Part shown: positions 1 to 64,000 of the stretch, one piece after another
Layout: the number at the start of each line of letters is the position of its first letter
Numbering within the stretch: the first letter of the stretch is position 1
Source of the DNA: an uncultured Bacteroidota bacterium
GTDB taxonomy: Bacteria > Bacteroidota > Bacteroidia > Flavobacteriales_F > PHOS-HE28
Direction: 5' to 3'
DNA length: 64,000 nucleotides
NCBI GenBank assembly: GCA_902826215.1
Contig: CADEDY010000003.1
Coordinates: 275,299 to 339,298, forward strand
The notes under the pieces: generated by a model
The model's database searches: none
Seen by the model: the letters and a program-made list of their open reading frames with translations, nothing else
Told to the model about the DNA's origin: nothing
Made by a program: the position numbers and the translations under genes

Positions 1-153
1 ATCCCGCGCATCTGGCGGAAGTCCCTTCCGGACGTGATCGCTTCGCGCAAACGCACCTGGAAACAGCGCGTGGACCAAGCCGTGGTGGATGTGGATACCT
101 TGACCGGCGGCGGATTCAAACGCACCTTGCGCAAACTGAAAGGAAAGGCATGA
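1..153 (+). CDS. C-terminal fragment of an unrecognised gene
   Basis: Frame 1 is open from the window edge to a TGA at 151-153 and gives the last 50 residues of a protein that starts upstream. The tail is rich in Arg and Lys and has no motif I recognise. Its stop overlaps the ATG of the following epimerase gene (ATGA), so the two are probably translated together. Given that neighbour it may be a glycosyltransferase or another sugar enzyme, but this is inference from context only. Confidence 0.6.
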   Translation: MPRIWRKSLPDVIASRKRTWKQRVDQAVVDVDTLTGGGFKRTLRKLKGKA

Positions 154-1136
154 GAACATTGGTGACAGGAGGTTGCGGCTTCATCGGAAGTTGGTTGGTG
201 GAGCGGCTGTTGCACGATGGCCACGAAGTGCATGTAATCGACAACCTCAGCAGCGGACATGCGAGGAACTTGGACCACTTGAAAGGGAGCAAGCAATTGT
301 ACGTGCACATTGCCGACATCGCTGATCACCAGAAGATCGAGCCCTTGTTCGCCGGTGTAGAGAAGGTCTTCCATCTCGCGGCGCTGGCCGATATCGTGCC
401 GAGCATCGAGCAGCCGTTGAAGTACCATCATTCGAACGTCAACGGCACCGTAAGCGTGTTGGAAGCTTGTCGCAAGCACAGTGTGAAGCGCGTGATCTAC
501 GCAGCTTCTTCGAGCTGCTATGGCATCCCTGATGTGTATCCAACGCCGGAGACAGCGCCGATCCGCTGTCAATATCCCTATGCGGTCACGAAGTACTTGG
601 GGGAGGAGTACGCGATGTACTGGGCGAGCGTCTACAAGATGAACATAACGAGCATGCGCTTCTTCAATGTGTACGGACCGCGCTCACGCACAAGCGGGAC
701 CTACGGAGCGGTGTTCGGAGTTTTCCTCGCACAGAAGCTGGCTGGCAAGCCGTTCACGGTCGTTGGTGATGGTGAGCAAACCCGCGACTTCACCTTCGTG
801 AGCGATGTGGCCGATTCCTGCGTGACCGCAAGTGATCGCGATGATGTGGCCGGTGAGGTCTTCAACGTGGGCAGCGGAAGTACGTATAGTGTGAACCTGC
901 TCTGCGATCTATTGGGTGGCGAGAAGGTGTACATACCGAAGCGCCCCGGCGAGCCCGACCAGACCTTTGCTGATACCGCGAAGATCCAGCGGGTACTGGG
1001 TTGGAAACCGAACGTGGAATTCGAAGAGGGTGTGAAGACCATGCTCGCGAACATCGACTACTGGCGGGAAGCACCCATCTGGGAACCCGGCACCATTGCG
1101 GAAGCAACGAAGGATTGGTTCAAATACCTCGGATGA
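150..1136 (+). CDS. NAD-dependent sugar-nucleotide epimerase/dehydratase (extended SDR)
   Basis: A 328-residue extended short-chain dehydrogenase. The Rossmann dinucleotide motif GGCGFIGS lies at residues 7-14 and the catalytic YxxxK is Tyr144/Lys148. A family-typical RFFNVYGPR segment follows, then a GDGEQTRDF/VSDVA segment. This class interconverts or dehydrates UDP-, GDP- or dTDP-sugars in the cytoplasm; the exact substrate cannot be read from sequence, and UDP-glucose/GlcNAc 4-epimerase is the nearest resemblance. The start overlaps the previous gene. Downstream lie an HldE-like kinase/nucleotidyltransferase and a GmhA-like isomerase, so it may make the last modification of the same activated sugar. 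Confidence 0.85.
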   Translation: MRTLVTGGCGFIGSWLVERLLHDGHEVHVIDNLSSGHARNLDHLKGSKQLYVHIADIADHQKIEPLFAGVEKVFHLAALADIVPSIEQPLKYHHSNVNGTVSVLEACRKHSVKRVIYAASSSCYGIPDVYPTPETAPIRCQYPYAVTKYLGEEYAMYWASVYKMNITSMRFFNVYGPRSRTSGTYGAVFGVFLAQKLAGKPFTVVGDGEQTRDFTFVSDVADSCVTASDRDDVAGEVFNVGSGSTYSVNLLCDLLGGEKVYIPKRPGEPDQTFADTAKIQRVLGWKPNVEFEEGVKTMLANIDYWREAPIWEPGTIAEATKDWFKYLG

Positions 1137-1143
1137 AAGTGGG

Positions 1144-1275
1144 CACGCAGATGACACAGATGGTTAGGGTGAACGCGGATCCGATGTCAATAGGGATGAG
1201 CGTGTCGCATCACGCGAAGTTTGATGCATTCATGGGTTATCTGCGTCGATCCGCCGGATCCGCGTCATCCGCGTT
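1144..1275. repeat. Intergenic inverted pair of 9-bp-unit arrays
   Basis: The 160-bp gap between the epimerase and the HldE-like gene is made largely of 9-bp units. On the right arm ATCTGCGTC (1239-1247) is followed by ATCCGCCGG, ATCCGCGTC and ATCCGCGTT in tandem (1249-1275). On the left arm the complementary type of unit occurs: CACGCAGAT and GACACAGAT (1144-1161) and AACGCGGAT (1172-1180). GAACGCGGAT (1171-1180) and ATCCGCGTTC (1267-1276) form a perfect 10-bp inverted repeat. I see no coding potential. A related 9-bp-periodic array lies at 45567-45593. Confidence 0.7.
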
Positions 1276-1296
1276 CCATCAGGCGTTCCATCTCCC

Positions 1297-2811
1297 ATGA
1301 GCAAGATCCTTCCACTCGACGAACTCGCTTCCGTGATCGCGAAGCACAAGGCTGCAGGCAAGCGTGTAGCGCTTTGTCATGGCTGCTTCGACCTGTTGCA
1401 CTTGGGACACATGAAGCACTTCGAAGCGGCGAAAGCCGATGCCGATGTGTTGGTCGTCACCGTTACGCCGGATCGTTTCGTGAACAAAGGCCCTGGTCGA
1501 CCGGTTTTCACCGAAGCGCTTCGCATGGAAGCCATAGCAGCCTTGGGTGCGGTGGACTACGTGGGATTGAACAAATGGGAAACAGCCATCGAGACGATCG
1601 AGCTCCTCAAGCCCGATCTCTATGTGAAGGGCCAGGACTATAAGGATCGCTCGAAGGACGTGACCGGCATGATCGCGAAGGAAGAAGCCGCCGCGATCGC
1701 TGTAGGTGGAAAATTGCACTTCACCGAAGAGATCCAGTTCAGCAGCAGTTCGCTCATCAACGCGCACTTCAGCCCGTTGGACGACAGCGTGCAAGGGTTC
1801 CTGGCCGACTTCCGCGAACGCTTCGATGCGGATGCGATCATTCAGGATCTGGAGGCGCTCAAGAAATTGAAGGTGCTCGTGATCGGGGACACGATCATCG
1901 ACGAGTACCACTACTGCCGACCGTTGGGGAAGAGCAGCAAATCGCCCACGATCAGCAGTATCCTTTTACGCGAAGAGGCCTATGCAGGTGGTGTGCTGGC
2001 CATCGCCAATCACCTGGAGCAGTTCGCTGGTAGCGTCGATCTGGTCACTTGTCTTGGTGCGAAGGACGAGCGCCGTGCGATGATCGAGGAGAAGTTGAGC
2101 ACAGGTGTGGAGCGAACCTATTTCGTCCGTCCCGATGGGCCAACACCCATCAAGCGTCGCTATTTGGACCACTACCTCAGCATCAAGCTGTTCGAGGTCA
2201 CCTTCATGAACGATGAGCCGGTGAGCGGCGCCTTGGAAGCGTCCATTATCGCTTCATTGGAGAGGAAATTGCCCGCATGCGATCTGGTCGTCGTCGCGGA
2301 TTTCGGTCACGGCATGATGAGCCCTGCGATCATCGATCTCCTGCAGAAGAGCGGCAAGTACCTTGTGGTGAACGCCCAGACGAACAGCAACAACTACGGG
2401 TACAACTACATCACCAAGTATACACGGGCCGATTACATCAGTATCGACGAGGCGGAGTTGCGTTTACCCTTCGGCGCCAAGCGCGAGAAGCTGGACGGGT
2501 TGATCGATAAGTTGCAAGCGATCACGCATGCCGATGAGGTGCAGATCACTTTGGGACAGAAAGGAAGCATCTATCGCCGAGGCCGTGACCAGTCATTGAC
2601 CCCTGCCTTCGCTACACAGATAAAAGACAGCGTGGGCGCGGGCGATGCGGTGTTGAGCGTGACCGCGCTTTGCGCCAAGGCCGGGTTGGATCCTGCCGTG
2701 ATCGGCTTCGTAGGCAACTGCACCGGAGCACTTGCCGTCGAGATCATCGGGAACGAGCACCCGGTATACAAGAAGGACCTGTTGAAGTTCGTGAAGCACC
2801 TGTTGAAATGA
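1297..2811 (+). CDS. HldE-like bifunctional nucleotidyltransferase / PfkB sugar kinase, reversed domain order
   Basis: A 504-residue cytoplasmic enzyme. Residues 1 to about 160 are a cytidylyl/adenylyltransferase domain with the HxGH nucleotide-binding motif (His35-Leu-Gly-His38). From about 185 to the end is a ribokinase/PfkB kinase with the GAGD anion-hole motif at 447-450 (catalytic base Asp450). E. coli HldE (heptose 7-P kinase/heptose 1-P adenylyltransferase) has these domains in the opposite order, so this is a separate fusion. The stop overlaps the ATG of a GmhA-like isomerase (ATGA), which supports a role in making a nucleotide-activated heptose or similar sugar. No GmhB-type phosphatase is nearby, and the substrate is not proven. 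Confidence 0.8.
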   Translation: MSKILPLDELASVIAKHKAAGKRVALCHGCFDLLHLGHMKHFEAAKADADVLVVTVTPDRFVNKGPGRPVFTEALRMEAIAALGAVDYVGLNKWETAIETIELLKPDLYVKGQDYKDRSKDVTGMIAKEEAAAIAVGGKLHFTEEIQFSSSSLINAHFSPLDDSVQGFLADFRERFDADAIIQDLEALKKLKVLVIGDTIIDEYHYCRPLGKSSKSPTISSILLREEAYAGGVLAIANHLEQFAGSVDLVTCLGAKDERRAMIEEKLSTGVERTYFVRPDGPTPIKRRYLDHYLSIKLFEVTFMNDEPVSGALEASIIASLERKLPACDLVVVADFGHGMMSPAIIDLLQKSGKYLVVNAQTNSNNYGYNYITKYTRADYISIDEAELRLPFGAKREKLDGLIDKLQAITHADEVQITLGQKGSIYRRGRDQSLTPAFATQIKDSVGAGDAVLSVTALCAKAGLDPAVIGFVGNCTGALAVEIIGNEHPVYKKDLLKFVKHLLK

Positions 2812-3431
2812 GCACCCCTTCGATCCCCGAATTCATCGACCGCTATGCCGGATCCATGCACTCCTTGCTGGATGGTATCAGCGCCAGCAATGCCAATGGT
2901 CCATTGCCCTACGCGCAGGCGATCGAACATGCTGTGGAAATGGTGCGCGTGGCACAAGCGGCCAACCGTAAAGTGATCATGGTGGGGAATGGCGGAAGCG
3001 CGGGCATCGCCAGTCATCAAGCCGTGGATTATTGGAAGAACGGAGGTGTGCGGGCGATCGCATTCAATGATGCCAGTCTGCTCACCTGCATCAGCAACGA
3101 CCTCAGCTTCGAGGAGGTCTTCAGCGCACCCATCGGTCGTTTCGCCGACCCGGAGGATATCGTCTTTGCGATCAGCAGCAGCGGCTCGTCGAAGAACATC
3201 CTCAATGCGGCCGAGGCTGCTTGCCGTGCGGGATGTCGCTTGATCACCTTCAGTGGATTCCTCCCCGATAACACGTTGCGTTGCCAAGGGGACCTCAACT
3301 TCCATGTGGCCAGCGAGAGCTACGGGTTGGTCGAGATCCTTCACCTTTACATCATCCATACCATCCTCGATGCGAAGCTGCAGTGCTTCGATGCGCGGGA
3401 TATCTTCGACCGGAACAAGCCTGTATCATGA
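2808..3431 (+). CDS. SIS-domain sugar isomerase, GmhA-like (phosphoheptose isomerase family)
   Basis: A 207-residue protein that is a single SIS domain. The phosphosugar-binding loop GNGGSAGIASH lies near residue 60, and the second SIS signature SSSGSSKNIL near residue 125. GmhA converts sedoheptulose 7-phosphate to heptose 7-phosphate; length and motif order fit that family, although the residues after GNGGSA differ from the usual GmhA pattern. The ATG at 2808 is chosen because it overlaps the upstream stop (ATGA) and starts directly before the conserved domain. It sits between the HldE-like gene and a T9SS adhesin gene, with 4-bp overlaps on both sides. Confidence 0.82.
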   Translation: MSTPSIPEFIDRYAGSMHSLLDGISASNANGPLPYAQAIEHAVEMVRVAQAANRKVIMVGNGGSAGIASHQAVDYWKNGGVRAIAFNDASLLTCISNDLSFEEVFSAPIGRFADPEDIVFAISSSGSSKNILNAAEAACRAGCRLITFSGFLPDNTLRCQGDLNFHVASESYGLVEILHLYIIHTILDAKLQCFDARDIFDRNKPVS

Positions 3432-6400
3432 GCCATTTCGTCCTCAGGTCCTTTGCTCTTTTGAACGTGCTTTGGTGCACGTTCGCGTCGTTCGGTCAGA
3501 CGTACTCGAACGCCATTGGAACACCGTTCCGGAACGAAGCCGGGCACGTGCTCCATCGCTCCGCCGCTGGTGATACGTACATCGGTGGAAGTGTTGGTGA
3601 CAGTGCAGTCGTGATGCAGTTGGATGTGAACGGTGGAGTGGTCTGGTCGAGGGCCTTCCGAACAGCGGGGCAGTATCCGAAGATGGTGTTGCACATCACC
3701 GATGCGCCCGATGGAACCCTGATCGGCTGCGGTTCAGGTATCATGGGGAACCAGGAACTCGCTGAGGGTTTCTATTTCCGGTTCGACGCGGCAGGGAATT
3801 TCTTCTGGGTCCGTTCCTGGGAGGACCCTACGATCTATGCACGACGTATCGTGGTTTCGGACCCGACCTCGTACGTTGTCTTCGGCGGGATCGAGAATGT
3901 GACGGCTCCCACCTACCGGGATCTCGTGAACGCCTATGTGGATGCCGCCACTGGTGATCTGATCGGATTCACTGATCGGATGGATCTGTATGACGCATTA
4001 CCGTACTTCGATGAGATCAGAGGTGTGGTCCGGATCAACCAGCGGAATTATGGGGTCTCTTCGTTCTCAACAGGAGCAGCCGCACTTTCGGGACGTCGGA
4101 TCATGCTCACCACTTTCGATGAGTTCGGGCAATTGGTCGACACGCGTTACCTCGTCTTTCCGGACAATGTGGATCGACGCATCTATCCATCGGACATCGT
4201 GGCGAAGGACGATTCACTGACGATCGCCTATTACGGAGACATCAATGGATCGTCCACCAACTGGTCCGTTGGTTTGATCCGTTGCGACACGCTCGGCAAT
4301 ATCGCATGGGCAAGGGATTTCAACTTGGCAGGTAGTGGTCAAGAGCACAGCACACGTGTACTTGCGACAGCATCGGGGTATATCCTTGCCGGTCGCACCA
4401 TGACCACCGTGCCGAACAAGCTTTTCCTGATGTCCATATCGGATTCCGGGGTGGGCCAATGGTACAAGTCCTACGGCGGCATTTTCCAAGAACAGAGCCT
4501 CGTCGAGAACTATGCGTACAACATTGCCGACATGGGCAACGGCTACTTGCTCACCGGTTACACGAACCAGACCGGCGATCGGGACATCTTCTTGGTGCGG
4601 ACCAATGAAGAAGGCGAGATCTTCTGTGACGAGTACACCGATCGATCAGCGATCACCACGGTGCTGCCAACCTTCACTTTCCCGGCAAATGCGCAGCTGA
4701 TACCGTTCGTTGCGAACCAGGAGATCGCTCAGCCGGTGGTGGGTGATGCCGAGGTGCTCGATTCTTGCGTCGTGAACGTGACCCTGGGCAACGACACGGC
4801 GCTGTGCGGCACACTTGATCTGGATGCCACCACCCTGAACGCCACCTACCTCTGGAGCGATGGATCGACGGCCGCCACCTATACCGCTACCACGTCGGGT
4901 ACCTACTGGGTCCAGGTCACGGTCGCCTGCTGTATCGGATCGGACACGATCGTCGTGGATCTTGGCGTCACGGCGAACATCGACCTTGGACCGGATACGG
5001 CGCTTTGTCCATTGGAGGAATTGGTCCTTCAGCCGGCCACCGGAGCGTGGACGCTCACATGGCAGGACGGCACCACCGACCCGGAGTACATCGTGTACGA
5101 ACCGGGCACGTATTGGGTGGATGCCAGCGATGGACCGTGCGTGGTAACAGATACGATCGTTGTGAGCGCATTGCTTCTTCCTACGCTGAGTTTCGGGAAC
5201 GATACGGTATCGTGCAATGGCACGGGGGTTCTCCTTGATCCCGGTGCCACGGATGTCGAAGATTATGTGTGGAGTGATGGAAGTGCCGGAAGCACCTTGC
5301 AGGTGGATTCGACGCTATCCGTTTCGCTCACGGTGAGCAATCAATGCGGTAGTGCATTTGATGATATCGAGGTCACCATCATCGAGCCCATAACCGTTGA
5401 TATCGGACCGGACACCACGCTTTGCACCGGGAACGATTACACCTTGACGGCCGACGTGCCCGCAGGGTGGGACTGGGCCTGGTCCAATGGCTTGGCCGAT
5501 GCCACCTTCACGATCACCGGACCGGGGACCTACTGGTTGGATGTCGGGCAGGCAGGTTGCATCCTCACCGATTCGTTGTTCGTGGAAGGTCTAGCACCAC
5601 CGTTGATCGACCTTGGGCCGGATACGGTTGTCTGCGACGGCGGTGATCTTTTGTTAGCTCCGGTTCTGGTCGATGTGGAGGAAGTCCTTTGGTCGGATGG
5701 CAGCACGGGCGATGAATTCACGGCAACTACATCCGGCATCTATTCGATCACGGTGACGAATATCTGCGGCAGCACAAGTGATGCGATCGATATCACCCTC
5801 GTGGATCCCGTTGCGATCTCCTTGGGTGCCGATACAGTGCTCTGTGCAGGAGATAGTTTGATCATCGACCTGTCGGCCACAGGTGCAACGGTTACGTGGA
5901 GTGATGGAAGCCAAGCCAGCAGCTACATCGTTGATGTACCGGGTACGATCTACGCGGATGTCGTTCTGAGCGGCTGTATCGCTTCCGATACATTGGTGGT
6001 TGCTTACGACACCTTGCAGGTCGTGCATCTGGGGCCCGATACCGTGTTGTGTGCCGTGTTCGATTACACGTTGGATGCCGGGGATGACAATGCGCGCTGG
6101 CAGGATGGATCGGTTGGATCGACCTTCAGCGCCACGCGGACCGATTGGTACATCGCTGCGGTCACGAGCTACTGTGGGACTGCAGTGGATAGTGCGCGTG
6201 TGTCCTTCGAAGTCCCAACGGATCCGCTGGAGGACATTGCATTGTGCCCGGGAACCAAGGTGGAATTGGACCCGCAAGGAGAGCTTATCCAGACCTTATG
6301 GAGCAACGGCGACTCGACACGCACCATCACCGTAGGCGAAGGGGATTACAGCTACGAAGCCATCGACATTTACGGTTGTCCGCATTCCGATTCAGTGGAG

Positions 6401-6706
6401 GTACGGATCTTCTCCCGGTCCGATGGGATCGTATACGTGCCCAATGCATTCACACCGAACAAGGATGGACTGAACGATGGCTTCTTCGTTCAGGGCCCGG
6501 AAGCGGGAGACTTCGAACTCCTGATCCACGACCGCTGGGGCCGCGAAGTGTATAGCACGATCGACCCGTACAAGGCGTGGGACGGAAGCTCTGGTGGTCA
6601 AGAAGCACCGCAGGATGTCTACATCTACACGGTCTCTTACCTGGATCGGTGCAACGCGAACGGCACCATGGTGAGCGCTCGGGGTCACGTCACGTTGCTA
6701 CGCTGA
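3428..6706 (+). CDS. Large secreted repeat protein with T9SS type B (gliding motility-associated) C-terminal domain
   Basis: A 1092-residue protein. A signal peptide (about residues 1-22) ends at FASFGQ. Residues about 25-450 are a beta-rich region with recurring GG/GNG turns, probably a propeller-like domain. From about 450 to 990 come eight Ig/PKD-like repeats of 67-70 residues, each opening with a GxDTxLC-type motif. The last ~90 residues are a type B sorting domain: VPNAFTPNKDGLNDGF, an HDRWGREVY strand and a terminal VTLLR. It should be exported by the T9SS and be surface-attached or released. The ATG at 3428 overlaps the stop of the SIS isomerase gene (ATGA), an unusual coupling between a sugar enzyme and an adhesin-like protein. 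Confidence 0.88.
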   Translation: MSHFVLRSFALLNVLWCTFASFGQTYSNAIGTPFRNEAGHVLHRSAAGDTYIGGSVGDSAVVMQLDVNGGVVWSRAFRTAGQYPKMVLHITDAPDGTLIGCGSGIMGNQELAEGFYFRFDAAGNFFWVRSWEDPTIYARRIVVSDPTSYVVFGGIENVTAPTYRDLVNAYVDAATGDLIGFTDRMDLYDALPYFDEIRGVVRINQRNYGVSSFSTGAAALSGRRIMLTTFDEFGQLVDTRYLVFPDNVDRRIYPSDIVAKDDSLTIAYYGDINGSSTNWSVGLIRCDTLGNIAWARDFNLAGSGQEHSTRVLATASGYILAGRTMTTVPNKLFLMSISDSGVGQWYKSYGGIFQEQSLVENYAYNIADMGNGYLLTGYTNQTGDRDIFLVRTNEEGEIFCDEYTDRSAITTVLPTFTFPANAQLIPFVANQEIAQPVVGDAEVLDSCVVNVTLGNDTALCGTLDLDATTLNATYLWSDGSTAATYTATTSGTYWVQVTVACCIGSDTIVVDLGVTANIDLGPDTALCPLEELVLQPATGAWTLTWQDGTTDPEYIVYEPGTYWVDASDGPCVVTDTIVVSALLLPTLSFGNDTVSCNGTGVLLDPGATDVEDYVWSDGSAGSTLQVDSTLSVSLTVSNQCGSAFDDIEVTIIEPITVDIGPDTTLCTGNDYTLTADVPAGWDWAWSNGLADATFTITGPGTYWLDVGQAGCILTDSLFVEGLAPPLIDLGPDTVVCDGGDLLLAPVLVDVEEVLWSDGSTGDEFTATTSGIYSITVTNICGSTSDAIDITLVDPVAISLGADTVLCAGDSLIIDLSATGATVTWSDGSQASSYIVDVPGTIYADVVLSGCIASDTLVVAYDTLQVVHLGPDTVLCAVFDYTLDAGDDNARWQDGSVGSTFSATRTDWYIAAVTSYCGTAVDSARVSFEVPTDPLEDIALCPGTKVELDPQGELIQTLWSNGDSTRTITVGEGDYSYEAIDIYGCPHSDSVEVRIFSRSDGIVYVPNAFTPNKDGLNDGFFVQGPEAGDFELLIHDRWGREVYSTIDPYKAWDGSSGGQEAPQDVYIYTVSYLDRCNANGTMVSARGHVTLLR
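4784..6410 (+). repeat. Eight tandem coding repeats of about 201-210 bp
   Basis: Repeat units inside the T9SS protein begin near 4784, 4985, 5192, 5402, 5612, 5822, 6029 and 6230. The step is always 201-210 bp, a multiple of three. Each encodes LGxDTxLC, then a W-SDG/W-DG strand, then a GTYW/ATTSG strand, the usual layout of Ig-like beta-sandwich repeats in T9SS substrates. Units are clearly related at protein level but diverged at DNA level. Confidence 0.85.
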
Positions 6707-6710
6707 TCCG

Positions 6711-7133
6711 TCACTTCGGCTCGCGGATCCAGGTTTGGGTCCGGTAGAAGAAGGCGACGTAGCCGCGTACTTTCAAGACACCGTTCTCCAACCAGAACTT
6801 GCAATCATAGACCTTGCCATTGGCGGGATCCATGATCGTTCCATCGACCCATTCATTGCCTTCGCGCACCATGTTGCGGATGATCTCCATACCCATCACC
6901 TTCTTTCCCTTTCGATCGTCGGGACAGATGTGGCAAATAGGGTCTTGGTCTTCATTTGGTCCGCGGAACAAGTGAACGACATGACCAGTAGCCACTCCAT
7001 TCTTCACATTGATCTCCACGACAGAGCGCTTCTTTCCTGTTTCATCGTTCACCGTGATCCAACGTCCGGTGATGTCCTGCGCCAAGACCGTGCAACCGAC
7101 CAGCATCCATAAGGTCAGAACGACGGTACGCAT
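6711..7133 (-). CDS. DUF2147 family exported protein
   Basis: A 140-residue protein with a signal peptide (MRTVVLTLWMLVGCTVLAQ). The DUF2147 signatures are clear: ITGRWITVNDETGKKRSVVEI near the N terminus, CHICPDD, GMEIIRNM, the GTIMDPANGKVYDCKFWLEN block and KVRGYVAF. The family is exported, small and beta-barrel-like, with no firm biochemical role. It starts 3 bp after the stop of the M1 peptidase-barrel gene on the same strand, so the two are almost certainly cotranscribed, and it may act in the same envelope compartment. Confidence 0.88.
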   Translation of the reverse strand: MRTVVLTLWMLVGCTVLAQDITGRWITVNDETGKKRSVVEINVKNGVATGHVVHLFRGPNEDQDPICHICPDDRKGKKVMGMEIIRNMVREGNEWVDGTIMDPANGKVYDCKFWLENGVLKVRGYVAFFYRTQTWIREPK

Positions 7134-7136
7134 GGA

Positions 7137-10100
7137 TCAGAAGTTCCGGCCGATGGCGACAACATATCGGAACGCTACGTTGTCCGTCTCCGTTGCCGGT
7201 AGCGATGATAGGACCAACGGCATGTCGAAGCGTATGGTGAGTGGTTTGATATCCACCAAGGGTCCCCACTTCTTGATCGTCAATGCAGCACCGATCCCAG
7301 CATCGGCACGTGGGTCAGCCAGTTGCAATTGCTCTCCATTGGCGGATACCGTGCGGTACCCCATCATGCCGACATCGCCGAAGAGGTACACATCCATGTG
7401 CAGGTAGCGCGCCACCTTTCCCGGCCGGAAAGCCAGTAGACCATCCAGGTCCAATTCACCGGAGGCCGAGATACCGGTATTCCCACGGTAGGTCTGGATC
7501 ACCTGTCCGTCGCTATCCAACTCCGGAGCAACGTAGCCCGCATAACCGCGCAGCCCGAGACCACCGCCCTGTTGGAAGTGTTGCACATTGGCGCCATAAC
7601 CCAACCAGTCATAGGGCACCAGACCGATGCTGCGCACATACTTGTTCTCCATCATTTCCTCGGGTGAAGCACCAGCGAGGTACAACGCGATTTCGCGCGG
7701 TGTGTTGCCCGAACCGAATTGACCGAATGCACGGGTCCGGAACTGCAGCTTTCCAAGATCATTCGTGTTCACCGCCGTGAGCTTGACCTGAGCATAGTTC
7801 GAACCCGAACCCACCGCACTGTTGCGTAGCTCCAGTTTCAGATCCCCACGCCCGTGCGAATAGTCGTATCGGTGATGAAGGCTCACATCCAACGCCCCGT
7901 TCAAGCGGTTCAGTTCCCATTGATCCGGATAAAGTAGGTAGGTTAGATCAGCACTATCGCGACGGATGAAATAGATGAGTTCCGCCTGCACCTCCGTCTT
8001 CCGGTTAGGTAGGTCCCAATGCCAGCCACCACCATAGCGATCCAGACCATCGAGCAACCGAGCGTACACGAAGACCGATGAGCCCTTGAGGATCTTCTCC
8101 GTTCCATTCTCGTAGCGGAAGTTGAACGAGAAAGGGTCGTAGCCGGTGTCCGTATTCCCGGGGATCGGATCGAACTGCCGACTGGCGTTGTTCGGGGGCA
8201 GGGATTGCCCCATGCCGGTGTTCAACCAACCGCTGAAGTGGATGCGATGCTTGTACTTCATGTACGAGCTGTTCAGGTGCACCCCGGCCTTCACGCCATC
8301 GTAACCGTTCCACCACAGGTCGGGTCGCACGAAGGCTTCGTAGTTCTTGCGATCAGGTCGTTGGCGAATGTGGTGATCGAACCCCACGCTGATGGGCAAC
8401 ACCATGTGGTCGTTCACCTTGTATGCATCGGCAAGTCGGTTCGTGGGATCGATGGTCACTTGGGCGATACCCGAAGGAATGTCGACGTGAACGATGTGGT
8501 CCCGTTCCAGTTCGTCGTAGCCGATCCAGCGCGGAAGCACGGTTGCTGAAGTCTTCTTTTCGAACCAGGTATTCGGGACCAGGAAGTCATGGATCGTTCC
8601 ATCACGCGCCTCCACCCGCAGATCGATCGGCATGTGCAGGTCGCCTTTGCGTCGCAGATGTATGGTCTGTCCGGCATCCTTGTGCTTTCCGGTAACGCCT
8701 CGAACGGCATAGTCGATCCGCTTGTCCGTCTCGATCCATTGATCGAAGAACCAGTTGAGGTCGACCTTCGTGAAATGGATGATGCTCGCTCGCATATCCT
8801 CTGGATAGGGATGGCAGATCTTCCATTGCATCACGTAGTGCTGCATGGCGGCCAAGAAGAGGGAATCACCCAGGACGTATTGCAGGTTGTAGAGCATCGT
8901 GGCCGTCTTGTCATACACGTGCCCATACCCGCGCCCGAGACCTTCTACATGTCCGAACTCGTCGCTGTGCGTATTGATCGGTGGCAACTGATCCCGCACG
9001 GCATCCCGCTGGTAGCTGTAATACACCTCTTCTTCCCGTGGTTGTATCGGTTCAGTGTAGCGCGCTTCGTAACGGGTACTTGGCGGATCCACGACCATGG
9101 TGTCCCCATCGATGTGCTCCAATCCCCAAGCGGTTAGGAACTGGGTGAAGCCTTCGTCCAGAAAAGCGCGGTAGGTCTCGTTGTTCCCCAGCATGCCGAA
9201 GAACCAGTTGTGACCCACCTCGTGGGCAAGGAGTCCACGGTAGTCCGGGTCACGCCCACCATCCAACGTGAGCATCGGGTACTCCATACCGTCGCGTGCG
9301 TCCGCAACGATCATCTTCGGGTAGGCATACATCCCGAAGTCACGGCTGTAACAGGCGATCACCTTCGCCGTATAGTCCGCAGCGTTCTGCCATCCGCTGG
9401 CATGCGGCTCCTGAACGAGGGCGACACATTTGATGCCGTTCCATTCCGCCTCGCCGATGCGGTAGTTCGGGTCGGCGGTGAAGGCGAAGTCATGCACGTT
9501 CTCGGCGTGGTACTTCCACACCTTGCGTTTGCCGGGTTCAGGGGCTGTGATGACCGAGGGGGCTTCATTCCAGGGCTTATCCTTGAAATTGGCGATCGCG
9601 AGTTTCGCCTTCAGGTCGGCAGGGAGCACTTCCGCTTCGTTCTGGAGCCAGCCCGTGGCATCGAGCACATAGTGGTGCGGGAAGTCGAGGTCCACATCGA
9701 AGGTGCCGAAATCGCCATAGAACTCGCTGCCGAGGTGTTGTTGCGTGTCCCACCCGAAGCGATCGTCATACACCGCGATACGTGGGTACCAGTGCACGCC
9801 GTCATAGTGTTTGGCTCCCCAACCTTTGAAGAGCTTCATGCGCCGATAGACATCCGTGGTCCAATGGGTGGTGAAATCGATCCGGAAGGTGGTGCGTTCG
9901 TTCGGTGCAAGGGGTGTATTGAGCCAGACCTTCAGCACCGTGTTGTCCTGCTCCTGGCGCAAGTCCAAACCATCGGCAGCCAACGAATTGATCCGCGTTC
10001 CCGCATAGGCCACTTCACCCTTCTTGGTCTTTCGCAGGCCACCTTCCATGCGATCCAGATACGATCCGTGCACAAAGGCCTCCTGGTAGAGGTGGAAGAA

Positions 10101-10361
10101 CACGAAGCGCAAGGTGTCCGGTGAATTGTTCACGTACGTCAGTGCCGATGTTCCGTGGATCTGATCGGTCGCATCGTCCATGCGCGCTTTGATCACGTAA
10201 TGGACGTCCTGCTGCCAATAGCCCGGGCGCGGTGGTCTGTTCTTCCAGTACAGGGGATTGTCCGCGTTGCGGTACGTGTTCGGTGGATGTTTGGCATCGA
10301 AAGGCTGCGCCTGGGCGATGGATCCGAAGAACAGGAACGAGGCGAGAAGTAGGGTCCGCAT
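7137..10361 (-). CDS. M1-family metallopeptidase fused to a C-terminal Omp85-like outer-membrane beta-barrel
   Basis: A 1074-residue protein. The start MRTLLLASF opens a signal peptide that ends at AQAQ; five codons further upstream is another ATG. Residues about 30-560 are an M1 aminopeptidase-type domain: the GMEYPML variant of the GAMEN substrate loop (358-364), zinc motif HEVGH (380-384), the third zinc ligand Glu403 in FLDEGF, and a YDKTATMLY segment later. M1 proteins in this phylum are often 550-900 residues. Here another ~390 residues (from about 680) alternate polar and hydrophobic residues like barrel strands. They include GGGLGLRGY (RGY at 938-940), an LFGDVG segment and a terminal FRYVVAIGRNF. 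That matches the Omp85 barrel pattern, with the RGF/RGY lid motif and a terminal Phe beta-signal. I saw no POTRA domain. The peptidase would be tethered at the outer membrane. Confidence 0.8.
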   Translation of the reverse strand: MRTLLLASFLFFGSIAQAQPFDAKHPPNTYRNADNPLYWKNRPPRPGYWQQDVHYVIKARMDDATDQIHGTSALTYVNNSPDTLRFVFFHLYQEAFVHGSYLDRMEGGLRKTKKGEVAYAGTRINSLAADGLDLRQEQDNTVLKVWLNTPLAPNERTTFRIDFTTHWTTDVYRRMKLFKGWGAKHYDGVHWYPRIAVYDDRFGWDTQQHLGSEFYGDFGTFDVDLDFPHHYVLDATGWLQNEAEVLPADLKAKLAIANFKDKPWNEAPSVITAPEPGKRKVWKYHAENVHDFAFTADPNYRIGEAEWNGIKCVALVQEPHASGWQNAADYTAKVIACYSRDFGMYAYPKMIVADARDGMEYPMLTLDGGRDPDYRGLLAHEVGHNWFFGMLGNNETYRAFLDEGFTQFLTAWGLEHIDGDTMVVDPPSTRYEARYTEPIQPREEEVYYSYQRDAVRDQLPPINTHSDEFGHVEGLGRGYGHVYDKTATMLYNLQYVLGDSLFLAAMQHYVMQWKICHPYPEDMRASIIHFTKVDLNWFFDQWIETDKRIDYAVRGVTGKHKDAGQTIHLRRKGDLHMPIDLRVEARDGTIHDFLVPNTWFEKKTSATVLPRWIGYDELERDHIVHVDIPSGIAQVTIDPTNRLADAYKVNDHMVLPISVGFDHHIRQRPDRKNYEAFVRPDLWWNGYDGVKAGVHLNSSYMKYKHRIHFSGWLNTGMGQSLPPNNASRQFDPIPGNTDTGYDPFSFNFRYENGTEKILKGSSVFVYARLLDGLDRYGGGWHWDLPNRKTEVQAELIYFIRRDSADLTYLLYPDQWELNRLNGALDVSLHHRYDYSHGRGDLKLELRNSAVGSGSNYAQVKLTAVNTNDLGKLQFRTRAFGQFGSGNTPREIALYLAGASPEEMMENKYVRSIGLVPYDWLGYGANVQHFQQGGGLGLRGYAGYVAPELDSDGQVIQTYRGNTGISASGELDLDGLLAFRPGKVARYLHMDVYLFGDVGMMGYRTVSANGEQLQLADPRADAGIGAALTIKKWGPLVDIKPLTIRFDMPLVLSSLPATETDNVAFRYVVAIGRNF

Positions 10362-10391
10362 GGGTAACGGTACCAAGATATTCCTTCCCCT

Positions 10392-11351
10392 TCAGGCCAA
10401 GGCCGACTTGGGTGATTTGAGGTTCTCCCGACGGAGCCGCCGTGCCCGCATGATGCTGGTGTTCAGTTCGTAACCGATCAACAGCACGATCATGTTCATA
10501 TAGATCCACAATTGCACGGCGAGGATGGCACCGATTGAACCGTACAGCGCATTGTAATCGGTGATGTTGGAGAAAACGAAGGCCAGTGCCTGGGAAACGA
10601 CCAGGATCAGGATCACTGCCAGGATCGCGCCCGGAGTGAACATCCGGAAGCGGCGCGTGCTCGGGTCACCAGCGTAATAAAGCAGCGATACGAAGAGAAT
10701 GACCGCAAGTGTGGAGACCACCCATTTTGCAAGGAACAGAGAAGCCACTTCGAAGTAACTGGCGAAGAACCCGATGGAGTCCAATTTGTAGATCAGGATA
10801 CCGCTCAAGGTGAGTGATGGTATAGCGATCATGGCAACCACGGTAAGCGCTAATAGAAGCCCAAGACTCAAGAGCCGCTGCTTGAGCGGGGAGTGCCAAC
10901 CGGCATGATTGGTACTGCCACTGAAACCCATCAGGATCGCATCGATACTGTTGCTCGCTGTGAACACACCGATTAGGAAGCTCAAGGAGAGCAATGTGCC
11001 GTGCTTCTTCACCAACAGGTCGTGCAGCGTGGATTCGATGAAATGGTAGACTTCCGGCGGCAGCATGTCGTGGAACGTCAGCAGCAACTTCGTTTGGAAG
11101 TCATTGATCGGGATGTACGGTATCATCGTGAGCAACACGATCACCCCAGGGAAGAAGGCCAGGAATACCTTGAAGGATATGGCGGCAGCGCGTGTGGTAA
11201 GATTGCCTTTCGCAAGAGCGCCGAAGAAGAACCGGGAGATCTCGTAGATGCTGAAGCCTTCGAAGCCGGGCAGGATGATGCGTCGAGCCCATCCGATGAG
11301 GCGTCGGGTCATTCGCGAGTAGAGCAGCTTTCGTTTCAGCCGTTCGAACAT
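10392..11351 (-). CDS. YihY/BrkB family inner-membrane protein
   Basis: A 319-residue protein with about six predicted membrane helices. It shows the hallmarks of the YihY (BrkB) family: GNLTTRAAAISFKVFLAFFPG at the first helix, YYAGDPSTRRFR after the fourth, and NALYGSIGAILAVQLWIYMNMIVLLIGYELN-type helices at the end. The short basic C-terminal tail is cytoplasmic. The family's biochemical role is unsettled; it is not RNase BN, despite older names. It starts 3 bp after the stop of nadC and lies 30 bp before the M1 peptidase gene, all on the minus strand. Confidence 0.88.
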   Translation of the reverse strand: MFERLKRKLLYSRMTRRLIGWARRIILPGFEGFSIYEISRFFFGALAKGNLTTRAAAISFKVFLAFFPGVIVLLTMIPYIPINDFQTKLLLTFHDMLPPEVYHFIESTLHDLLVKKHGTLLSLSFLIGVFTASNSIDAILMGFSGSTNHAGWHSPLKQRLLSLGLLLALTVVAMIAIPSLTLSGILIYKLDSIGFFASYFEVASLFLAKWVVSTLAVILFVSLLYYAGDPSTRRFRMFTPGAILAVILILVVSQALAFVFSNITDYNALYGSIGAILAVQLWIYMNMIVLLIGYELNTSIMRARRLRRENLKSPKSALA

Positions 11352-11354
11352 CGC

Positions 11355-12203
11355 TCACAGGGCTTTCAGGCTCAGATCGAGGCTTTGTACCGAATGCGTA
11401 AGGGCGCCAATGGAGATGTAGTCCACTCCGGTTTCGGCGAAGCTGCGCGCGGTTTCCAAGGTTATGCCACCAGAGGCCTCGGTCTCGAAACGTCGGTCGA
11501 TCAGCTTAACAGCTTCGCGCATCAGTTGCGGTGTGAAATTGTCCAGCATGATGCGCTGTACGCCACCGGTCGAAAGCACTTGTTGAACCTCATCAAGGTT
11601 CCTGGTCTCCACTTCGATGGGCAGCTGTTTGCAGCCCCGGGTCAAGTATTCGTTCGCCGCTTTGATCGCCTTGGGTATGCCACCTGCGAAATCGTGGTGG
11701 TTATCCTTGATCATGATCATGTCGTAGAGCCCCATGCGGTGGTTGTGCCCGCCGCCGAGCCGCACGGCCCATTTCTCAAGACCACGCAGGCCCGGTGTGG
11801 TCTTTCGTGTATCCAGTACACGACAACCTGTCCCATCCACCGCCTCGACGAATCGGTGCGTCAGGGTCGCGATACCGCTCATGCGCTGCATGAAGTTCAG
11901 CATGATGCGTTCCACCTGCAGGATGCTGCGCGAGGGCCCCATCATGTTGAAGGCGATATCGCCTTTCTTCACCGTGGCTCCATCCTCCAAGTAGATGCGC
12001 AGGGTTATCGACGGGTCGAAATGGTGGGCGATGGCTTGCGCGAGTTCAACGCCAGCGAGAATGCCATCATCCTTCACCAACAAACGCGCAGCGCCTTTCG
12101 CATCGGCTGGGATGGTGCTCAGCGAGGTATGGTCCCCATCGCCGATGTCCTCGCGAAAAGCGAGTGCAATGAGTTCTTCGGTGCCGGTGGGTAGCACGAT
12201 CAA
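11355..12203 (-). CDS. nadC: Nicotinate-nucleotide pyrophosphorylase (carboxylating), quinolinate phosphoribosyltransferase
   Basis: A 282-residue enzyme of de novo NAD synthesis that joins quinolinate with PRPP to give nicotinate mononucleotide, CO2 and PPi. Family landmarks are present: EDIGDGDHTS near residue 20, the ERIMLNFMQRMSGIAT segment, RVLDTRKTTPGLR, the GGGHNHRMGLYDMIMIKDNH block, EVETRNLDE and a late EASGGI loop. Length is normal. The start overlaps the stop of the upstream DUF4783 gene by 4 bp, so the two are coupled. No nadA or nadB is in the window. Confidence 0.95.
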   Translation of the reverse strand: MIVLPTGTEELIALAFREDIGDGDHTSLSTIPADAKGAARLLVKDDGILAGVELAQAIAHHFDPSITLRIYLEDGATVKKGDIAFNMMGPSRSILQVERIMLNFMQRMSGIATLTHRFVEAVDGTGCRVLDTRKTTPGLRGLEKWAVRLGGGHNHRMGLYDMIMIKDNHHDFAGGIPKAIKAANEYLTRGCKQLPIEVETRNLDEVQQVLSTGGVQRIMLDNFTPQLMREAVKLIDRRFETEASGGITLETARSFAETGVDYISIGALTHSVQSLDLSLKAL

Positions 12204-12610
12204 AAGTCGTTCTTACTGTTCTCGATGCGCAACTGCTTCACTTGGAAGACCGCATCCGTCTTCTTCAAGAAGAAAGTGACGCGGAAATAACCCGTGGAGG
12301 TGCGTAGGATGCCGATGAAGTACTTGTCGCCCAGCTTGCTGACACCGGTATGCTCGATGACCAGGTCCACAGGTGGGTTGTCATTGAAGAACTTGCGGAC
12401 GATCTGCTCAGCCTGCGCTTTGCTGTACACATCGGAGGTCTCCTTGATCGTGAGGTCGATGTTGGGTATGAAGTGCACGGCCAGCTCTTTGGAGTTGCCC
12501 GTTCGCATGGCTTGTACCACCTTATCCTTCACATCATCCTGTGCACCCACGGCCAATGTGAGCAGCAGACTTGTGAGGAGGACGAACATTCGGTTCATCA
12601 CGTGCTTCAT
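12200..12610 (-). CDS. DUF4783 family exported protein
   Basis: A 136-residue protein when started at the ATG at 12610. That start gives a good signal peptide (MKHVMNRMFVLLTSLLLTLAVGAQ); ATGs further upstream add a non-secretory leader. The mature part fits the small exported DUF4783 family, common in Bacteroidota: repeated basic/hydrophobic strands, an NIDLTI segment, an EQIVRKFFNDNPP helix and a YFIGILRTSTGYFRVTFFLKK core. The fold resembles NTF2-like proteins; no function is known. The stop overlaps the nadC start by 4 bp. Its promoter should lie in the 75-bp gap shared with divergent rlmH. Confidence 0.78.
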   Translation of the reverse strand: MKHVMNRMFVLLTSLLLTLAVGAQDDVKDKVVQAMRTGNSKELAVHFIPNIDLTIKETSDVYSKAQAEQIVRKFFNDNPPVDLVIEHTGVSKLGDKYFIGILRTSTGYFRVTFFLKKTDAVFQVKQLRIENSKNDF

Positions 12611-12685
12611 TTGTTGCGAAATTTGGCAAATACCGGGCCAAGTTGAGCCCTTGATGCCCATGGAGTTACGAACACACATACGCCC

Positions 12686-13147
12686 ATGAAGGTGCGCTTG
12701 TTACTGGTAGGACGCAGTGAGCGCGGTCTGGTCACCGATGGGGTGGACCACTACTTGAACCGTCTAGCTAGGACCATGCCGGTTGAACAGATCATACTTC
12801 CGGAAGCGGGAAAGGGCGACCCGGCCTACCAGCAACGAACTGAAAGCGAGCGGATACTGGCTGCGTTGAAGCCCGGGGAACGGGTCGTGATCATGGACGA
12901 ACGAGGCAAGATGTTGACCAGTCCCCAATTCGCCGAACGGCTTGGTACCTGGCGCGATCAAGGGGTGCGGCAGGTGGCCTTCGTGATCGGTGGGGCCTAT
13001 GGAATGACCGATGCCGTTCGGGACAGGGCGGATCTCGTGATGTCGCTTTCGGCCATGACCTTCCCGCATCAGTTGGTCCGTGTCTTGTTCGCCGAACAAC
13101 TCTATCGCGCTTCGACCATTCTACAAGGCAGCCCGTATCATCATTGA
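12686..13147 (+). CDS. rlmH: 23S rRNA (pseudouridine1915-N3)-methyltransferase RlmH
   Basis: A 153-residue SPOUT-class methyltransferase that modifies helix 69 of 23S rRNA on the assembled 70S ribosome. The knot signatures are intact: VIMDERGK in the middle, FVIGGAYGM, and the diagnostic tail LSLSAMTFPHQLVR then EQLYRASTILQGSPYHH ending at the C terminus. Length equals the usual ~155 residues. It is transcribed divergently from the DUF4783-nadC operon and followed by a 126-bp gap before the glycan locus. Confidence 0.96.
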   Translation: MKVRLLLVGRSERGLVTDGVDHYLNRLARTMPVEQIILPEAGKGDPAYQQRTESERILAALKPGERVVIMDERGKMLTSPQFAERLGTWRDQGVRQVAFVIGGAYGMTDAVRDRADLVMSLSAMTFPHQLVRVLFAEQLYRASTILQGSPYHH

Positions 13148-13202
13148 TCGCCTTCTAGGATTTGCGTCGACCGGAAGTCTTTATCCGGGCATCCCAAACG
13201 TG

Positions 13203-13230
13203 GATCTTCCGTCATGGAACACGGATGATC
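13203..13230. other. Intergenic hairpin between rlmH and the glycan locus
   Basis: GATCTTCCGT (13203-13212) and ACGGATGATC (13221-13230) can pair over 10 positions with one T-T mismatch, leaving an 8-nt loop. No run of T follows on the + strand, so it is not a classical intrinsic terminator; it could be an operator or part of a repeat. The loop side contains AACACGGAT, which resembles the 9-bp units at 1172-1180. The rest of the 13148-13273 gap shows nothing I can name. Confidence 0.45.
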
Positions 13231-13273
13231 ACCTGATAAATGCGACCTTGGTGCCGCTTGCAAGCCCACACCT

Positions 13274-14713
13274 ATGACCCGACCCGCTGCTCGTCTTGAA
13301 CGTATTTTGGGCGACCGCCGAACGTTTGTTACGTTGATCGTGCTGAACGTTCTGGTGGCAGTGGGCATCATGTGGGCATCGCGCGCCACCATTCTCTCCG
13401 ATACATGGTCCTACTTGGCACTGGCCGAAGGGATCCTGCATGGGGAGTACAGCATGTGGTGGCAGTTGGATCAGGATTACCCGGATACCTTCCGGACACC
13501 CGGATACCCGCTGTTGATCGCTTTCATGATCACCGTATTCGGTACATGGAAGTCCACTTTGATACTCCAGTTCATCCTTTATTGGTTGGCCCTCTACTTC
13601 ACCTTGCGTACCATGGCCCGGTTCGATGTCCGGCGATCTGTGCAGAGCCTTTTCCTGTTGCTGTTGCTGCCCATGGTGAATATGCCTTACTACATCTCGC
13701 AGCTCTATACCGAAGTGCCGGTGCTCGCTGCCATTGCAGGGGCGCTGTTTTTAGGAACAGGGCCGAATCGCCACAACTGGAAGACTTCCGTTGCCCTAGG
13801 ACTTCTTTTCGGCTTCATGTTCCAATGCAAGCCGGTGTTCTTGTTGTTCCCGCTGTTCTATGCCGCAGCTGCCCTTGCCTTCGATCGGCATCGCGTCGCA
13901 AGGTTGGGGAACGGACTCATGCTCGTCACATTCGCATGCACGGTGCTTCCCTTTGCCTTCTGGAATTTGCGCAATCACGGGGTATTCAAGGCCACCACCC
14001 TGGAAAGTGCCGGGAGCTACATGCACATCGGTTATTGGGGCGGGAAGATCCCCGGCTACACCGATCGTTTCTACCTGCACAACTTCATGGGCGACGAGGT
14101 GGTCCGATTCGTACCCGAGAACGAGATCCCGGGATACATCGCGGACTATGAGCAGGAGTGGACGGGGTTCAACGAGGTGCTGGATCCATTGCTCACCCCC
14201 AAGGACACCATCATGTGGGAAGCTGCTAAGACGCGCGAGCATGCGGTCGAACGCACGCACAACACGGCATATACGCTCAAGCGCGAAGAGCTCCTTTTCA
14301 GATCCACCATGGATCACTATTGGAGCGATCCGTGGTATGTCTTCAAGTACAAACTGTATTCGGCCATCCGCTTATGGGTGATCGGGGTGCAGAAGGGCGA
14401 ATTCCAGAAAGCGTCGACCGATGGGAAGGTGCAGATGATCTACGCCACCGTTTCGACCGCCGTTGTATTCCTCCTCGCCTTGATCGTTCTTCCTCTGGCG
14501 TACCGTCGTACGTTCCTCTCCTTGAGAACCACTTGGCCGTTCCTCGTCTACATCGTTTATTTCGGGGTGATGCACGTTCCATTCACCATACAAGCGCGGT
14601 ATACGACTTCGGTGCGCTTCGTGCTTTTTGCCCTAATGGCGCTGGCGATCGGTGGGCTCCTTTGGGGAAAGAGGGAAAAAGGATCGGACGGATCCATCAC
14701 TACGGATGCATGA
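13274..14713 (+). CDS. GT-C-type membrane glycosyltransferase (dolichyl-P-Man-PMT/ArnT-like), copy 1
   Basis: A 479-residue multipass protein with about 10-11 predicted helices. After the first helix comes an acidic loop (SDTWSYLALAEGI) in the position where GT-C enzymes carry their catalytic Asp. A long extracytoplasmic loop (about residues 235-370) contains NHGVFK and the IPGY segment, and the last helices carry HVPFTIQARYT. Such enzymes move sugars from polyprenyl-phosphate carriers to glycans, lipids or proteins at the periplasmic face. The same landmarks in the same order occur in the paralog at 31203-32702. Acceptor and donor are unknown. It is first in a five-gene + strand block. Confidence 0.72.
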   Translation: MTRPAARLERILGDRRTFVTLIVLNVLVAVGIMWASRATILSDTWSYLALAEGILHGEYSMWWQLDQDYPDTFRTPGYPLLIAFMITVFGTWKSTLILQFILYWLALYFTLRTMARFDVRRSVQSLFLLLLLPMVNMPYYISQLYTEVPVLAAIAGALFLGTGPNRHNWKTSVALGLLFGFMFQCKPVFLLFPLFYAAAALAFDRHRVARLGNGLMLVTFACTVLPFAFWNLRNHGVFKATTLESAGSYMHIGYWGGKIPGYTDRFYLHNFMGDEVVRFVPENEIPGYIADYEQEWTGFNEVLDPLLTPKDTIMWEAAKTREHAVERTHNTAYTLKREELLFRSTMDHYWSDPWYVFKYKLYSAIRLWVIGVQKGEFQKASTDGKVQMIYATVSTAVVFLLALIVLPLAYRRTFLSLRTTWPFLVYIVYFGVMHVPFTIQARYTTSVRFVLFALMALAIGGLLWGKREKGSDGSITTDA

Positions 14714-14828
14714 TCGATGTGCTGATCATGACGGCTGCGATGATGGGTGTGGAAAGGCACGTCAGCAAGTGTTGGAGAATTAGGCCCGTGGAAATTGGAT
14801 CCCGGCTCAATAACGCCCCCGCTTTGAG

Positions 14829-16316
14829 ATGATCCCCTTGTTCTACATCCACTACTTCGGGGACATGGAGATCGAGTATTGGGAGTATATGCTCTCTCTG
14901 CTCTATCTCCTTTTCTTCTACCTGTACTTCACTCGGCAGAAGAACATCCGGATAAAGGAAGCCCCGGAGTACGCCTATTACATCTGGGGTCTCATGGCGA
15001 AGATGCTCGGGGGCCTCGCATTCAGTCTGATCTACTTCTATTACTACCAAGGGGGGGATGGCCTGGTCTTTTTCCTAGGGGGAGTGGCCATGCGCAACCT
15101 TGCTCTGGTAGAGCCTTTGGAGTACCTCCGTCAAATGCTTGGCGACAACTCCATGAGGGCTTGGTCGACCTACACTTGGGAGACTGCAAAGCCGTTCCAG
15201 TACGTCTACTTCGATGACCGGACATTTGCCGTTATCCGCGTATCGAGCATTCTGGCGCTGCTGACCTTCAAGAGTTTCTTGATCAGTAACCTCATGATCG
15301 CAAGCCTCTCCTATTTCGGGATATGGGCTTGCTACCGGACCTATGTGAGCTATTTCCCGCAGATCTCGGGTAAGCTCGCCATCGGTTTCCTGTACATGCC
15401 ATCAACGATCTTCTGGGGCTCAGCCATTCTCAAGGATACCTTCACCTTCAGCTCCGTGTGTTGGTGGGTGCATCTGGTGGATGAGCTCTTCTTCAAGCGA
15501 AGGGTAACGGTGAGCAAATGGGTTGGCTTGGTCATCAGTGGGATAGTGATGATCACCATGAAGCCGTACATCTTCATGGCCCTCTTCCCCATGACCATCT
15601 TCTGGCTGTTGTATCTGCGTGTCGTTCGTTTGAAGAACGTCATGGTGAAGTTCGTTCTGGTACCGATCGCAGGTCTCCTCATTGTATCCGTCTCGCTCTT
15701 TGTTCTACTGAAGCTGGGCGACTCGCTGGACAAGTTCGCCTTGGAGGGGGCGTTGCAAACGATCCAGACCACGCAGGGCGATCTCGTGAATGCGAACGCG
15801 TATGGAAGCAATTCGTTCAACGTTGGAACTTTCGATGGAACGTGGTTCTCGGTTTTCGCCAAATTCCCCATTGCGACGAATGCGGCCTTGTTCAGACCCT
15901 ATCTATGGGAGGCCAATAACTTCGTGATGCTCATGAGCGGACTTGAGAATTTCTGGGTCCTGGCTCTCTCGTTGTATGTGCTTTATCGGGCAGGACCCGC
16001 GTTCATGCTCCGCTGTATCATCGGTGTTCCGATCCTGTTCATGTCCATGGCGTTCGCGATCTTCTTTGCATTCACGGTCGGGGTCACCACACCGAATTTC
16101 GGGGCCTTGGTCCGCTTCAAGATCCCGATGGTTCCTTTCTACATCGGGTCCATGTACATCATCTTGTACCTCTCTCAACTGAAGAAGGTGCAAACGATCC
16201 GAAGGAAGCGGTTCATTATCGCTGAAGTGCGCATGGGTACGGCGCACCTTCTGCCGAAGCGAGTTGCACCGAAGAAGAAACCGATCCGCCGGGCCATGGA
16301 GCCTCGACCCGCATGA
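14829..16316 (+). CDS. Polytopic membrane protein, possible polysaccharide polymerase
   Basis: A 495-residue protein with about 10-12 predicted helices and a basic C-terminal tail (KKKPIRR). An early extracytoplasmic YYYQGGDGLVFF segment and a central YMPSTIFWGSAILKD segment resemble landmarks of Wzy/EpsG-type polymerase-like proteins in exopolysaccharide loci, but I cannot assign a family with confidence. The start at 14829 is the first ATG; 14865 is an alternative. Its stop overlaps the start of the next GT4 gene (ATGA), which ties it to glycan assembly. The 115-bp gap before it contains nothing recognisable. Confidence 0.6.
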   Translation: MIPLFYIHYFGDMEIEYWEYMLSLLYLLFFYLYFTRQKNIRIKEAPEYAYYIWGLMAKMLGGLAFSLIYFYYYQGGDGLVFFLGGVAMRNLALVEPLEYLRQMLGDNSMRAWSTYTWETAKPFQYVYFDDRTFAVIRVSSILALLTFKSFLISNLMIASLSYFGIWACYRTYVSYFPQISGKLAIGFLYMPSTIFWGSAILKDTFTFSSVCWWVHLVDELFFKRRVTVSKWVGLVISGIVMITMKPYIFMALFPMTIFWLLYLRVVRLKNVMVKFVLVPIAGLLIVSVSLFVLLKLGDSLDKFALEGALQTIQTTQGDLVNANAYGSNSFNVGTFDGTWFSVFAKFPIATNAALFRPYLWEANNFVMLMSGLENFWVLALSLYVLYRAGPAFMLRCIIGVPILFMSMAFAIFFAFTVGVTTPNFGALVRFKIPMVPFYIGSMYIILYLSQLKKVQTIRRKRFIIAEVRMGTAHLLPKRVAPKKKPIRRAMEPRPA

Positions 16317-17569
16317 ACCTTGGTCAGAACGAGAGTCGATCTATAGGGGTGGGAAGATCATCCGATCAGCCACGGAACATTCTCGTCATCACGTACTGGA
16401 GTTTCGCGGATGCCTTGATCCAGACGTACACATTGCCCTACCTGCGCATCATGTTGCGTTGCCTTCCTGAAGGCAGCCATATTCATCTGGTCACCTTGGA
16501 GAAGTCCGATCCGAGGGCATGGGCGAAGATCGACGAAGCAGGTATCTCGTTGCACCGCTACCGCTACAGGCCGCTCGGTGCGAAAGGTGCAGGCATGATC
16601 CTCGGCCTGATCGCTCTGCTTTGGAAGGTCATGCGCGATCACAAGGTAGATACCATCCATGCATGGTGCACTCCTGCAGGTATGATCGGTCATTTGCTCG
16701 CCAAGCTCACCAGCAAACCTTTGGTGCTGGACAGTTTCGAACCCCACGCCGAAGCGATGGTGGAGAACGGTACTTGGCCTCGCAAAGGCTTGGCTTTCCG
16801 TGTGCTCTTCCATTTCGAGAAGAAGCAAGCACGTCAAGCACGGGCCGTCATCGCCGCTGCTTCGGGCATGCGGGCGTACGCACTAGAGAAGTATGGGGTG
16901 GATCTGCCCGCCATGCAGGTGAAACCAGCTTGTGTGGACCTCGAACGCTTTTCGTTGGACCGTGTCAAAGACCCGGTCGTCATGGAGCAATTGGGTCTAA
17001 AGGGCAAGTTGGTGGTGGTGTATGCGGGCAAGTTCGGCGGGATCTATTTGGACCAAGAGGTCTTCGACCTGCTCCGTGTGGCACGCGATCATTGGGGCGA
17101 GCGTTTCCATGTGCTGCTGCTCACGGGTCACTCGGTGGAAGAACTGACCCCCTTCATCGTGAAGGCCGGGTTGTCGCTTTCGCTGTTCACCATTACGAGT
17201 GTGCCACATTCCGAAGTGCCAGTATATATGGGGGTAGCGGACATGGCCCTGACTCCGGTCCGGTCGGTGCCGACCAAACGCAATTGCACGCCCATCAAGG
17301 ATGGTGAATACTGGGCGCTGGGCCTGCCGGTGATCATAACCCCGGGGATCTCCGACGACTCGGAAATCATCGAACGGAATGGTATCGGGGTGGTGCTCGA
17401 CGGGTTGGATAGGGACGCCTATCAGCGCGCAGTGGAACGCATGGATGCCTTGCTGAGCACTTCGGATCCTGCAGCGCTCAGGGCTCGGATACGTGCCATA
17501 GCCGAAAAGTATCGCCACTTTCGCATCGCAGAACAAGTCTATCGCAACGTGTATGGGACAACGGGATAA
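16313..17569 (+). CDS. Glycosyltransferase family 4 (GT-B fold)
   Basis: A 418-residue cytoplasmic or membrane-associated retaining glycosyltransferase. The N-terminal half carries the ILVITYWSF strand and DTIHAWCTPAGMIGHLLAK, a usual GT4 acceptor-domain segment. The C-terminal nucleotide-sugar domain has VVYAGKFGG and the late PIKDGEYWALGLPVIIT block, the counterpart of the PxKxxEYMAxGxPVV motif. The classical E-x7-E pair is not obvious. The first ~20 residues are polar and may not all be translated. It overlaps the polymerase-like gene by 4 bp and galE by 17 bp. Confidence 0.8.
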   Translation: MNLGQNESRSIGVGRSSDQPRNILVITYWSFADALIQTYTLPYLRIMLRCLPEGSHIHLVTLEKSDPRAWAKIDEAGISLHRYRYRPLGAKGAGMILGLIALLWKVMRDHKVDTIHAWCTPAGMIGHLLAKLTSKPLVLDSFEPHAEAMVENGTWPRKGLAFRVLFHFEKKQARQARAVIAAASGMRAYALEKYGVDLPAMQVKPACVDLERFSLDRVKDPVVMEQLGLKGKLVVVYAGKFGGIYLDQEVFDLLRVARDHWGERFHVLLLTGHSVEELTPFIVKAGLSLSLFTITSVPHSEVPVYMGVADMALTPVRSVPTKRNCTPIKDGEYWALGLPVIITPGISDDSEIIERNGIGVVLDGLDRDAYQRAVERMDALLSTSDPAALRARIRAIAEKYRHFRIAEQVYRNVYGTTG

Positions 17570-18584
17570 GGTATTGGTCACGGGCGGGGCCGGTTACATC
17601 GGTTCGCACACGATCATCGAGTTGATCGAGCGCATGGACGGCGACATCGTTTCGGTCGATAGTTTTGCCAATTCCGATCGGGCCACGTTCGACCGCATCG
17701 AACGATTGACAGGCAGGCGCGTCCCGAACCACGCGGTGGACCTGTGCGACGAGGCAGCGGTAGCAGAGGTTTTCGCCAAGGAGAAGGGTATCACAGGGGT
17801 CATCCATTTCGCCGCTTTCAAATCGGTACCCGAGTCGGTTGCGGATCCACACAAGTACTACCACAACAACATCGCCTCCTTGCTAACCGTGCTGCAAGGA
17901 TGCGTGAAGCACGGCATCCCGAACTTCATCTTCTCCTCTTCGTGTTCGGTCTATGGGAACATCGACCGATTGCCGGTCACGGAGAACACACCCTTGTCTC
18001 CCGCGGAATCCCCCTACGGCTATACGAAGCAGATCGGCGAGCGCATACTCGAGGACTATGCGAGGGTGCATCCCGGTATGAAGCTCATTGCCTTGCGGTA
18101 TTTCAATCCAGTTGGTGCACATCGGTCGGGCATGATCGGTGAAGCACCCATCAATCCGCCAAGCAGTCTTGTTCCGGTGATCACCCTTACGGCCATCGGA
18201 AAGCGGTACGGTATGGATGTGCATGGCAGTGATTACGCTACACGGGATGGATCGTGCATTCGCGACTACGTGCATGTTTCGGATATTGCTGCGGCCCATG
18301 TTGCGGCACTCGACTATACGCGCGGAGATCGGATGAAGGGCGCTCACGCCGTTTTCAACTTGGGCACCGGAGATGGAGTAAGTGTCTTGGAGGCCATTGC
18401 CGCCTTCGAGGAAGTGAGCGGTGTGAAGTTGAACTACCACATCGGTCCTCGACGGGCTGGAGATGTGGAGGCCATCTATTCGGATACCTCCCTCTCCGAG
18501 AAGGAATTGGGCTGGAAGGCGGAACGTGATCTGCACGAGATGATGCGTTCCGCTTGGGCTTGGGAACAGAACCGTTGGGCCTGA
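17553..18584 (+). CDS. galE: UDP-glucose 4-epimerase
   Basis: A 343-residue extended SDR that interconverts UDP-glucose and UDP-galactose, supplying UDP-Gal (and perhaps UDP-GalNAc) for the glycan. GalE landmarks are all present: VTGGAGYIGSHT at 9-20, SSSCSVYG at 128-135, catalytic YGYTK (Tyr155...Lys159; the YxxxK frame also fits Tyr157-xx), RYFNPVGAHRSGMIGE, and DGSCIRDYVHVSDIA. Length is standard. Its first 17 bp overlap the end of the GT4 gene. Confidence 0.93.
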   Translation: MGQRDKVLVTGGAGYIGSHTIIELIERMDGDIVSVDSFANSDRATFDRIERLTGRRVPNHAVDLCDEAAVAEVFAKEKGITGVIHFAAFKSVPESVADPHKYYHNNIASLLTVLQGCVKHGIPNFIFSSSCSVYGNIDRLPVTENTPLSPAESPYGYTKQIGERILEDYARVHPGMKLIALRYFNPVGAHRSGMIGEAPINPPSSLVPVITLTAIGKRYGMDVHGSDYATRDGSCIRDYVHVSDIAAAHVAALDYTRGDRMKGAHAVFNLGTGDGVSVLEAIAAFEEVSGVKLNYHIGPRRAGDVEAIYSDTSLSEKELGWKAERDLHEMMRSAWAWEQNRWA

Positions 18585-18606
18585 TCACGATCGCGGAGCC
18601 ACGACC

Positions 18607-19320
18607 ATGGGAGTACGGATACCAAGGCGAAAGGAACGGGTGATGCTTCTCACCGTGCTCTACAGACTGCATCGTCTATTGCCGCTGAGTGCACGCAAGA
18701 AACTCCAACTGTATCTGGATCTGGAGTGGATCTTCGATCGATTGGCCATGGAGATGTCGTTCCAACACTACGCGCCTTCGGAACATCCCTTCCGGCTCCA
18801 CGCACACCGCTTCATCCTGCGTCGCATCGGTAAGGAGAATGTCGTTCTGGATCTTGGTTGTAACGCAGGTGATCTCACCAAGGTGATCGGTGCGAAGGCG
18901 GGTGAGGTGGTCGGTGTGGATCACGATGCCTCAGCCATCGATCGCGCCAAGGCAGGTTCCTCCTTGGACAATGTGAGCTTCCTGAATACGGATGCGCTGG
19001 CATACCTCCGTTCCAGCGAGAAGCGCTTCGATACATTGATCCTGTCGCACATCCTCGAACACTTGGATGAGCCCGAAGCCTTTTTGAAGGCGTTCAAAGG
19101 GCATTTCCGCCAGGTGTACATCGAATTACCCGACTTCGACAAGACCTATTTGAACCACTACCGGGTCGATGTGGGATCGAAACTCCAATACACCGACGAT
19201 GATCATGTCGCCGAGTTCGACCGCGATGAATTAAGGGAGATGCTTGAACGCTGCGGTTATCGGATCGAGGAAGCCGAATACCGGTTCGGTATCCAACGTT
19301 TGTGGTGCAGCGTGGCTTGA
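18607..19320 (+). CDS. Class I SAM-dependent methyltransferase
   Basis: A 237-residue protein. SAM motif I is VLDLGCNAGDLTKVIG; VVGVDHDASAIDRAK is motif II; LSHILEHLDEPEAFL is the acceptor-side motif typical of the Methyltransf_11/23 type. A start at the internal ATG (18643) would remove 12 residues, and I cannot choose between them. Within this block it probably methylates a sugar or lipid-linked intermediate, but the substrate is unknown. It ends 4 bp from the convergent GT2 gene. Confidence 0.8.
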   Translation: MGVRIPRRKERVMLLTVLYRLHRLLPLSARKKLQLYLDLEWIFDRLAMEMSFQHYAPSEHPFRLHAHRFILRRIGKENVVLDLGCNAGDLTKVIGAKAGEVVGVDHDASAIDRAKAGSSLDNVSFLNTDALAYLRSSEKRFDTLILSHILEHLDEPEAFLKAFKGHFRQVYIELPDFDKTYLNHYRVDVGSKLQYTDDDHVAEFDRDELREMLERCGYRIEEAEYRFGIQRLWCSVA

Positions 19321-19324
19321 TGCC

Positions 19325-20194
19325 CTACCGACCCTTGGGTCGAAGTTTACGCATCAGGATGGACGGATCCTTGGCAACTGCTCGAAGCAAGTAGGGCAAC
19401 GCCTTCACCGGAGTTCCTGCATTCTTCCAGTAACTGCCGCCGATCGACCATTCCGCGTTGGAGAGCACCTCCTTTCGCAAGTCGGGATCATCCAACAGAC
19501 CGAGATCCATGGCCTTTGCCATCAGCCTACGATGATCCGCAGCGTACAGATCCACATTGCGGCTCATGCTTTTCGGTAACACCCTGTAACGGTTCAAGGC
19601 ATTGGGCAGGTGGTGATACGTGTGCTCCTTGGCCATCACCAAGGCGAAATGCTGATCAGCGGCATTGGAAAGTTCAGGGTCGAATCGGAAGCCCGTAGCA
19701 AAGCAGGATCGGTGCAGCAAAGCGTTGCTGCAGGACGCTGGAACAGCTGGGTCGATGCCCAGAAGAATGGTTCGGACCACATCGCCATCGGTGCCGCGCA
19801 TGATGCTTCCCGAAGGCTGCATTCCGGCGTCACACAGAAGCAGATCACCGTAGACCCAACGAGCATCCGTTCGCTGCAATGCAGCCAGTTTTTCCGCAAG
19901 GTTCGTTGGTTCCATGGCGTCGTCCGCATCAAGGAAACCGATGTGCTCCCCGCGTGCACTTTCCAGTCCGACATTGCGTGCAACACTGACTCCTTGGTTC
20001 GGGCGATCGATGACCAGCAAGCGTTCATCGCCGATCGACCGTGCAATGGAAGCCGTGTCGTCCGTGGATCCATCATTCACCAGGATCACCTCGAGATCGG
20101 CCACGGTCTGTGCAAGTACCGATCGAATGGCCTGTTCCACGAATGGCGCGGCGTTGAAGGCCGGGATCACGATGGAGACCAAAGGCGTGCTCAT
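19325..20194 (-). CDS. Glycosyltransferase family 2 (GT-A fold)
   Basis: A 289-residue inverting glycosyltransferase. The start at 20194 is used because it precedes the canonical VSIVIPAFNAAPFVEQAI opening and overlaps the upstream stop by 4 bp. NDGSTDDTASI and GEHIGFLDADDAMEP give the nucleotide- and metal-binding DxD region. There are no membrane segments. A perfect palindrome (CGACCCTTGGGTCG, 19329-19342) sits over the last codons. It is last in the seven-gene minus-strand block that begins with FkbM. Confidence 0.88.
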   Translation of the reverse strand: MSTPLVSIVIPAFNAAPFVEQAIRSVLAQTVADLEVILVNDGSTDDTASIARSIGDERLLVIDRPNQGVSVARNVGLESARGEHIGFLDADDAMEPTNLAEKLAALQRTDARWVYGDLLLCDAGMQPSGSIMRGTDGDVVRTILLGIDPAVPASCSNALLHRSCFATGFRFDPELSNAADQHFALVMAKEHTYHHLPNALNRYRVLPKSMSRNVDLYAADHRRLMAKAMDLGLLDDPDLRKEVLSNAEWSIGGSYWKNAGTPVKALPYLLRAVAKDPSILMRKLRPKGR

Positions 20195-21321
20195 TTCGCA
20201 GAACCTAGTGCCTTTCGGTACAATTCCATGGTCCCGTTCCACATCACATCGAACGGATACATGCGGAGGGCGGTCTCCCTTCCAGCTTCACCAACAGCTT
20301 TTGCGTCCAAAGCCAGGAGACGTTCCAATCCCAGTGCAAGAGCTTCGCCTGTGGGTGCATCCACAAGAACCCCGTTCACATCGGTCTCGATCGCGTCCTG
20401 CGCCGCACCGGTCGACGTGCTCACCACGGGCACACCGTTCATCATCGCTTCGGCATAGACCAAGCCGAACGGCTCGAGGACCGCAGCATGCATGTAGACA
20501 TCGAGCACACCATAGAACGAGGCCATTTCCGCTCGGTCGATCCAGCCTGTCAGGAGGATGTGCTTTTCCATCCCTGCCGAGCGGATGTCATCCTTGATCT
20601 CTTCTTCCAAAGGCCCATTCCCGCAAAGAAGGAAAATGGCCTTCGGGTTCTTTTCTACGAAGGATCTCGCCGCATCGATGATATGGCGGTGACCTTTCCA
20701 TGCTACGAAGCGCGCCACGTTCCCCACGACCGGTTCGCGATCATAAAGGCCGAAGCGAGCGCGCGATCGGTCCATCACAACCTTGTCTTTCTTCGTGAAG
20801 AGATCAGGTGGAATTCCATTGTGCACCAGATGGATCTTATGCGGCGGAGCGCCTTCCTTTTCGATCAAGAACCGGCGACATTCCCCGGAAATGGCGATGA
20901 TATGCGTGGAAAGGCGCGTAACCAACCGGTCGAGGAACATCCATTTCCGAGCGTACATCCAATGGTAGCCGGTGTCCTGTTTGGTGGTAACACGCACTTT
21001 GATACGCGCCATCCAAGCCGCGATCGTTCCGGGAACCGCATCGTCGAATAGATGCGTGTGGACCACGTCGGGGCGCAATCGTCGGATGTGACGCCACATT
21101 TGAGGAAGGGCGAGCAACATATCGCGTTTGCGGTGTGCATCATCGTAGCGGATCCAGATGCAGGTATGACCCAAGGCCTCCATCTCGTCGATCATGCTCG
21201 GCCGGGTAGGGAAGAGGATCACGAAGGAGTATCGCAGGTCCGTAACGCCCTTCGCGCGCTGTACGAACCAGGTCAGGTACGGCACATGGTCGTTGTTGGC
21301 GAAGGTGTGAAGAACATGCAT
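20191..21321 (-). CDS. Glycosyltransferase family 4 (GT-B fold)
   Basis: A 376-residue retaining glycosyltransferase. The N-terminal domain carries RPDVVHTHLFDDAVPG, the central linker has IHLVHNGIPPDLF, and the C-terminal domain has VGNVARFVAWKGH, FLLCGNGPLEEEI and the E-x7-E motif in LEPFGLVYAEAMMNGVPVV. It overlaps the GT2 gene by 4 bp, and an 81-bp gap separates it from the acyltransferase upstream. A full-length, standard enzyme; sugar specificity cannot be read. Confidence 0.9.
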   Translation of the reverse strand: MHVLHTFANNDHVPYLTWFVQRAKGVTDLRYSFVILFPTRPSMIDEMEALGHTCIWIRYDDAHRKRDMLLALPQMWRHIRRLRPDVVHTHLFDDAVPGTIAAWMARIKVRVTTKQDTGYHWMYARKWMFLDRLVTRLSTHIIAISGECRRFLIEKEGAPPHKIHLVHNGIPPDLFTKKDKVVMDRSRARFGLYDREPVVGNVARFVAWKGHRHIIDAARSFVEKNPKAIFLLCGNGPLEEEIKDDIRSAGMEKHILLTGWIDRAEMASFYGVLDVYMHAAVLEPFGLVYAEAMMNGVPVVSTSTGAAQDAIETDVNGVLVDAPTGEALALGLERLLALDAKAVGEAGRETALRMYPFDVMWNGTMELYRKALGSAK

Positions 21322-21402
21322 GCCTGGGCCGATCCGGTGGCCGAATGTAGAATGCCTTGAGGGATCCGGTGTGCAAGTGCGCCAATGTACATGGGCCTAT
21401 TT

Positions 21403-22443
21403 CTACTTCTTCCTTCCGATGGTCTTGGAAAGTCGATGGAAGGGTAGTTCCACCAGCCGATGGAAGACCCAAGCGGCCAGTAGGCTTATGCCCATGTACA
21501 CGACCAGCAGCAAAAGTTTACCGGCAACCGTTTGATGAAGGTCCGTGATCCTTTTGATCCCGCTTTCTGCCACGAATCCGACCGGGATGTGGGTGATGTA
21601 CAAACTATAGGAAATGGTTCCCAGCCAAGTAAGAACACGCAGCTGCGCATTCGGTGCGCGCAGAATGAGCAGGCCGGTGGCAAGCGCGACAAGCATCTGT
21701 AGGGTGTCGTCATGCAGGTATCCCACAAGCATAACGCACCCTGTGAGCAACAGAAGCGTCATGTCGTTCAGCATCTGCTCCCTCCGGTAATAGACAAGAA
21801 TGCCGGGTACGAAGAACATCGCGTGTTCGCAGAGCATGGGAAGCGAGAATGATCGCATCCCAATCAGCAATAGCACGAAGCCGATGGCTGTTACTTGGCG
21901 ATGGATCCGGAACAAGGGAAAGACCAATGCGATGAGAATGTAGAACTCGAATTCGATGGTCAAGGTCCAATACGCGAAATTGAACCAAGGCGTATCCCAG
22001 TACATTGCAGTGAACGTGAGGTTCGTCAGGATGGTGGGCACATCGATGCTGTAGATCCCTGACCCAGCGATGGGAGTGCCCTTGTACCAAAGGCTGATGA
22101 AGTGGAACACCACCATGATGAGCGCGGAGACGTACGCTGGCGGAGCGATCCGCACGTAGCGCTTGGCCATGAACGTGCCGATGTCGCGGTAAGTGTACTG
22201 CATGCGATGCAGCGCCAAGGGAATGACGAAACCCGAGATCACGAAGAACACCTGAACACCCAATTTGCCGAGTACAAGGGATCCTGCCAGTGGGTTGTTG
22301 GCGATGGTGGGAAGAATGGCCGCCCCGAAATGGAACAGGACCACGCCCAGAGCAGCGATGCCGCGCAAAGGGTCCAGGATCGCGGTTCGATCCTGCAACG
22401 GACGGTTAGGGTTTGTCAGAAAGGACGGATCAGCTGGCAACAT
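21403..22443 (-). CDS. Acyltransferase 3 family membrane protein (OafA/NodX-like O-acyltransferase)
   Basis: A 346-residue protein with about 10 membrane helices. The family signature DPLRGIAALGVVLFHFGA near the N terminus contains the catalytic His of the RxxA...H motif. GVQVFFVISGFVIP in helix 2-3 is also characteristic. These enzymes add acetyl or other acyl groups to sugars during envelope polysaccharide synthesis. The ATG at 22443 is chosen because longer starts would run into the upstream GT4 gene. A basic tail (SKTIGRKK) ends it. Confidence 0.88.
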   Translation of the reverse strand: MLPADPSFLTNPNRPLQDRTAILDPLRGIAALGVVLFHFGAAILPTIANNPLAGSLVLGKLGVQVFFVISGFVIPLALHRMQYTYRDIGTFMAKRYVRIAPPAYVSALIMVVFHFISLWYKGTPIAGSGIYSIDVPTILTNLTFTAMYWDTPWFNFAYWTLTIEFEFYILIALVFPLFRIHRQVTAIGFVLLLIGMRSFSLPMLCEHAMFFVPGILVYYRREQMLNDMTLLLLTGCVMLVGYLHDDTLQMLVALATGLLILRAPNAQLRVLTWLGTISYSLYITHIPVGFVAESGIKRITDLHQTVAGKLLLLVVYMGISLLAAWVFHRLVELPFHRLSKTIGRKK

Positions 22444-22465
22444 GGCTGTAGATAGCAATGGCCTT

Positions 22466-23722
22466 TCAACGCAGAACACCCTTCCAGGTTCGACCATTTG
22501 AGCCCGACGCAAGGTCGTAAACGGCACCAATACCTACTGCAACAGCTTTAGCGCCGTAACGAGCGCGCGCCTCTAGTGCTATGTTCCCTCGATCCCAGCG
22601 GTCAGGTTGGTCCACGCATTCCATCAACGCCTTGGAAAGGGCGACAGGGTCGCTCGGTGGTACGAGGATCCCATTGGTGCCATTGATCAGTTCCGGGACC
22701 CCATTCACTGCCATCGAGATCACGGGCGTTCCACAGCAAAGGCTTTCCAGCACCACACATGGAAGATTGTCAGACTTTGTCGGTAGAACGAAGAGATGCG
22801 CCTTTTGCATGAATTCGGCCAGCGCCGCTTTCGGAAGCAAGCCCGGAAAACGGATGTTCATGGCCGGTAACTCGGTGCGGCACCTTTCCTGGATGCGTGA
22901 AAGGTCCGGACCGCCGCCGATCCAATCGATATGGCAAAGATCCTTATAGGTCTTGGGCAAAAGAGACAAGGCCCTAATGAAGACATCGTGATCCTTGGGG
23001 GGGCGCCACTGGGCCGCAAGTACCAAGCGGAACGGCGGCGGAAGAGGCGGCGAACCGAAGGAAAAGACCGCTGCAGCGATGTTCGGCACAATGTGCATGC
23101 GTTCCCGTTCAACACCGTAGTCCTCGTGAAGCACGTTGGCCAGATCGTTGGAAACAGGCATTACCCGGCGGATGATGGGCCGGCCCAACCACGCACGAAT
23201 TCGGTTGCGTTCGGCGACTTGTTCCTTCGGCGGAAGCGCCCGGATCCCGAGGTGGTAATAGGAATTGTGTTCAGTAAGCACAACTGGAAGTCCGAGTTCT
23301 TCGGCGGTAGGAATGACCTCCTCGGTCACATCCGTGCGCACATGGATATGTACCAAGTGGAACGGATCGGCATGGTGCGACCGAAGGATGGAACGGCGAA
23401 GTGCGAACCGGGCCAGTCGCCTGTCGAACCCGAACCGGCGCACCGGTGTGCGTATCGTGATGCGATGGACCCGGACCCCATCTTCCAGTGCGGTAACCGT
23501 GCGGATTGATGGCATCCACGCCGGGCATTTCTCCACGACCAAATGGATCACCTCCACCTCGTTCTTCATGGCGATGGCCTGCACATGTTCCTTGATGAAG
23601 ACACCTGCCACATCGTTTGCGCCGGGCCACCATCCGGCAACACACAACACGCGCCTTCGGCCTCGACCTGCTCTGCGCTCCATGCTCTGTGGATCGGAGG
23701 TGCTCACCATCCGCGTGATCAC
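22466..23722 (-). CDS. Glycosyltransferase family 4 (GT-B fold)
   Basis: A 418-residue retaining glycosyltransferase. It shows VLCVAGWWPGANDVAGVFIKEHV, the usual N-terminal strand and first helix of WcaL/Pel-type GT4 enzymes. DPFHLVHIHVRTDVTEEV and VLTEHNSYYHLG follow, then a C-terminal FVLPTKSDNLPCVVLESLCCGTPVI block that corresponds to the E-x7-E region. The start overlaps the flippase stop (ATGA), so the two are translationally coupled. Confidence 0.88.
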   Translation of the reverse strand: MITRMVSTSDPQSMERRAGRGRRRVLCVAGWWPGANDVAGVFIKEHVQAIAMKNEVEVIHLVVEKCPAWMPSIRTVTALEDGVRVHRITIRTPVRRFGFDRRLARFALRRSILRSHHADPFHLVHIHVRTDVTEEVIPTAEELGLPVVLTEHNSYYHLGIRALPPKEQVAERNRIRAWLGRPIIRRVMPVSNDLANVLHEDYGVERERMHIVPNIAAAVFSFGSPPLPPPFRLVLAAQWRPPKDHDVFIRALSLLPKTYKDLCHIDWIGGGPDLSRIQERCRTELPAMNIRFPGLLPKAALAEFMQKAHLFVLPTKSDNLPCVVLESLCCGTPVISMAVNGVPELINGTNGILVPPSDPVALSKALMECVDQPDRWDRGNIALEARARYGAKAVAVGIGAVYDLASGSNGRTWKGVLR

Positions 23723-25050
23723 TGTTCGGTTCTTCGGTTGATCATACGGCGCACCTCACGCACGTCACCTGCATGTACAAAGAACGTATCGAACACGGTG
23801 ATCCCCATCTTCACGTGGATCACCCGAATCATCACCAGTAGGATGACCAAATAAGCGATGGACGATGCCAAAGCAGCACCGATGATTCCCATTTGCGGGA
23901 TCAAAAGAAGGTCGAGAAGGATAGTGGTAAAGGCGCCCACCATAGTGCCGAGCAAGTTGTAGTGCTGAAGGCCACCATGCACCGAAAGCTGTGCCAATAC
24001 CTTGAATGCACTGCTGAACAGAATTCCCGGAAGCAGGAAGTACAAGGCCACTACCGAGCCTTGGAACACCTCGCCGAAAAGCAGGGGAACCACCCAGTGC
24101 GCCGTTAGCGCCATGCCAACAGCGGCAACGAGTACGGCACTGAAACTGATGCGCGCGACCGATTTGAATCGAGCGATCATCTCGTCCTTTACTTGGCCGA
24201 ACAAGAAGGGTTGTGCCACTCGGCTGAAAGGTTCGGGGATCTGGAAAAGCAACTGGCCGAGACCGACGGCGACCGCATACAAGCCTAGTTGCGCCGGGCC
24301 ATGATACACGTCGACCACCCAGATGTCGAAGCGGTAATTGATCAGGTTGATCAGGTTGCTCATATGCCCTACCAAAGTGAAAGCGATCACTGGTCGCATC
24401 AGTCTCCAATCGGTCAGTGGTCGTGGGATCAGACCCACATGCCGCATGTAATACCAGCTCCAAGCCAAGGAAACCAGGATCATGCTTGCTCCGGTAACGG
24501 CCAACACTGCGGTGAACCGATCGTGTTCCGGAACACTATCCCTGAAAAGATAGAGAAGGATGAAACCGACCGCACTCGAACCCGCTGTGAAGAGGCTCAT
24601 CACGTTGATGGCAGCAAAATTCTTGAGGCCCAGTAGAACACCGGATATGGCGCTGTTGAGCATGCTCAATATGACCGCAAGTAGGATGAACGCCCAGAAG
24701 TACCATTGGGTGCGTCCTTCGGGCATGAATATCCGCATGAGCACATCGGAATAGGATATTCCCCAAAGGATCACCGGGATCAATGCCAGGTTCACCAGTA
24801 GCAGCGTCATCGAAGTGCCGATGGCAGCCTTATGATCGGTATTGGACCGAGCTGTGAAGTAGGTGATGCCGAAACCGATGTTCAGCCCCATCACCATGGA
24901 AAGCAGCGCGGTGAGATTCGTGATCAAGGCATACTCTCCGCGCCCCTCATCTCCAAGCAAGCGCGTCATCGCTGTGCTGGCAACGAAGTACATCAGCAGG
25001 GTGGGTGCCTGAGTGAGGAACGTGTAGAATATGCCTCGCTTCATGGACAT
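23719..25050 (-). CDS. Wzx-type polysaccharide flippase (MOP superfamily)
   Basis: A 443-residue protein with about 12-14 predicted helices arranged as in the polysaccharide-specific transporter branch of the MOP superfamily. It has the N-terminal MTRLLGDEGRGEYALI segment, the RFDIWVVDVYHGPAQLGLYAVA loop, typical of Wzx proteins, and a late GIIGAALASSIAYLVI helix. It would move undecaprenyl-PP-linked oligosaccharide across the inner membrane. It sits in the middle of the seven-gene glycosyltransferase block and overlaps the next gene by 4 bp. Confidence 0.88.
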   Translation of the reverse strand: MSMKRGIFYTFLTQAPTLLMYFVASTAMTRLLGDEGRGEYALITNLTALLSMVMGLNIGFGITYFTARSNTDHKAAIGTSMTLLLVNLALIPVILWGISYSDVLMRIFMPEGRTQWYFWAFILLAVILSMLNSAISGVLLGLKNFAAINVMSLFTAGSSAVGFILLYLFRDSVPEHDRFTAVLAVTGASMILVSLAWSWYYMRHVGLIPRPLTDWRLMRPVIAFTLVGHMSNLINLINYRFDIWVVDVYHGPAQLGLYAVAVGLGQLLFQIPEPFSRVAQPFLFGQVKDEMIARFKSVARISFSAVLVAAVGMALTAHWVVPLLFGEVFQGSVVALYFLLPGILFSSAFKVLAQLSVHGGLQHYNLLGTMVGAFTTILLDLLLIPQMGIIGAALASSIAYLVILLVMIRVIHVKMGITVFDTFFVHAGDVREVRRMINRRTEQ

Positions 25051-25127
25051 GCTCTATCCGCGGGTCGTATCGGTGGAATAGCGCTGGATAACGCTACCGG
25101 GGAACGATGGAAATGACCGATTCGGCA

Positions 25128-27428
25128 TCATTGGAAGCGGAACGGTAAGCGTTCCAATAGTGTCCGGAAGTGTTGCTGTTCGGCGTATGCGAGGCGGGCC
25201 GCGAGAGCGTCCGGGGGATCGCCCTCCAGCAGCCAACGATCAAATAGCCGAAGTGCCTCGTTGGGGTCGTCGCTCATGTACACCAGTTCCCGATGGTCCG
25301 TGTATTCGGAGAACCAACTGCAGAAAATGGGTTTGCCCTGCGCCAGGAATTGAACGACCTTCTGGCTGGAGATCCGGTTCGCTGGATGGTCGGGTTGCAT
25401 GTACAGGAAGCCGAATCCGGCCTCTTTGATCAGTGCAGCCAAGCGAGTATATGGCACAGCGCCAACGAAATGTACGTGCGGAAGATCCGGATCCTTGATC
25501 AATCGTTCGCCGATCGGCGAGGTCACACGCGTTGGCCCTACGACCACCCAGTCGATCTCCGGGTGGTTCCTGAACATCGTTTCCCACAATGCGAAATCGT
25601 GACGATCGTTTATGTTGCCGATGTACAGCCCGTATCCCGGCGATGCAGGTCGATCTTCCGCACGGATCGGATCGGGTACGATATCCTCATCGTCCAGGCC
25701 ATGTGGAAGGTGATGCACCGATCCGTTCAGTTCTTGGAAGCGCGGCATCAGGTCTCGAGCGATGCAGAACACGTGATCGCTTCGCTCGGCCAATAGTCGC
25801 TCTCCTCGCAGCCGGAACGCGTGGTCATCGGCGCAGTGGTATACCGAGATCTCCGGTGCCAAGGCATCCAGGTCGGCCAAACGGCTCGGGTCGAAGGTCC
25901 AGAAGAGCGGGGCATCCCAATCGTTCCGTTCCAAGTATTTGCGGATACGACGAGCGATGATGCGATCGTTGAAGGGACCGAGCCTCCCGCCGAGCAAGGG
26001 AATGGCGTTGTTGTAGGAAAGAATGGTTATGCCTTGGGCGGTCGTGCGCTCCCGAATGCGCATGCGCAAGGCGTGCGACGGTCTCCATGGATCCGGGGGG
26101 TCAACGAAGTAGACCTTCCGCTTGGCGGTCAGCGCCAAAGCGTATCGATGCTTGCTGTACCGAGGGCCGTTCCATTCCTCGTTGGAGACGATGAGGATCG
26201 GGCAATTCCAAGGCACGAGGGGCCTTTGGTCGCTATCAGCATCGCGATGGGTCCGGACTTTTTCGGTCGGATCAGGCGCATTGGACAGAGCGTCCAATTG
26301 CTTCAGGATCCGTTCGGTGAGCCTAGCATAACTCACTGCATCCAAATAAGCTTGAACACGGGTTCCATCCACCGCATTCACATTTGCAAGAACCTGGGCC
26401 ACCAGTTCCAAGAAGTGCCCCTCGTCGTGGGCCTTATAGTGCCCTATTCCCTCCAATTCAGGGATGTAGCTATTGTTCGTGGAGACCACAGGCCGAAGTT
26501 GAGCGAGGTAGGTCAAGGTCTTCAGGGGCGTTCTCCCTGCTGCGTTGGGCGTGCTGCGTGAGGGCTCCAGATCGTATGTAAGGAGGCCGATACGCGAGGC
26601 ATGGATCAGGTCCTTCAGGGCATCAGGGTGCAGCACACCAGCATACACCACGTTGGGCATTGCGAACAGCTCGTGCCGGAGCGCGTGCAATTGAGGGTCC
26701 AAGGCGAACCACTTGCCTGCCACGACGATCCGCAGATGAGGCAATGAATTCGCCAAGCGCAGTAACAGCCTATAGTTCACATACTTGTTCACGCCAGTGG
26801 CGAGAACGGCGAAGGTCCCCCACAATTCCCTGTAACCGGCCACAGCATCAGGGTTGTGCATACGGTCTGCGGGCCGCACACCGTGCGGCACCAACATGCA
26901 ATTGCGATTGAAATGACCGTAATAGTTGAGGTACCACGGATTGATCGCCACGACAAGGTCCACGCGCCTTGCGAAGGCAGCATCGTTGGGAAGGTTCTGA
27001 TAGGGGTCCACGACATGGTAGATCGCTCGCGTATCGGGTATCCTCAGAAGCTTGTCGATCAATGGGAGGGTAGGGTGGAAGCTCCAAAGAAGTACTTCAC
27101 CCTCGGGCATCAAACGACGAAGCTTCCGAGCGTTCAACCAGCCTACAAGTCCACCCAAACGTCCGCCGAAGGGTCGCAGCGGGAGGTTGTTACGCATATG
27201 GATAACGCGCACTCCTTCTGGCGTGGTGCGCACCTGAACGCCGATGGAGAACAGGTCAAGGAAACGCCAACGCTCCGGCAGGCCCACGAAATAGACGGTA
27301 TGGCTCTTGGCCAGTTCGGCTGCGTAGTGGTGCTTGGAGTACCACATGTCCGCCCAAGGCTCCAAGGAGAATAGGAAGATGGTACGTGGGGTGGACCTCA
27401 TCGAAAGTCTGCCGGAAGCGGACCGCAC
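25128..27428 (-). CDS. Double-domain glycosyltransferase (two homologous GT-B units, TuaH-like)
   Basis: A 766-residue protein made of two related glycosyltransferase-like halves. In half one (about 15-380), IFLFSLEPW is followed by WYSKHHYAAELAK (Tyr30), VYFVG, a PEGVRVIHMRNNLPL segment and GGRLGG. In half two (about 410-766) the order is the same: ILIVSNEEW, RYSKHRYALAL (Tyr424), VYFVDPP, AQGITILSYNNAIPL and GGRLGP. The corresponding motifs are 394 residues apart. Each half then continues to a C-terminal domain with LPHGLDD or VPHGVRP, so each may be a full GT-B enzyme. Single-unit relatives occur in teichuronic acid and exopolysaccharide loci. An alternative start is 27401. Whether both halves are active is unknown. 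Confidence 0.78.
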   Translation of the reverse strand: MRSASGRLSMRSTPRTIFLFSLEPWADMWYSKHHYAAELAKSHTVYFVGLPERWRFLDLFSIGVQVRTTPEGVRVIHMRNNLPLRPFGGRLGGLVGWLNARKLRRLMPEGEVLLWSFHPTLPLIDKLLRIPDTRAIYHVVDPYQNLPNDAAFARRVDLVVAINPWYLNYYGHFNRNCMLVPHGVRPADRMHNPDAVAGYRELWGTFAVLATGVNKYVNYRLLLRLANSLPHLRIVVAGKWFALDPQLHALRHELFAMPNVVYAGVLHPDALKDLIHASRIGLLTYDLEPSRSTPNAAGRTPLKTLTYLAQLRPVVSTNNSYIPELEGIGHYKAHDEGHFLELVAQVLANVNAVDGTRVQAYLDAVSYARLTERILKQLDALSNAPDPTEKVRTHRDADSDQRPLVPWNCPILIVSNEEWNGPRYSKHRYALALTAKRKVYFVDPPDPWRPSHALRMRIRERTTAQGITILSYNNAIPLLGGRLGPFNDRIIARRIRKYLERNDWDAPLFWTFDPSRLADLDALAPEISVYHCADDHAFRLRGERLLAERSDHVFCIARDLMPRFQELNGSVHHLPHGLDDEDIVPDPIRAEDRPASPGYGLYIGNINDRHDFALWETMFRNHPEIDWVVVGPTRVTSPIGERLIKDPDLPHVHFVGAVPYTRLAALIKEAGFGFLYMQPDHPANRISSQKVVQFLAQGKPIFCSWFSEYTDHRELVYMSDDPNEALRLFDRWLLEGDPPDALAARLAYAEQQHFRTLLERLPFRFQ

Positions 27429-27540
27429 CGGAGGCCGGTAAAACTAAGGATGGGGCCGAGCCAGAGATGGTGTTCCTGTGCATCGGCCGGATCGTTTCCA
27501 GCCGTGCTTCGGAATTCCGATGCGTGCATTCGGGCCGAAC

Positions 27541-28425
27541 TCATAGGCCGATGGAGGTGGCGATCTCTGGCCGACAGATCAGGAAATTGAAGTGAGCACT
27601 TCGCGAAAGTTCGGGCACCTGACGTGGCGGCCAGGTCACCTCATCGATGTTGAAGTACAGGTAGTCGAGTCCGCCGATCAGGTCCATCACTTGTTGGGCC
27701 ACAGTGTCGTTGAGGATCTCGATGAGCATGGTCGGTCGGTCCTTCCGGATTAGGTCGATGAAGCCACGAAGCACCGCAGCCTCATGGGTTTCCACATCGA
27801 TCTTCAAAAGGTCAACCTCGGCGGAACCGATCCGCGCAAGAAGGTCCATCACGGTGACGCACGGTACCTCGACCGGACGCAGCTGGGTACTGGCCTTGTT
27901 CCATTCCGACTCCAGCGAAACGGAGAGAACGTGCTCACTCTCGGGCAGGTCGTACAACGTGGCCGTACCGGTGGAATCGCTCACTGCGGCATGCACGGCA
28001 TGGATACTGCCTGGATTCAGCGCGAAGTTGGCCTGCATCTTCGAAAATACGCGCTGCACGGGTTCTACTGCTGCCACCGTGGCCTCTGGCTGAACGGTCT
28101 TTGCGATCAAGGCATACACCCCGGTATTAGCGCCGATGTCCAGGATCGTATGAGACCGTCGACAGAGCAAGACCCATAAACGTGCGGACACTTTCTCCCA
28201 ACCCTCCAATCCGCGCCAGAATAGCTCGTTCTCGATCACGTATCCGTGGTGGACCATTTTGAAGGATCCGCCCGGAGTGATAGGAACCGTGATCACCCCC
28301 TTGAAGTGCAAGTGCTTGTGGATCCGCTCAGGCACTGGCACGAGTGTGCGCACCAGCGTGAAAAGCGGTTGTTTGAACGGCAATGCGTCATACAGTCGTT
28401 TGGCACCTTTTCGTAGAACGGACAT
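27541..28425 (-). CDS. FkbM family SAM-dependent methyltransferase
   Basis: A 294-residue protein. ILDIGANTGVYALIA is SAM motif I and VAAVEPVQRVFSKMQANFALN is motif II. VDLLKIDVETHEAAVLRGF is the FkbM signature with its DxE pair. FkbM enzymes O-methylate sugars or polyketides. The ATG at 28425 gives the normal family length; a 24-residue upstream extension is unlikely. It is the first gene of the minus-strand block and has a 139-bp divergent gap to the + strand methyltransferase. Confidence 0.88.
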   Translation of the reverse strand: MSVLRKGAKRLYDALPFKQPLFTLVRTLVPVPERIHKHLHFKGVITVPITPGGSFKMVHHGYVIENELFWRGLEGWEKVSARLWVLLCRRSHTILDIGANTGVYALIAKTVQPEATVAAVEPVQRVFSKMQANFALNPGSIHAVHAAVSDSTGTATLYDLPESEHVLSVSLESEWNKASTQLRPVEVPCVTVMDLLARIGSAEVDLLKIDVETHEAAVLRGFIDLIRKDRPTMLIEILNDTVAQQVMDLIGGLDYLYFNIDEVTWPPRQVPELSRSAHFNFLICRPEIATSIGL

Positions 28426-28564
28426 CGGAATGGAACGGTCGGTCAAAGAACGTACACCTGCGCTCACCGTTGCCTTGGAACCCGATGAAAACGTCAACGA
28501 TTCAATGGTGGCATCGGGAACCGGAATTACGGTATCCTTGCAGCCGCGTTAGGCCTGTCCTTCC

Positions 28565-29419
28565 ATGTCTTTCAAACTAACCACCAAACAGAAAGCGCTG
28601 GTGTTCGGGGTCCCGGTCGGGGTCCTGCTGGTCAGTATGGTGGCCTATGGGGTCTGGGGCAACGCTGCACTGCTGGTACCGCCTGTTGGCATCGGTGCAT
28701 TCTTGGCCTATTTGATCGTAGAAACGCGCCACTACAACTTGGGTCTTTTCGTTCGGCAAACGACCGAGAGCAGGGACCACTACCGGCAGGTGGAAGCCAT
28801 TCTAGGGCTCACTTGGGCCATCGACCCGTCCGTGCCGTTGCCGCCTTCGCGAGGATGGGCGGCCTCACCCGACCTCCTTCGGGAGGTGTACCGCAATGTG
28901 CTGGAGGAACCGCCAACCTTGGTGGTGGAGGCCAGCTCCGGTACCTCCACATTGGTGATCGCCTATGCATTGCACCGCTTGGGCAAGGGTCACGTCATCG
29001 CGTTGGAGCACGATGCGTCCTATGCGGAACGTACCCGGAACCATGTGATCCGCCATGGCTTGGAAGGTTGGGCCACCGTGGTCCATGCTCCATTGGTGAT
29101 GCAACAAGTGGATGGAAAGCAGATGCAGTGGTACGATATCCGTGGGGTTGAATTTCCAGCGCCGATAGACCTGCTCGTGGTGGATGGCCCGCCGGATACG
29201 GTCCAACCGATGGCCCGCTATCCGGCCGTTCCACTGCTTCGGTCGCGATTCGGTCAAAGCACGAGGGTTATCTTGGACGATGGATCCAGGGAGGACGAAC
29301 GACGCACAGCTGAACGTTGGGCTGAGCATTTTCATGGAACGAAGGAATTCCTGCAACTGGAGAAGGGGGCATGGCTGCTCCGCTTCGGCTCGGGGCGATC
29401 TCCCGAGGTCAAGCCGTAA
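28565..29419 (+). CDS. Membrane-anchored class I methyltransferase (Methyltransf_24-like)
   Basis: A 284-residue protein. Two hydrophobic stretches (about residues 12-50) predict membrane helices ahead of a soluble SAM domain. VVEASSGTSTLVIAYALHRLG is a variant motif I, VIALEHDASYAERTR motif II, and IDLLVVDGPPDTVQ motif IV. This type of small-molecule/sugar methyltransferase is frequent in glycan loci; the membrane anchor suggests a lipid-linked acceptor. TATCCTTG at 28533-28540 resembles a -7 box, with one mismatch. It is first in a + strand block with a GtrB-like enzyme and a GT-C enzyme. Confidence 0.75.
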   Translation: MSFKLTTKQKALVFGVPVGVLLVSMVAYGVWGNAALLVPPVGIGAFLAYLIVETRHYNLGLFVRQTTESRDHYRQVEAILGLTWAIDPSVPLPPSRGWAASPDLLREVYRNVLEEPPTLVVEASSGTSTLVIAYALHRLGKGHVIALEHDASYAERTRNHVIRHGLEGWATVVHAPLVMQQVDGKQMQWYDIRGVEFPAPIDLLVVDGPPDTVQPMARYPAVPLLRSRFGQSTRVILDDGSREDERRTAERWAEHFHGTKEFLQLEKGAWLLRFGSGRSPEVKP

Positions 29420-29462
29420 GTTCGCCGTGACCAATTGACCGGATCCACCGTTGACGCACCAC

Positions 29463-30449
29463 ATGGACGTTCCAACCGGCCCCGACCATCCACTTGCAGC
29501 CCCATTGCACGTGTGCGTGGTGGTGCCCTGCTACAATGAAGAGGGCGTCATTTCCCACACGGTTGATGTGCTCCTACAGCAATTGGACGCCATGGCCCAT
29601 GCAGGTCTGGCGACTTTGGACAGCCATATCTGTTGTGTGGACGATGGCAGTCGGGACGGAACCTGGCTGGAGATCCAAGAACTGGCAAAGCGCAACAAGC
29701 GCGTGCACGGCATCAAGTTCAGTGCGAACTTCGGGCATCCGAACGCATTGATCGCCGGCCTTTTCGCCAATCAGATGAAGGCCGATGTCCTCATCACCAT
29801 CGATGCAGACCTTCAGGATGATGTGGCCGTTCTCACCGATATGTTGCGGCACCACCATGCGGGTAAGCGCATCGTGTACGGTGTTCGTTTGGAACGGCAG
29901 GTGGACGTGCTACCCAAGCGCATCGCTGCCGAACTGTATTACCGTGCTATGCGGATGATGAATGAGCGAACGGTGCGTGGCCATGCTGATTTCCGCAGCG
30001 CGGATGCCGGGGTGATCGCGGATCTGGAACGTTTCGGGGAAGCCAACCTCTACCTGCGTGGGCTATTCCCACTGATCGGTTACACATCGGCAGAGGTCCA
30101 TTTCGTGCGCAAGGAAAGGCACGCCGGCGAATCGAAATACCCGTATCGCAAGTTGTTGAGCTTGGCATGGGAAGGGATCACCTCCTTCACCACCACACCC
30201 TTGAAAATGGTGTTCGTTGTCGGCCTGCTCATGTTCGTGTTGGCTTCTGGCCTTGGTATTTGGATCGTATGGGCGGCCTTTCACGATCGCCCGATCCAAG
30301 GGTGGGCCAGTTTGGCCTTATTGGTCGTCACCTTCTCATCCATCAACATGATCGGGATGGGGGTGATCGGCGAGTACGTCGGCAAGATCTATAAAGAGGT
30401 GAAACGTCGTCCGCGTTACATCATCGAGAGCACAACGCATGGTGAGTAG
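29463..30449 (+). CDS. GtrB/ArnC-like polyprenyl-phosphate glycosyltransferase (GT2)
   Basis: A 328-residue protein. VCVVVPCYNEEGVI opens the GT-A domain, CCVDDGSRDGTW and ITIDADLQDD give the nucleotide- and metal-binding sites, and two C-terminal helices (about 235-300) match the GtrB/DPMS branch. That branch loads a sugar from an NDP donor onto undecaprenyl phosphate at the cytoplasmic face. The ATG at 29463 is preferred over the TTG 12 bp earlier. The gene overlaps the following methyltransferase by 11 bp, with a GT-C enzyme (the usual consumer of polyprenyl-P sugars) next. Confidence 0.88.
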   Translation: MDVPTGPDHPLAAPLHVCVVVPCYNEEGVISHTVDVLLQQLDAMAHAGLATLDSHICCVDDGSRDGTWLEIQELAKRNKRVHGIKFSANFGHPNALIAGLFANQMKADVLITIDADLQDDVAVLTDMLRHHHAGKRIVYGVRLERQVDVLPKRIAAELYYRAMRMMNERTVRGHADFRSADAGVIADLERFGEANLYLRGLFPLIGYTSAEVHFVRKERHAGESKYPYRKLLSLAWEGITSFTTTPLKMVFVVGLLMFVLASGLGIWIVWAAFHDRPIQGWASLALLVVTFSSINMIGMGVIGEYVGKIYKEVKRRPRYIIESTTHGE

Positions 30450-31182
30450 CACGTCGGATACCGCGTTCAATACCGAGCAGTTCGATGCCATCTACCCGAC
30501 TGGCGTGGAACGGCATTATTGGAACGTGTGCCGCAACGCCGTGATAGCAAAGTACCTGCGCAACGAAGCACCCAAGGGAGCGATCCTCGAGATCGGCTGC
30601 GGAAAGGGCTTGGTGGTGGCGGCCATGTTGGAGCTTGGCATGGATATCCAAGGCGTTGAGCTCGCGGATGTGCCGGTCGTAGCCGAGGCGAAGGATCATG
30701 TCATCGTCGGGAAGGATGTGTTCGATCTGGATCCGAAGCGATTCACCGCCGTGCGAACTGTCATGCTCTTGGACGTGATCGAACACCTGGAGGATCCCGT
30801 GTCCTTCATTCGTCGGATACGCAGCTTCCTTCCGGCGGTCATTTGCATCCTATGCACGGTCCCGGCACGGCAAGAATTGTTCAGTGATCACGATCGCTTC
30901 AATCATCACTTTCGGCGCTACGATCGCGACATGCTTCGTGCGCACATGGACCCTGAAGGCGCACGGGGCTGGTCAGCTTCCTACTTCTTCCATGCGCTAT
31001 ATCCAGCCGCATTGATCCAGCTGCAGCTCAAAGGCGACAGCGGTCGACGATTCACCGTCCCGACCAGCTTCGTGGAGCGCATCGTTCATCGCACATTGGG
31101 CCTTGGCTTTCGATTGGAACATTCCTTTTTGCCAAGCTCTTGGCGCGGCACATCCATCATCGCCGTCGCGATGGATCGTTGA
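30439..31182 (+). CDS. Class I SAM-dependent methyltransferase
   Basis: A 247-residue protein with motif I ILEIGCGKGLVVAAML and the acceptor-side MLLDVIEHLEDPVSFI. This is the Methyltransf_11/23 type. A FNHHFRRYDRDML segment follows, often seen in methyltransferases of glycan clusters. Its first 11 bp overlap the GtrB-like gene, so translation is coupled. It probably methylates a sugar on the polyprenyl carrier or the final glycan; this is inferred from position. Confidence 0.8.
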   Translation: MVSSTSDTAFNTEQFDAIYPTGVERHYWNVCRNAVIAKYLRNEAPKGAILEIGCGKGLVVAAMLELGMDIQGVELADVPVVAEAKDHVIVGKDVFDLDPKRFTAVRTVMLLDVIEHLEDPVSFIRRIRSFLPAVICILCTVPARQELFSDHDRFNHHFRRYDRDMLRAHMDPEGARGWSASYFFHALYPAALIQLQLKGDSGRRFTVPTSFVERIVHRTLGLGFRLEHSFLPSSWRGTSIIAVAMDR

Positions 31183-31202
31183 GCAAGGTTTCCAGGTCCA
31201 CC

Positions 31203-32702
31203 ATGACAACATCCACCATTGGAACATTTCTTCAGAGAGTGAAGGCACGGTTGAACACCGTGAAGGCGCGCAATACACTGCTTGGTGCACATCTCGTGCT
31301 GCTCATCGGCGCCTTCTTCCTTGGGCACACCGAAGCACCTGATCAAGCCACCTACTACGCCTTGGCCGATGGCTTGGCGCAAGGCTCCTATTCGGTCTGG
31401 AACGGCATTCTGGACCCTTCACCGGTGGATCTGTTGCGCACCCATGGGTACCCGGTGTTCCTGATGCTGGTGCGGTCCATTTCCAAGAACCCCACCTTGC
31501 TTTTCGCTTGCCAGTCGATCCTGCACGTGCTCACCATCCTGCTTCTGTTGCGCTTCATCGGATCGGGACCTGAAGGACACCTGCGGCAGTCGTTCTTCCT
31601 GCTTCTCCTTCTTCCTCAGTTCCAGTTGGTATACTATGCTCATCAGGTCTTTCCGGAGACACTGATGGCGACAATGGGTATTTCGTTCGTCCTGCTCATC
31701 ACCGACCCGATCCGAAGTATCCTTAGGACTGTTCTTCTGGGCTTGATCGCTGCAGCGATCTTCTGGGTTCGGCCCGTCATGTTGTTCTTTCCGTTGTTCA
31801 TCCTCCTGCTCGATCTGGTGTTCGCTGCCGGGTCACTGAGGTGGCCCCTGTTGCGTCGAAATGCAGCCATGATGACGATCGCACTGGTGTTTGGACCCTT
31901 GGCCTTCGGATGGTGGAACCTCAAAGCGCACGGCGTGTTCAAGCCCATTCCGCTGAGCGGCAGTTCGGTGAACAGCAATTTGGGCATTTGGCAACTGCGA
32001 TTGCCGGGCTATGGCACCATGCACTATTTCCAGTACAACTACTTCGGTCGTGAAGTACTGCCTTTAGTGAGCGATGATGAAGCGGCTGCCTTCTATACGG
32101 CTTACGAGGACCAGTGGGAGCGTATTGAAACAGAGGCCGCCAGGTCCATGACGGAGGTGGATGTGCGCAACATGCCCGTCATGGCGGAACATCGGACGGA
32201 ATTGTACGCCACCCGGTCACCGGCGTATACCATGGCTTTGGATGACGTCATCGGAAAGGAGAACAAGCAGATGATCCAGGACGAGCCGCTCTACTACCTC
32301 GGCACGCGGTTGTATGCAGCGGTGCGGCTGTGGGTCACCAACATCAACCTGCCGATGGAGAAGGTGGTGTACGAGCCAACACCCGGTGTTCGACCGAAGG
32401 TCGGGAGACCGAACGGCCTATCGGGTTGGGCTTCCGCTCTGGTCCCCTTCCTGATCACGTTCTTCACGTTCGGGATCGGAATTCCCTTCCTTCTCGGATC
32501 GGTGATCGGCTCCTTGCGACGACGCACCGGTCGATGGGCACCATGGCGATACGCGCTGTACATGATCGGCTACGTCTGGGTGGTCCATGTACCGATGTCG
32601 ATCCAATCGCGGTATACGGTGCCGGTACACGCTTTGGCGATCTCTTGCATCGCGCTCTTGCTGGCCGGGGCGATGAGCAGGAGAGTCGAACGAGCTGTTT
32701 GA
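31203..32702 (+). CDS. GT-C-type membrane glycosyltransferase, copy 2
   Basis: A 499-residue multipass protein paralogous to the one at 13274-14713. Shared landmarks in the same order are the acidic loop after helix 1 (DQATYYALADGL), HGVFK followed by an LPGY/IPGY loop, an AYEDQWE helix against DYEQEWT, LYAAVRLWV against LYSAIRLWV, and HVPMSIQSRYT near the C terminus. The ATG at 31203 is used; the upstream alternative adds a strongly basic non-hydrophobic leader. It probably transfers the sugar loaded by the GtrB-like enzyme two genes upstream. Confidence 0.72.
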   Translation: MTTSTIGTFLQRVKARLNTVKARNTLLGAHLVLLIGAFFLGHTEAPDQATYYALADGLAQGSYSVWNGILDPSPVDLLRTHGYPVFLMLVRSISKNPTLLFACQSILHVLTILLLLRFIGSGPEGHLRQSFFLLLLLPQFQLVYYAHQVFPETLMATMGISFVLLITDPIRSILRTVLLGLIAAAIFWVRPVMLFFPLFILLLDLVFAAGSLRWPLLRRNAAMMTIALVFGPLAFGWWNLKAHGVFKPIPLSGSSVNSNLGIWQLRLPGYGTMHYFQYNYFGREVLPLVSDDEAAAFYTAYEDQWERIETEAARSMTEVDVRNMPVMAEHRTELYATRSPAYTMALDDVIGKENKQMIQDEPLYYLGTRLYAAVRLWVTNINLPMEKVVYEPTPGVRPKVGRPNGLSGWASALVPFLITFFTFGIGIPFLLGSVIGSLRRRTGRWAPWRYALYMIGYVWVVHVPMSIQSRYTVPVHALAISCIALLLAGAMSRRVERAV

Positions 32703-32714
32703 GCGATCGCTCAA
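32699..32714. other. 16-bp perfect palindrome spanning two convergent stop codons
   Basis: TTGAGCGATCGCTCAA is a perfect palindrome. It contains the stop codon of the + strand GT-C gene (32700-32702) and that of the minus-strand GT2 gene (32711-32713), so the whole 8-bp intergenic gap lies inside it. As RNA it could form a 5-bp stem only, without a T tail, so it is a weak terminator at best. Confidence 0.6.
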
Positions 32715-33454
32715 GGGTTGTCCGTCGACTTGCGGAAATCACCGCGGGAAAAGTGCTTCTCGATCAAGCAGTAGAGCATGATGAAGAAGTAACGGGATCC
32801 CATTTCCTTGATCTTCAACTTGGAAACGCCGCTCTTCCGATTGTACCATGTATTTGGAACAACGGCATAGCGATAGCCGCGCACAATGGCCTTCAGTGGG
32901 AGTTCGAGGGTCAGGTTGAAGTGCGGGGAGAGGAAAGGCTGAAGGCCCGTGATCGTCTCCTTGCTATAGAGCTTGAAGGCATTGGTGCAATCGTTGTAGC
33001 GAAAGCCGAAGACCAGTCGTACGATGTGATTGGCCATGCGGTTGATCACCTTCTTCACCCAAGGATAATCAACCACACCGCCTCCTTTGGACCATCGTGT
33101 TCCGAAGACACAGTCGAAGCCTTCGAGCAGCTTGCGATAGAACTTGACGAGGTCCTCCGGGCTGTCGCTCAAGTCGGCCATCATGACCGCAACACAATCA
33201 CCGTGGAATGAATTCAAGCCTAATCGCACGGCGTAGCCGAAACCTCCCGGACCGTGGTTGGTCACAACACGCATCGCAGGGAATTCGCTCTGTAATCGCT
33301 CGAGTATCGCCGCCGTGCCATCACTCGAGTGATCATCCACCACGACCGTTTCGTAGGCGATCCCTTCCCGTTCGAGGACCGAATGCAGGCTGCGCAACGT
33401 GGGTTCGATACTACCCTCTTCGTTGTGGGCGGGTATGACAACGCTGAGCTTCAC
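32711..33454 (-). CDS. Glycosyltransferase family 2, dolichyl-phosphate-mannose-synthase-like
   Basis: A 247-residue GT-A enzyme: KLSVVIPAHNEEGSIE, VVVDDHSSDGT and MADLSDSPEDL, the last as in DPM1-type enzymes, then YNDCTNAFKLY. There are no C-terminal membrane helices, unlike the GtrB-like enzyme at 29463. The start is placed at a GTG (33454) that overlaps the upstream stop (GTGA) and lies one residue before the conserved strand; an in-frame ATG at 33502 would lie inside the upstream gene. It is last in a four-gene minus-strand operon with two epimerases and a methyltransferase. Confidence 0.85.
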   Translation of the reverse strand: MKLSVVIPAHNEEGSIEPTLRSLHSVLEREGIAYETVVVDDHSSDGTAAILERLQSEFPAMRVVTNHGPGGFGYAVRLGLNSFHGDCVAVMMADLSDSPEDLVKFYRKLLEGFDCVFGTRWSKGGGVVDYPWVKKVINRMANHIVRLVFGFRYNDCTNAFKLYSKETITGLQPFLSPHFNLTLELPLKAIVRGYRYAVVPNTWYNRKSGVSKLKIKEMGSRYFFIMLYCLIEKHFSRGDFRKSTDNP

Positions 33455-34098
33455 TTGCGGCCGATCAGGAGGAACTGCTTTCCGAAGAAGCGCCACGCCC
33501 AAGGCATGGCGAGATAGGCGCGCACCAAGAAACGGTTCACCGGTAGCCCACCGCGAAACGACAGTGGGAGGAACCGCGGGTGGATGACCTCCACTTCAAA
33601 GCCGGCGCCATACAGGTGCTCTGCAACGCCAAGTTCGGACAACACCACGGTGTGGTCCGCGAAGTCGAAGTACTCGCGAAAGACATATTTGAAATTCGGT
33701 CCCATCACGGCGATCCTTCCGCCCGGCTTCAGGTGGGAGTGGAGCTTAGCGAGGAAGTCGGCCACCTCTTCCTGTGTATGCAGGTGCTCCAGGAAGTTGC
33801 TCACGAACACAGCATCGAAGTGGTTCTTCGGCAGGTCTGCAGTGCGTGTGTCCCCGATCACGATACGCAGGTCCTTGTTGGCGTGTGCGCGAACGAAGGG
33901 TTCGTTGAGGTCGACCGCCCATTTCTCCTTGGCTGGTGCGGCATTGATGAACTCGCACATGCCAGCGGCCGGGTCCAACATCACTTGAGGACGCTTCAGC
34001 CGTTCGTGCAGGAACAAGGCAAGCTCCCCCCAGACCATGTTCCGTTTGGCATGATCGACATCGCGGAAGCGATACGCGTAGATCCTGTCGAGGTCCAT
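33451..34098 (-). CDS. Class I SAM-dependent methyltransferase
   Basis: A 215-residue protein. The ATG at 34098 shares one base with the stop of the upstream epimerase (TGATG) and gives [11 protein letters not shown]; longer frames run back through that epimerase. VMLDPAAGMCEFINAAP is a variant motif I, and AVFVSNFLEHLHTQEEV and LKPGGRIAVMGPN are the later motifs. The C-terminal region, with GLPVNRFLVRAYL, is amphipathic and may contact the membrane. It probably modifies the sugar made by the neighbouring epimerase pair. Confidence 0.82.
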   Translation of the reverse strand: MDLDRIYAYRFRDVDHAKRNMVWGELALFLHERLKRPQVMLDPAAGMCEFINAAPAKEKWAVDLNEPFVRAHANKDLRIVIGDTRTADLPKNHFDAVFVSNFLEHLHTQEEVADFLAKLHSHLKPGGRIAVMGPNFKYVFREYFDFADHTVVLSELGVAEHLYGAGFEVEVIHPRFLPLSFRGGLPVNRFLVRAYLAMPWAWRFFGKQFLLIGRK

Positions 34099-35162
34099 CA
34101 AGCGTTCCGGGTTTTGAATTCGTTGAAGATCTGCACCAGGGTCTCCTCGATGCCGTAGCGTGGTGCCCAACCCGGATAGTGGGCTTTGAACTTGGAAAGG
34201 TCGCTCACATACCAGATGTGATCGCCGATGCGGTTCTGATCGGAGAGCGAAACGGTCATGGTGTTCCCGGTGATCTTCTCGCATAAGGCGATGGCTTCCA
34301 ACATGGAGCAGTTCGCAAAGCGACCACCTCCGGCATTGTAGACCTCTGCAACACGCGGCGCTTGGTGGAACGCATCGAACATGGCCACGAGGTCGTCCGA
34401 ATGGATGTTGTCGCGCACCTGTTTGCCCTTGTACCCGAAGATGGTGTAGGGCGTGCGATGAATGGCACACTTCATCAGATAGGAGAGGAATCCATGCAGC
34501 TGTGTGCCGCTGTGTTTCGGGCCGGTCAAACAACCGCCTCGGAAGATCCCGGTGCGCATGCCGAAATAGCGTCCATACTCCTGAACCATCACATCCGCAG
34601 CTACTTTGGAGGCACCGAACAAGCTGTGCTTTGTCTGGTCGATGGACATCTGCTCGTCAATGCCCTCGGCGAAGTACGGGTGCTTGGCGTCGATCTCCCA
34701 ACGCGTTTCGTGCTCGAGCAACGGCAGTGCATTCGGTGTGTCGCCGTACACTTTGTTGGTGCTGGTGAAGATGAATACGGCCTCGGGACACGAGCGACGC
34801 GTAGCTTCCAAAAGATTCAATGTGCCGTTCGCATTCACCTCGAAATCCAAGTGCGGGATGTCCGCAGCCTTGTCGTGGCTGGGCTGGGCAGCGGTGTGAA
34901 CGACCAAACTGATCGCCGATCCGTATTCCGCGAAGATCTTTTCGATGGCGGCGCGATCACGGATGTCCACATTGTGATGAACATAGTTCGGAATGCGCTC
35001 CTGCAACTGATCCACGTGCCACTGTGTGCTCGCCTCCTTGCCGAAGAAAACGCTGCGCATGTCGTTGTCGATACCGACGATGTGATCGAAGCGACCGGCG
35101 AAGAAATTCGTGGCTGCTCCGCCGATGAGTCCTCCGGAACCTGTGATGATGGCGACGCTCAT
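34098..35162 (-). CDS. Sugar-nucleotide epimerase (CDP-tyvelose 2-epimerase-like), catalytic Tyr replaced by Phe
   Basis: A 354-residue extended SDR. The Rossmann motif is TGSGGLIGG at 7-15. TSTNKVYGD and [11 protein letters not shown] are shared with RfbE-type CDP-paratose 2-epimerases, as is [16 protein letters not shown]. At the YxxxK site the sequence is LFGASK: Phe182 replaces Tyr while Lys186 is kept. From memory, a subgroup of these proteins shares the Phe, but I could not check this. It forms a tandem pair with the epimerase 4 bp upstream and is coupled to a methyltransferase and a GT2 gene downstream. CDP-sugar substrate is only a resemblance. Confidence 0.8.
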
Positions 35163-35166
35163 GCGG

Positions 35167-36246
35167 TCAAGTCAGGATAGGGCGTAGGCGATCCTCGTGT
35201 TCCTTCAGCCAGGCGTAGGAGTCCGCAAAGATGGCTTTGAGATCACGTTGCGGCGACCATCCGGTGGCCTTCGTTACGCGCGTATTGTCCGTGATGTAGA
35301 GTTTCAGGTCACCTTGGCGATCGGTTGATGCGGCGGTGACGGGGATGTTCTGTCCGGTGGCCTGTTGAGCCAGCTCAGTGAAACCGCGCAAACTGGTGCT
35401 GTTCTGACGACCGCCACCCACATTGAAGGTTTCGCCGGTCACCACATCCATGTGCTCCAACTGCCAGGTCACCAGATCGCACAGGTCGTCGACGTGCAGC
35501 ACGTCGCGCACTTGGGATCCAGCCCCACCGAACCCGATGTACTGCAGTGGAAGATCCCAATGATGCCGAGCGAGCCACAAGAGCACGAAGCCTTGATCGG
35601 TCTTGCCCATTTGCCATGGTCCTGCGATCACGCCGCAACGATCCACCACGGAGCGCAGTCCGTGAATGTCGCTGTACTCGGCGATCATCAGTTCGCTGGC
35701 CAACTTGGTCGCACCGTAAAGGGACCTTACCCCAGCGAGTGGAAATTCCTCAGCGATGCCTTGGTCGGAAGCACCGGTAACGTTGCTCTTGGGATTGATG
35801 TGGAAGCCTTCATCATCGTGTTCGCAGATGCCATTGATCGTCGCGATCGGATAAACACGGCTGGTGCTCAGGAAGACGATGTCCGCCTTGTCGCGGGCAA
35901 CGAGCTCCAAACAGTTGATCGTACCCAACAAGTTGGTGTCGACCACATACTTACTTCCCGCTCCATAGCCTGCAAGTACCGAGGGTTCAGCAGAGCATTC
36001 CACCAAGGCATCGATGCGCGGTAGTCCCTGCAGATCCCCGAGATCACGCACATCGCCATGCACGAATTCCACATCTGCCTCTTTCAACCTTGGAAGGTTC
36101 AGTTCACTGCCGCGTCGCTTCAGATTGTCGAGGGCGATCACCGTGGATCCCGGGTGTCGCTTTTTCCAGGAAAGAGCAATGCTCGATCCCACGAAGCCCG
36201 CGCCGCCGGTAATGAGCAATGTGGCGGAGCGTGGGTTCTGGATCAT
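35167..36246 (-). CDS. NAD-dependent sugar-nucleotide epimerase/dehydratase
   Basis: A 359-residue extended SDR with TGGAGFVGS at 13-21, an intact catalytic YxxxK (Tyr177/Lys181 in SLYGATK), STSRVYP as the Ser-containing strand and [13 protein letters not shown] further on. It lies 4 bp upstream of the Phe-variant epimerase, and the two share their overall layout, so they may act in sequence or as a heterodimer. It is the first gene of the minus-strand operon 36246-32711. The substrate is not determined. Confidence 0.85.
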
Positions 36247-36259
36247 TTTTGGAAGCGGC

Positions 36260-36267
36260 CAAATATA
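36260..36267 (-). promoter_or_regulatory. Candidate -7 promoter box for the epimerase operon
   Basis: On the minus strand TATATTTG matches the Bacteroidota -7 consensus TAnnTTTG, 14 bp before the ATG at 36246. No clear -33 TTTG element is seen at the expected distance. The remaining 159-bp divergent gap to rdgB shows no other structure I can name. Confidence 0.4.
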
Positions 36268-36405
36268 GTCCGCCTACTCGGGGCGGTTCTCTCCTCGAAG
36301 AACGACGACAAGACGAAAGAAGAATGTATACGTTGCCAGGAGCAGATGGAGAGGACGATCTTCGCACCCGCAGGCCCACACGCAGAACGAGGACTGTACT
36401 GACAC

Positions 36406-36981
36406 ATGCAACGATTGGTGCTCTGTACCGGTAATCCGGGGAAGGTGGCCGAAATGCGGGCTTTGCTCCCCGACGGGATCGACCTGCTGTCCTTGCGGGA
36501 TGTCGAACTTCCCGATGACCTTCCCGAAACCGGAGAGACCTTGGAGGCGAATGCGCTGCAGAAAGCGCGTTACGCCTTCGGGTCATCGGGTATCCCATGT
36601 TTAGCGGATGATACGGGACTCGAAGTCGCTGCCTTGGGCGGAGCACCGGGTGTCTACAGCGCACGCTACGCGGGTGAAGCGAAGGACCCGCTCGCCAACA
36701 TGGCGAAGCTGCTGCGCGAACTCGAAGGCCGAACCGACCGTCGGGCAAGGTTCCGTACGGTCCTGGCGCTAGTGGATGCCGATGGCGAACGGACTTTCGA
36801 GGGGCAAGTGAGCGGGGTGATCACGGTACAGGCCATGGGGACCGGTGGCTTCGGATACGATCCCATCTTCCTGCCCGAAGGCAGCGCGCTCACCTTTGCC
36901 CAAATGGAGCCTGGGTCTAAGAATGCGCTCAGCCATCGGGGCCGCGCCATGTGCAGGTTCCTCGATCACTTGGCGCGCTGA
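36406..36981 (+). CDS. rdgB: Non-canonical purine NTP pyrophosphatase (dITP/XTP pyrophosphatase), RdgB/HAM1
   Basis: A 191-residue house-cleaning enzyme that hydrolyses dITP, ITP and XTP to the monophosphates. Family motifs: TGNPGKVAEM near the start, ETLEANALQKARYAF, ADDTGLEVAALGGAPGVYSARYAGE, GTGGFGYDPIFLPEG and SHRGRAM near the end. Standard length. Its last 16 bp overlap the end of the convergent D-Ala-D-Ala ligase gene. Confidence 0.95.
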   Translation: MQRLVLCTGNPGKVAEMRALLPDGIDLLSLRDVELPDDLPETGETLEANALQKARYAFGSSGIPCLADDTGLEVAALGGAPGVYSARYAGEAKDPLANMAKLLRELEGRTDRRARFRTVLALVDADGERTFEGQVSGVITVQAMGTGGFGYDPIFLPEGSALTFAQMEPGSKNALSHRGRAMCRFLDHLAR

Positions 36982-37952
36982 AGCATCGCCTCGACCATAC
37001 CGTTGATCACAGAAGGCACCCCGATCCCATCGGCTTCAAGCATCTTCGGGTAGATGCTCGCTGCGCTGAAGCCGGGCGTGGTGTTCACCTCGATCGTGAT
37101 CAGCTCTTCACCGGTCCAGAAGTGATCCACGCGGGCCATGCCACGACAATCGAGCACCCGGTAAATGGCCGTGGAACGCTCTTGTACGAGTCGCGTAACC
37201 TCCTCGGGTAACGGCGCCGGTACGATCTCCTCGGTATCCGAAGCATGGTACTTCGCTTCGTAGTCGAAGAACTCCCGCGACGTTCGGATCTCACAGATCG
37301 GTAGAGCCCGCACATCATCACCCACGCGCAATACGCCGCAGGTCAGCTCACGCCCGGTAACGGCCGCTTCCACCATAACACTGTCGCACTCCTTGAATGC
37401 CTCCTCCAGAGCGGCTTCCATGGCATCGGCTTGTTTCACTTTGGTCACGCCGAGGCTACTGCCGCTTTGATCGGGTTTCACGAAAACGGGCAGGCCCAAA
37501 GCCGCCAGTTCATCGTGTGGAACGGGAAGGCCCCTCCGAAGCAGTACCGAAGGCGAAACGGGAAAGCCCCACTGGCGCAGGAAGGAAACAGTGCCGAACT
37601 TGCTGAAGGTGAGCGACATGTTCAGCACATCACCGGTCTGGTAGGGCACCCCGAGCATGTCCAAATAGCCCTGTAGTTTGCCGTCCTCGCCCGGTGCGCC
37701 GTGGATGGCGATCAACGCAGCAACGAACGGCTCTGGGCCTTGGCCACGGTCGATGGCGAATGCTCCGCGGTCGAACGGAAGAGCGCTGCCATCCGCAAGT
37801 TCGCTGGTCCACGTTCCACGGGTCACCGTCACGAAGCACGGTTCGAAACGTGCGGTATCCAAGGCCTCTAGCATGCGCTTGGCGCTCTGGTGGCTGATCA
37901 CGGATTCCCCGGAATAGCCTCCACGCAGAATGGCGATCAGCGGACGTTTCAT
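36966..37952 (-). CDS. ddl: D-alanine--D-alanine ligase
   Basis: A 328-residue ATP-grasp enzyme that makes the D-Ala-D-Ala dipeptide of peptidoglycan. AIHGAPGEDGKLQGYLDMLGVP is the classic N-terminal block; FVKPDQSGSSLGVTKV lies in the ATP-grasp core, GRELTCGVL follows, and VNTTPGFSAASIYPKMLEADG is the C-terminal signature. The ATG at 37952 (MKRPLIAILRGG) is chosen because the upstream extension is non-conserved. It is divergent from a PASTA-domain gene, a fitting neighbour for cell-wall work. Confidence 0.93.
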   Translation of the reverse strand: MKRPLIAILRGGYSGESVISHQSAKRMLEALDTARFEPCFVTVTRGTWTSELADGSALPFDRGAFAIDRGQGPEPFVAALIAIHGAPGEDGKLQGYLDMLGVPYQTGDVLNMSLTFSKFGTVSFLRQWGFPVSPSVLLRRGLPVPHDELAALGLPVFVKPDQSGSSLGVTKVKQADAMEAALEEAFKECDSVMVEAAVTGRELTCGVLRVGDDVRALPICEIRTSREFFDYEAKYHASDTEEIVPAPLPEEVTRLVQERSTAIYRVLDCRGMARVDHFWTGEELITIEVNTTPGFSAASIYPKMLEADGIGVPSVINGMVEAMLQRAK

Positions 37953-38058
37953 GCTGTTGGTAGTTGGCGCAAAGCTGTGTGGTCGCCCCTGTGGAACGTA
38001 TGCCGCAAGGGCGAAAGTGTGAACGGCCCGCTGTGGAACGGCCACAACCTCAGGCGGC

Positions 38059-38066
38059 TATCTTTG
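38059..38066 (+). promoter_or_regulatory. Candidate -7 promoter box for the PASTA-T9SS-RluD operon
   Basis: TATCTTTG matches TAnnTTTG and lies 32 bp upstream of the ATG at 38099. No convincing -33 element is present. A 10-bp direct repeat, CTGTGGAACG, occurs at 37989-37998 and 38031-38040 in the same ddl/PASTA divergent gap, 42 bp apart (about four helical turns), and could be a binding site pair. Confidence 0.38.
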
Positions 38067-38098
38067 GCGCCGCCTGTTCCCACGGGCGTCCAAGACCA

Positions 38099-38923
38099 AT
38101 GCGCAATTCCTTGATCCGATTCCTACTTCCATTGCTCGTGGCGGGTGCCTTGCTGCTGGGGGGCTGGTTCTGGTTGCGCACCTACACCAAGCACGGGGTG
38201 GCCATGCGTGTGCCCGACCTGAAAGGATTGAGCTTGGAGGAGGCCCAGAGCATGCTACATGCCCGCGAACTCAGCGCCTTGGTGATCGATTCGGTCTATT
38301 CCGATGAGTTGCCGAAGGGGAGCATCGTGGATCAGGACCCGGATGCGGGCCTCGAGGTGAAGCCCGGTCGGAAAGTGTACGTGGTGCTGAATGCCAACCA
38401 ACCGAAGATGATCGATATGCCGCGGCTTGTCGACCTTTCCAAGCGCCAGGCGATCTCCGTGCTCGATATCATCGGCTTGAAAGTGCAAGAACTCCAGTAC
38501 AAGCCGGACCCGTGTGTGGATTGCGTGATCGGTCAATTGTACAAGGGGCAGCCCATCGCGGCCGATGCGCGGATCCGTCGGGGTGAGTCGATCACGTTGG
38601 TGCTGGGCAGCGGAGACAAGGGTGAACGCGTCCCAATACCGGACCTGGTCGGATTGACCAATGCCGAAGTAGCGATGGTGTTGAACATGGCTTCGTTGAA
38701 CTTGGGGATCCTCGTGGAATGCAAGGACTGCAATACACCGTCCGATTCCACGTTGGCGAGGGTACGCCGGCAATCGCCACCGGCAAGTACCAACGACCGC
38801 ATCGCCTTGGGCAGTACCATCGATATCTGGCTCACCGCCGACACGACCGGCCTAAGACCGAATGCGGATTGGAACGATCCCGCGCGTTACCTCGGAAAGG
38901 ACTCTTTGGACGATGACCTGTAG
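38099..38923 (+). CDS. Membrane-anchored triple-PASTA-domain protein
   Basis: A 274-residue protein. One N-terminal helix (about 6-27) anchors three extracytoplasmic PASTA domains (about 36-99, 104-170, 177-247), each with the VPDLxGLSLEEA-type start and a PxAGxxxxxGxxxxV end. PASTA domains bind peptidoglycan or muropeptides. There is no kinase or transpeptidase domain. CxxC pairs occur in the second (139-142) and third (208-211) PASTA domains, which could form disulfides. The ATG at 38099 starts directly before the helix. It overlaps the next T9SS gene by 11 bp and is divergent from ddl. Confidence 0.88.
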   Translation: MRNSLIRFLLPLLVAGALLLGGWFWLRTYTKHGVAMRVPDLKGLSLEEAQSMLHARELSALVIDSVYSDELPKGSIVDQDPDAGLEVKPGRKVYVVLNANQPKMIDMPRLVDLSKRQAISVLDIIGLKVQELQYKPDPCVDCVIGQLYKGQPIAADARIRRGESITLVLGSGDKGERVPIPDLVGLTNAEVAMVLNMASLNLGILVECKDCNTPSDSTLARVRRQSPPASTNDRIALGSTIDIWLTADTTGLRPNADWNDPARYLGKDSLDDDL

Positions 38924-41159
38924 ACACTTCTCCTTCCTCGCATCGATCATGGTCGCCTCGATCGCCTTCGGGCAGGGTGAGGTGTTGCGCGCCCTTTCGA
39001 CCCGGCCGGTGGTGGAACGCGGCCAGGCCAAGGATGCCGTTGATCGGATCTTCATCTATCAGAACGGAACGCAAGAGATCCCGTTGATGGATGATTTCTC
39101 CATCGACCGCACACGCAAGCGGAATGCGCAGGAAGGCGATCCGGACGTAACGCTGGATCAGACGATCTACCGTTTGGAAGTCGGTGGTATCTCCACGCCG
39201 GGCATGCGCTTCTCGTTGGATTCGACCTTTCGCCGCACGGTCGATGGAGCGGAGCCTCCCGTAACCACGCGCACCCCGTTGCCCAGTGTGTTCGTTACTG
39301 TTCGCGACCTGAGCGTGTACCCGCCGACGTCGCAGATTGTGGAGGCATGGCCGGCCTACAGCATCCTTGACTCGCTCACAGCTCCTCCGCCGGATACAAC
39401 CTTCCAAACAAGCCCGGCGCTGATCCAGGATTCGCTCTTGGTGTACGGTGTCGCACCTGCCGGTGGCACCTATGTCATGAACGATGTGGAGACGCCACTG
39501 ATCCTGTGGGAGGACGACGATGTGTACATCAATGGAACCTATCCTGTGGAGCCACCGACGATCGGGGTAGCTACGTTCGATGGATTGGCGCGTACGGGCT
39601 ATCCGTACGACTTCCCGAACTACACATCCTATGGTCGCGCGGATAAGCTCACCTCCGTGCCGATCAACCTGGAGTACCCGGCGAGTGATTCCATCTACCT
39701 CAGTTTCTTCTATCAGGCGAAGGGCTTGAGCGGTGATTCGATCCCGCAACTCGGCGATAGCTTGTTGCTCGAATTCTATGCACCGTTGGAACAGTCGTGG
39801 TACCGGGTCTGGGGCATTCCGTATGTGGATCAAGCACCTTTCCAGCAGATCCTGATCCCGATAACGCAATCACGGTTCTTGAAAAGCACGTTCCAGTTCC
39901 GGTTCGTGAACTACGCGACCTTGAGCGGTTCGTTCGATCACTGGCACGTGGATTATGTGCGCCTCGGTGCGCAGCGAACTTTCAACGATGTGCGTTTGGT
40001 GGATGTGGCCTACATGTATCCGGAGGCGAGTATTCTGCAGACGTACACCTCGGTTCCCTTCGCCCGGTTCGAGGATGCACCTTCCACGGCGATGGCGCTG
40101 CAAGTGCAGGAGAAGCTGCGCAATCTGGACATCAACGACCGCTTCATCACCTATGGCATGTCGGCGGTGAACGAGGATGGTGGACCGCTCACCAACTTCA
40201 CGAACGGTGTGAATTCCAGTGGTAACGCGGCATCGATCCTCACGGTGGACCATGCGATCAATAGCGCGCCGAACAGTTTCGTTTACGACAATTCACCCAG
40301 CACCGATGCGGCCTTCTGGGATGTGAAGTTCTGGTCGAACGCCACGCCGGACATCAACCGGTACAACGATACCATTCACTTGATCCAAGAGTTGAGCAAC
40401 TATTACGCGTACGATGATGGCTCTGCGGAAGCGGGTTATGGCTTGAATGCAGCTGGCGCGAAACTGGCCTATCGATTCGACCTCATTGGTGCGGATTCCT
40501 TGCGTGCGATCCGCATGTACTTCAACCCTATCGCGAACCAACCGCCGAACACACCACCGTACGATGGCTCCTTCTTACTGACAGTTTGGACCAGCTTGAG
40601 CCCTGAGGTGATCCAACACCAGAACTTCTCCTTCTCCTCTCCGGAGTATCGGTTGGATGGTATCGACCACTTCGTGGAATATGCGTTGGACTCCACCATC
40701 CGCGTGGAAGGCACCATCTACGTCGGTTGGACCCAGACCAATACTGCGGCGATGAACATCGGGTTCGATCGCAACCGCAACAACAAAACGAAGATCTTTT
40801 ACAACGTCGGTGGCAGCTGGGCCAACACCAGTTTCAATGGATCGCTGATGATGCGTCCCGTGATGGTTTCCGGAGTGGATCCGTGGGCGGGAGTGGAAGA
40901 GTTGAACGCCGAGCCCGGTGCGTTGCTGCTCTACCCGAACCCTGCGCATGATCGGGTTCGCGTTTCACTTGCGGAAGGTGTTCCCGCCCGATCCACCATT
41001 GTTTGCATGGATGCTACCGGCCGCGTCGTGGCTTCGATCCCTGCGAATTCGACCTTGGAATTCTCGACCGGCGATCTCGCCAACGGCCTGTATGTTGTGC
41101 GTGTGAACGACGCCAACGGTCTCCCACTTGCACAAGGACGCCTCGTCGTCCAACACTGA
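38913..41159 (+). CDS. Secreted protein with T9SS type A sorting domain
   Basis: A 748-residue protein. The start at 38913 gives the signal peptide MTCRHFSFLASIMVASIAFG. The body is beta-rich, with many aromatic and Asn/Asp turn residues, and has no enzyme motif I recognise. The last ~80 residues are a type A sorting domain: LLYPNPAHDRVRVSL, then a DATGRVV strand, GLYVVRV and a basic end. It is therefore exported through the T9SS. The gene overlaps the PASTA gene by 11 bp and the rluD-like gene by 1 bp (TGATG). Confidence 0.85.
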   Translation: MTCRHFSFLASIMVASIAFGQGEVLRALSTRPVVERGQAKDAVDRIFIYQNGTQEIPLMDDFSIDRTRKRNAQEGDPDVTLDQTIYRLEVGGISTPGMRFSLDSTFRRTVDGAEPPVTTRTPLPSVFVTVRDLSVYPPTSQIVEAWPAYSILDSLTAPPPDTTFQTSPALIQDSLLVYGVAPAGGTYVMNDVETPLILWEDDDVYINGTYPVEPPTIGVATFDGLARTGYPYDFPNYTSYGRADKLTSVPINLEYPASDSIYLSFFYQAKGLSGDSIPQLGDSLLLEFYAPLEQSWYRVWGIPYVDQAPFQQILIPITQSRFLKSTFQFRFVNYATLSGSFDHWHVDYVRLGAQRTFNDVRLVDVAYMYPEASILQTYTSVPFARFEDAPSTAMALQVQEKLRNLDINDRFITYGMSAVNEDGGPLTNFTNGVNSSGNAASILTVDHAINSAPNSFVYDNSPSTDAAFWDVKFWSNATPDINRYNDTIHLIQELSNYYAYDDGSAEAGYGLNAAGAKLAYRFDLIGADSLRAIRMYFNPIANQPPNTPPYDGSFLLTVWTSLSPEVIQHQNFSFSSPEYRLDGIDHFVEYALDSTIRVEGTIYVGWTQTNTAAMNIGFDRNRNNKTKIFYNVGGSWANTSFNGSLMMRPVMVSGVDPWAGVEELNAEPGALLLYPNPAHDRVRVSLAEGVPARSTIVCMDATGRVVASIPANSTLEFSTGDLANGLYVVRVNDANGLPLAQGRLVVQH

Positions 41160-42256
41160 TGGACAACGAACTCGACGTAGTAGGGGAGGAACAGGAACTC
41201 TTCGAACATCACCGCATCGTTTGCGATCCGAACCAGTCGCTGATCCGGCTGGACAAATTCCTCTTCGATCGCCTCGCGCACACCTCGCGCAACCGCATCC
41301 AGGTCGCTGCGAAGGCGGGCAATGTGCTGGTGAACGAGAAGCCTGCGAAGCCGAGCCAGAAGGTGAAGCCCGGTGATACGATCAGCATCGTATTGCCTTA
41401 TCCACAACGCGATACGGAGATCCAGCCGGAGGACATCCCACTGAGCGTGCTCTACGAGGACGACCACATCCTGGTGATCGACAAGCAAGCCGGACTCGTT
41501 GTGCATCCAGGACATGGCAACTGGTACGGCACCCTGGTGAACGCGCTGCTGTTCCACTTCGGAAAACTGCCGAGCACACCGGGTGCGGAGATCCCACGTC
41601 CCGGTCTTGTGCATCGCTTGGACAAGGACACGAGCGGTGTGATGGTGATCGGCAAGACGGAGGAAGCGCTCACGCACCTGGCGCGTCAATTCTTCGAACG
41701 CACGAGCGACCGTCGCTACAACGCCTTGGTATGGGGTGATTTCGATGAGGACGAAGGCGAGATCGAAGGCCACATCGGTCGCTCGGTCAAGGATCGCACG
41801 GTGCAGGCGGTCTTCCCGGATGGCGATCAGGGCAAGCATGCATTGACACGCTGGAAGGTGATCGAGCGCTTCCGCTACATCACCTTGGTGGAGTGCAAAT
41901 TGGAAACAGGCCGCACGCACCAGATCCGCGTGCACATGCAGTGGAAAGGGCACCCGCTATTCAACGATGCCAACTACGGCGGCAATCGCGTCCTGAAGGG
42001 AACGACGTTCACGAAGTACAAGCAGTTCGTCGAGAACTGCTTCAAGATGATCCCGCGCCAAGCCTTGCACGCTCGCACCTTGGACATCACGCACCCGATC
42101 ACCGGCGAACGCATGCATTTCGAAAGTCCCCTGCCGCAGGACATGCAGACCGTACTGGACAAGTGGCGCCACTACACGGCGTATAAGCCCAAAGGAGGCG
42201 AGGAGGACGACGACGAAGAGCCCTTGGACAAGGAGGCGGTGAACAACATGAAGTGA
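41159..42256 (+). CDS. Ribosomal large subunit pseudouridine synthase, RluA/RluD family
   Basis: A 365-residue enzyme. An S4-like RNA-binding domain (about 20-95: RLDKFLFDRLAHTSRNRIQ and a KPGDTISI end) precedes the catalytic domain with PGLVHRLDKDTSGVMV, where the Asp of RLDxxTSG is the nucleophile, and GRTHQIRVHM. It probably modifies 23S rRNA as RluD does. The tail (EEDDDEEPLDKEAV) is unusually acidic. The ATG at 41159 shares a base with the previous stop. It is likely cotranscribed with the PASTA and T9SS genes. Confidence 0.9.
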   Translation: MDNELDVVGEEQELFEHHRIVCDPNQSLIRLDKFLFDRLAHTSRNRIQVAAKAGNVLVNEKPAKPSQKVKPGDTISIVLPYPQRDTEIQPEDIPLSVLYEDDHILVIDKQAGLVVHPGHGNWYGTLVNALLFHFGKLPSTPGAEIPRPGLVHRLDKDTSGVMVIGKTEEALTHLARQFFERTSDRRYNALVWGDFDEDEGEIEGHIGRSVKDRTVQAVFPDGDQGKHALTRWKVIERFRYITLVECKLETGRTHQIRVHMQWKGHPLFNDANYGGNRVLKGTTFTKYKQFVENCFKMIPRQALHARTLDITHPITGERMHFESPLPQDMQTVLDKWRHYTAYKPKGGEEDDDEEPLDKEAVNNMK

Positions 42257-42267
42257 GCTCCACTTCA
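42249..42267. terminator. Small hairpin between convergent genes
   Basis: TGAAGTG and CACTTCA form a perfect 7-bp stem with a 5-nt loop (AGCTC), covering the stop codons of both the + strand RluD-like gene and the minus-strand small membrane protein gene. No T-rich tail follows on either strand, so termination here is only a suggestion. Confidence 0.35.
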
Positions 42268-42483
42268 CGAAATGTTCACGACCTTGTAGAGCAGGTTGCA
42301 GATCAGTAGCACTCCCATCGCCCAGGCAAACAGACGCCAATAGGATCCTTGTCGATAGAAGCGAGGATCGTATGGTGCATCTTGTGTGAAAGAGAACCAG
42401 ATCCAGTGGATCGGCCAAACGGAAAGTGCCACCACAGGGGCGCAAATGCAAATGAAGAAGGGGGGTAGTTCATTCAACTTCAC
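42265..42483 (-). CDS. Small two-helix membrane protein at the end of the menaquinone operon
   Basis: A 72-residue protein when started at a GTG (42483) that overlaps the MenE stop as GTGA; the only ATG start would lie inside menE. Two hydrophobic segments (FFICICAPVVALSVWPIHWIWF and WAMGVLLICNLLYKVV) predict two membrane helices with a polar DPRFYRQGSYWR loop between. I do not recognise a family. Its position at the 3' end of the men operon suggests, but does not show, a link to quinone metabolism. Confidence 0.6.
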   Translation of the reverse strand: MKLNELPPFFICICAPVVALSVWPIHWIWFSFTQDAPYDPRFYRQGSYWRLFAWAMGVLLICNLLYKVVNIS

Positions 42484-43586
42484 CGTATCACCTTCCCACT
42501 GCTCGTCCGTTCGATCTTCCGTAATGCGATCACCCGCCGCGGCCATTCATGGGGGTGTAGCACCTTCATCAACACGTCCATCACCTCGGGCAGCACTTCG
42601 CCTTCGGGCTTCTCCGTCTCCAAGGTCAGCATCACCGCTTGGCCGAGCACGGGATCGGGTATGCTGCTGAAGTAATGCGGGTAGGAGACGTGTCCAGCGG
42701 TCTTCGCCTCCAACTGCTCCGGGAAGATCTTCTTGCCCCCGCTCAGGATCACGTTGTCCCATCGGCCCAGCCACCGGAAAGAGGTGTCATTCAACAGTTC
42801 GACCAGATCGTTGGTCACGTGTTGCTTTTCGCTGAGGTGTGGTGTGTAGATCACCAGACAACCGCGTGGGTCGCGTGCGAAGTGAACATTTCCGATCGCG
42901 TGGAAAGCAACCGGCGGTTCCGGTCCATTCAAGCGTCGCACGGCGACATGGGTCACGGTCTCGGTGCTTCCGTAGCTCTGGAACACATGGGTTGATAGTC
43001 CTTGCAGATCCTCGATCAAGGCTTCGCTCACAGGTCCGCCGCCGAGCAGAATGGTCTCGAATTGTCGTTCTACCCGCGTTCGATCTTCTTGTATGGCGCG
43101 ATGTAATTGTACCGGAACCATCGGCGCGAACTTGAACCGATCACCCGTCTTCAGGTTCTCCAACACACTACCTCGCGGATCCTGGATGTGCAGGTCAAGG
43201 CCGAGTGCGAACGCGCGCACGATCATCATCTTTCCCGCGATGAAGTCGCTCGGTAAGCAATGCAGCACGCGGTCCCCGGGTTCCAGGTTGAACGTGTCGG
43301 CGGTGAGGCGCGCGCTTTTCACCAAGTCGTTCCGCGGAATGCGGATGTGCTTCGGCGGGCCAGTTGTCCCGCTGGTAGAGGCGTTCAATCCGCGATGCCC
43401 GAATATCCAGATCTCCTTGAATGTGTTGTGCAAGGCCAGTTCCCAAGCATTCTTTTTCAACTCCCTCTTCTTCGTTATCCGGGCGATCGTCCGGTAGGCT
43501 TCAAAGCAGGTCAGCGTCGTGCCATCCAAGGTCAACTGCTTGAACGCGGTCTCCATGGTCGTCGCATAGGTCTTGCGCTTGGCCAT
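42480..43586 (-). CDS. menE: o-Succinylbenzoate--CoA ligase (AMP-binding enzyme)
   Basis: A 368-residue adenylate-forming enzyme. Its P-loop-like motif is STSGTTGPPKHI, the A5 block is SYGSTETVTHVA, and the C-terminal region reads WLGRWDNVILSGGKKIFPEQLE followed by KIERTSSGKVIR with the catalytic Lys. It is shorter than typical ~480-residue MenE proteins, as Bacteroidota versions usually are, because the N-terminal domain is reduced. It activates o-succinylbenzoate with CoA. The start at 43586 is one base after the menC stop. Confidence 0.9.
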   Translation of the reverse strand: MAKRKTYATTMETAFKQLTLDGTTLTCFEAYRTIARITKKRELKKNAWELALHNTFKEIWIFGHRGLNASTSGTTGPPKHIRIPRNDLVKSARLTADTFNLEPGDRVLHCLPSDFIAGKMMIVRAFALGLDLHIQDPRGSVLENLKTGDRFKFAPMVPVQLHRAIQEDRTRVERQFETILLGGGPVSEALIEDLQGLSTHVFQSYGSTETVTHVAVRRLNGPEPPVAFHAIGNVHFARDPRGCLVIYTPHLSEKQHVTNDLVELLNDTSFRWLGRWDNVILSGGKKIFPEQLEAKTAGHVSYPHYFSSIPDPVLGQAVMLTLETEKPEGEVLPEVMDVLMKVLHPHEWPRRVIALRKIERTSSGKVIR

Positions 43587-43587
43587 T

Positions 43588-44640
43588 TCAACCGATCGAA
43601 GAGAGATCCCACGCCACTTCGGGACGATACCGCAATGCACCGCGTTCAGCGAGCAACGGCGACGGAATGTTGTTCGCGTAAACACTTCCGGTGCCCAGCC
43701 CTTGCGGCACGTCCACGTTCAGTGTCGCGGTGAATTGGGCAATAGCGTTGAGGCCGATGCTGCTTTCCAAGGCACTGGTGATCCACCAACCGATGCCGCG
43801 TTCTTCGGCCAGATCGATCCATTCCTGTGTCGCCGCCCAACCACCAACAAGGCTCGGTTTGATCACGATGTACTGCGGCTTCACGTGCTTGAGGAGGTCC
43901 ACTTTCAGGTCATGGTTGTTCAGGCCGATCAGGTCCTCGTCCAGGCCGATCGGAACAGGCGAACGCTCACAGAGTTCAGCCATCACCTCGTACGATCCTG
44001 GAGCCACCGGTTGCTCGATGCTGTGGATCGAAAGCTCGGCCAATCGATCGAGCACACCCATCGCATTCTGTGCGTTGAAGGCACCGTTCGCATCCACACG
44101 CAGCGTAATGTCCTGTGGACCGAATTCCGCACGGACCGAACGGAGCAGTTCCAGTTCATCGTCGATGCCGATCGCACCGATCTTCATCTTCACCGTGGAG
44201 AAGCCTTTCTCGATCTGCTCGCGGATCCGGGTCTTCATCGTGGCCTTGTCGCCCATCCACACCAAGCCATTGATCGGAATGGTCTGCTTGCCCAGGGTGA
44301 AGGGTGAAGGGAAGAGTTGCTTGGTGCCGCTCACCTGCAGATCGCGAAGGCATTGTTCCACTGCGAAGCGCACGCTGGGGACATCGACAAGGTCGGTGGA
44401 CAAGCGTTGCTCCCAGTCACCAGTGTTCGCGCAAAGCTCCACCAACTTCGTACGCACATCCGCTGGGAATTCCTTGCTATGGCCGGGAAAGAGCGCCGCC
44501 TCACCGATGCCTTGGACCTCCGGTTTGTTCTCGTGCCACGCCATCAGGTACCAAACGGTTCGCGCGTTGATCGGTCCCTTTGAGGTGCCGAGTTCGAACC
44601 TTGGCTCCAACACATGTTCGATCCACTTGGCGTGAAGCAT
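43588..44640 (-). CDS. menC: o-Succinylbenzoate synthase (enolase superfamily)
   Basis: A 350-residue enzyme that dehydrates SHCHC to o-succinylbenzoate. The enolase-superfamily residues are visible: KMKIG (first catalytic Lys), RVDANGAF (metal Asp), SIEQPV (metal Glu), GLDEDL (metal Asp) and VIKPSLVGG (second catalytic Lys). The ATG at 44640 shares one base with the menA stop (TGATG); longer frames are spurious. Position between menA and menE confirms the call against other muconate-lactonizing-like enzymes. Confidence 0.93.
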   Translation of the reverse strand: MLHAKWIEHVLEPRFELGTSKGPINARTVWYLMAWHENKPEVQGIGEAALFPGHSKEFPADVRTKLVELCANTGDWEQRLSTDLVDVPSVRFAVEQCLRDLQVSGTKQLFPSPFTLGKQTIPINGLVWMGDKATMKTRIREQIEKGFSTVKMKIGAIGIDDELELLRSVRAEFGPQDITLRVDANGAFNAQNAMGVLDRLAELSIHSIEQPVAPGSYEVMAELCERSPVPIGLDEDLIGLNNHDLKVDLLKHVKPQYIVIKPSLVGGWAATQEWIDLAEERGIGWWITSALESSIGLNAIAQFTATLNVDVPQGLGTGSVYANNIPSPLLAERGALRYRPEVAWDLSSIG

Positions 44641-45548
44641 CACGCAAGGATAACGCCCAAGGAGAACAAAAGAGCTGTGACGAACGTCCCCATCGCGAGC
44701 ACTTTCAACTGCGGGTCCAATGCACGCGGTTCCAATGTCGACCAAACACGCCTCAGGTGGATGATGAACCCTGGCACAACGATCAGGAAAAGCCATTGTA
44801 TCCAATGTCCGTTCCTCATGAAAGTGAATGCCACCAGGGACGCGATCCCGCCGAGCACCAGGGTCGTCTGGTACACCTTTGCATTTGTGCTTCCCATGCG
44901 CACAACCAACGTGCGCTTGCCACTCGCGGCGTCGTTGAGGATATCACGCATGTTGTTGACATTAAGCACTCCTGCGCTCAATGATCCGAAGGCCATGGCA
45001 GGGAGTAGTATCATCCAGTTCGCACTGTGCACGTGCAGGTAGAACGTACCGCAAACACCCACAATGCCGAAGAACATAAAAACGCTTATATCTCCTAGCC
45101 CTGCATAGCCATAGGGGTTCTTGCCGAACGTATACTTCACTGCTGCGCCGATCGCGAGAATACCGATCAATAGAAATGTCAATGCCTTCGGCGAGAAACC
45201 CAAAGCGGTGATGATCAACCCACAACCGCTGATGAATGCTAGTGATCCGCAAATGATCATAGCGAACTTCATTTGGGAAGGCGAGATCGCACCGCTCTGG
45301 ACAGCACGTTGCGGGCCTACCCGGTCGTCGTTGTCCGTACCATGTTGATGGTCACCAAGGTCGTTGGCTAGATTGCTGAGGACCTGGAGAAGGATGGCCG
45401 TAATCAAGGCGAGATAGAAAACGTTGGCCGTGAAGTATTCCGAACCGTTCAAATAGGCGTGGTCAAAGGCCAGCGCACTCGCGACTAGAATGCTACTCAC
45501 CGCCAAGGGCAGTGTACGCAATCGAAAGGCCTGGATCCAGTGCTTCAT
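44640..45548 (-). CDS. menA: 1,4-Dihydroxy-2-naphthoate polyprenyltransferase
   Basis: A 302-residue UbiA-superfamily membrane enzyme with about nine helices. The first prenyl-PP/Mg motif is NLANDLGDHQHGTDNDDRVG and the second is NVNNMRDILNDAASGKRTLVVRMG, the two Asp-rich loops of MenA. It attaches the polyprenyl tail to DHNA. A 54-bp gap holding a 9-bp-periodic repeat separates it from menB upstream. Confidence 0.94.
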   Translation of the reverse strand: MKHWIQAFRLRTLPLAVSSILVASALAFDHAYLNGSEYFTANVFYLALITAILLQVLSNLANDLGDHQHGTDNDDRVGPQRAVQSGAISPSQMKFAMIICGSLAFISGCGLIITALGFSPKALTFLLIGILAIGAAVKYTFGKNPYGYAGLGDISVFMFFGIVGVCGTFYLHVHSANWMILLPAMAFGSLSAGVLNVNNMRDILNDAASGKRTLVVRMGSTNAKVYQTTLVLGGIASLVAFTFMRNGHWIQWLFLIVVPGFIIHLRRVWSTLEPRALDPQLKVLAMGTFVTALLFSLGVILA

Positions 45549-45566
45549 GAATTGAACTCTTCGAAA

Positions 45567-45593
45567 CTCCGCGTTCTCCGCGACTCTGCGGTG
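45567..45593. repeat. Three 9-bp units between menB and menA
   Basis: CTCCGCGTT, CTCCGCGAC and TCTGCGGTG lie in register without spacers and fill half of the 54-bp gap. They share the TCCGCGT core and the 9-bp step with the array at 1249-1275, so both look like members of one intergenic repeat family. No ORF uses them. Confidence 0.6.
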
Positions 45594-45602
45594 AAACGCA
45601 TC

Positions 45603-46424
45603 TCACGGGAACTTCGGGAATTTCTGGAAATCCGGTTCCCGTTTCTCGAGGAACGCATTGCGCCCTTCCTGTGCTTCGTCCATCAGGTAGTACATCAAGG
45701 TCGCATCACCAGCGAACTCCATCAAACCCCGCTGGCCATCGAGTTCGGCGTTCAAGCCGCGCTTGATCATGCGCAGGGCGAGCGGGCTGCGCTGCATCAT
45801 GATCCGGCACCATTCCACTGTCGTGTCCTCCAGATCGGCCAAGGGCACCACCTTGTTCACCATGCCCATGTCCTCGGCTTCCTTGGCGCTGTATTGCTGG
45901 CACAAGAACCAGATCTCGCGGGCTTTCTTCTGGCCTACGTGGCGAGCGAGGTAGTTGCTCCCGAAGCCTGCATCGAAGCTGCCCACCTTGGGTCCGGTCT
46001 GTCCGAAACGCGCATGATCGGCGGCGATGGTGAGGTCGCACACCACGTGCAGGACATGGCCGCCACCGATTGCATAACCGTTCACCATGGCCACCACGGG
46101 CTTGGGTAGTTCGCGGATGCGTTTGTGCAGATCGAGCACATTCAAGCGCGGGATACCATCGGTGCCGATATAGCCGCCGCGTCCTTTCACATTCTGGTCA
46201 CCGCCGCTGCAGAAGGCCTTGTCGCCTGCGCCGGTGAAGACCACCACGCCGATCGCGGGGTCTTCGCGTGCAATGTCCATCGCATCGATCATCTCCTTGT
46301 TCGTGTCCGGTCGAAAGGCGTTGTATACCTCCGGTCGGTTGATCGTGATCTTGCCGATGCCCTCGAAGAACTCGAACGTGATGTCCGTGTATTCCTTGAT
46401 GGTTTTCCAGTCTCTTTTGCTCAT
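45603..46424 (-). CDS. menB: 1,4-Dihydroxy-2-naphthoyl-CoA synthase
   Basis: A 273-residue crotonase-fold enzyme that closes the naphthoquinone ring. MenB-specific features are [15 protein letters not shown], the [31 protein letters not shown] block, [15 protein letters not shown] and a [13 protein letters not shown] tail. The ATG at 46424 ([11 protein letters not shown]) is chosen; the frame extends 13 codons upstream only because it reads through the palindromic repeat at 46438-46458, giving the repeat-derived peptide RVKPGMTT. Confidence 0.96.
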
Positions 46425-46437
46425 GATCCTTGTTGTC

Positions 46438-46458
46438 ATTCCGGGCTTGACCCGGAAT
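46438..46458. repeat. Palindromic repeat unit between menD and menB
   Basis: ATTCCGGG and CCCGGAAT form a perfect 8-bp stem with loop CTTGA; the flanks (GTC before, CTC after) match the widespread GTCATTCCGGGCTTGACCC type of bacterial palindromic repeat. It fills most of the 41-bp gap and could affect mRNA processing between menD and menB. Only one copy was found in the window. Confidence 0.65.
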
Positions 46459-46465
46459 CTCATCC

Positions 46466-48148
46466 TTACTGTCTTAGCCGCTTGAAATAATCACGCAGCA
46501 CCGTCGGTGAAGTGGCTGCGTCCGTGGTGATGTGCAACACCGCAGGCTTCTCGTGTTGCACGTAGAGCTTGTCCAGCGCCGTCTCCAGCGATGCTTGATC
46601 GTGGGCACGATAGTACGGCAACCCGAACGAGCAAACGAGTTTCTCGATATCTCTTCCGTGTGGCGCATCGAACCAGGGCAACAGTTCTGCGTCCTTGTCG
46701 GGTCCTTCGATCACGCGGAAGATGTTGCCGCCGTCGTTGTCGATCACGATCACTTTCAGCAGCGGTGAAAGCTGCTTGTTCCAGAAGGCATTGCTGTCGT
46801 AGCAGAACGCGGTATCGCCCGTGATCAAGGTCGTGGGTTCCTTCGTTGCGAACGCTGCGCCTATGGCGGTGCTGGTACATCCATCGATCCCGCTCGTGCC
46901 GCGGTTGCTGAACCAGCGATGACCACGCACCCGATCGAAGAGCTGTGCATAGCGGGCCGGTGTACTGTTCGCGAGATGCACAGCGCTATCCCCCGGAATG
47001 CGATCCAAGAGCGTGTTGAAAACGGTCAGGTCGCAGAAAGGAGCATCGGCTACTGAGCGGTTGTGTGTGCCACGCGTGCTCATATCCAGCATCTTCCACA
47101 CCTCGCCGTAGATGCTCTCGTTCGGTTGTACTTGGGGTGTGATCTGGGCGAAGAAGATCTCCGGGCTCACGGCGATGTCGTGCGTGAGACTTTGGTAGGT
47201 ATCGAAATGCCGCTGGCCCAGGTCGATGTTCCAGTGTTGCGCGGGCTTCCACTTGCGGAGGAGGCCTTTGATGCGCTTGCTTACGACGGCTCCGCCGAAG
47301 GTGATCAGCAGATCGGGGCGAAGATCCTTTTCGTTCTTTTCGTTCACGGCTTCGATCACGCGGTCGATGCACGTGATGAAGGCCGTTTCATCGAGGTTGC
47401 TGGTGGCCTCGGTATGCACTGTTACCTGGGGCATGGTGGCCAAGTGAAGCAGTTGCTTGCGCATGCCATCGCTCCATACCCCTTGGCCAGCGAGCACCAT
47501 CACCTTCTTGCACGCCGAAAGCTGTCCGATCAACCAACGCGCATGCTCGGGCAGGATGAAGGATTCGGTCATCACCGGAGCAATGAAGCGGGAGCTGCCA
47601 GCGATCTCCGTGGTGTTGTACAACGGCTCCGCGAAGGGCACGTTCACATGCACAGGACCGGGAACCGGAAGCACCGTGCTATCAATGGCTTCGTTGATCA
47701 GTCGACCGCAATGCCACTGGGCCAATTCATCGCTCGTGATCCTTGGAAGTTGCACGCTGCGTTTCATGTGCAGCGCAAGCACACCGTGTTGACGGATCGC
47801 TTGTCCTTCACCTTGGTCCACCCACTCTTCGGGTCGGTCCGCGGTGATCACCAACAGTGGAATACGTTGGTAGAACGCTTCGGCTATGGCCGGCCCATAA
47901 TTGAGTACGGCACTTCCGCTGGTGCAGATCAGAGCGACCGGTGCATGTAGTTGTTGGGCCATGCCCAAGGCGAAGAAAGCGGCACTGCGCTCATCGATCA
48001 CCTGCAAGCATTCGATCCCTTCTTGTGCGTTGAAGGCGATCACCAACGGCGCGCTTCGGCTGCCGGGGCTGATCACCACATGCTTGATCCCTTTTGCTGC
48101 GCATAGCCGGGCGAGTTCGGCGGCTGCGTAATGGTCGCTGGTCGGCAT
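46466..48148 (-). CDS. menD: 2-Succinyl-5-enolpyruvyl-6-hydroxy-3-cyclohexene-1-carboxylate synthase (SEPHCHC synthase)
   Basis: A 560-residue ThDP enzyme that adds a 2-oxoglutarate-derived succinic semialdehyde unit to isochorismate. [17 protein letters not shown] is the N-terminal MenD signature, [15 protein letters not shown] carries the cofactor-activating Glu, and [20 protein letters not shown] and [12 protein letters not shown] form the ThDP/Mg-binding domain. The ATG at 48148 gives the usual start [15 protein letters not shown]. It starts 7 bp after the menF stop. Confidence 0.96.
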
Positions 48149-48155
48149 ACAAGGG

Positions 48156-49271
48156 TCACGCGTTGCTGGTGGTGGTGGCGGTCCGCAACAGGTGACGCCA
48201 ACTGTCGGCCTTATGCTCCGTCTCTTCCCATTCGTGGGCTGGCACCGATCCAGCGGTGATGCCAGCGCCAACATGCAATTCCGCGTGATCCTGGAACAGT
48301 CGCATGCAACGGATGTTCACGAAGAGTTCCATGCGACCATCGGCGCTCCATGGTCCCCAGAACCCGGCGTAGAGTTCACGGGCGTCGGCTTCCAACCCGT
48401 CAATGGCATTCAACGCGGCCTCCTTCGGAAGGCCACAAATGGCAGGGGTAGGGTGCAACGCGTTCACCAATTCCTCCACGGACCGTCCTTCCACGTTCGC
48501 GGAGATCCGCGTTCGGAGGTGAGCGATCGAGCCGGTGCGCATCACCTCTGGCCCGTCGATGACGATGGTCCCGGCGCCAAGGTCGATCAGCGTGCCGGCG
48601 ATGGTCTTCGTCACCAAACGTTGCTCATGACGTTCCTTTTCGCCCCATTCGGCCGGGTCGTTGGAAGCCACATCCAACACCATTGTTCCTGCCAAGGCAT
48701 CGATGTGGACCGTATCGCTTTCAGCTGCCAGCAATCGTTCGGGTGACGCGCCTAGCCACAGCCCGTGTTCGGGAGTTTGCATCAAGACGACACATGCTTC
48801 CGTGCGTTCGCGCAGGGCCTCGGTGAAAAGGAAAGGGGCTTCGCTCTCGCCGATATCCAATCGGATGCTGCGCGATAGTACGACCTTCTCCATGGAGCCT
48901 TGGGCGCAACGGGCTTGCGCTTCAGCAACCGCCCGTTCGAATTGGGCTTGGTCCTTATCAACTCTGGCCTTTGGTTGGGGGATCGAGGGCGAGCCGATGC
49001 ATTCGAGCAAGCGATGCCAGGCCGGTTCAGCGTCACCGAAGGTCAGTTCCACGTCGGAACGGATCAATGCTTTGCGCTCGGTCGGGTGGAAAGGGGAGAG
49101 CAGGAACACGTCGTTCATCTCCCACCACAATCCACTTTCAACGTGGTCCACATAGGGCGTTTGCTGCGCCCACAAGGTCACCGGCCCTTCGGGTACACGA
49201 AAGACGACGAAGGTCAATCGTTCCTTGATGCAATGTGCGAGTGCTTCCTGAAGGGCGTTCCCGGTGCTCAT
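48156..49271 (-). CDS. menF: Isochorismate synthase
   Basis: A 371-residue chorismate-utilising enzyme that opens the menaquinone branch. The conserved C-terminal domain shows KVVLSRSIRLDI (catalytic Lys region), GASPERLLA, ALAGTM, HEQRLVTKTIAG, LHPTPAICGLPKEAA and YAGFWGPWSADGRMELFVNIR, as in MenF/EntC/DhbC. The ATG at 49271 overlaps the thioesterase stop (ATGA). Its place in the operon decides MenF over salicylate or siderophore homologs. Confidence 0.93.
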   Translation of the reverse strand: MSTGNALQEALAHCIKERLTFVVFRVPEGPVTLWAQQTPYVDHVESGLWWEMNDVFLLSPFHPTERKALIRSDVELTFGDAEPAWHRLLECIGSPSIPQPKARVDKDQAQFERAVAEAQARCAQGSMEKVVLSRSIRLDIGESEAPFLFTEALRERTEACVVLMQTPEHGLWLGASPERLLAAESDTVHIDALAGTMVLDVASNDPAEWGEKERHEQRLVTKTIAGTLIDLGAGTIVIDGPEVMRTGSIAHLRTRISANVEGRSVEELVNALHPTPAICGLPKEAALNAIDGLEADARELYAGFWGPWSADGRMELFVNIRCMRLFQDHAELHVGAGITAGSVPAHEWEETEHKADSWRHLLRTATTTSNA

Positions 49272-49687
49272 CGGCGGTCGATGATCATATTGGTGAGACG
49301 GCAGATCGCGCAAAGTTCGCCTTTGTCATCACGCACGCGGATGTCCCATACATGGGTGGTTCGGCCCTTGTGGACCAATTCCCCGGTTGCGGTCACATTT
49401 CCTTCGCGCACACCTCGCAAGTGGTTCGCGGTGATCTCCAAGCCAACGGTCCCGTGCTTGTCCAGGTCGATGAGCATCGCGGATCCCATGCTCCCCAGCG
49501 ATTCTGCCAAAGCCGCTGTTGCTCCGCCATGGAGTAGGCCCATGGGTTGTCTGGTGCGTCCATCCACCGGCATCGTAGCCTGCAAAGCCCCGTCCGGTCC
49601 GAGTTTGAACGTGATCCCGAGTTGGCTGACCAAGGTGTTGGGCTGAATGGAATTCGCCCATTGCACCTGTTCGTTGGTGAATGGCAT
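49268..49687 (-). CDS. Hotdog-fold thioesterase (PaaI family), probable DHNA-CoA hydrolase
   Basis: A 139-residue PaaI/YbgC-type hotdog protein. PMGLLHGGATAALAESLGSMG is the active-site helix signature, with GLEITANHLRGVREG and KGRTTHVWDIRVRDDKGELCAICRLTN beyond it. The step from DHNA-CoA to DHNA needs such a thioesterase (MenI), and this gene is first in a men operon that lacks any other candidate, so that role is likely but inferred. The start is 36 bp from the divergent response regulator gene. Confidence 0.82.
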   Translation of the reverse strand: MPFTNEQVQWANSIQPNTLVSQLGITFKLGPDGALQATMPVDGRTRQPMGLLHGGATAALAESLGSMGSAMLIDLDKHGTVGLEITANHLRGVREGNVTATGELVHKGRTTHVWDIRVRDDKGELCAICRLTNMIIDRR

Positions 49688-49693
49688 GGGCAC

Positions 49694-49701
49694 CAAAGGT
49701 A
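49694..49701 (-). promoter_or_regulatory. Candidate -7 promoter box for the men operon
   Basis: TACCTTTG on the minus strand matches TAnnTTTG and sits 6 bp before the ATG at 49687, which would make the transcript nearly leaderless. No good -33 element is seen upstream. On the + strand the same 36-bp gap has TAGCCTTG (49700-49707) and CATCTTTG (49711-49718), each one mismatch from the consensus, possibly for the response regulator gene. Confidence 0.35.
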
Positions 49702-49723
49702 GCCTTGACCCATCTTTGCTGCT

Positions 49724-50428
49724 ATGGAAGGCCGAGCCCAGAAGCCCCGTGTATTGGTCGTAGAGGATGAGGAAGCCTTGCGTTCTGCGCTGCGCCTCAA
49801 TTTCGAATTGGAGGGATACGATGTATCCACGGTCACGAACGGGCCGGATGCCTTGGCGAAATGGCGAGGAGCGCACTTCGATGCCGTGGTGATGGATGTG
49901 ATGTTGCCCGGTATGGATGGCTTCGCGGTGGTGGAAACGATCCGGTTGGAGGGCAATGCCACGCCCGTACTTTTTCTCACCGCTCGCATCGCCCCGGCGG
50001 ATCGCATCCGTGGGCTGAAAGCAGGTGATGATCACTTGGGCAAACCCTTCGAGTTGGAGGAATTGTTGTTGAGGGTGGCCAAACTGATCGCACGCGGGGA
50101 GGAGAAGTCCTCGCCTACCGTGCTCAACACCATTTCATTCGGTGGCAACCACGTCGATTTCCAGAGCTACGAGATCCGCGGTCAGGGTGGTGAGCAGCGC
50201 ACCCTGAGCCAACGGGAGATGATGTTGCTCCGTTTGCTGGTGGAACGCGAAGGGGACGTGGTTTCTCGAGAGGAGATCCTGCAGAAGGTCTGGGGATACA
50301 ATGTCTTCCCCACGACCCGTACCGTGGACAATTTCATCGTCGGATTCAGAAAATATTTCGAGCCTGACCCTCGGGAACCCAGGCACTTCCATTCCATTCG
50401 GGGGGTTGGGTACAAGTTCACATCATGA
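49724..50428 (+). CDS. OmpR/PhoB-family response regulator (orphan)
   Basis: A 234-residue two-domain regulator. Receiver domain (about 8-122): acidic pocket Glu14-Asp15, phosphoacceptor Asp58 in VVMDVMLPGMDG, Thr86 and Lys107. The region before Lys107 reads AGDDHLGKPF where most family members have GADDYLxKPF. The winged-helix DNA-binding domain (about 135-234) ends with SREEILQKVWGY, TRTVDNFIVGFRKYFE and HSIRGVGYKF. No histidine kinase is adjacent. It is divergent from the men operon over only 36 bp and is followed by hairpins and a strong terminator. Confidence 0.93.
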   Translation: MEGRAQKPRVLVVEDEEALRSALRLNFELEGYDVSTVTNGPDALAKWRGAHFDAVVMDVMLPGMDGFAVVETIRLEGNATPVLFLTARIAPADRIRGLKAGDDHLGKPFELEELLLRVAKLIARGEEKSSPTVLNTISFGGNHVDFQSYEIRGQGGEQRTLSQREMMLLRLLVEREGDVVSREEILQKVWGYNVFPTTRTVDNFIVGFRKYFEPDPREPRHFHSIRGVGYKFTS

Positions 50429-50481
50429 AAATTTTCAGGGGTGCGGCAACCCTCGCATTCGGGTCGCGTCTTTGGTTCAGG

Positions 50482-50502
50482 TAGGTCGGTCTTCCTGACC
50501 TA
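50482..50502 (+). other. Hairpin in the response regulator 3' region
   Basis: TAGGTCGG pairs with CTGACCTA (8 bp including one G-T pair) around a short TCTTC loop. It lies 53 nt after the stop codon and 35 nt before the terminator, in a 289-bp stretch (50429-50717) without a gene. It could stabilise the mRNA 3' end. Confidence 0.4.
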
Positions 50503-50536
50503 TTCTGGTTCCATAATTCCTTGCAGGTTTACCGCG

Positions 50537-50568
50537 CAGGAGTCCGAAAGGGCTCCTGTTCGGTTTTA
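50537..50568 (+). terminator. Intrinsic terminator downstream of the response regulator gene
   Basis: CAGGAGTCC and GGGCTCCTG form a 9-bp stem (one G-T pair) closed by a GAAA tetraloop, followed by TTCGGTTTTA. It is a strong Rho-independent terminator placed 108 nt after the stop codon, so the transcript has a long, structured 3' UTR. Confidence 0.72.
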
Positions 50569-50592
50569 CGGGTACCTGCTCCGTTCCTGTCC

Positions 50593-50623
50593 TTGCTATT
50601 GGATCGACATTGGGCTAACTTGC
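50593..50623 (+). promoter_or_regulatory. Candidate Bacteroidota promoter for the T9SS gene at 50718
   Basis: TTGC at 50593-50596 and TAACTTGC at 50616-50623 are separated by exactly 19 bp, as for the TTTG-N19-TAnnTTTG consensus. It follows directly after the response regulator terminator and leaves a leader of about 85 nt before the ATG at 50718. Confidence 0.5.
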
Positions 50624-50717
50624 GGCCTCTTCAGATGGATAGAGAGTTGGTTTGAGGCTCTTTTTCTCGATGAGGAATAACGAACGGAACATCCTCCAGC
50701 AACCAATACGCCATTTC

Positions 50718-51491
50718 ATGAACCGTATTCTCCGCACTTCTCTTGCAGCTAGCATGTTCATCGCCTCGCTCGGTGCAGCGACCGCACAGTCCAATGTGGA
50801 CATCGGTCTGTACCAGGACAATGGGGTCTTGGAAGTGAAAGTTCGCCCGGAAGCCGACTTCGACGGCATCTTTTCTTCGCTGGTGTTCACGATCCGTTGG
50901 GACGCGAATTCCGGTGCCACTCTTGGCGAGCGCCTGCAAGAAGTGCCTGCAGCGGCCTACATGGCTGTGAACAAGTCAGGTAACCTCCGTGAAGAGGGTT
51001 CTACCCGCTACATGGTCTATGCCGGTTTCGGAATGAGTCCGATGAGCAGTGAAGGCGTTTCGTGGCGTGCAGGACAGGAGTACACGATCGCGCGTATTCC
51101 GGTTGTCGGCCAAGCTGAATTCGAACTGGTGAACGATGCGTACACCGCCGACAAGAACAACAATGGGAATTTCTACGCCGCCTGCGGTGGTGCTGACCGT
51201 ACGGGTATCATCTACAAGGGCCTGGCTCCCTCTTCCGAAGATGGCAGCGTGTTGATCCAGCCGAACCCGAACAACGGTCGTTTCATCCTGAGCTTCAGCA
51301 ACGAGGTGAAAGGTGATGTGACCGTGGAAATGGTGAACAGCATCGGCCAGAGCGTCTACAACGAAACGATCCGCGATCTTGAAGGGAACTACAAGAAGGA
51401 AATGGACCTGAGCACACAAAGCGCAGGTGCCTATTACGTGAAGATCAAGCGCGGTGGGAACACCTCCACGCACAAGGTGATCTATCGTTGA
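50718..51491 (+). CDS. Small secreted protein with T9SS type A sorting domain
   Basis: A 257-residue protein. The ATG at 50718 (MNRILRTSLAASMFIASLGAA) opens a clear signal peptide ending at TAQS. Residues about 25-165 form a single beta-rich domain with a VFTIRWDAN strand and ADKNNNGNFYAACGG, and have no known family. The last ~80 residues are a type A sorting domain: IQPNPNNGRFILSF, NSIGQSVYNE, AGAYYVKIKRGG and a basic KVIYR end. It has its own candidate promoter and a strong terminator, so it is a single-gene unit. Confidence 0.85.
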   Translation: MNRILRTSLAASMFIASLGAATAQSNVDIGLYQDNGVLEVKVRPEADFDGIFSSLVFTIRWDANSGATLGERLQEVPAAAYMAVNKSGNLREEGSTRYMVYAGFGMSPMSSEGVSWRAGQEYTIARIPVVGQAEFELVNDAYTADKNNNGNFYAACGGADRTGIIYKGLAPSSEDGSVLIQPNPNNGRFILSFSNEVKGDVTVEMVNSIGQSVYNETIRDLEGNYKKEMDLSTQSAGAYYVKIKRGGNTSTHKVIYR

Positions 51492-51515
51492 TCAGAAGAA
51501 TTCGTCATCGGGGGG

Positions 51516-51551
51516 AGGGCTGTCTCGCAAGAGTCGGCCCTTTCTTCGTTT
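51516..51551 (+). terminator. Intrinsic terminator after the T9SS gene
   Basis: AGGGCTGTCTC and GAGTCGGCCCT pair over 11 positions with one T-T mismatch and one T-G pair, closed by a GCAA tetraloop, then TTTCTTCGTTT. It lies 24 bp after the stop codon; its T tail runs into the stop codon of the convergent nuclease gene. Confidence 0.78.
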
Positions 51552-54280
51552 CAGGCCACGCAGCAACGACAATAGGAACTTTCCAGGTCATGGGTGAAGT
51601 CCATCGCAGGATCGAGGATGTCGTTCACCAAGGATGTGAGCAGTTGCGAAACCTCCGGGAGCTTGGAGCGGTCCATCACGGCATCGCGGCCGATGGTCAA
51701 TTCATCAGCGGAGGCTTGTGTTGGGCGTTGCAACGGTAGTATGCCTGCTGTGACCCGTTGCACGCTGGGGTGCTGCTCCAAATAGGCCCAAGAGTAGATC
51801 AGTAGTTGCAGCGCGTAGCGTCTGTTCGGTGTGATCGCGTCCCGCGTCAGCTCAGCCAAGCGAAGGTCCTGGGCTTGCACGGATCCGGTCTTCACATCAA
51901 GCACGGTGACCATCCCGTTCCGATCGTCGATCCGGTCCAATCGACCTTTGAGCAGCACACCGTTCTGCAATCGGGCTTGCACTTCCATTTCCAGCCCTAG
52001 AACTGTGGTGTTGCCTGCGTTACATCGTTCTGCTTCGGCCTTCAGGTAGGTTTCCAGAGCACTGGAAGCCATTTCACGGCGCAACTTGAAATGGCCTTGC
52101 TCAAGGACCGATCGAGGAAACGTATTCGACAATTCGTCGGTGAGCAACCGATGTACTTCAGGTACCATACGAAGCACCTGTTCGCTGGTGAGCGACTGAC
52201 CTATGGTCGGTGTCAAGAGCGATTGCAGGACGCTGTGGACAGCGTTCCCAAGCACGTCACTTCCAAGAAGGCCATCCACCGCGTCGGTGTCGCGGATGCC
52301 AAGCACATACCGGAAATAGAAGTCCAAGGGACAGCGCAACCACGTTCCTAGGGCGGATGGAGATAAGCCACGTTCGCACAGGGCGTTCAATCGATCCATG
52401 ACGGCTGCGTCTTTGATGACCGAGATCGCGCGGGAATTGCGCACATGCATCACAGGTGCAACCGATGTGGATGTCAACTCCGTGTTGGAATGGCCGATGA
52501 CCTCCTTCTCCCACTGCGCAGTGAAGCGCGACGGTTCGCCGGCATCCGCATCTCCGGAGACGTACACCCACTCCACCGCATTCGCATGTTGCATGGCGCG
52601 GTGGAAGTGATAGGCGGAGATCGACTCGCCATCGGCCGGCAAGGGCAGCTTGTGGTGCCTGCGCAGATCGAACGGGATCCAGCTCTGCTGACCTGCAGCG
52701 CGAGGGATCACCCCTTCGTTCACCGAGACCATCATCAAACGCTCATGAGCCAGCGCCCGTGTTTCGAGCAGCCCCATCACTTGCAGGCCTTGGAGCGGTT
52801 CACCCAAGAAGGCGATGCGTTCTTCGCGAAGCAAGCGCATGCGAATGGTAGCGTATGTGCGCACGTCCACCTTGCCGAGATCAACGCGGGTCAGCATGCG
52901 ATCCAACCGTTGCTGCATCTGCGCGATCTGGAACAATTGCTCCTTCACCGATCGATCCTGCGGTGCACATTTACGGGCGAGATCGATGAGGGCCACCATG
53001 CGTTCAGCAATGTCCAATTCTCCGCTCGTGGGACGGGAGAGCGATGCCGCTAGTTCCTCGGACCATGGAAAGGCAACTTGACGAGCGGCCTTGACCAAAA
53101 TGCTGGCCGTTACGGTACTCTGTTGCAGCGTCCGCAAGGCCGAGACCAGATCGAACGGGGCAACACCTTGATGCATGAACGGGTGGCTGAGGAAGCGCTC
53201 CAGTCGGTCCAAGGGAAGCGCATCACCACGTTCGAACGCCTCCAGCAGATCCAGGAAAGACTCGGTGAGGCCGTTCACCGGCAAAGCACTCAAGGGCATG
53301 CCCATCGTAATGTTCAGCGGGCCGATGTCCGAGGGTAACTGCTCGAGCAGCGGAAGAAGCAGACCTTCATCCGCAAGAACGACCGCCGTACGTGCACGTT
53401 CCTCGGCCGACAGTTCTGCGAGTCGTTGGGCCACGTACGATGTTTGGGCAACTGCGTGCGGAGCAGCCACCTTACGGATGGTCCGTTCCAGGTCAACGAT
53501 ATCGGCTTGCGCTGGCAATTCACCTTCACCTAGTTCGCCGATCGAACGGCGCAAGTAGCGTCCGGCTTCTTGCCGCGGGTCATTCAAATAATGCGGGTCG
53601 CTGTCCCAGGCAACGCGCGCACGATCCGCGAGCTGCAACGTGCGGATCATCCTGGTGGAAGCTGGGTCCAACGCATTCAGGCCGGCGAACCAGACCATAC
53701 GCCACGGCAAGTCGGGGAGCTGTGCCTGACCTCCTTCCGCGCAAAACCGGGCGATCGATCCCGAAGTACCCATTCGAAGTTCATTCAGTCGTTCGGCGTA
53801 GGCTTCGTGCAATTCGCCGGTGGCACGCCATTGGGCGTTGAGGCGTTGTTGACCGGGGCTCAATTCACCCAGCCTGAAACTCCATTCGTCCAATTCGTGG
53901 TAGTCGCGCAGGTCACGATAGAATCGTGATCGATCGATCAAATGCGCATCCACCTCGCTCATATCACGAATGGCAGTAGGCGCCCATTCCAGAAACTCAA
54001 CGAACGGATCGGCCTGTGTCCCTAAAGTGCGCGAGTAGGTCTCGTACAGCAGGAACAGCAGTTCCATCGAACCACCTTGAGCAAGTCCCGAGGCGCGTTG
54101 TGCGAAGGCGCCCATATCCAATATCTCCGGGCTCCACAACGGACCACCATTCGCTTTGGCGAGGTACTTTCGCAGGTGCACACCCGCCCTGCGGCCAGGG
54201 AGCACCACCGCGATGCGATCCATCTCGTGCCGATGGTGTTCGAGCAATTGTTCGGCGAGTCGTTCGAGGAAGGGGCGCAT
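51551..54280 (-). CDS. AddB-like PD-(D/E)XK nuclease / inactivated helicase subunit
   Basis: A 909-residue protein. It begins MRPFLERLAEQLLEHH, then RIAVVLPGRRAGVHLRKYLA, a degenerate helicase-like N-terminal region as in AddB. Around residue 640 comes an SVNEGVIPRAAGQQSWIPFDLR block. LSPSALGTWLRCPLDFYFRYVLGI and GRLDRIDDRNGMVTVLDVKTG form the nuclease core with its Asp and Lys. It ends in YCRCCVA, where AddB proteins carry the last Cys ligands of an iron-sulfur cluster, but the spacing is compressed. It probably pairs with the AddA-like protein at 59175-62309 for double-strand break end processing. Confidence 0.82.
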   Translation of the reverse strand: MRPFLERLAEQLLEHHRHEMDRIAVVLPGRRAGVHLRKYLAKANGGPLWSPEILDMGAFAQRASGLAQGGSMELLFLLYETYSRTLGTQADPFVEFLEWAPTAIRDMSEVDAHLIDRSRFYRDLRDYHELDEWSFRLGELSPGQQRLNAQWRATGELHEAYAERLNELRMGTSGSIARFCAEGGQAQLPDLPWRMVWFAGLNALDPASTRMIRTLQLADRARVAWDSDPHYLNDPRQEAGRYLRRSIGELGEGELPAQADIVDLERTIRKVAAPHAVAQTSYVAQRLAELSAEERARTAVVLADEGLLLPLLEQLPSDIGPLNITMGMPLSALPVNGLTESFLDLLEAFERGDALPLDRLERFLSHPFMHQGVAPFDLVSALRTLQQSTVTASILVKAARQVAFPWSEELAASLSRPTSGELDIAERMVALIDLARKCAPQDRSVKEQLFQIAQMQQRLDRMLTRVDLGKVDVRTYATIRMRLLREERIAFLGEPLQGLQVMGLLETRALAHERLMMVSVNEGVIPRAAGQQSWIPFDLRRHHKLPLPADGESISAYHFHRAMQHANAVEWVYVSGDADAGEPSRFTAQWEKEVIGHSNTELTSTSVAPVMHVRNSRAISVIKDAAVMDRLNALCERGLSPSALGTWLRCPLDFYFRYVLGIRDTDAVDGLLGSDVLGNAVHSVLQSLLTPTIGQSLTSEQVLRMVPEVHRLLTDELSNTFPRSVLEQGHFKLRREMASSALETYLKAEAERCNAGNTTVLGLEMEVQARLQNGVLLKGRLDRIDDRNGMVTVLDVKTGSVQAQDLRLAELTRDAITPNRRYALQLLIYSWAYLEQHPSVQRVTAGILPLQRPTQASADELTIGRDAVMDRSKLPEVSQLLTSLVNDILDPAMDFTHDLESSYCRCCVA

Positions 54281-54310
54281 GTGAAGTGGGGGAAGATAGA
54301 AACCGGATCC

Positions 54311-54556
54311 ATGACCAGCACGACCTTTCCGCAGTACCGCCGGTTGATCGGCAAGGATCATTTCTATCGCATCGATGCGGCGGATCGGTTCGTGGAGTTG
54401 CAGCGTATAGGTGGTCGGTGGGTGAAGTATGAGGTCCACGCCCTGGTATACCCAGAGAAGGTCCGGATCATGGATATGATCGATGGCGCGGATGGGCGAT
54501 TCCAGCCCATATCGGTCCCTGAGTGGGAAGAGGCCCAAGCCATGATCGGCGGTTGA
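54311..54556 (+). CDS. Small uncharacterised protein
   Basis: An 81-residue protein if started at the ATG at 54311, 30 bp from the divergent AddB-like gene. It is polar with mixed charges and a strand-rich look: YRRLIGKDHFYRID, RFVELQRIGGRWVKYEVHALVYPEK and a FQPISVPEWEEA end. There is no signal peptide or membrane segment and no family I recognise. The lack of low complexity and the codon pattern support it as a real gene. The frame is open 78 codons further upstream, antisense to the nuclease gene, so that part is not used. Confidence 0.6.
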   Translation: MTSTTFPQYRRLIGKDHFYRIDAADRFVELQRIGGRWVKYEVHALVYPEKVRIMDMIDGADGRFQPISVPEWEEAQAMIGG

Positions 54557-54618
54557 TTCCTCAGGTGGGATCCACTTCCAGCGGGGGGTCATTCCTGTCA
54601 CTTACCTTCACGTGCGTT

Positions 54619-54643
54619 GATCGGGCAACGTTGAACCCCGATC
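54619..54643. other. Inverted repeat upstream of the tandem PKD genes
   Basis: GATCGGG (54619-54625) and CCCGATC (54637-54643) are perfect inverted copies; the 11-nt loop itself contains CAACGTTG, a smaller palindrome. It ends 15 bp before the ATG at 54659, so it could be an operator or an mRNA leader hairpin. The rest of the 102-bp gap shows no promoter match. Confidence 0.4.
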
Positions 54644-54658
54644 CGATGTCCTAATCGC

Positions 54659-56524
54659 ATGCGCCGCTTACTCTCTCTCACTTGGCTCTGCTTGTTAGCG
54701 ATCGCTTCGCAGGCAACCCACATCATCGGTGGTGAATTGTATTACGACCATCTGGGAGGTGACCAATACCAGGTCTACCTGAAGCTCTATCGCGACTGCG
54801 GACCCGGGAACGTGAACAACACCCAGTACGACAACACGGCGACCATTGGTGTATTCGGCGGAGACGGTTCCACTTTGTTCACACAAGCTTTGGCTTTCCC
54901 GGGAGCGAATGCGGTACCTGTGGTCCTCGACAATGCGTGCCTCACCGCTCCGCCATCCATTTGTGTCCAGTTGGCCATTTATACGGGTGTGTTCACGCTG
55001 CCAGAGCGGCCCGACGGCTATCACCTTACGTATCAGCGTTGCTGCCGCACACCGACTATCATCAACATCCCGAACGCCAATGATCTCGGGCTCACCTGCA
55101 CGGTTCGGGTCCCGGGTTCAGTTAACAGTGCCAACAGCGCGGCACGTTTCGAGGTGTACCCGCCCATCGCGTTATGCTTGAACGAGCCGCTCACCTTCGA
55201 TCACTCGGCTACGGACCCGGATGGTGATGTACTGGTCTATGAATTGTGCACCCCGTTCAATGGAGGCTCAGCCCTTGATCCCATTCCCATACCGGGTGCT
55301 CCGCCCTATACGGAGATCCCCTGGGGTGTTGGGTATTCCGAAGGATACCCCATGGACAGCGATCCGGCCATCGCCATCGATCCGAACACAGGCCTGCTCA
55401 CCTTGACCCCTACGCTTGCTGCCAGCTATACGGTGGCGATCCGGGTGAAGGAATTCCGTGCAGGTGTGTTGCTTTCCGAAACACGAAGGGACTTCCGGTT
55501 CGATGTGGTTCCCTGTGAAAGCGCCGTTTCGGCCGCCATTACTCCGCAAACGGTTTTCTGCGAGGATCTGACGTTGGATCTCAACAACACGAGCTCTTCC
55601 GGTGAAACGTGGGCTTGGAACTTCGGGGATCCGACCACGACCATGGATACCTCCAGTCTCTTTTCTCCCTCGTGGACCTACAGCACTCCCGGTACCTACA
55701 CGGTCACGTTGATGGCCAACCCCGGTCTTACCTGCGCGGATACCACCGAAGCGACTTTCGATGTGTACCTGCCACCAAGACCCACGTTCACCCTGCCCGG
55801 CGCGGTGTGCAGCGAGTTGGTCACGGAACTGATAGCGGAAGGCAGCTTCGGCCCTGATGCCACTTTTTACTGGGACCTTGGTGCGAGCACCGTACCACCC
55901 ACGGCGAACACCTCCTCGGTCAACGCACAGTTCGCAACGGTAGGTGCCACGAGCGTTTCATTGACCGTTTCGGAACATGGCTGCATAGGTTCCTTTTTCG
56001 GAGAAGTTTCAGCCTTCCCACCGCCAACGGCCTATTTCACGGTCGCTCCAACCTCGCCGCAGTCCTTCGGTACCGATGTGGCTCTTCAGGATGGATCCAG
56101 CGGGAATGGTGGCACCATCGTGGAGTGGAACTGGTTCGCCAGTGGAGCCGCGATCGGCACCGGTGAAGAGGTTGAATGGGAGATGCCCTTGCCCGGAACG
56201 TATGAATTGACGTTGCTCGTAACAAGTACGGATGGTTGCACATCAACCTATGCACTGCCGTACGTGATCATCGAAGTGCCTATCGATATACCGAACGTGT
56301 TCACCCCGAACGGTGACGGGCTGAATGAACAGTTCTCGATCCGCAACATCGAACAACACCGGAACCTGCTGCGGATCTACAACCGTTGGGGAATGGTGGT
56401 GTACGAGGCGAACAACTACAGGAATACCTGGAGAGCCTTGGAGGTTCCTGATGGCACCTATTACTATGAACTGCTGTTGCAAGATGGCCGTGCATACACC
56501 GGTCATCTTACTCTATTGAGATGA
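54659..56524 (+). CDS. PKD-domain surface protein with T9SS type B C-terminal domain, paralog 1
   Basis: A 621-residue protein. The signal peptide (about 1-19) is followed by THIIGGELYYDHLGGDQYQV and YLKLYRDCGPGN. This N-terminal ~290-residue module is typical of gliding-motility-associated proteins in Bacteroidota. Then come PKD-like domains (WAWNFGDPTTT, WTYSTPGTYTVTL, EWNWFASG) and a type B sorting domain: IPNVFTPNGDGLNEQF, IYNRWGMVVYEAN and terminal LTLLR. It is followed 64 bp later by a second gene of the same design. Expected to be secreted and cell-surface attached. Confidence 0.9.
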   Translation: MRRLLSLTWLCLLAIASQATHIIGGELYYDHLGGDQYQVYLKLYRDCGPGNVNNTQYDNTATIGVFGGDGSTLFTQALAFPGANAVPVVLDNACLTAPPSICVQLAIYTGVFTLPERPDGYHLTYQRCCRTPTIINIPNANDLGLTCTVRVPGSVNSANSAARFEVYPPIALCLNEPLTFDHSATDPDGDVLVYELCTPFNGGSALDPIPIPGAPPYTEIPWGVGYSEGYPMDSDPAIAIDPNTGLLTLTPTLAASYTVAIRVKEFRAGVLLSETRRDFRFDVVPCESAVSAAITPQTVFCEDLTLDLNNTSSSGETWAWNFGDPTTTMDTSSLFSPSWTYSTPGTYTVTLMANPGLTCADTTEATFDVYLPPRPTFTLPGAVCSELVTELIAEGSFGPDATFYWDLGASTVPPTANTSSVNAQFATVGATSVSLTVSEHGCIGSFFGEVSAFPPPTAYFTVAPTSPQSFGTDVALQDGSSGNGGTIVEWNWFASGAAIGTGEEVEWEMPLPGTYELTLLVTSTDGCTSTYALPYVIIEVPIDIPNVFTPNGDGLNEQFSIRNIEQHRNLLRIYNRWGMVVYEANNYRNTWRALEVPDGTYYYELLLQDGRAYTGHLTLLR

Positions 56525-56588
56525 TGAAAGTGATGCGGAACATGGAACTGTTCGATCGATCCTCCTACGTGAAGCACTGCGTCATGCG

Positions 56589-58706
56589 ATGATCCGATCT
56601 GTGGCCGCCATAGTCGCTTTGCTGATATCGACCTGGTCGATGGCAACGCACGTGCTTGGTGGTGAGATGTACTACGACAATCTCCAGGGCAACGAGTATC
56701 GGATAACATTGAAGCTTTATCGCGATTGCGGCCCTGGCAATGTGAACGGGACCGGATTCGACACGGAGGCTCAGTTGGCGATCTATGATGGTGCCGGTGT
56801 ATTCCAGTTCCAACAGTCCGCTTTCTTCCCTGGGGAGCAGAGCGTACCGGTGGAATTGAACAACCCTTGCCTTGCGGCGCCCCCCTCGATCTGTGCGTCA
56901 TGGGCGGAGTACGTGACCACGGTGACCTTGGTGCCGAACACGACCGGCTACGTGATCAGCTACCAACGGTGCTGTCGGACACCGACCATGGTCAATCTAC
57001 CGACCGGTCTGTTGCAAGGATTGACCTGTACCGTTCAAGTGCCTGCATCGGCATTGGGGGTCAACAACAGCCCAAGGTTCAACGAGTATCCACCTATCGC
57101 ATTGTGCTTGGGAGAGGACATGGTATTTGATCACTCGGCTTTGGATCCGGATGGGGATGTTCTGGTCTACGATCTCTACACCCCTTATGCCGGCGGAGAT
57201 GCCAACGTGCCAGCACCAATTGCCTCACCGCCACCGTACGCGAACATCCTTTGGGGTCCGGGTTATTCGGGAAGCGCCCCCATGAATGGAAGTCCGGGCC
57301 TGGCCATCGATCCTGCTACAGGCGAATTGACCGTGCACCCGACACTGTTGGGGTCGTTCGCAGTAGGTGTGCGTGTTCGTGAATTCAGGAACGGTGTGCA
57401 GTTGAGCGAGTCCATCCGGGATCTGCGTTTTGATGTAGTGGCCTGTGATATCACCATCATTTCCTCGATCCAGGAACAACAGGAATTCTGCTCAGGCTTC
57501 ACGGTCGCAATGGAGAACGAGAGCATCAACGGACAGTTCTGGCACTGGGACTTCGGTGACGCGACGCTGCTGAACGACACCTCGAACCTTACCGCGCCGC
57601 AATGGACCTACGGGGATACGGGAACGTACACCATTACCCTGATCGCCAATCCGGGATGGCCCTGTGCGGATACGAGCACGTCCGTCTTCGATGTGCATCC
57701 CCCTTTGGACCCCTATTTCGAGCGGCCACCGATCCGATGCACGGATGAGAATGCACAGTTCCTCGTTGAAGGGGCGTTCACCCCAGCGGCTTTGGTGAAT
57801 TGGGACTTCGGCGATGGCGCTGCTCCGGTCCTCGCTGCCGGACACCAAGCATCCACGAGTTATTCGGAGACCGGTGCACACGCAGTGACGGTAACGGTGC
57901 ATGACTTCGGATGCGAACAGAGCTATACCGATTCCGTGATCGTCTTTCCGCGACCGCAGTTGAGCGCCGAGATGGATCGTGCGGGTTGCGAGCAGACAGG
58001 ATTCGACTTCGTTGCCACTGGTGAGGCTTGGACCCCGATCAGCTATGCCTGGGCTTTCGGGGACAGCGGAACCTCCAATGATCCCATTGGAACCCATGTG
58101 TACGCACTACCCGGACTGTACGATGTCGTCTTGACCGTGAGCACCAGTGAAGGATGCATCGACAGCCGCAGCCTTGTGCTGAACAATTGGGTACAGGTCT
58201 TCCCGGTTCCGGAAGCGGCGTTCACAGTTGAACCGGACGAAGTGAGCCTTCTGGATCCGCATATCGAGATCACCGACTACGCGCAACGGGCCCAACTCTG
58301 GGAATATTCGATCGATGGTGAAGTGATCACCACGCCGTCGTTCGCGTATGAATTCGATGATGCAGGACTATTCGAGATCACACAGACCGTGATCAGCGGT
58401 GAGAATTGCAGCAGCTCTATCACGCGAACCGTGCACGTTACGGATCATCTGTTCTATGCGCCAACGGCTTTCACTCCGGATGGTGATGGCTTGAATGATA
58501 CTTGGGCGCCCTCCGTTCAAGGCGCACGACTCTATGAACTCATCGTGTTCGATCGATGGGGTGTGGAGCGCTTCCGCACGACCGACACCAAAGCACGATG
58601 GTCCGGTGATGATCTTCCACAAGGCGTCTTCAACTTCGTGGCGCGCATTGCCGAGTACGGGGCCTATAGCAAGGAGTACCGTGGCTCGGTCACGCTGATC
58701 CGCTGA
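56589..58706 (+). CDS. PKD-domain surface protein with T9SS type B C-terminal domain, paralog 2
   Basis: A 705-residue tandem paralog of the preceding gene. The same landmarks occur in order: ATHVLGGEMYYDNLQGNEY, LKLYRDCGPGN, YQRCCRTPTMVNLP, EYPPIALCLGEDMVFDHSA and VRVREFRNGVQLSES. PKD-like domains (WHWDFGDATLL, VNWDFGDGA, YAWAFGDSGTS) follow, then YAPTAFTPDGDGLNDTW and a terminal VTLIR. It has about 84 extra residues, matching one more PKD-like unit than paralog 1. The N-terminal module is most alike between the two. Confidence 0.9.
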   Translation: MIRSVAAIVALLISTWSMATHVLGGEMYYDNLQGNEYRITLKLYRDCGPGNVNGTGFDTEAQLAIYDGAGVFQFQQSAFFPGEQSVPVELNNPCLAAPPSICASWAEYVTTVTLVPNTTGYVISYQRCCRTPTMVNLPTGLLQGLTCTVQVPASALGVNNSPRFNEYPPIALCLGEDMVFDHSALDPDGDVLVYDLYTPYAGGDANVPAPIASPPPYANILWGPGYSGSAPMNGSPGLAIDPATGELTVHPTLLGSFAVGVRVREFRNGVQLSESIRDLRFDVVACDITIISSIQEQQEFCSGFTVAMENESINGQFWHWDFGDATLLNDTSNLTAPQWTYGDTGTYTITLIANPGWPCADTSTSVFDVHPPLDPYFERPPIRCTDENAQFLVEGAFTPAALVNWDFGDGAAPVLAAGHQASTSYSETGAHAVTVTVHDFGCEQSYTDSVIVFPRPQLSAEMDRAGCEQTGFDFVATGEAWTPISYAWAFGDSGTSNDPIGTHVYALPGLYDVVLTVSTSEGCIDSRSLVLNNWVQVFPVPEAAFTVEPDEVSLLDPHIEITDYAQRAQLWEYSIDGEVITTPSFAYEFDDAGLFEITQTVISGENCSSSITRTVHVTDHLFYAPTAFTPDGDGLNDTWAPSVQGARLYELIVFDRWGVERFRTTDTKARWSGDDLPQGVFNFVARIAEYGAYSKEYRGSVTLIR

Positions 58707-58727
58707 TCGCCTTCGATCCCGCACAGG

Positions 58728-59174
58728 TCATTTCCGCACCATGTCCACGTGCGGGATCCCGTCCAACGGGTAGTCCGGTCCGACACGTTCGTAACCGAAG
58801 CGTGCGTAGAAGTGCTCCAAGTGGGACTGTGCTGCAAGTGCCGATCGATGGGAGCCGTATGTATCGCCGACGACCTCCAAGGCGCGCTCCAAGAGTTGTG
58901 TGGCCACGTTCATTCTGCGATGATCCATGCGCACCAAAACCCGTCCGATATGGGGATGCCCATCACTTCCGGGTGGAAGGATGCGGGCATAAGCAACGAC
59001 CTCATCGTTCCCGTTCAGCGCAAGGACGTGCAACGCCGATAGGTCCGCGCCGTCCAATTCCGGATATGGGCAATTCTGCTCTACCACGAACACGTCGATC
59101 CGCAAGCGAAGCAGGTCGTGCCATTCGAGCAAGGTCAATTCATCGAACCGTTTGGTGTACCAATGGAGCGCCAT
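58728..59174 (-). CDS. elaA: GNAT family acetyltransferase, ElaA type
   Basis: A 148-residue protein. ElaA landmarks: LLRLRIDVFVVEQNCPYPELDG, VVAYARILPPG, HIGRVLVRMDHR as the acetyl-CoA P-loop region, AQSHLEHFYARFGYERVG and DGIPHVDMVR at the end. The natural substrate of ElaA is not known. Its ATG lies directly next to the stop of the AddA-like gene, so the two are cotranscribed. Confidence 0.92.
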   Translation of the reverse strand: MALHWYTKRFDELTLLEWHDLLRLRIDVFVVEQNCPYPELDGADLSALHVLALNGNDEVVAYARILPPGSDGHPHIGRVLVRMDHRRMNVATQLLERALEVVGDTYGSHRSALAAQSHLEHFYARFGYERVGPDYPLDGIPHVDMVRK

Positions 59175-62100
59175 TTAGTGAACGGGTTGCAAACGGTCCT
59201 CGAACAAATACCAGACGGCCCCTTCGACGTGCGCATGACCCATTGAACGCAGGAGTTGGAGGTAACCTGCCACTTGCTCCTCGTGTGCATCGGACGGCCG
59301 TCCCGTCTTGAATTCCAGCACGCGGATCCGATCACCATCGATCACCAAACGATCCGGTCGAAGGCTATGACCATCGGCATCGATGAACGTCGTTTCTGCA
59401 CGGACCTCAAGGTGCGGTGCGAACCAAGGTGCCATTTCAGGCGAAGCCAGTCTTGGGTACAAGCGACCATGGATCGCAGTCGCTTGATCGGTGTTGAGTG
59501 TGTTGCGTTCTACGGCGCGCTGCAGCGCTTCTCCGAGATCCTCGGCGGTCCGCGTCTCCTCCAAGGCAGCATGGATGGCCGTGCCGAAAGAACGATAGGG
59601 GTCCGGGTCGGCAGGATCCCAGTCTTCGGGGGCTTCGAATCGGATGGTCAAATTCGGCATCCCTGCGCCATTCGAGACATCGCGTAGAGCGGTCGCCGAA
59701 TTCAGCATACGCTCTTTCCGGGGAGCTTCTTTTGTAACAGGTGTTCGTGCCAGTTCCGGATGCCCAGTGATGAAATTCGTGACGCCCTTGGTCACTTCAT
59801 CCGACGTATCGGGCACCAAGGCGTAAAGCCTCTGTTCTGGTCGTGTGAATGCCACGTAGAGCAAGTTCATGGCATCGAGCGTGCGCAGGCCATCTTCTTC
59901 GATAAGCTCGGGAAGTTCGGCTGCACGGCTCACTTTGCCCTCTCTGATCAGTGCCACATCCAACTCGGGAACGGCAGTTCCCGGGTCGACCCAGAACAAT
60001 TCGCCATGGCGCTTTCCCCCCACCATGGATGCATCCGGCACCACGACCACGGGGAATTGCAAACCTTTCGACTTGTGAACGGTCATCACCTGCACCGCAC
60101 TGCCATGCTCCGGGGCTGCTGAACTGCGCTCGCCGCCGCTGCGCTCCCAATGCTCGAGAAATCCACCGATGTCCGGTGCGTGGTCGGTGGTCCAAGCATG
60201 TACCTCGTCCAACATGGTGAGCACAGCTGCATCTTCGGCCGGTCGGATCCCGTGGGCTTGCGCCAACTCCCTGATCAGGGCGGTCAATGTGGTCCGCAGT
60301 CGAGGGTTTCCATGTGTGGCAAGCCAAGCGCGTAGATGAGCTACAGGGTCCGGGAGTACTTCATCGGGCAGGAACAACCGTGCAAATGCTTCGGGATCAT
60401 CGGTCCCATTCGGATCGGCTTGCGCTTTCACCACCGCGTGCCATTGCAATGCATGCACTGCTGCGGTCGCATCGCCTGTCTGGAGAAATCGAAGCGTGGC
60501 GATGAGCAATTGGATCACCGGGTCGGCGGCGAGTTGAAGCCCATCGGGTGAAACGACGTCGTGGCCGTGCTCAAGGAAGTGCGCGGCGATCGCTCGGCCG
60601 AGGCGTTTCGAACGCACCAGCACCGCAACGTCTCCTGCCGTGTAGCCGGCATCCAACGCATCTTGTAGCGCATGAAGGGCGTGGTCCAAGCTCGCTTCTT
60701 GCAAGGCGGCCCCACGAAGTCCTTTTTCGGCGGCGACCACGGAGACCATGCCATCTTCGGTATGTGAGGTGCGTTGGTCGTGCTGGTCGTAGACCTTGCG
60801 CAGACCTTCCGGAAGTATCGATGCAAGCTCACCGAAAAGTGCGTTGTTGAAGGCAATGATGCTCTTCGCCGATCGGCGGTTGTGCGCAAGCCGTTCCGCT
60901 AGCGCGTAGTTACGCTCCAAGGTCTCCTCCCGTTGCTTTTCCACCGGATCGGCCGGGTCCCTTCCGAAGATGCTGGGCAACTCCACGAAGAGCCTCACTT
61001 CGCCATTGCGCCAACGGTAGATGGCCTGTTTGGCATCGCCCACCAGCAGTGCACTGCCTCCAGTAGAGAGCGCATTCTCGACCAGTGGGAGCAAGGCGTT
61101 CCATTGCATCAGCGACGTGTCCTGGAACTCGTCGATCAGGAAATGACGGTAGCGTTCGCCGAGCCGCTCATAGATGAATGGCACCGGTTCGTCCTTCACC
61201 ACTTCGGCCACCCGTCTTGTCAGGTCACTGAAGAAGGCCACGCCGTCCTCCTGTTTCAAAGCTTCCAATTTCGCATCCAACTCGTGCAAAGCGAAAGCGG
61301 GGAGGAGTTCGCGAACGACGGCTCTTCGGATCTGATGGTCGCGCAAAGGTCCTTCGCGCAGAGCCTCTGCCTCGTGGAAAAGATCGGTCAAGGCGTTGGC
61401 GATGCTCTCCAATGCAGCGATCAATGACGGGGTTGCTTTGGCGGAGTGCCACTTTCCGGTCTCCAACGGTTTCAGCGTCTGCACCCCGGGTGCATCCAAC
61501 ACATCATCGAAGCGTGCGAGCTTCTTGAAGTATCCGAAAATGCCACCCTTTCCATGGGCTACATCACCCTCCTCCAAACCGTGTTCATCGAACAGGTCCG
61601 AACCGGCTTTCCCGATCGCCTTCACTTTTCGTCGGAATTCAGCATTCGCCTTGTTCAGCCTATCGGTCAACGGTGCCAAGTCCTCCACGGATAAGGCACG
61701 CAAGCGTTGCAACGGTTCGATGGAGCTCTCCTTGAGCAGTTCGTAGCTCAACTCCAATAGCGGCTTCGCAGGATCCCAAGAGCGCTCCTCGTGCAGGAGT
61801 TGCAGACAGGCCTGCGAGAGCACCGCAGTGATCCGGTCGTCGGTACCGGCGGCATCGATCAATCGTTGCACCGCTTGCTCACGGTAGTACTGCTGCTCGG
61901 TGGTCATCCGCAGTTCCTGATCCATGCGGAGGTCTCGGGCGAACGGTCGAACTGCACGGCGCGTGAACGCATCGATGGTGCTGATCGCGACATCGCTCCA
62001 GTGGTGGAGCATATGACCCAGAACGGCATCCGCACGTTTCGCCAAGGTCGCTTCATCCGCTCCGCTGGACTGCACGAGATGGTCGATCACATCCCGCATG

Positions 62101-62309
62101 CGAGCATCATTGACCTCCCCCTTGGCAAGCAGTTCCAAGTAGCTGATCACGCGTTCCTTCATTTCGGCGGCCGCCTTGTTGGTGAAGGTGAGCGCCAATA
62201 CCTGCCGATAGGCCCCGAAGTCATCGCCGTTCAGGCAATGGCCCAAGTAGTGTTTCACCAGGGCATGTGTCTTGCCCGCGCCAGCGGAGCTATGTAGCAC
62301 CAAGAACAT
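59175..62309 (-). CDS. UvrD-family helicase-nuclease, AddA/RecB-like
   Basis: A 1044-residue protein. Walker A is SSAGAGKT at 7-14, followed by LALTFTNKAAAEMKER (motif Ia), FLIDEFQDTSLMQW (Walker B), LLVGDAKQAIYRWR (motif III), VMTVHKSKGLQFPVVVV (motif V) and LLYVAFTRPEQRLYAL (motif VI). The C-terminal PD-(D/E)XK nuclease shows DRLVIDGDRIRVLEFKTG. This is the AddA layout. The ATG at 62309 starts right before the Walker A strand. It would act with the AddB-like protein 5 kb away in break repair. It is divergent from the MbnP-like gene. Confidence 0.9.
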   Translation of the reverse strand: MFLVLHSSAGAGKTHALVKHYLGHCLNGDDFGAYRQVLALTFTNKAAAEMKERVISYLELLAKGEVNDARMRDVIDHLVQSSGADEATLAKRADAVLGHMLHHWSDVAISTIDAFTRRAVRPFARDLRMDQELRMTTEQQYYREQAVQRLIDAAGTDDRITAVLSQACLQLLHEERSWDPAKPLLELSYELLKESSIEPLQRLRALSVEDLAPLTDRLNKANAEFRRKVKAIGKAGSDLFDEHGLEEGDVAHGKGGIFGYFKKLARFDDVLDAPGVQTLKPLETGKWHSAKATPSLIAALESIANALTDLFHEAEALREGPLRDHQIRRAVVRELLPAFALHELDAKLEALKQEDGVAFFSDLTRRVAEVVKDEPVPFIYERLGERYRHFLIDEFQDTSLMQWNALLPLVENALSTGGSALLVGDAKQAIYRWRNGEVRLFVELPSIFGRDPADPVEKQREETLERNYALAERLAHNRRSAKSIIAFNNALFGELASILPEGLRKVYDQHDQRTSHTEDGMVSVVAAEKGLRGAALQEASLDHALHALQDALDAGYTAGDVAVLVRSKRLGRAIAAHFLEHGHDVVSPDGLQLAADPVIQLLIATLRFLQTGDATAAVHALQWHAVVKAQADPNGTDDPEAFARLFLPDEVLPDPVAHLRAWLATHGNPRLRTTLTALIRELAQAHGIRPAEDAAVLTMLDEVHAWTTDHAPDIGGFLEHWERSGGERSSAAPEHGSAVQVMTVHKSKGLQFPVVVVPDASMVGGKRHGELFWVDPGTAVPELDVALIREGKVSRAAELPELIEEDGLRTLDAMNLLYVAFTRPEQRLYALVPDTSDEVTKGVTNFITGHPELARTPVTKEAPRKERMLNSATALRDVSNGAGMPNLTIRFEAPEDWDPADPDPYRSFGTAIHAALEETRTAEDLGEALQRAVERNTLNTDQATAIHGRLYPRLASPEMAPWFAPHLEVRAETTFIDADGHSLRPDRLVIDGDRIRVLEFKTGRPSDAHEEQVAGYLQLLRSMGHAHVEGAVWYLFEDRLQPVH

Positions 62310-62389
62310 CGTTCGATGGGCAAGATAGCCTTGCCCGAACGGTTTACATCCGGGTGACACTCATCACCATGTTCGGCGTGCGATCCATA

Positions 62390-62397
62390 TAGCTTTG
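62390..62397 (+). promoter_or_regulatory. Candidate -7 promoter box for the MbnP-MauG pair
   Basis: TAGCTTTG matches TAnnTTTG and lies 57 bp before the ATG at 62455, in the divergent gap after the AddA-like gene. There is no clear -33 TTG at 19-21 bp. An upstream start in the same frame (62395) would overlap this box, which favours 62455. Confidence 0.4.
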
Positions 62398-62454
62398 CTG
62401 TACAGCGCGAACAGAGATTCACTGTTCTCCGTTCAACGCATTAGTCCAAGTCCC

Positions 62455-63219
62455 ATGCATATCGATCCCAGACTACTTCTGCCAGTCGCATTGACACTCG
62501 CCTTGCTCGGCTGTCGGCCGGATGAGGAAGTGGAACCCGAACCGACTCCGGTCACGACCGGCACCCTGCGTGTGGTGGTGGTTCCGAAGTGGGAGGGCGG
62601 CCCGTTCACGATGAATGCGGAGTACGTGAATGTGAGCAACTACCGGATCAAGGTGGAGGCGCTGAAATTCTACTGGGGCGATGTCCACTTGTTGAATGGA
62701 ACGAGTTCGACGCTTGTCAAGGATGTTGAGCTCTTCAACTTGCAAAGTGGAAGTGCAGAAGCAACATGGACCGTCTCACCAGGCACATGGTCGGGTATGC
62801 ATCTCGGCCTTGGTGTCCCTCAAGCGATGAACGATGCTGACCCGATCAATTATCCTCCGGGACACCCGCTCGATCTGGCCAATGGGACGTATTGGAGTTG
62901 GGCAACGGCCTATCGCTTCCTGCTGTTCGATGGGCGCTATGACCTGGATGGAAGTGGAACAGGAGCGCTGCTTCAGCCCTTTTCCATGCATACCGGTCTG
63001 AATGATGTGTATCGCGAATTCGATCTGGACTTCGGTGGCGATGTGACCGTATCGGCGGGCAACACCACAACGCTGACGATTCACATGGCGGTCGATAAGC
63101 TGTTCTACTCGGCCACCGATACACTCGACCTCGCCTTAGAGAATCAATCGCACGGCACGAATATGCCCTTGGCACTCGAACTCACGGACAACGCGATCCA
63201 CAGTTTCAGCTTAGAGTGA
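62455..63219 (+). CDS. MbnP-like lipoprotein
   Basis: A 254-residue protein. The lipoprotein signal ends in LALLGC (Cys20), so the mature protein is a periplasmic or outer-membrane lipoprotein. The mature part fits the MbnP-like family: VNVSNYRIKVEALKFYWGDV early, a central GTYWSWATAYRFLLFDG with Trp147 and Trp149, and GDVTVSAGNTTTLTIHMAVDKLF late. Characterised MbnP binds copper after the MauG-like partner MbnH oxidises one Trp to kynurenine; which Trp here is equivalent is not determined. It overlaps a MauG/MbnH-like gene (GTGA). Confidence 0.83.
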   Translation: MHIDPRLLLPVALTLALLGCRPDEEVEPEPTPVTTGTLRVVVVPKWEGGPFTMNAEYVNVSNYRIKVEALKFYWGDVHLLNGTSSTLVKDVELFNLQSGSAEATWTVSPGTWSGMHLGLGVPQAMNDADPINYPPGHPLDLANGTYWSWATAYRFLLFDGRYDLDGSGTGALLQPFSMHTGLNDVYREFDLDFGGDVTVSAGNTTTLTIHMAVDKLFYSATDTLDLALENQSHGTNMPLALELTDNAIHSFSLE

Positions 63220-64000
63220 AGTGGTTGATCCATACAGCGATCGGCTTCGGACTGCTGCTGGTCGGCTGTCGGAAGGATCCTGCCATCGTCGATGAAGAGG
63301 GGGATCTGCCGTTTGCCTTGGAGCTTCCACCAGGTGCCACGTTCCCGTTGATCCCTGTCGACAACCCCTTGACGCAGGCTTCTGTGGCGTTGGGCAAAGC
63401 CCTGTTCTTCGACCCGCGCCTCTCTCGCGACGGGACCATTTCCTGCGCGAACTGTCACCACACCGACCGGGCATTCAGTGATACGGTGGCCTTCAGCTCG
63501 GGTGTCGAGGGACGCCTGGGTATGCGGAACTCGCCGACGCTCGGGAACGTAGCGTATCACCCGTCCTTTTTCCGTGATGGGGGAGTGCCGACCCTGGAGC
63601 GACAAGTCATCGCACCCGTTCAGGATCCGCTGGAGATGGATCACAGCGTTCAACTTGCTGCGGCCGTGGTGGCTTCCGACCACGAGTATCAGCGTCTGAG
63701 CATGCTCGCCTATAAGCGACCGATGGACGCCTTGGTACTCACCCGCGCGATCGCCAACTACGAGCGCACTTTGATCAGTGGCTGGTCGCGGTATGACCGT
63801 TTCGCACAAGGCGATGCCAATGCGATGACGGAAGCCGAGGTGCGTGGCTGGGAGCTCTTCACCAGTGAAGAATTGAACTGCACAGCGTGCCATGCGGGTT
63901 TCGACTTCAGCGATCATTCGTTCCAGAACATCGGGCAGTACCTGGAGTACGCAGATCGTGGACGTCAACGCATCACGCTGGATCCTGCGGATGTGGGAAG
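63216..64000 (+). CDS. Di-heme cytochrome c peroxidase, MauG/MbnH-like (truncated by window end)
   Basis: The frame opens at a GTG (63216) that overlaps the MbnP stop and runs past the window edge (261 codons visible). The leader WLIHTAIGFGLLLVGC predicts a lipoprotein (Cys about 18). LGKALFFDPRLSRDGTISCANCHH contains the first heme motif (CxxCH), NSPTLGNVAYHPSFFRDGG follows, and the second heme motif is CTACH in LFTSEELNCTACHAGF. This is the two-heme CCP/MauG layout. Since it follows an MbnP-like gene, it is most likely the partner oxidase rather than a plain peroxidase. Confidence 0.88.
   Translation, partial: MKWLIHTAIGFGLLLVGCRKDPAIVDEEGDLPFALELPPGATFPLIPVDNPLTQASVALGKALFFDPRLSRDGTISCANCHHTDRAFSDTVAFSSGVEGRLGMRNSPTLGNVAYHPSFFRDGGVPTLERQVIAPVQDPLEMDHSVQLAAAVVASDHEYQRLSMLAYKRPMDALVLTRAIANYERTLISGWSRYDRFAQGDANAMTEAEVRGWELFTSEELNCTACHAGFDFSDHSFQNIGQYLEYADRGRQRITLDPADVG

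Follow-up and report, generated by a model that had tools for sequence, protein, structure and literature searches.

The open reading frame at positions 7137-10361 of the window (the whole stretch of 64,000 nucleotides of Bacteroidota DNA that was analysed) is located on the minus strand and, according to the ORF call and its translation, encodes a protein of 1074 amino acids, in which an M1 metallopeptidase appears to be fused to an Omp85-like barrel. The gene starts with an ATG at 10361 and ends with a stop codon at 7137-7139; the plus-strand frame over the same positions is riddled with stops. These coordinates had been given correctly in an earlier note on this DNA, in which the strand had gone unstated. 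At the N-terminus of the M1-barrel protein lies a signal peptide (residues 1-18, MRTLLLASFLFFGSIAQA; 10308-10361, minus strand), which was read in the sequence, has a putative cleavage site, contains no lipobox and includes a helix (residues 2-16) in the AlphaFold2 model. It is followed, always on the minus strand, by an M1 peptidase module with N-terminal, catalytic and third (beta) domains, assigned from PF01433 and Foldseek (residues 20-655; 8397-10304), by a linker to the first barrel strand, the length of which is fixed among the fused relatives (residues 656-673; 8343-8396), and by a predicted 16-stranded Omp85-like outer-membrane barrel, assigned from AlphaFold2 strands, strand alternation and profile comparison (residues 674-1074; 7140-8342).

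The gene is part of a head-to-tail array, DUF4783-nadC-yihY-M1barrel-DUF2147 (window 6711-12679, minus strand), with gaps of at most 30 bases. Its upstream neighbour encodes a YihY/BrkB-family membrane protein (10392-11351; PF03631, E 2e-46), which is preceded by nadC, encoding quinolinate phosphoribosyltransferase (11355-12203; PF01729/PF02749), and the downstream gene encodes a secreted DUF2147 protein (6711-7133; PF09917, E 3e-28), all three on the minus strand. The order nadC-yihY-M1barrel was seen again in distant lineages, far outside the genus. The neighbouring genes name no substrate for the M1-barrel protein. In many distant lineages (for example at L119:5707-6465, L126:5595-6356 and L152:5590-6342, plus strand) a gene for a secreted TPR protein (RMD1-3-like) lies directly downstream of the M1-barrel gene. 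This protein is a possible partner of the M1-barrel protein; as a conserved partner it was rejected, because its gene adjoins the M1-barrel gene in one lineage group only and is absent from the window's genus. Elsewhere in the window, positions 3281-6706 (plus strand) encode a long secreted repeat protein, the end of which resembles a gliding-motility/T9SS C-terminal domain. An Rfam scan of the window yielded no matches.

PF01433 matches residues 377-542 (E 3e-13), and a Pfam search with the whole protein yielded nothing beyond this family; NCBIfam gave weak M1 matches only. The residues expected of an M1 enzyme are strongly conserved. In the zinc site HEVGH (residues 380-384; 9210-9224, minus strand) both His are kept in 95 of 96 alignment rows and the Glu in all 96, as is the third zinc ligand E403 (9153-9155, minus strand). 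The motif DGMEY (residues 357-361; 9279-9293, minus strand; G-M-E-Y in 95 of 96 rows) is taken here to be the counterpart of the M1 GxMEN motif; compared with this exopeptidase motif, M-E is kept and Tyr replaces Asn. Y483 of a VYxK motif (8913-8915, minus strand; 95 of 96 rows) is presumably the M1 catalytic tyrosine. Of the 95 distinct full-length fused proteins which share the architecture, the window's included, 94 have an intact HExxH-(18)-E zinc site. One related locus (L083; G045:C20, about 186118-189000) has the same layout with REFE in place of HEHE and thus a lost zinc site, and with RGY, Glu and Asp of the barrel retained; judging from these replacements, it probably encodes a pseudoenzyme.

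An AlphaFold2 model, built from a 27-sequence alignment of relatives (pLDDT 85.2, pTM 0.83), lets residues 20-640 adopt the M1 fold, and in Foldseek the PDB entries matched best by this part were those of IRAP and ERAP1 (prob 1.00, lowest E 7e-23). The catalytic domain is followed by the third M1 beta domain (551-637) and the stand-alone M1 proteins of relatives stop at the equivalent of residues 664-669, from which it follows that the module reaches to about residue 655. The earlier note was right about a complete active site (HEVGH and Glu403), and its module of about 560 residues was too short. The helical fourth M1 domain (HEAT) is absent from the model. The protein resembles the M1 aminopeptidases PepN, LTA4H and ERAP1/IRAP in its HExxH...E site, its third beta domain and, putatively, its GxMEN-like DGMEY and its catalytic Tyr, but is predicted to carry a membrane barrel where those carry the helical fourth domain.

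From residue 674 onwards, 16 barrel strands were predicted in the model (674-685, 689-700, 704-714, 744-753, 761-770, 773-783, 789-799, 821-834, 837-848, 856-869, 872-885, 963-971, 987-1006, 1018-1029, 1041-1051 and 1067-1071). Their hydrophobic/polar alternation of 2.98 is about 7 sd above that of shuffled strands (1.25, sd 0.23). Modelled from its single sequence alone, the barrel gave no usable fold (pLDDT 32). The prediction thus bears out the C-terminal beta-barrel read earlier from the letters, with no M1 HEAT domain in its place; the terminal FRYVVAIGRNF and the LFGDVG segment (residues 993-998) had also been read correctly, and the GGGLGLRGY motif is present at residues 932-940 instead of 934-942. 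Between the M1 module and strand 1 the model contains no POTRA-like fold, only the all-beta third M1 domain, in agreement with what had been noted before.

GGGLGLRGY (7542-7568, minus strand) corresponds by model and conservation to the VRGF/Y of loop 6 in Omp85 proteins, its RGY (residues 938-940) lying in the long loop which joins strands 11 and 12. E969 in strand 12 (7455-7457, minus strand; 94 of 96 rows) is the counterpart of BamA E717, the Glu of Omp85 being registered here by hhalign, and YLFGDVG in strand 13 (residues 992-998; 7368-7388, minus strand; 95 of 96 rows) contains D996, the counterpart of BamA D740, which is likewise supported by the hhalign registration. All three of R938, E969 and D996 are retained in 93 of the 95 distinct fused proteins, among which GGL.RGY, E969, Y992, F994, D996, G998 and the terminal F are nearly invariant. 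In BamA, the loop-6 RGF interacts with E717 of strand 12 and D740 of strand 13 (PMC3871556), and a salt bridge connects E717 with R661 (PMC12505904). By position and conservation, R938/E969/D996 are a predicted match to the BamA arrangement R661/E717/D740. The M1-barrel protein is thus similar to BamA/TamL in its 16 strands, its RGY loop 6, its Glu in strand 12 and its Asp in strand 13, but has an enzyme domain instead of POTRA domains and shows no sign of an assembly function.

Comparison of the barrel-family profile with Omp85 yielded an hhalign score of 53.0 (prob 86), with a shuffled maximum of 23.7, and paired RGY with RGY, Glu with Glu and the F-x-D-x-G strand with its Omp85 counterpart. 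The FadL family, used as a control, scored 16.2; with no similarity above shuffle level, kinship with FadL was rejected. DUF5686, considered as a possible relative, gave a weak score of 36.2. Compared directly, the sequences show only weak similarity to Omp85, most of it in the region from RGY to strand 14. When the stand-alone barrels were left out, the fused barrels scored only 33.6 against Omp85, once in a different register, which indicates that the Omp85 link, real as it appears from the profiles, is a remote one. Family searches point in the same direction. PF01103 matched the RGY region of one ortholog (L080, 1113-residue frame, G069:C23) with 23.1 bits (E 7.8e-5), 0.9 below the cut-off of 24 bits. 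TIGR03303 (BamA), the top NCBIfam family across 46 barrels, matched five of them, far below its cut-off (best E 3.2e-5) and with alignments covering the BamA barrel (e.g., profile 612-704 of 741). None of the barrels reached the curated cut-off of any barrel family, and the window's own barrel matched no Pfam or NCBIfam family. No solved Omp85 structure was retrieved when the barrel profile was run against PDB sequences (best E 0.43), and Foldseek with the full model gave only M1 entries among the matches listed. The proposal of the earlier note, a fusion of an M1 peptidase with a barrel of Omp85 type, is thus supported by the 16 strands, the RGY loop and the profile matches in relatives; the match of Omp85 profiles around RGY was obtained weakly, in relatives only and not with the window's own barrel.

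POTRA domains are usual in the Omp85/TpsB superfamily, but not universal. Heinz and Lithgow (2014) sorted Omp85/TpsB proteins into ten subfamilies, which include, in the accessible part of that work (PMC4104836), a patatin, a 'Metallo' (PF00149) and a noNterm subfamily. As the noNterm subfamily is likewise described there as lacking POTRA domains, their absence is no bar to membership. The 'Metallo' proteins resemble the M1-barrel protein in having an N-terminal enzyme-type domain ahead of an Omp85 barrel, but this domain is PF00149 (metallophosphoesterase family) and not peptidase M1, and the noNterm proteins, with barrel and signal peptide only, resemble the stand-alone relatives described below. 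In hhalign, short PF01103 proteins from the same genomes aligned to BamA-type barrels with prob 97 and to the M1-barrel family with prob 22, and long ones with prob 99 and 59, respectively; it was by length alone that these sets were assigned to the noNterm and 'Metallo' kinds. Their closeness to BamA-type barrels and their distance from the M1-barrel family argue for a separate, divergent branch, and by these profiles the M1-barrel family stands apart from the POTRA-less Omp85 proteins, assigned by length, of the same genomes.

Some match to the M1-barrel protein was found in 96 of 98 related genomes and the barrel half alone in 80 of them. A full length of about 1060-1110 residues is kept in many families of the class. 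When genome contigs were scanned, 485 related stretches were matched, and the 80 that were retained are all labelled as Bacteroidota. In six families (f49, f35, f14, f21, f40 and f50) the matches were mostly restricted to the tail of the M1 module or to short M1 proteins of roughly 600-650 residues, so that part of the class lacks the fusion. In family f65, which belongs to another lineage of the phylum, the barrel is encoded separately, as a protein of 400-465 residues with a signal peptide; in most loci that were read directly, its gene is flanked by a NUDIX gene and by acetate kinase. M1 proteins of roughly 630-690 residues are also encoded by themselves in these genomes, and the two that were read end at the equivalent of 668-669. 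Going by the sequences, stand-alone barrels and separate M1 proteins would fit with two working parts having been either joined or split. Stand-alone barrels of 400-465 residues without any Pfam family were seen at L166-L189, L193 and L186:2870-4150 (minus strand), with two in tandem in L186/L279.

A tree of M1 domains placed the fused proteins in one group (SH-aLRT 99), outside of which long and short forms are intermingled; like the commonness of short M1 proteins, this tempers the reading of joined or split parts. In one row of this tree (L026) the longest frame had been picked and is the wrong one, so that its long, outlying branch is an artefact and meaningless. The window's own genome encodes a second long M1 protein of 1027 residues (L003:124-3207, minus strand; G000:C3), which is conserved in relatives (L283-L298). 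Its C-terminal half is without RGY and its family aligns to the barrel family of the M1-barrel protein (hhalign prob 94); by this similarity it appears to be a second, more diverged M1-barrel fusion. Outside the class, in other lineages of the phylum, L165 and L303 are long M1 proteins with VRGY and an Asp strand motif; most other long M1 proteins of these lineages are without RGY.

The protein resembles PlpD of Pseudomonas aeruginosa, a patatin-like Omp85 protein once called 'type Vd', in which an N-terminal enzyme and a C-terminal 16-strand Omp85 barrel likewise form a single chain. It differs from PlpD in its zinc M1 peptidase in place of a patatin lipase, in the lack of POTRA domains and in a barrel whose sequence has no more than a remote relation to Omp85; the family hallmark, patatin domain plus POTRA, is not found in it. 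By analogy with type Vd, the earlier note had regarded the peptidase as a passenger, and a barrel which passes the M1 domain outside would yield a cell-surface or released peptidase. Such surface display would be in keeping with the order of enzyme and barrel, the architecture first called type Vd, and with the general habit of Bacteroidota of exporting many surface proteins. We nevertheless consider it unlikely and do not retain the passenger analogy. The patatin domain of PlpD has been demonstrated to remain periplasmic (PMC11116518). Moreover, from D645, the last conserved M1 motif, to the first strand (Y674) all fused relatives have a linker of 26-30 residues, most of which is also taken up in stand-alone M1 proteins, and a linker this short and of nearly fixed length argues against an exported passenger. 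Neither a lipobox nor a T9SS C-terminal domain was seen, the C-terminus being the last strand. In a barrel of 16 strands both ends lie on one side, which is periplasmic in Omp85 proteins. Based on the linker and the analogy to PlpD, it is most likely that the M1 domain faces the periplasm and is tethered to the outer membrane.

With the enzyme in the periplasm, the barrel could still be a regulated pore for the import or export of peptides, which the M1 domain trims at its periplasmic mouth. Omp85/TpsB relatives include translocators (PMC4104836), the enzyme directly adjoins the barrel mouth in the chain, stand-alone barrels exist in a related lineage, and L083, with its barrel kept and its zinc site lost, suggests that the barrel can matter without catalysis. 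Loop 6 with its conserved RGY latch should, however, fill the lumen, and a role as conduit thus appears rather doubtful. Just as doubtful is its extended form, in which the family would form a new subfamily of POTRA-less Omp85 proteins that branches deeply and belongs to Bacteroidota, with a gated peptide conduit coupled to trimming at the periplasmic mouth and also encoded alone in a sister lineage. Even less probable is an unrelated family of outer-membrane barrels which acquired its RGY loop by convergence. The weak and local nature of the direct similarity to Omp85 would allow for this, but the number of strands, the RGY placed between strands 11 and 12, and the Glu and Asp in strands 12 and 13 all coincide with BamA, and the profile score is far above shuffles and above FadL. 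That there is no outer-membrane barrel at all, and the C-terminal half is an extended soluble beta domain in place of the M1 C-terminal domain, might be argued from the barrel-family cut-offs that were never reached. Given 16 strands with membrane-type alternation far beyond that of shuffled strands, the terminal Phe, the signal peptide and stand-alone versions which have signal peptides as well, this appears highly improbable.

Altogether, we regard the protein as a likely active M1-type zinc (amino)peptidase which an Omp85-like barrel of its own anchors at the inner face of the outer membrane. The computed support consists of the signal peptide, the intact M1 site, the 16-strand amphipathic barrel, the RGY/Glu/Asp signature, the fixed linker and the conservation across many Bacteroidota families. 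The protein would be exported by Sec and its barrel inserted by BAM, which would place the M1 domain at that mouth of the barrel which opens to the periplasm; the barrel would thereby replace the helical lid domain that is present in many M1 enzymes. There, the M1 domain may trim peptides in the periplasm beside the outer membrane, candidate substrates being peptides taken up through the outer membrane or the breakdown products of envelope proteins. As for the barrel, it most likely descends from the Omp85 superfamily and serves as an anchor and scaffold, not as a working protein-insertion machine.

A fusion with an M1 peptidase is absent from the ten-subfamily scheme of Heinz and Lithgow, as laid out in the accessible part of PMC4104836. 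A literature search of incomplete coverage found no M1-Omp85 fusion either, which is only a lead. The M1-barrel proteins represent a widespread architecture in which a peptidase, and not POTRA domains, accompanies a barrel of apparent Omp85 type, and a family which is invisible as a barrel to Pfam and NCBIfam. By analogy with PlpD, they may add to the case for enzyme-Omp85 fusions that are periplasmic instead of secreted. Omp85-type barrels otherwise serve to build or to cross the outer membrane, and the M1-barrel protein offers a direct route to asking whether they can also be mere anchors for enzymes of the envelope.

Follow-up and report, generated by a model that had tools for sequence, protein, structure and literature searches.

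A predicted tandem glycosyltransferase with two GumK/TuaH-like units, joined in either order within one Bacteroidota genus

We analysed a 64,000-nucleotide stretch of Bacteroidota DNA (hereafter the window) and found in it a gene that encodes two glycosyltransferase (GT) units, A and B, in a single chain. With a probability of roughly 0.6, we read the product as a bifunctional GT made from two old paralogous GumK/TuaH-like GT-B enzymes, which would add two sugars to a lipid-linked repeat. By its predicted gene content, the locus is a polysaccharide cluster, with the following features (positions in the window):

25128–27428, minus strand: fused glycosyltransferase gene A-B, 766 aa from a GTG start (757 aa from the ATG at residue 10)
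26274–27386, minus strand: unit A, residues about 15–385, predicted GT-B fold, with the GumK-Lys307-like K303
26205–26273, minus strand: linker, residues about 386–408
25131–26204, minus strand: unit B, residues 409–766, predicted GT-B fold, with the SSQKVVQ motif and K690
23719–25050, minus strand: Wzx-like flippase, family F4, next gene downstream (PF01943 Polysacc_synt, E = 1.5e-10)
22466–23722, minus strand: GT4 glycosyltransferase, family F8
21403–22530, minus strand: acyltransferase, family F22 (PF01757)
20191–21321, minus strand: GT4 glycosyltransferase, family F3, the family joined to A in genome G076
19325–20242, minus strand: GT2 glycosyltransferase, family F1
27541–28497, minus strand: FkbM-type methyltransferase, family F11, upstream of the fused gene
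17553–18584, plus strand: UDP-glucose 4-epimerase GalE, family F16, at the far cluster end (TIGR01179, 368.6 bits against a cut-off of 262.3)

Much of this neighbourhood is shared within the genus. Where the fetched contig was long enough, genes of the F4 flippase, F3 and F1 families are found again downstream of A-B fusions, of reversed fusions (B'-A, where B' denotes the sister group of B), and of A or B' genes standing alone; the exceptions are G003, which has other genes there, and G043, which has F3 only. Two membrane-like proteins at the cluster ends of the window (14829–16316 and 31140–32702, both plus strand), with 5 and 7 hydrophobic segments and no Pfam or NCBIfam match, are candidate Wzy-type polymerases or ligases. 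Another membrane-like protein, of 479 aa (13274–14713, plus strand), lacks a Pfam match and weakly matches the LA_3751/LA_3752 putative glycosyltransferase family in NCBIfam (31 of 200 bits).

A preliminary description of the fused protein had proposed two homologous GT units on the strength of motifs recurring in the same order, and these motifs lie where it put them: YSKHHYA at residue 30 and YSKHRYA at residue 424, a spacing of 394, together with VYFVG and VYFVDPP and a GGRLG in each half. The likeness extends over nearly the whole of both units. BLASTP of one half against the other aligned residues 17–374 with residues 411–761 (84.7 bits, E = 1e-22, 26% identity, 42% positives), and the Smith-Waterman score of A against B was 229, compared with a mean of 37.2 (s.d. 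5.3, maximum 66) over 1000 shuffles of the second half. Within one chain, A and B are 22–25% identical in the eight intact fused proteins, the window's included. The match between them is thus, as far as the alignments indicate, an old one at the protein level. The linker is variable among the fused relatives, save for a short Pro-terminated motif just ahead of B. At the other end of the 766-aa frame, an in-frame ATG lies at residue 10, downstream of the GTG start.

Predicted structures agree with this division. Models of A and B were each built from a four-row alignment of sequences from the window and from L031, a Flavobacteriales metagenome bin with an A-B fusion; A was modelled with a pLDDT of 82.6 and a pTM of 0.83, and B with middling confidence (pLDDT 76.9, pTM 0.68). 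The top structural match of the A model was 6kih (Z 29.3, 347 aligned, rmsd 3.6), and its match to GumK (2hy7) had a Z of 27.8 (332 aligned, rmsd 4.1). For the B model, the top match was 3fro (Z 20.1, 330 aligned, rmsd 7.1), GumK followed with a Z of 19.4 (311 aligned, rmsd 4.6), and the top Foldseek match was 3cuy, a GumK mutant. GT4 enzymes are also among the structural matches of both halves. Each model consists of two Rossmann-like domains and matches GT-B enzymes of known structure along most of its length, so that A and B share a predicted GT-B fold, a likeness seen through common PDB chains. Since A and B match the same GT-B structures, and the BLASTP match runs their full length, the proposal of two homologous GT units in one chain stands; by sequence and models the chain holds two complete GT modules, as KpsC and WbdA do.

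The whole protein scored 28.1 bits with the Pfam family PF13692 (Glyco_trans_1_4; gathering score 27), A alone scored 21.2 bits, and B alone was not listed. Its best NCBIfam match was TuaH (NF047676), at 44.4 bits for the whole protein, 17.3 for A and 31.9 for B, all short of the equivalog cut-off of 550 bits; 34 of the 36 collected units match this family. TuaH belongs to the Bacillus teichuronic acid cluster, and its model of 384 positions corresponds to a single unit, unlike the two-unit fused protein. Searches of PDB sequences by phmmer, with the whole protein and with half A, returned no match. GT4 enzymes carry an EX7E motif with a second Glu. In the unit alignment, the place of this Glu is taken by T306 in A and Q693 in B, so that it is absent from both halves; in the A profile, the second Glu of 2f9f falls on a Thr-type position.

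The units were also compared with GumK, the xanthan glucuronosyltransferase of family GT70. A profile of the units finds GumK at E = 5e-8, and the comparison of nucleotide-binding residues suggested in the preliminary description places a lysine on GumK Lys307 in both halves (K303 in A, K690 in B), a residue invariant in all 36 units. According to the part of the GumK study drawn on here, Lys307 touches the donor and distinguishes GumK from GT4 and GT94 enzymes (PMC12768416). The B/B' profile alone finds GumK at E = 7e-6, and the A-only profile did not reach it at E 0.1. The GumK segment SSMKLLQ corresponds to SSQKVVQ in B and TPLKTLT in A; at the places of GumK Ser304/Ser305 and Tyr292, B has S687/S688 but Met677, and A has Tyr285 and no Ser pair. 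GumK shares the predicted GT-B fold and Lys307 with the fused protein, and the SSxKxxQ donor motif with B, but is a single unit, and its Ser pair is missing from A. The profile alignment starts at GumK residue 174, so the catalytic Asp157 falls outside it; by position, the invariant D141/D534 is a candidate for its equivalent. In four of the eight intact fused proteins, A and B are 29–31% identical in their acceptor-side domains and 16–20% identical in their donor-side domains, a pattern consistent with lipid-linked acceptors that are alike and donor sugars that differ. The genome has two UDP-sugar dehydrogenase genes above cut-off, and since all 14 control genomes match too, an acidic donor gains no support from them.

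We then examined how the two units are arranged across the genus, where 32 of 45 genomes matched at E 1e-4. The A-B fusion is present in ten (G000, G001, G003, G011, G012, G030, G036, G038, G039, and G040), and the fused orthologues are 52–61% identical to the window protein. This recurrence led us to reject an assembly artefact or a missed stop: eight of the ten are intact on one contig, and in G003 and G030 contig ends cut the fusion, yet the remaining piece keeps A joined to B in frame. The reverse fusion, B'-A, occurs in two genomes (G027 and G035; G035 has it at two loci, one of them truncated where the contig ends), A lacking B in three (G013, G022, and G043), and B' alone in seven (G002, G004, G006, G017, G031, G032, and G034). 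Ten genomes have diverged units only, a class to which G014, G015, G020, and G028 were assigned on search scores alone, and 13 have none. In G043, the A gene breaks off where the linker would lie; it closes with PWN, which matches the PWN at the junction of G003, and collinear remnants of B follow downstream in two frames (L046 4211–4122, 4126–3974, and 3965–3933, minus strand; weak scores, with E about 4e-6 to 0.3 per piece). Together with the sisterhood of the A units of G043 and G003 in the 48-row tree described below, these remnants indicate that an A-only gene can be the leftover of an A-B fusion.

Two further arrangements were considered and discarded. A three-unit protein in G003, whose A begins near residue 343 of its frame, was rejected, as the 340 residues before A failed to match the unit model and look non-coding by eye. 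A tblastn match in G035 appeared to continue past A into a B beyond a TGA, and here the reading frame after the stop is unlike B, and a different GT gene comes next.

Beyond the genus, matches were found in 42 of 395 genomes of a class sample and in 106 of 395 genomes of a phylum sample, and in neither sample did we see two such units in one protein outside the genus. Each kind occurs as a complete, free-standing protein in relatives that carry a single unit, and the split homologues that the preliminary description had suggested looking for thus exist. A has also found a third partner: in G076, from another family, a 744-aa protein (L062:5484–7715, minus strand) joins an A-like first half to an F3-type GT. 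Its second half shares 40–51% identity with 18 of the 20 F3 members, F3 being the family that shares a cluster with A and B units in the genus. In G391, again from another family (L089:5842–7997, minus strand), separate genes in the order B'→A overlap by ATGA, and this pair is the unfused counterpart of the reversed fusion.

We built a genus tree of 48 rows, from which four short pieces were excluded (the second unit of L050, two pieces of L056, and L069). In this tree, A forms one clade (100/100), B forms another (100/100), and B' is sister to B (97/96). A 64-row tree, which adds 20 units from 18 genomes of other families and excludes the same four pieces as well as G064 and three F15 rows, recovered an A clade of 25 rows (SH-aLRT 99) and a B/B' clade of 30 rows (96). 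Free-standing units from outside the genus fall within each clade, so A and B/B' parted before they were fused. The halves had earlier been taken for an old duplication; the paralogy is indeed old, but the separate clades with free-standing units rule out an in-gene tandem duplication as the source of both halves, and the units are joined in both orders. Forcing the A units of A-B proteins into one clade was rejected (p-AU 0.0009), and the same constraint with G043, whose B is decayed, added to the group was not (p-AU 0.188). The A-B and B'-A fusions may be independent in origin, as these trees read.

The preliminary description had also allowed for one half being non-catalytic, and a pseudo-enzyme that serves as scaffold or acceptor-binding partner has one point in its favour: with the second Glu of EX7E missing from both halves, GT4 motifs cannot indicate catalysis, and the GumK catalytic residue was not located. 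The conservation of the two units nevertheless disfavours it. Nineteen residues, including K303/K690 and D141/D534, are invariant in 33 complete units (13 A, 10 B, and 10 B', the A units being 13 of 15 after exclusion of two cut by contig ends). Over the 28 pairs of the eight fused proteins, mean identity is 59.0% for A and 60.2% for B. From three species pairs, we estimated a dN/dS of 0.066 for A and 0.060 for B in G012/G036, and A/B values of 0.113/0.088 and 0.124/0.080 in the two pairs that include G001, which show large synonymous differences. By these estimates, A and B are under similar purifying selection. With equal conservation, dN/dS of about 0.06–0.12 in both halves, and the invariant residues kept, the donor-site lysine among them, we hold a pseudo-enzyme half to be distinctly improbable.

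Fused GT domains need not act consecutively. Both halves could be active, but at positions that are not adjacent or in different reactions of the cluster, with the fusion only fixing expression and location. The survival of A and of B' alone in some species speaks for such an arrangement, as does the fusion of A to F3 in G076, which means that the partner is not fixed; A and B partners may indeed act at non-adjacent positions. However, the two families have been fused in either order, and the B'-A genes of G391 are coupled; both favour a close functional link, and we hold action at separate positions or in separate reactions to be unlikely. Another view would have the halves alternate as a chain-extending polymerase, producing, independently of Wzy, a polymer with a disaccharide repeat. 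Polymerases and chain builders with two modules are known (WbdA, PMC11231755; KpsC, PMC10148158), but the Wzx-type flippase next door and the several cluster GTs fit a Wzx-dependent repeat assembled by many GTs, and no ABC-transporter genes were noticed in a general annotation scan of the neighbouring genes; we give this view very little credence.

Bifunctional tandem GTs are already known, KpsC and WbdA being examples in the parts of their reports used here. KpsC, the dual β-Kdo transferase of the E. coli group 2 capsule, likewise has two GT modules per chain, each forming a different linkage on a lipid-linked glycan; its modules are retaining Kdo transferases that alternate, and a swapped module order is not noted in those parts of the report (PMC10148158). 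WbdA of Klebsiella O3 and O5 is also a single chain, in which each linkage has its own GT module, two or three in all (PMC11231755). As described there, it is a mannosyl polymerase in an ABC-transporter system, whereas the fused protein has a Wzx-like neighbour and belongs to a different GT family. Searches of the open-access literature found no paper on two-GT4-domain, tandem or dual-domain, or fused-glycosyltransferase or domain-order proteins of this kind; nor, by titles and the beginnings of abstracts, one on this family among GumK-like, GT70 or TuaH glycosyltransferases in Bacteroidetes. Within the literature searched, the pairing of these families, the existence of both fusion orders, and A's third partner are new.

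If the fused protein is a bifunctional GT, as we favour, unit A would place one sugar on the growing lipid-linked repeat and B the neighbouring one, in either order of action, with each unit presumably drawing on its own nucleotide-sugar pocket. Tethering A to B would hold the two steps stoichiometric and pass the intermediate along. Because the fusion occurs in both orders, it probably acts as a tether and not via one fixed interface. The genomes in which A (three) or B' (seven) stands alone indicate that neither depends on the other, and the separate, fused and order-swapped occurrence of both kinds suggests that the two act together in building a surface sugar chain. As a tentative extension, which we think more doubtful than probable, A may be a hub enzyme fused to varied partners in varied orders (A-B, B'-A, and A-F3), and the repeat unit may be encoded in the domain make-up of the locus: tethered GTs would form a natural assembly line, open to rearrangement, in which order along the chain is irrelevant and both units take acidic-sugar donors via the GumK-like lysine.

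Fusion of enzymes that act together is evidence for shared function. The same two families, joined both ways, separate or single, within a single genus and at loci of the same type, form a natural series on tethering in surface-polysaccharide synthesis, and gene structure could predict adjacent sugar pairs. GumK/TuaH-like enzymes, few of which are characterised, are now extended to widespread Bacteroidota loci.

Several minor observations concern individual loci. In G032 (L058:6568–8833, plus strand) and G210 (L090:5593–7754, plus strand), two B'-type units are encoded by neighbouring tandem genes. The B'-type gene of G006 (L056:6726–7850, minus strand) is broken by an internal stop codon. The start of A in G391 is unusually B'-like, perhaps through gene conversion. 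In family f84 of the phylum sample (G553, G604, G534, and G684), single units lie in open frames of 618–656 aa, with some 250 extra residues.
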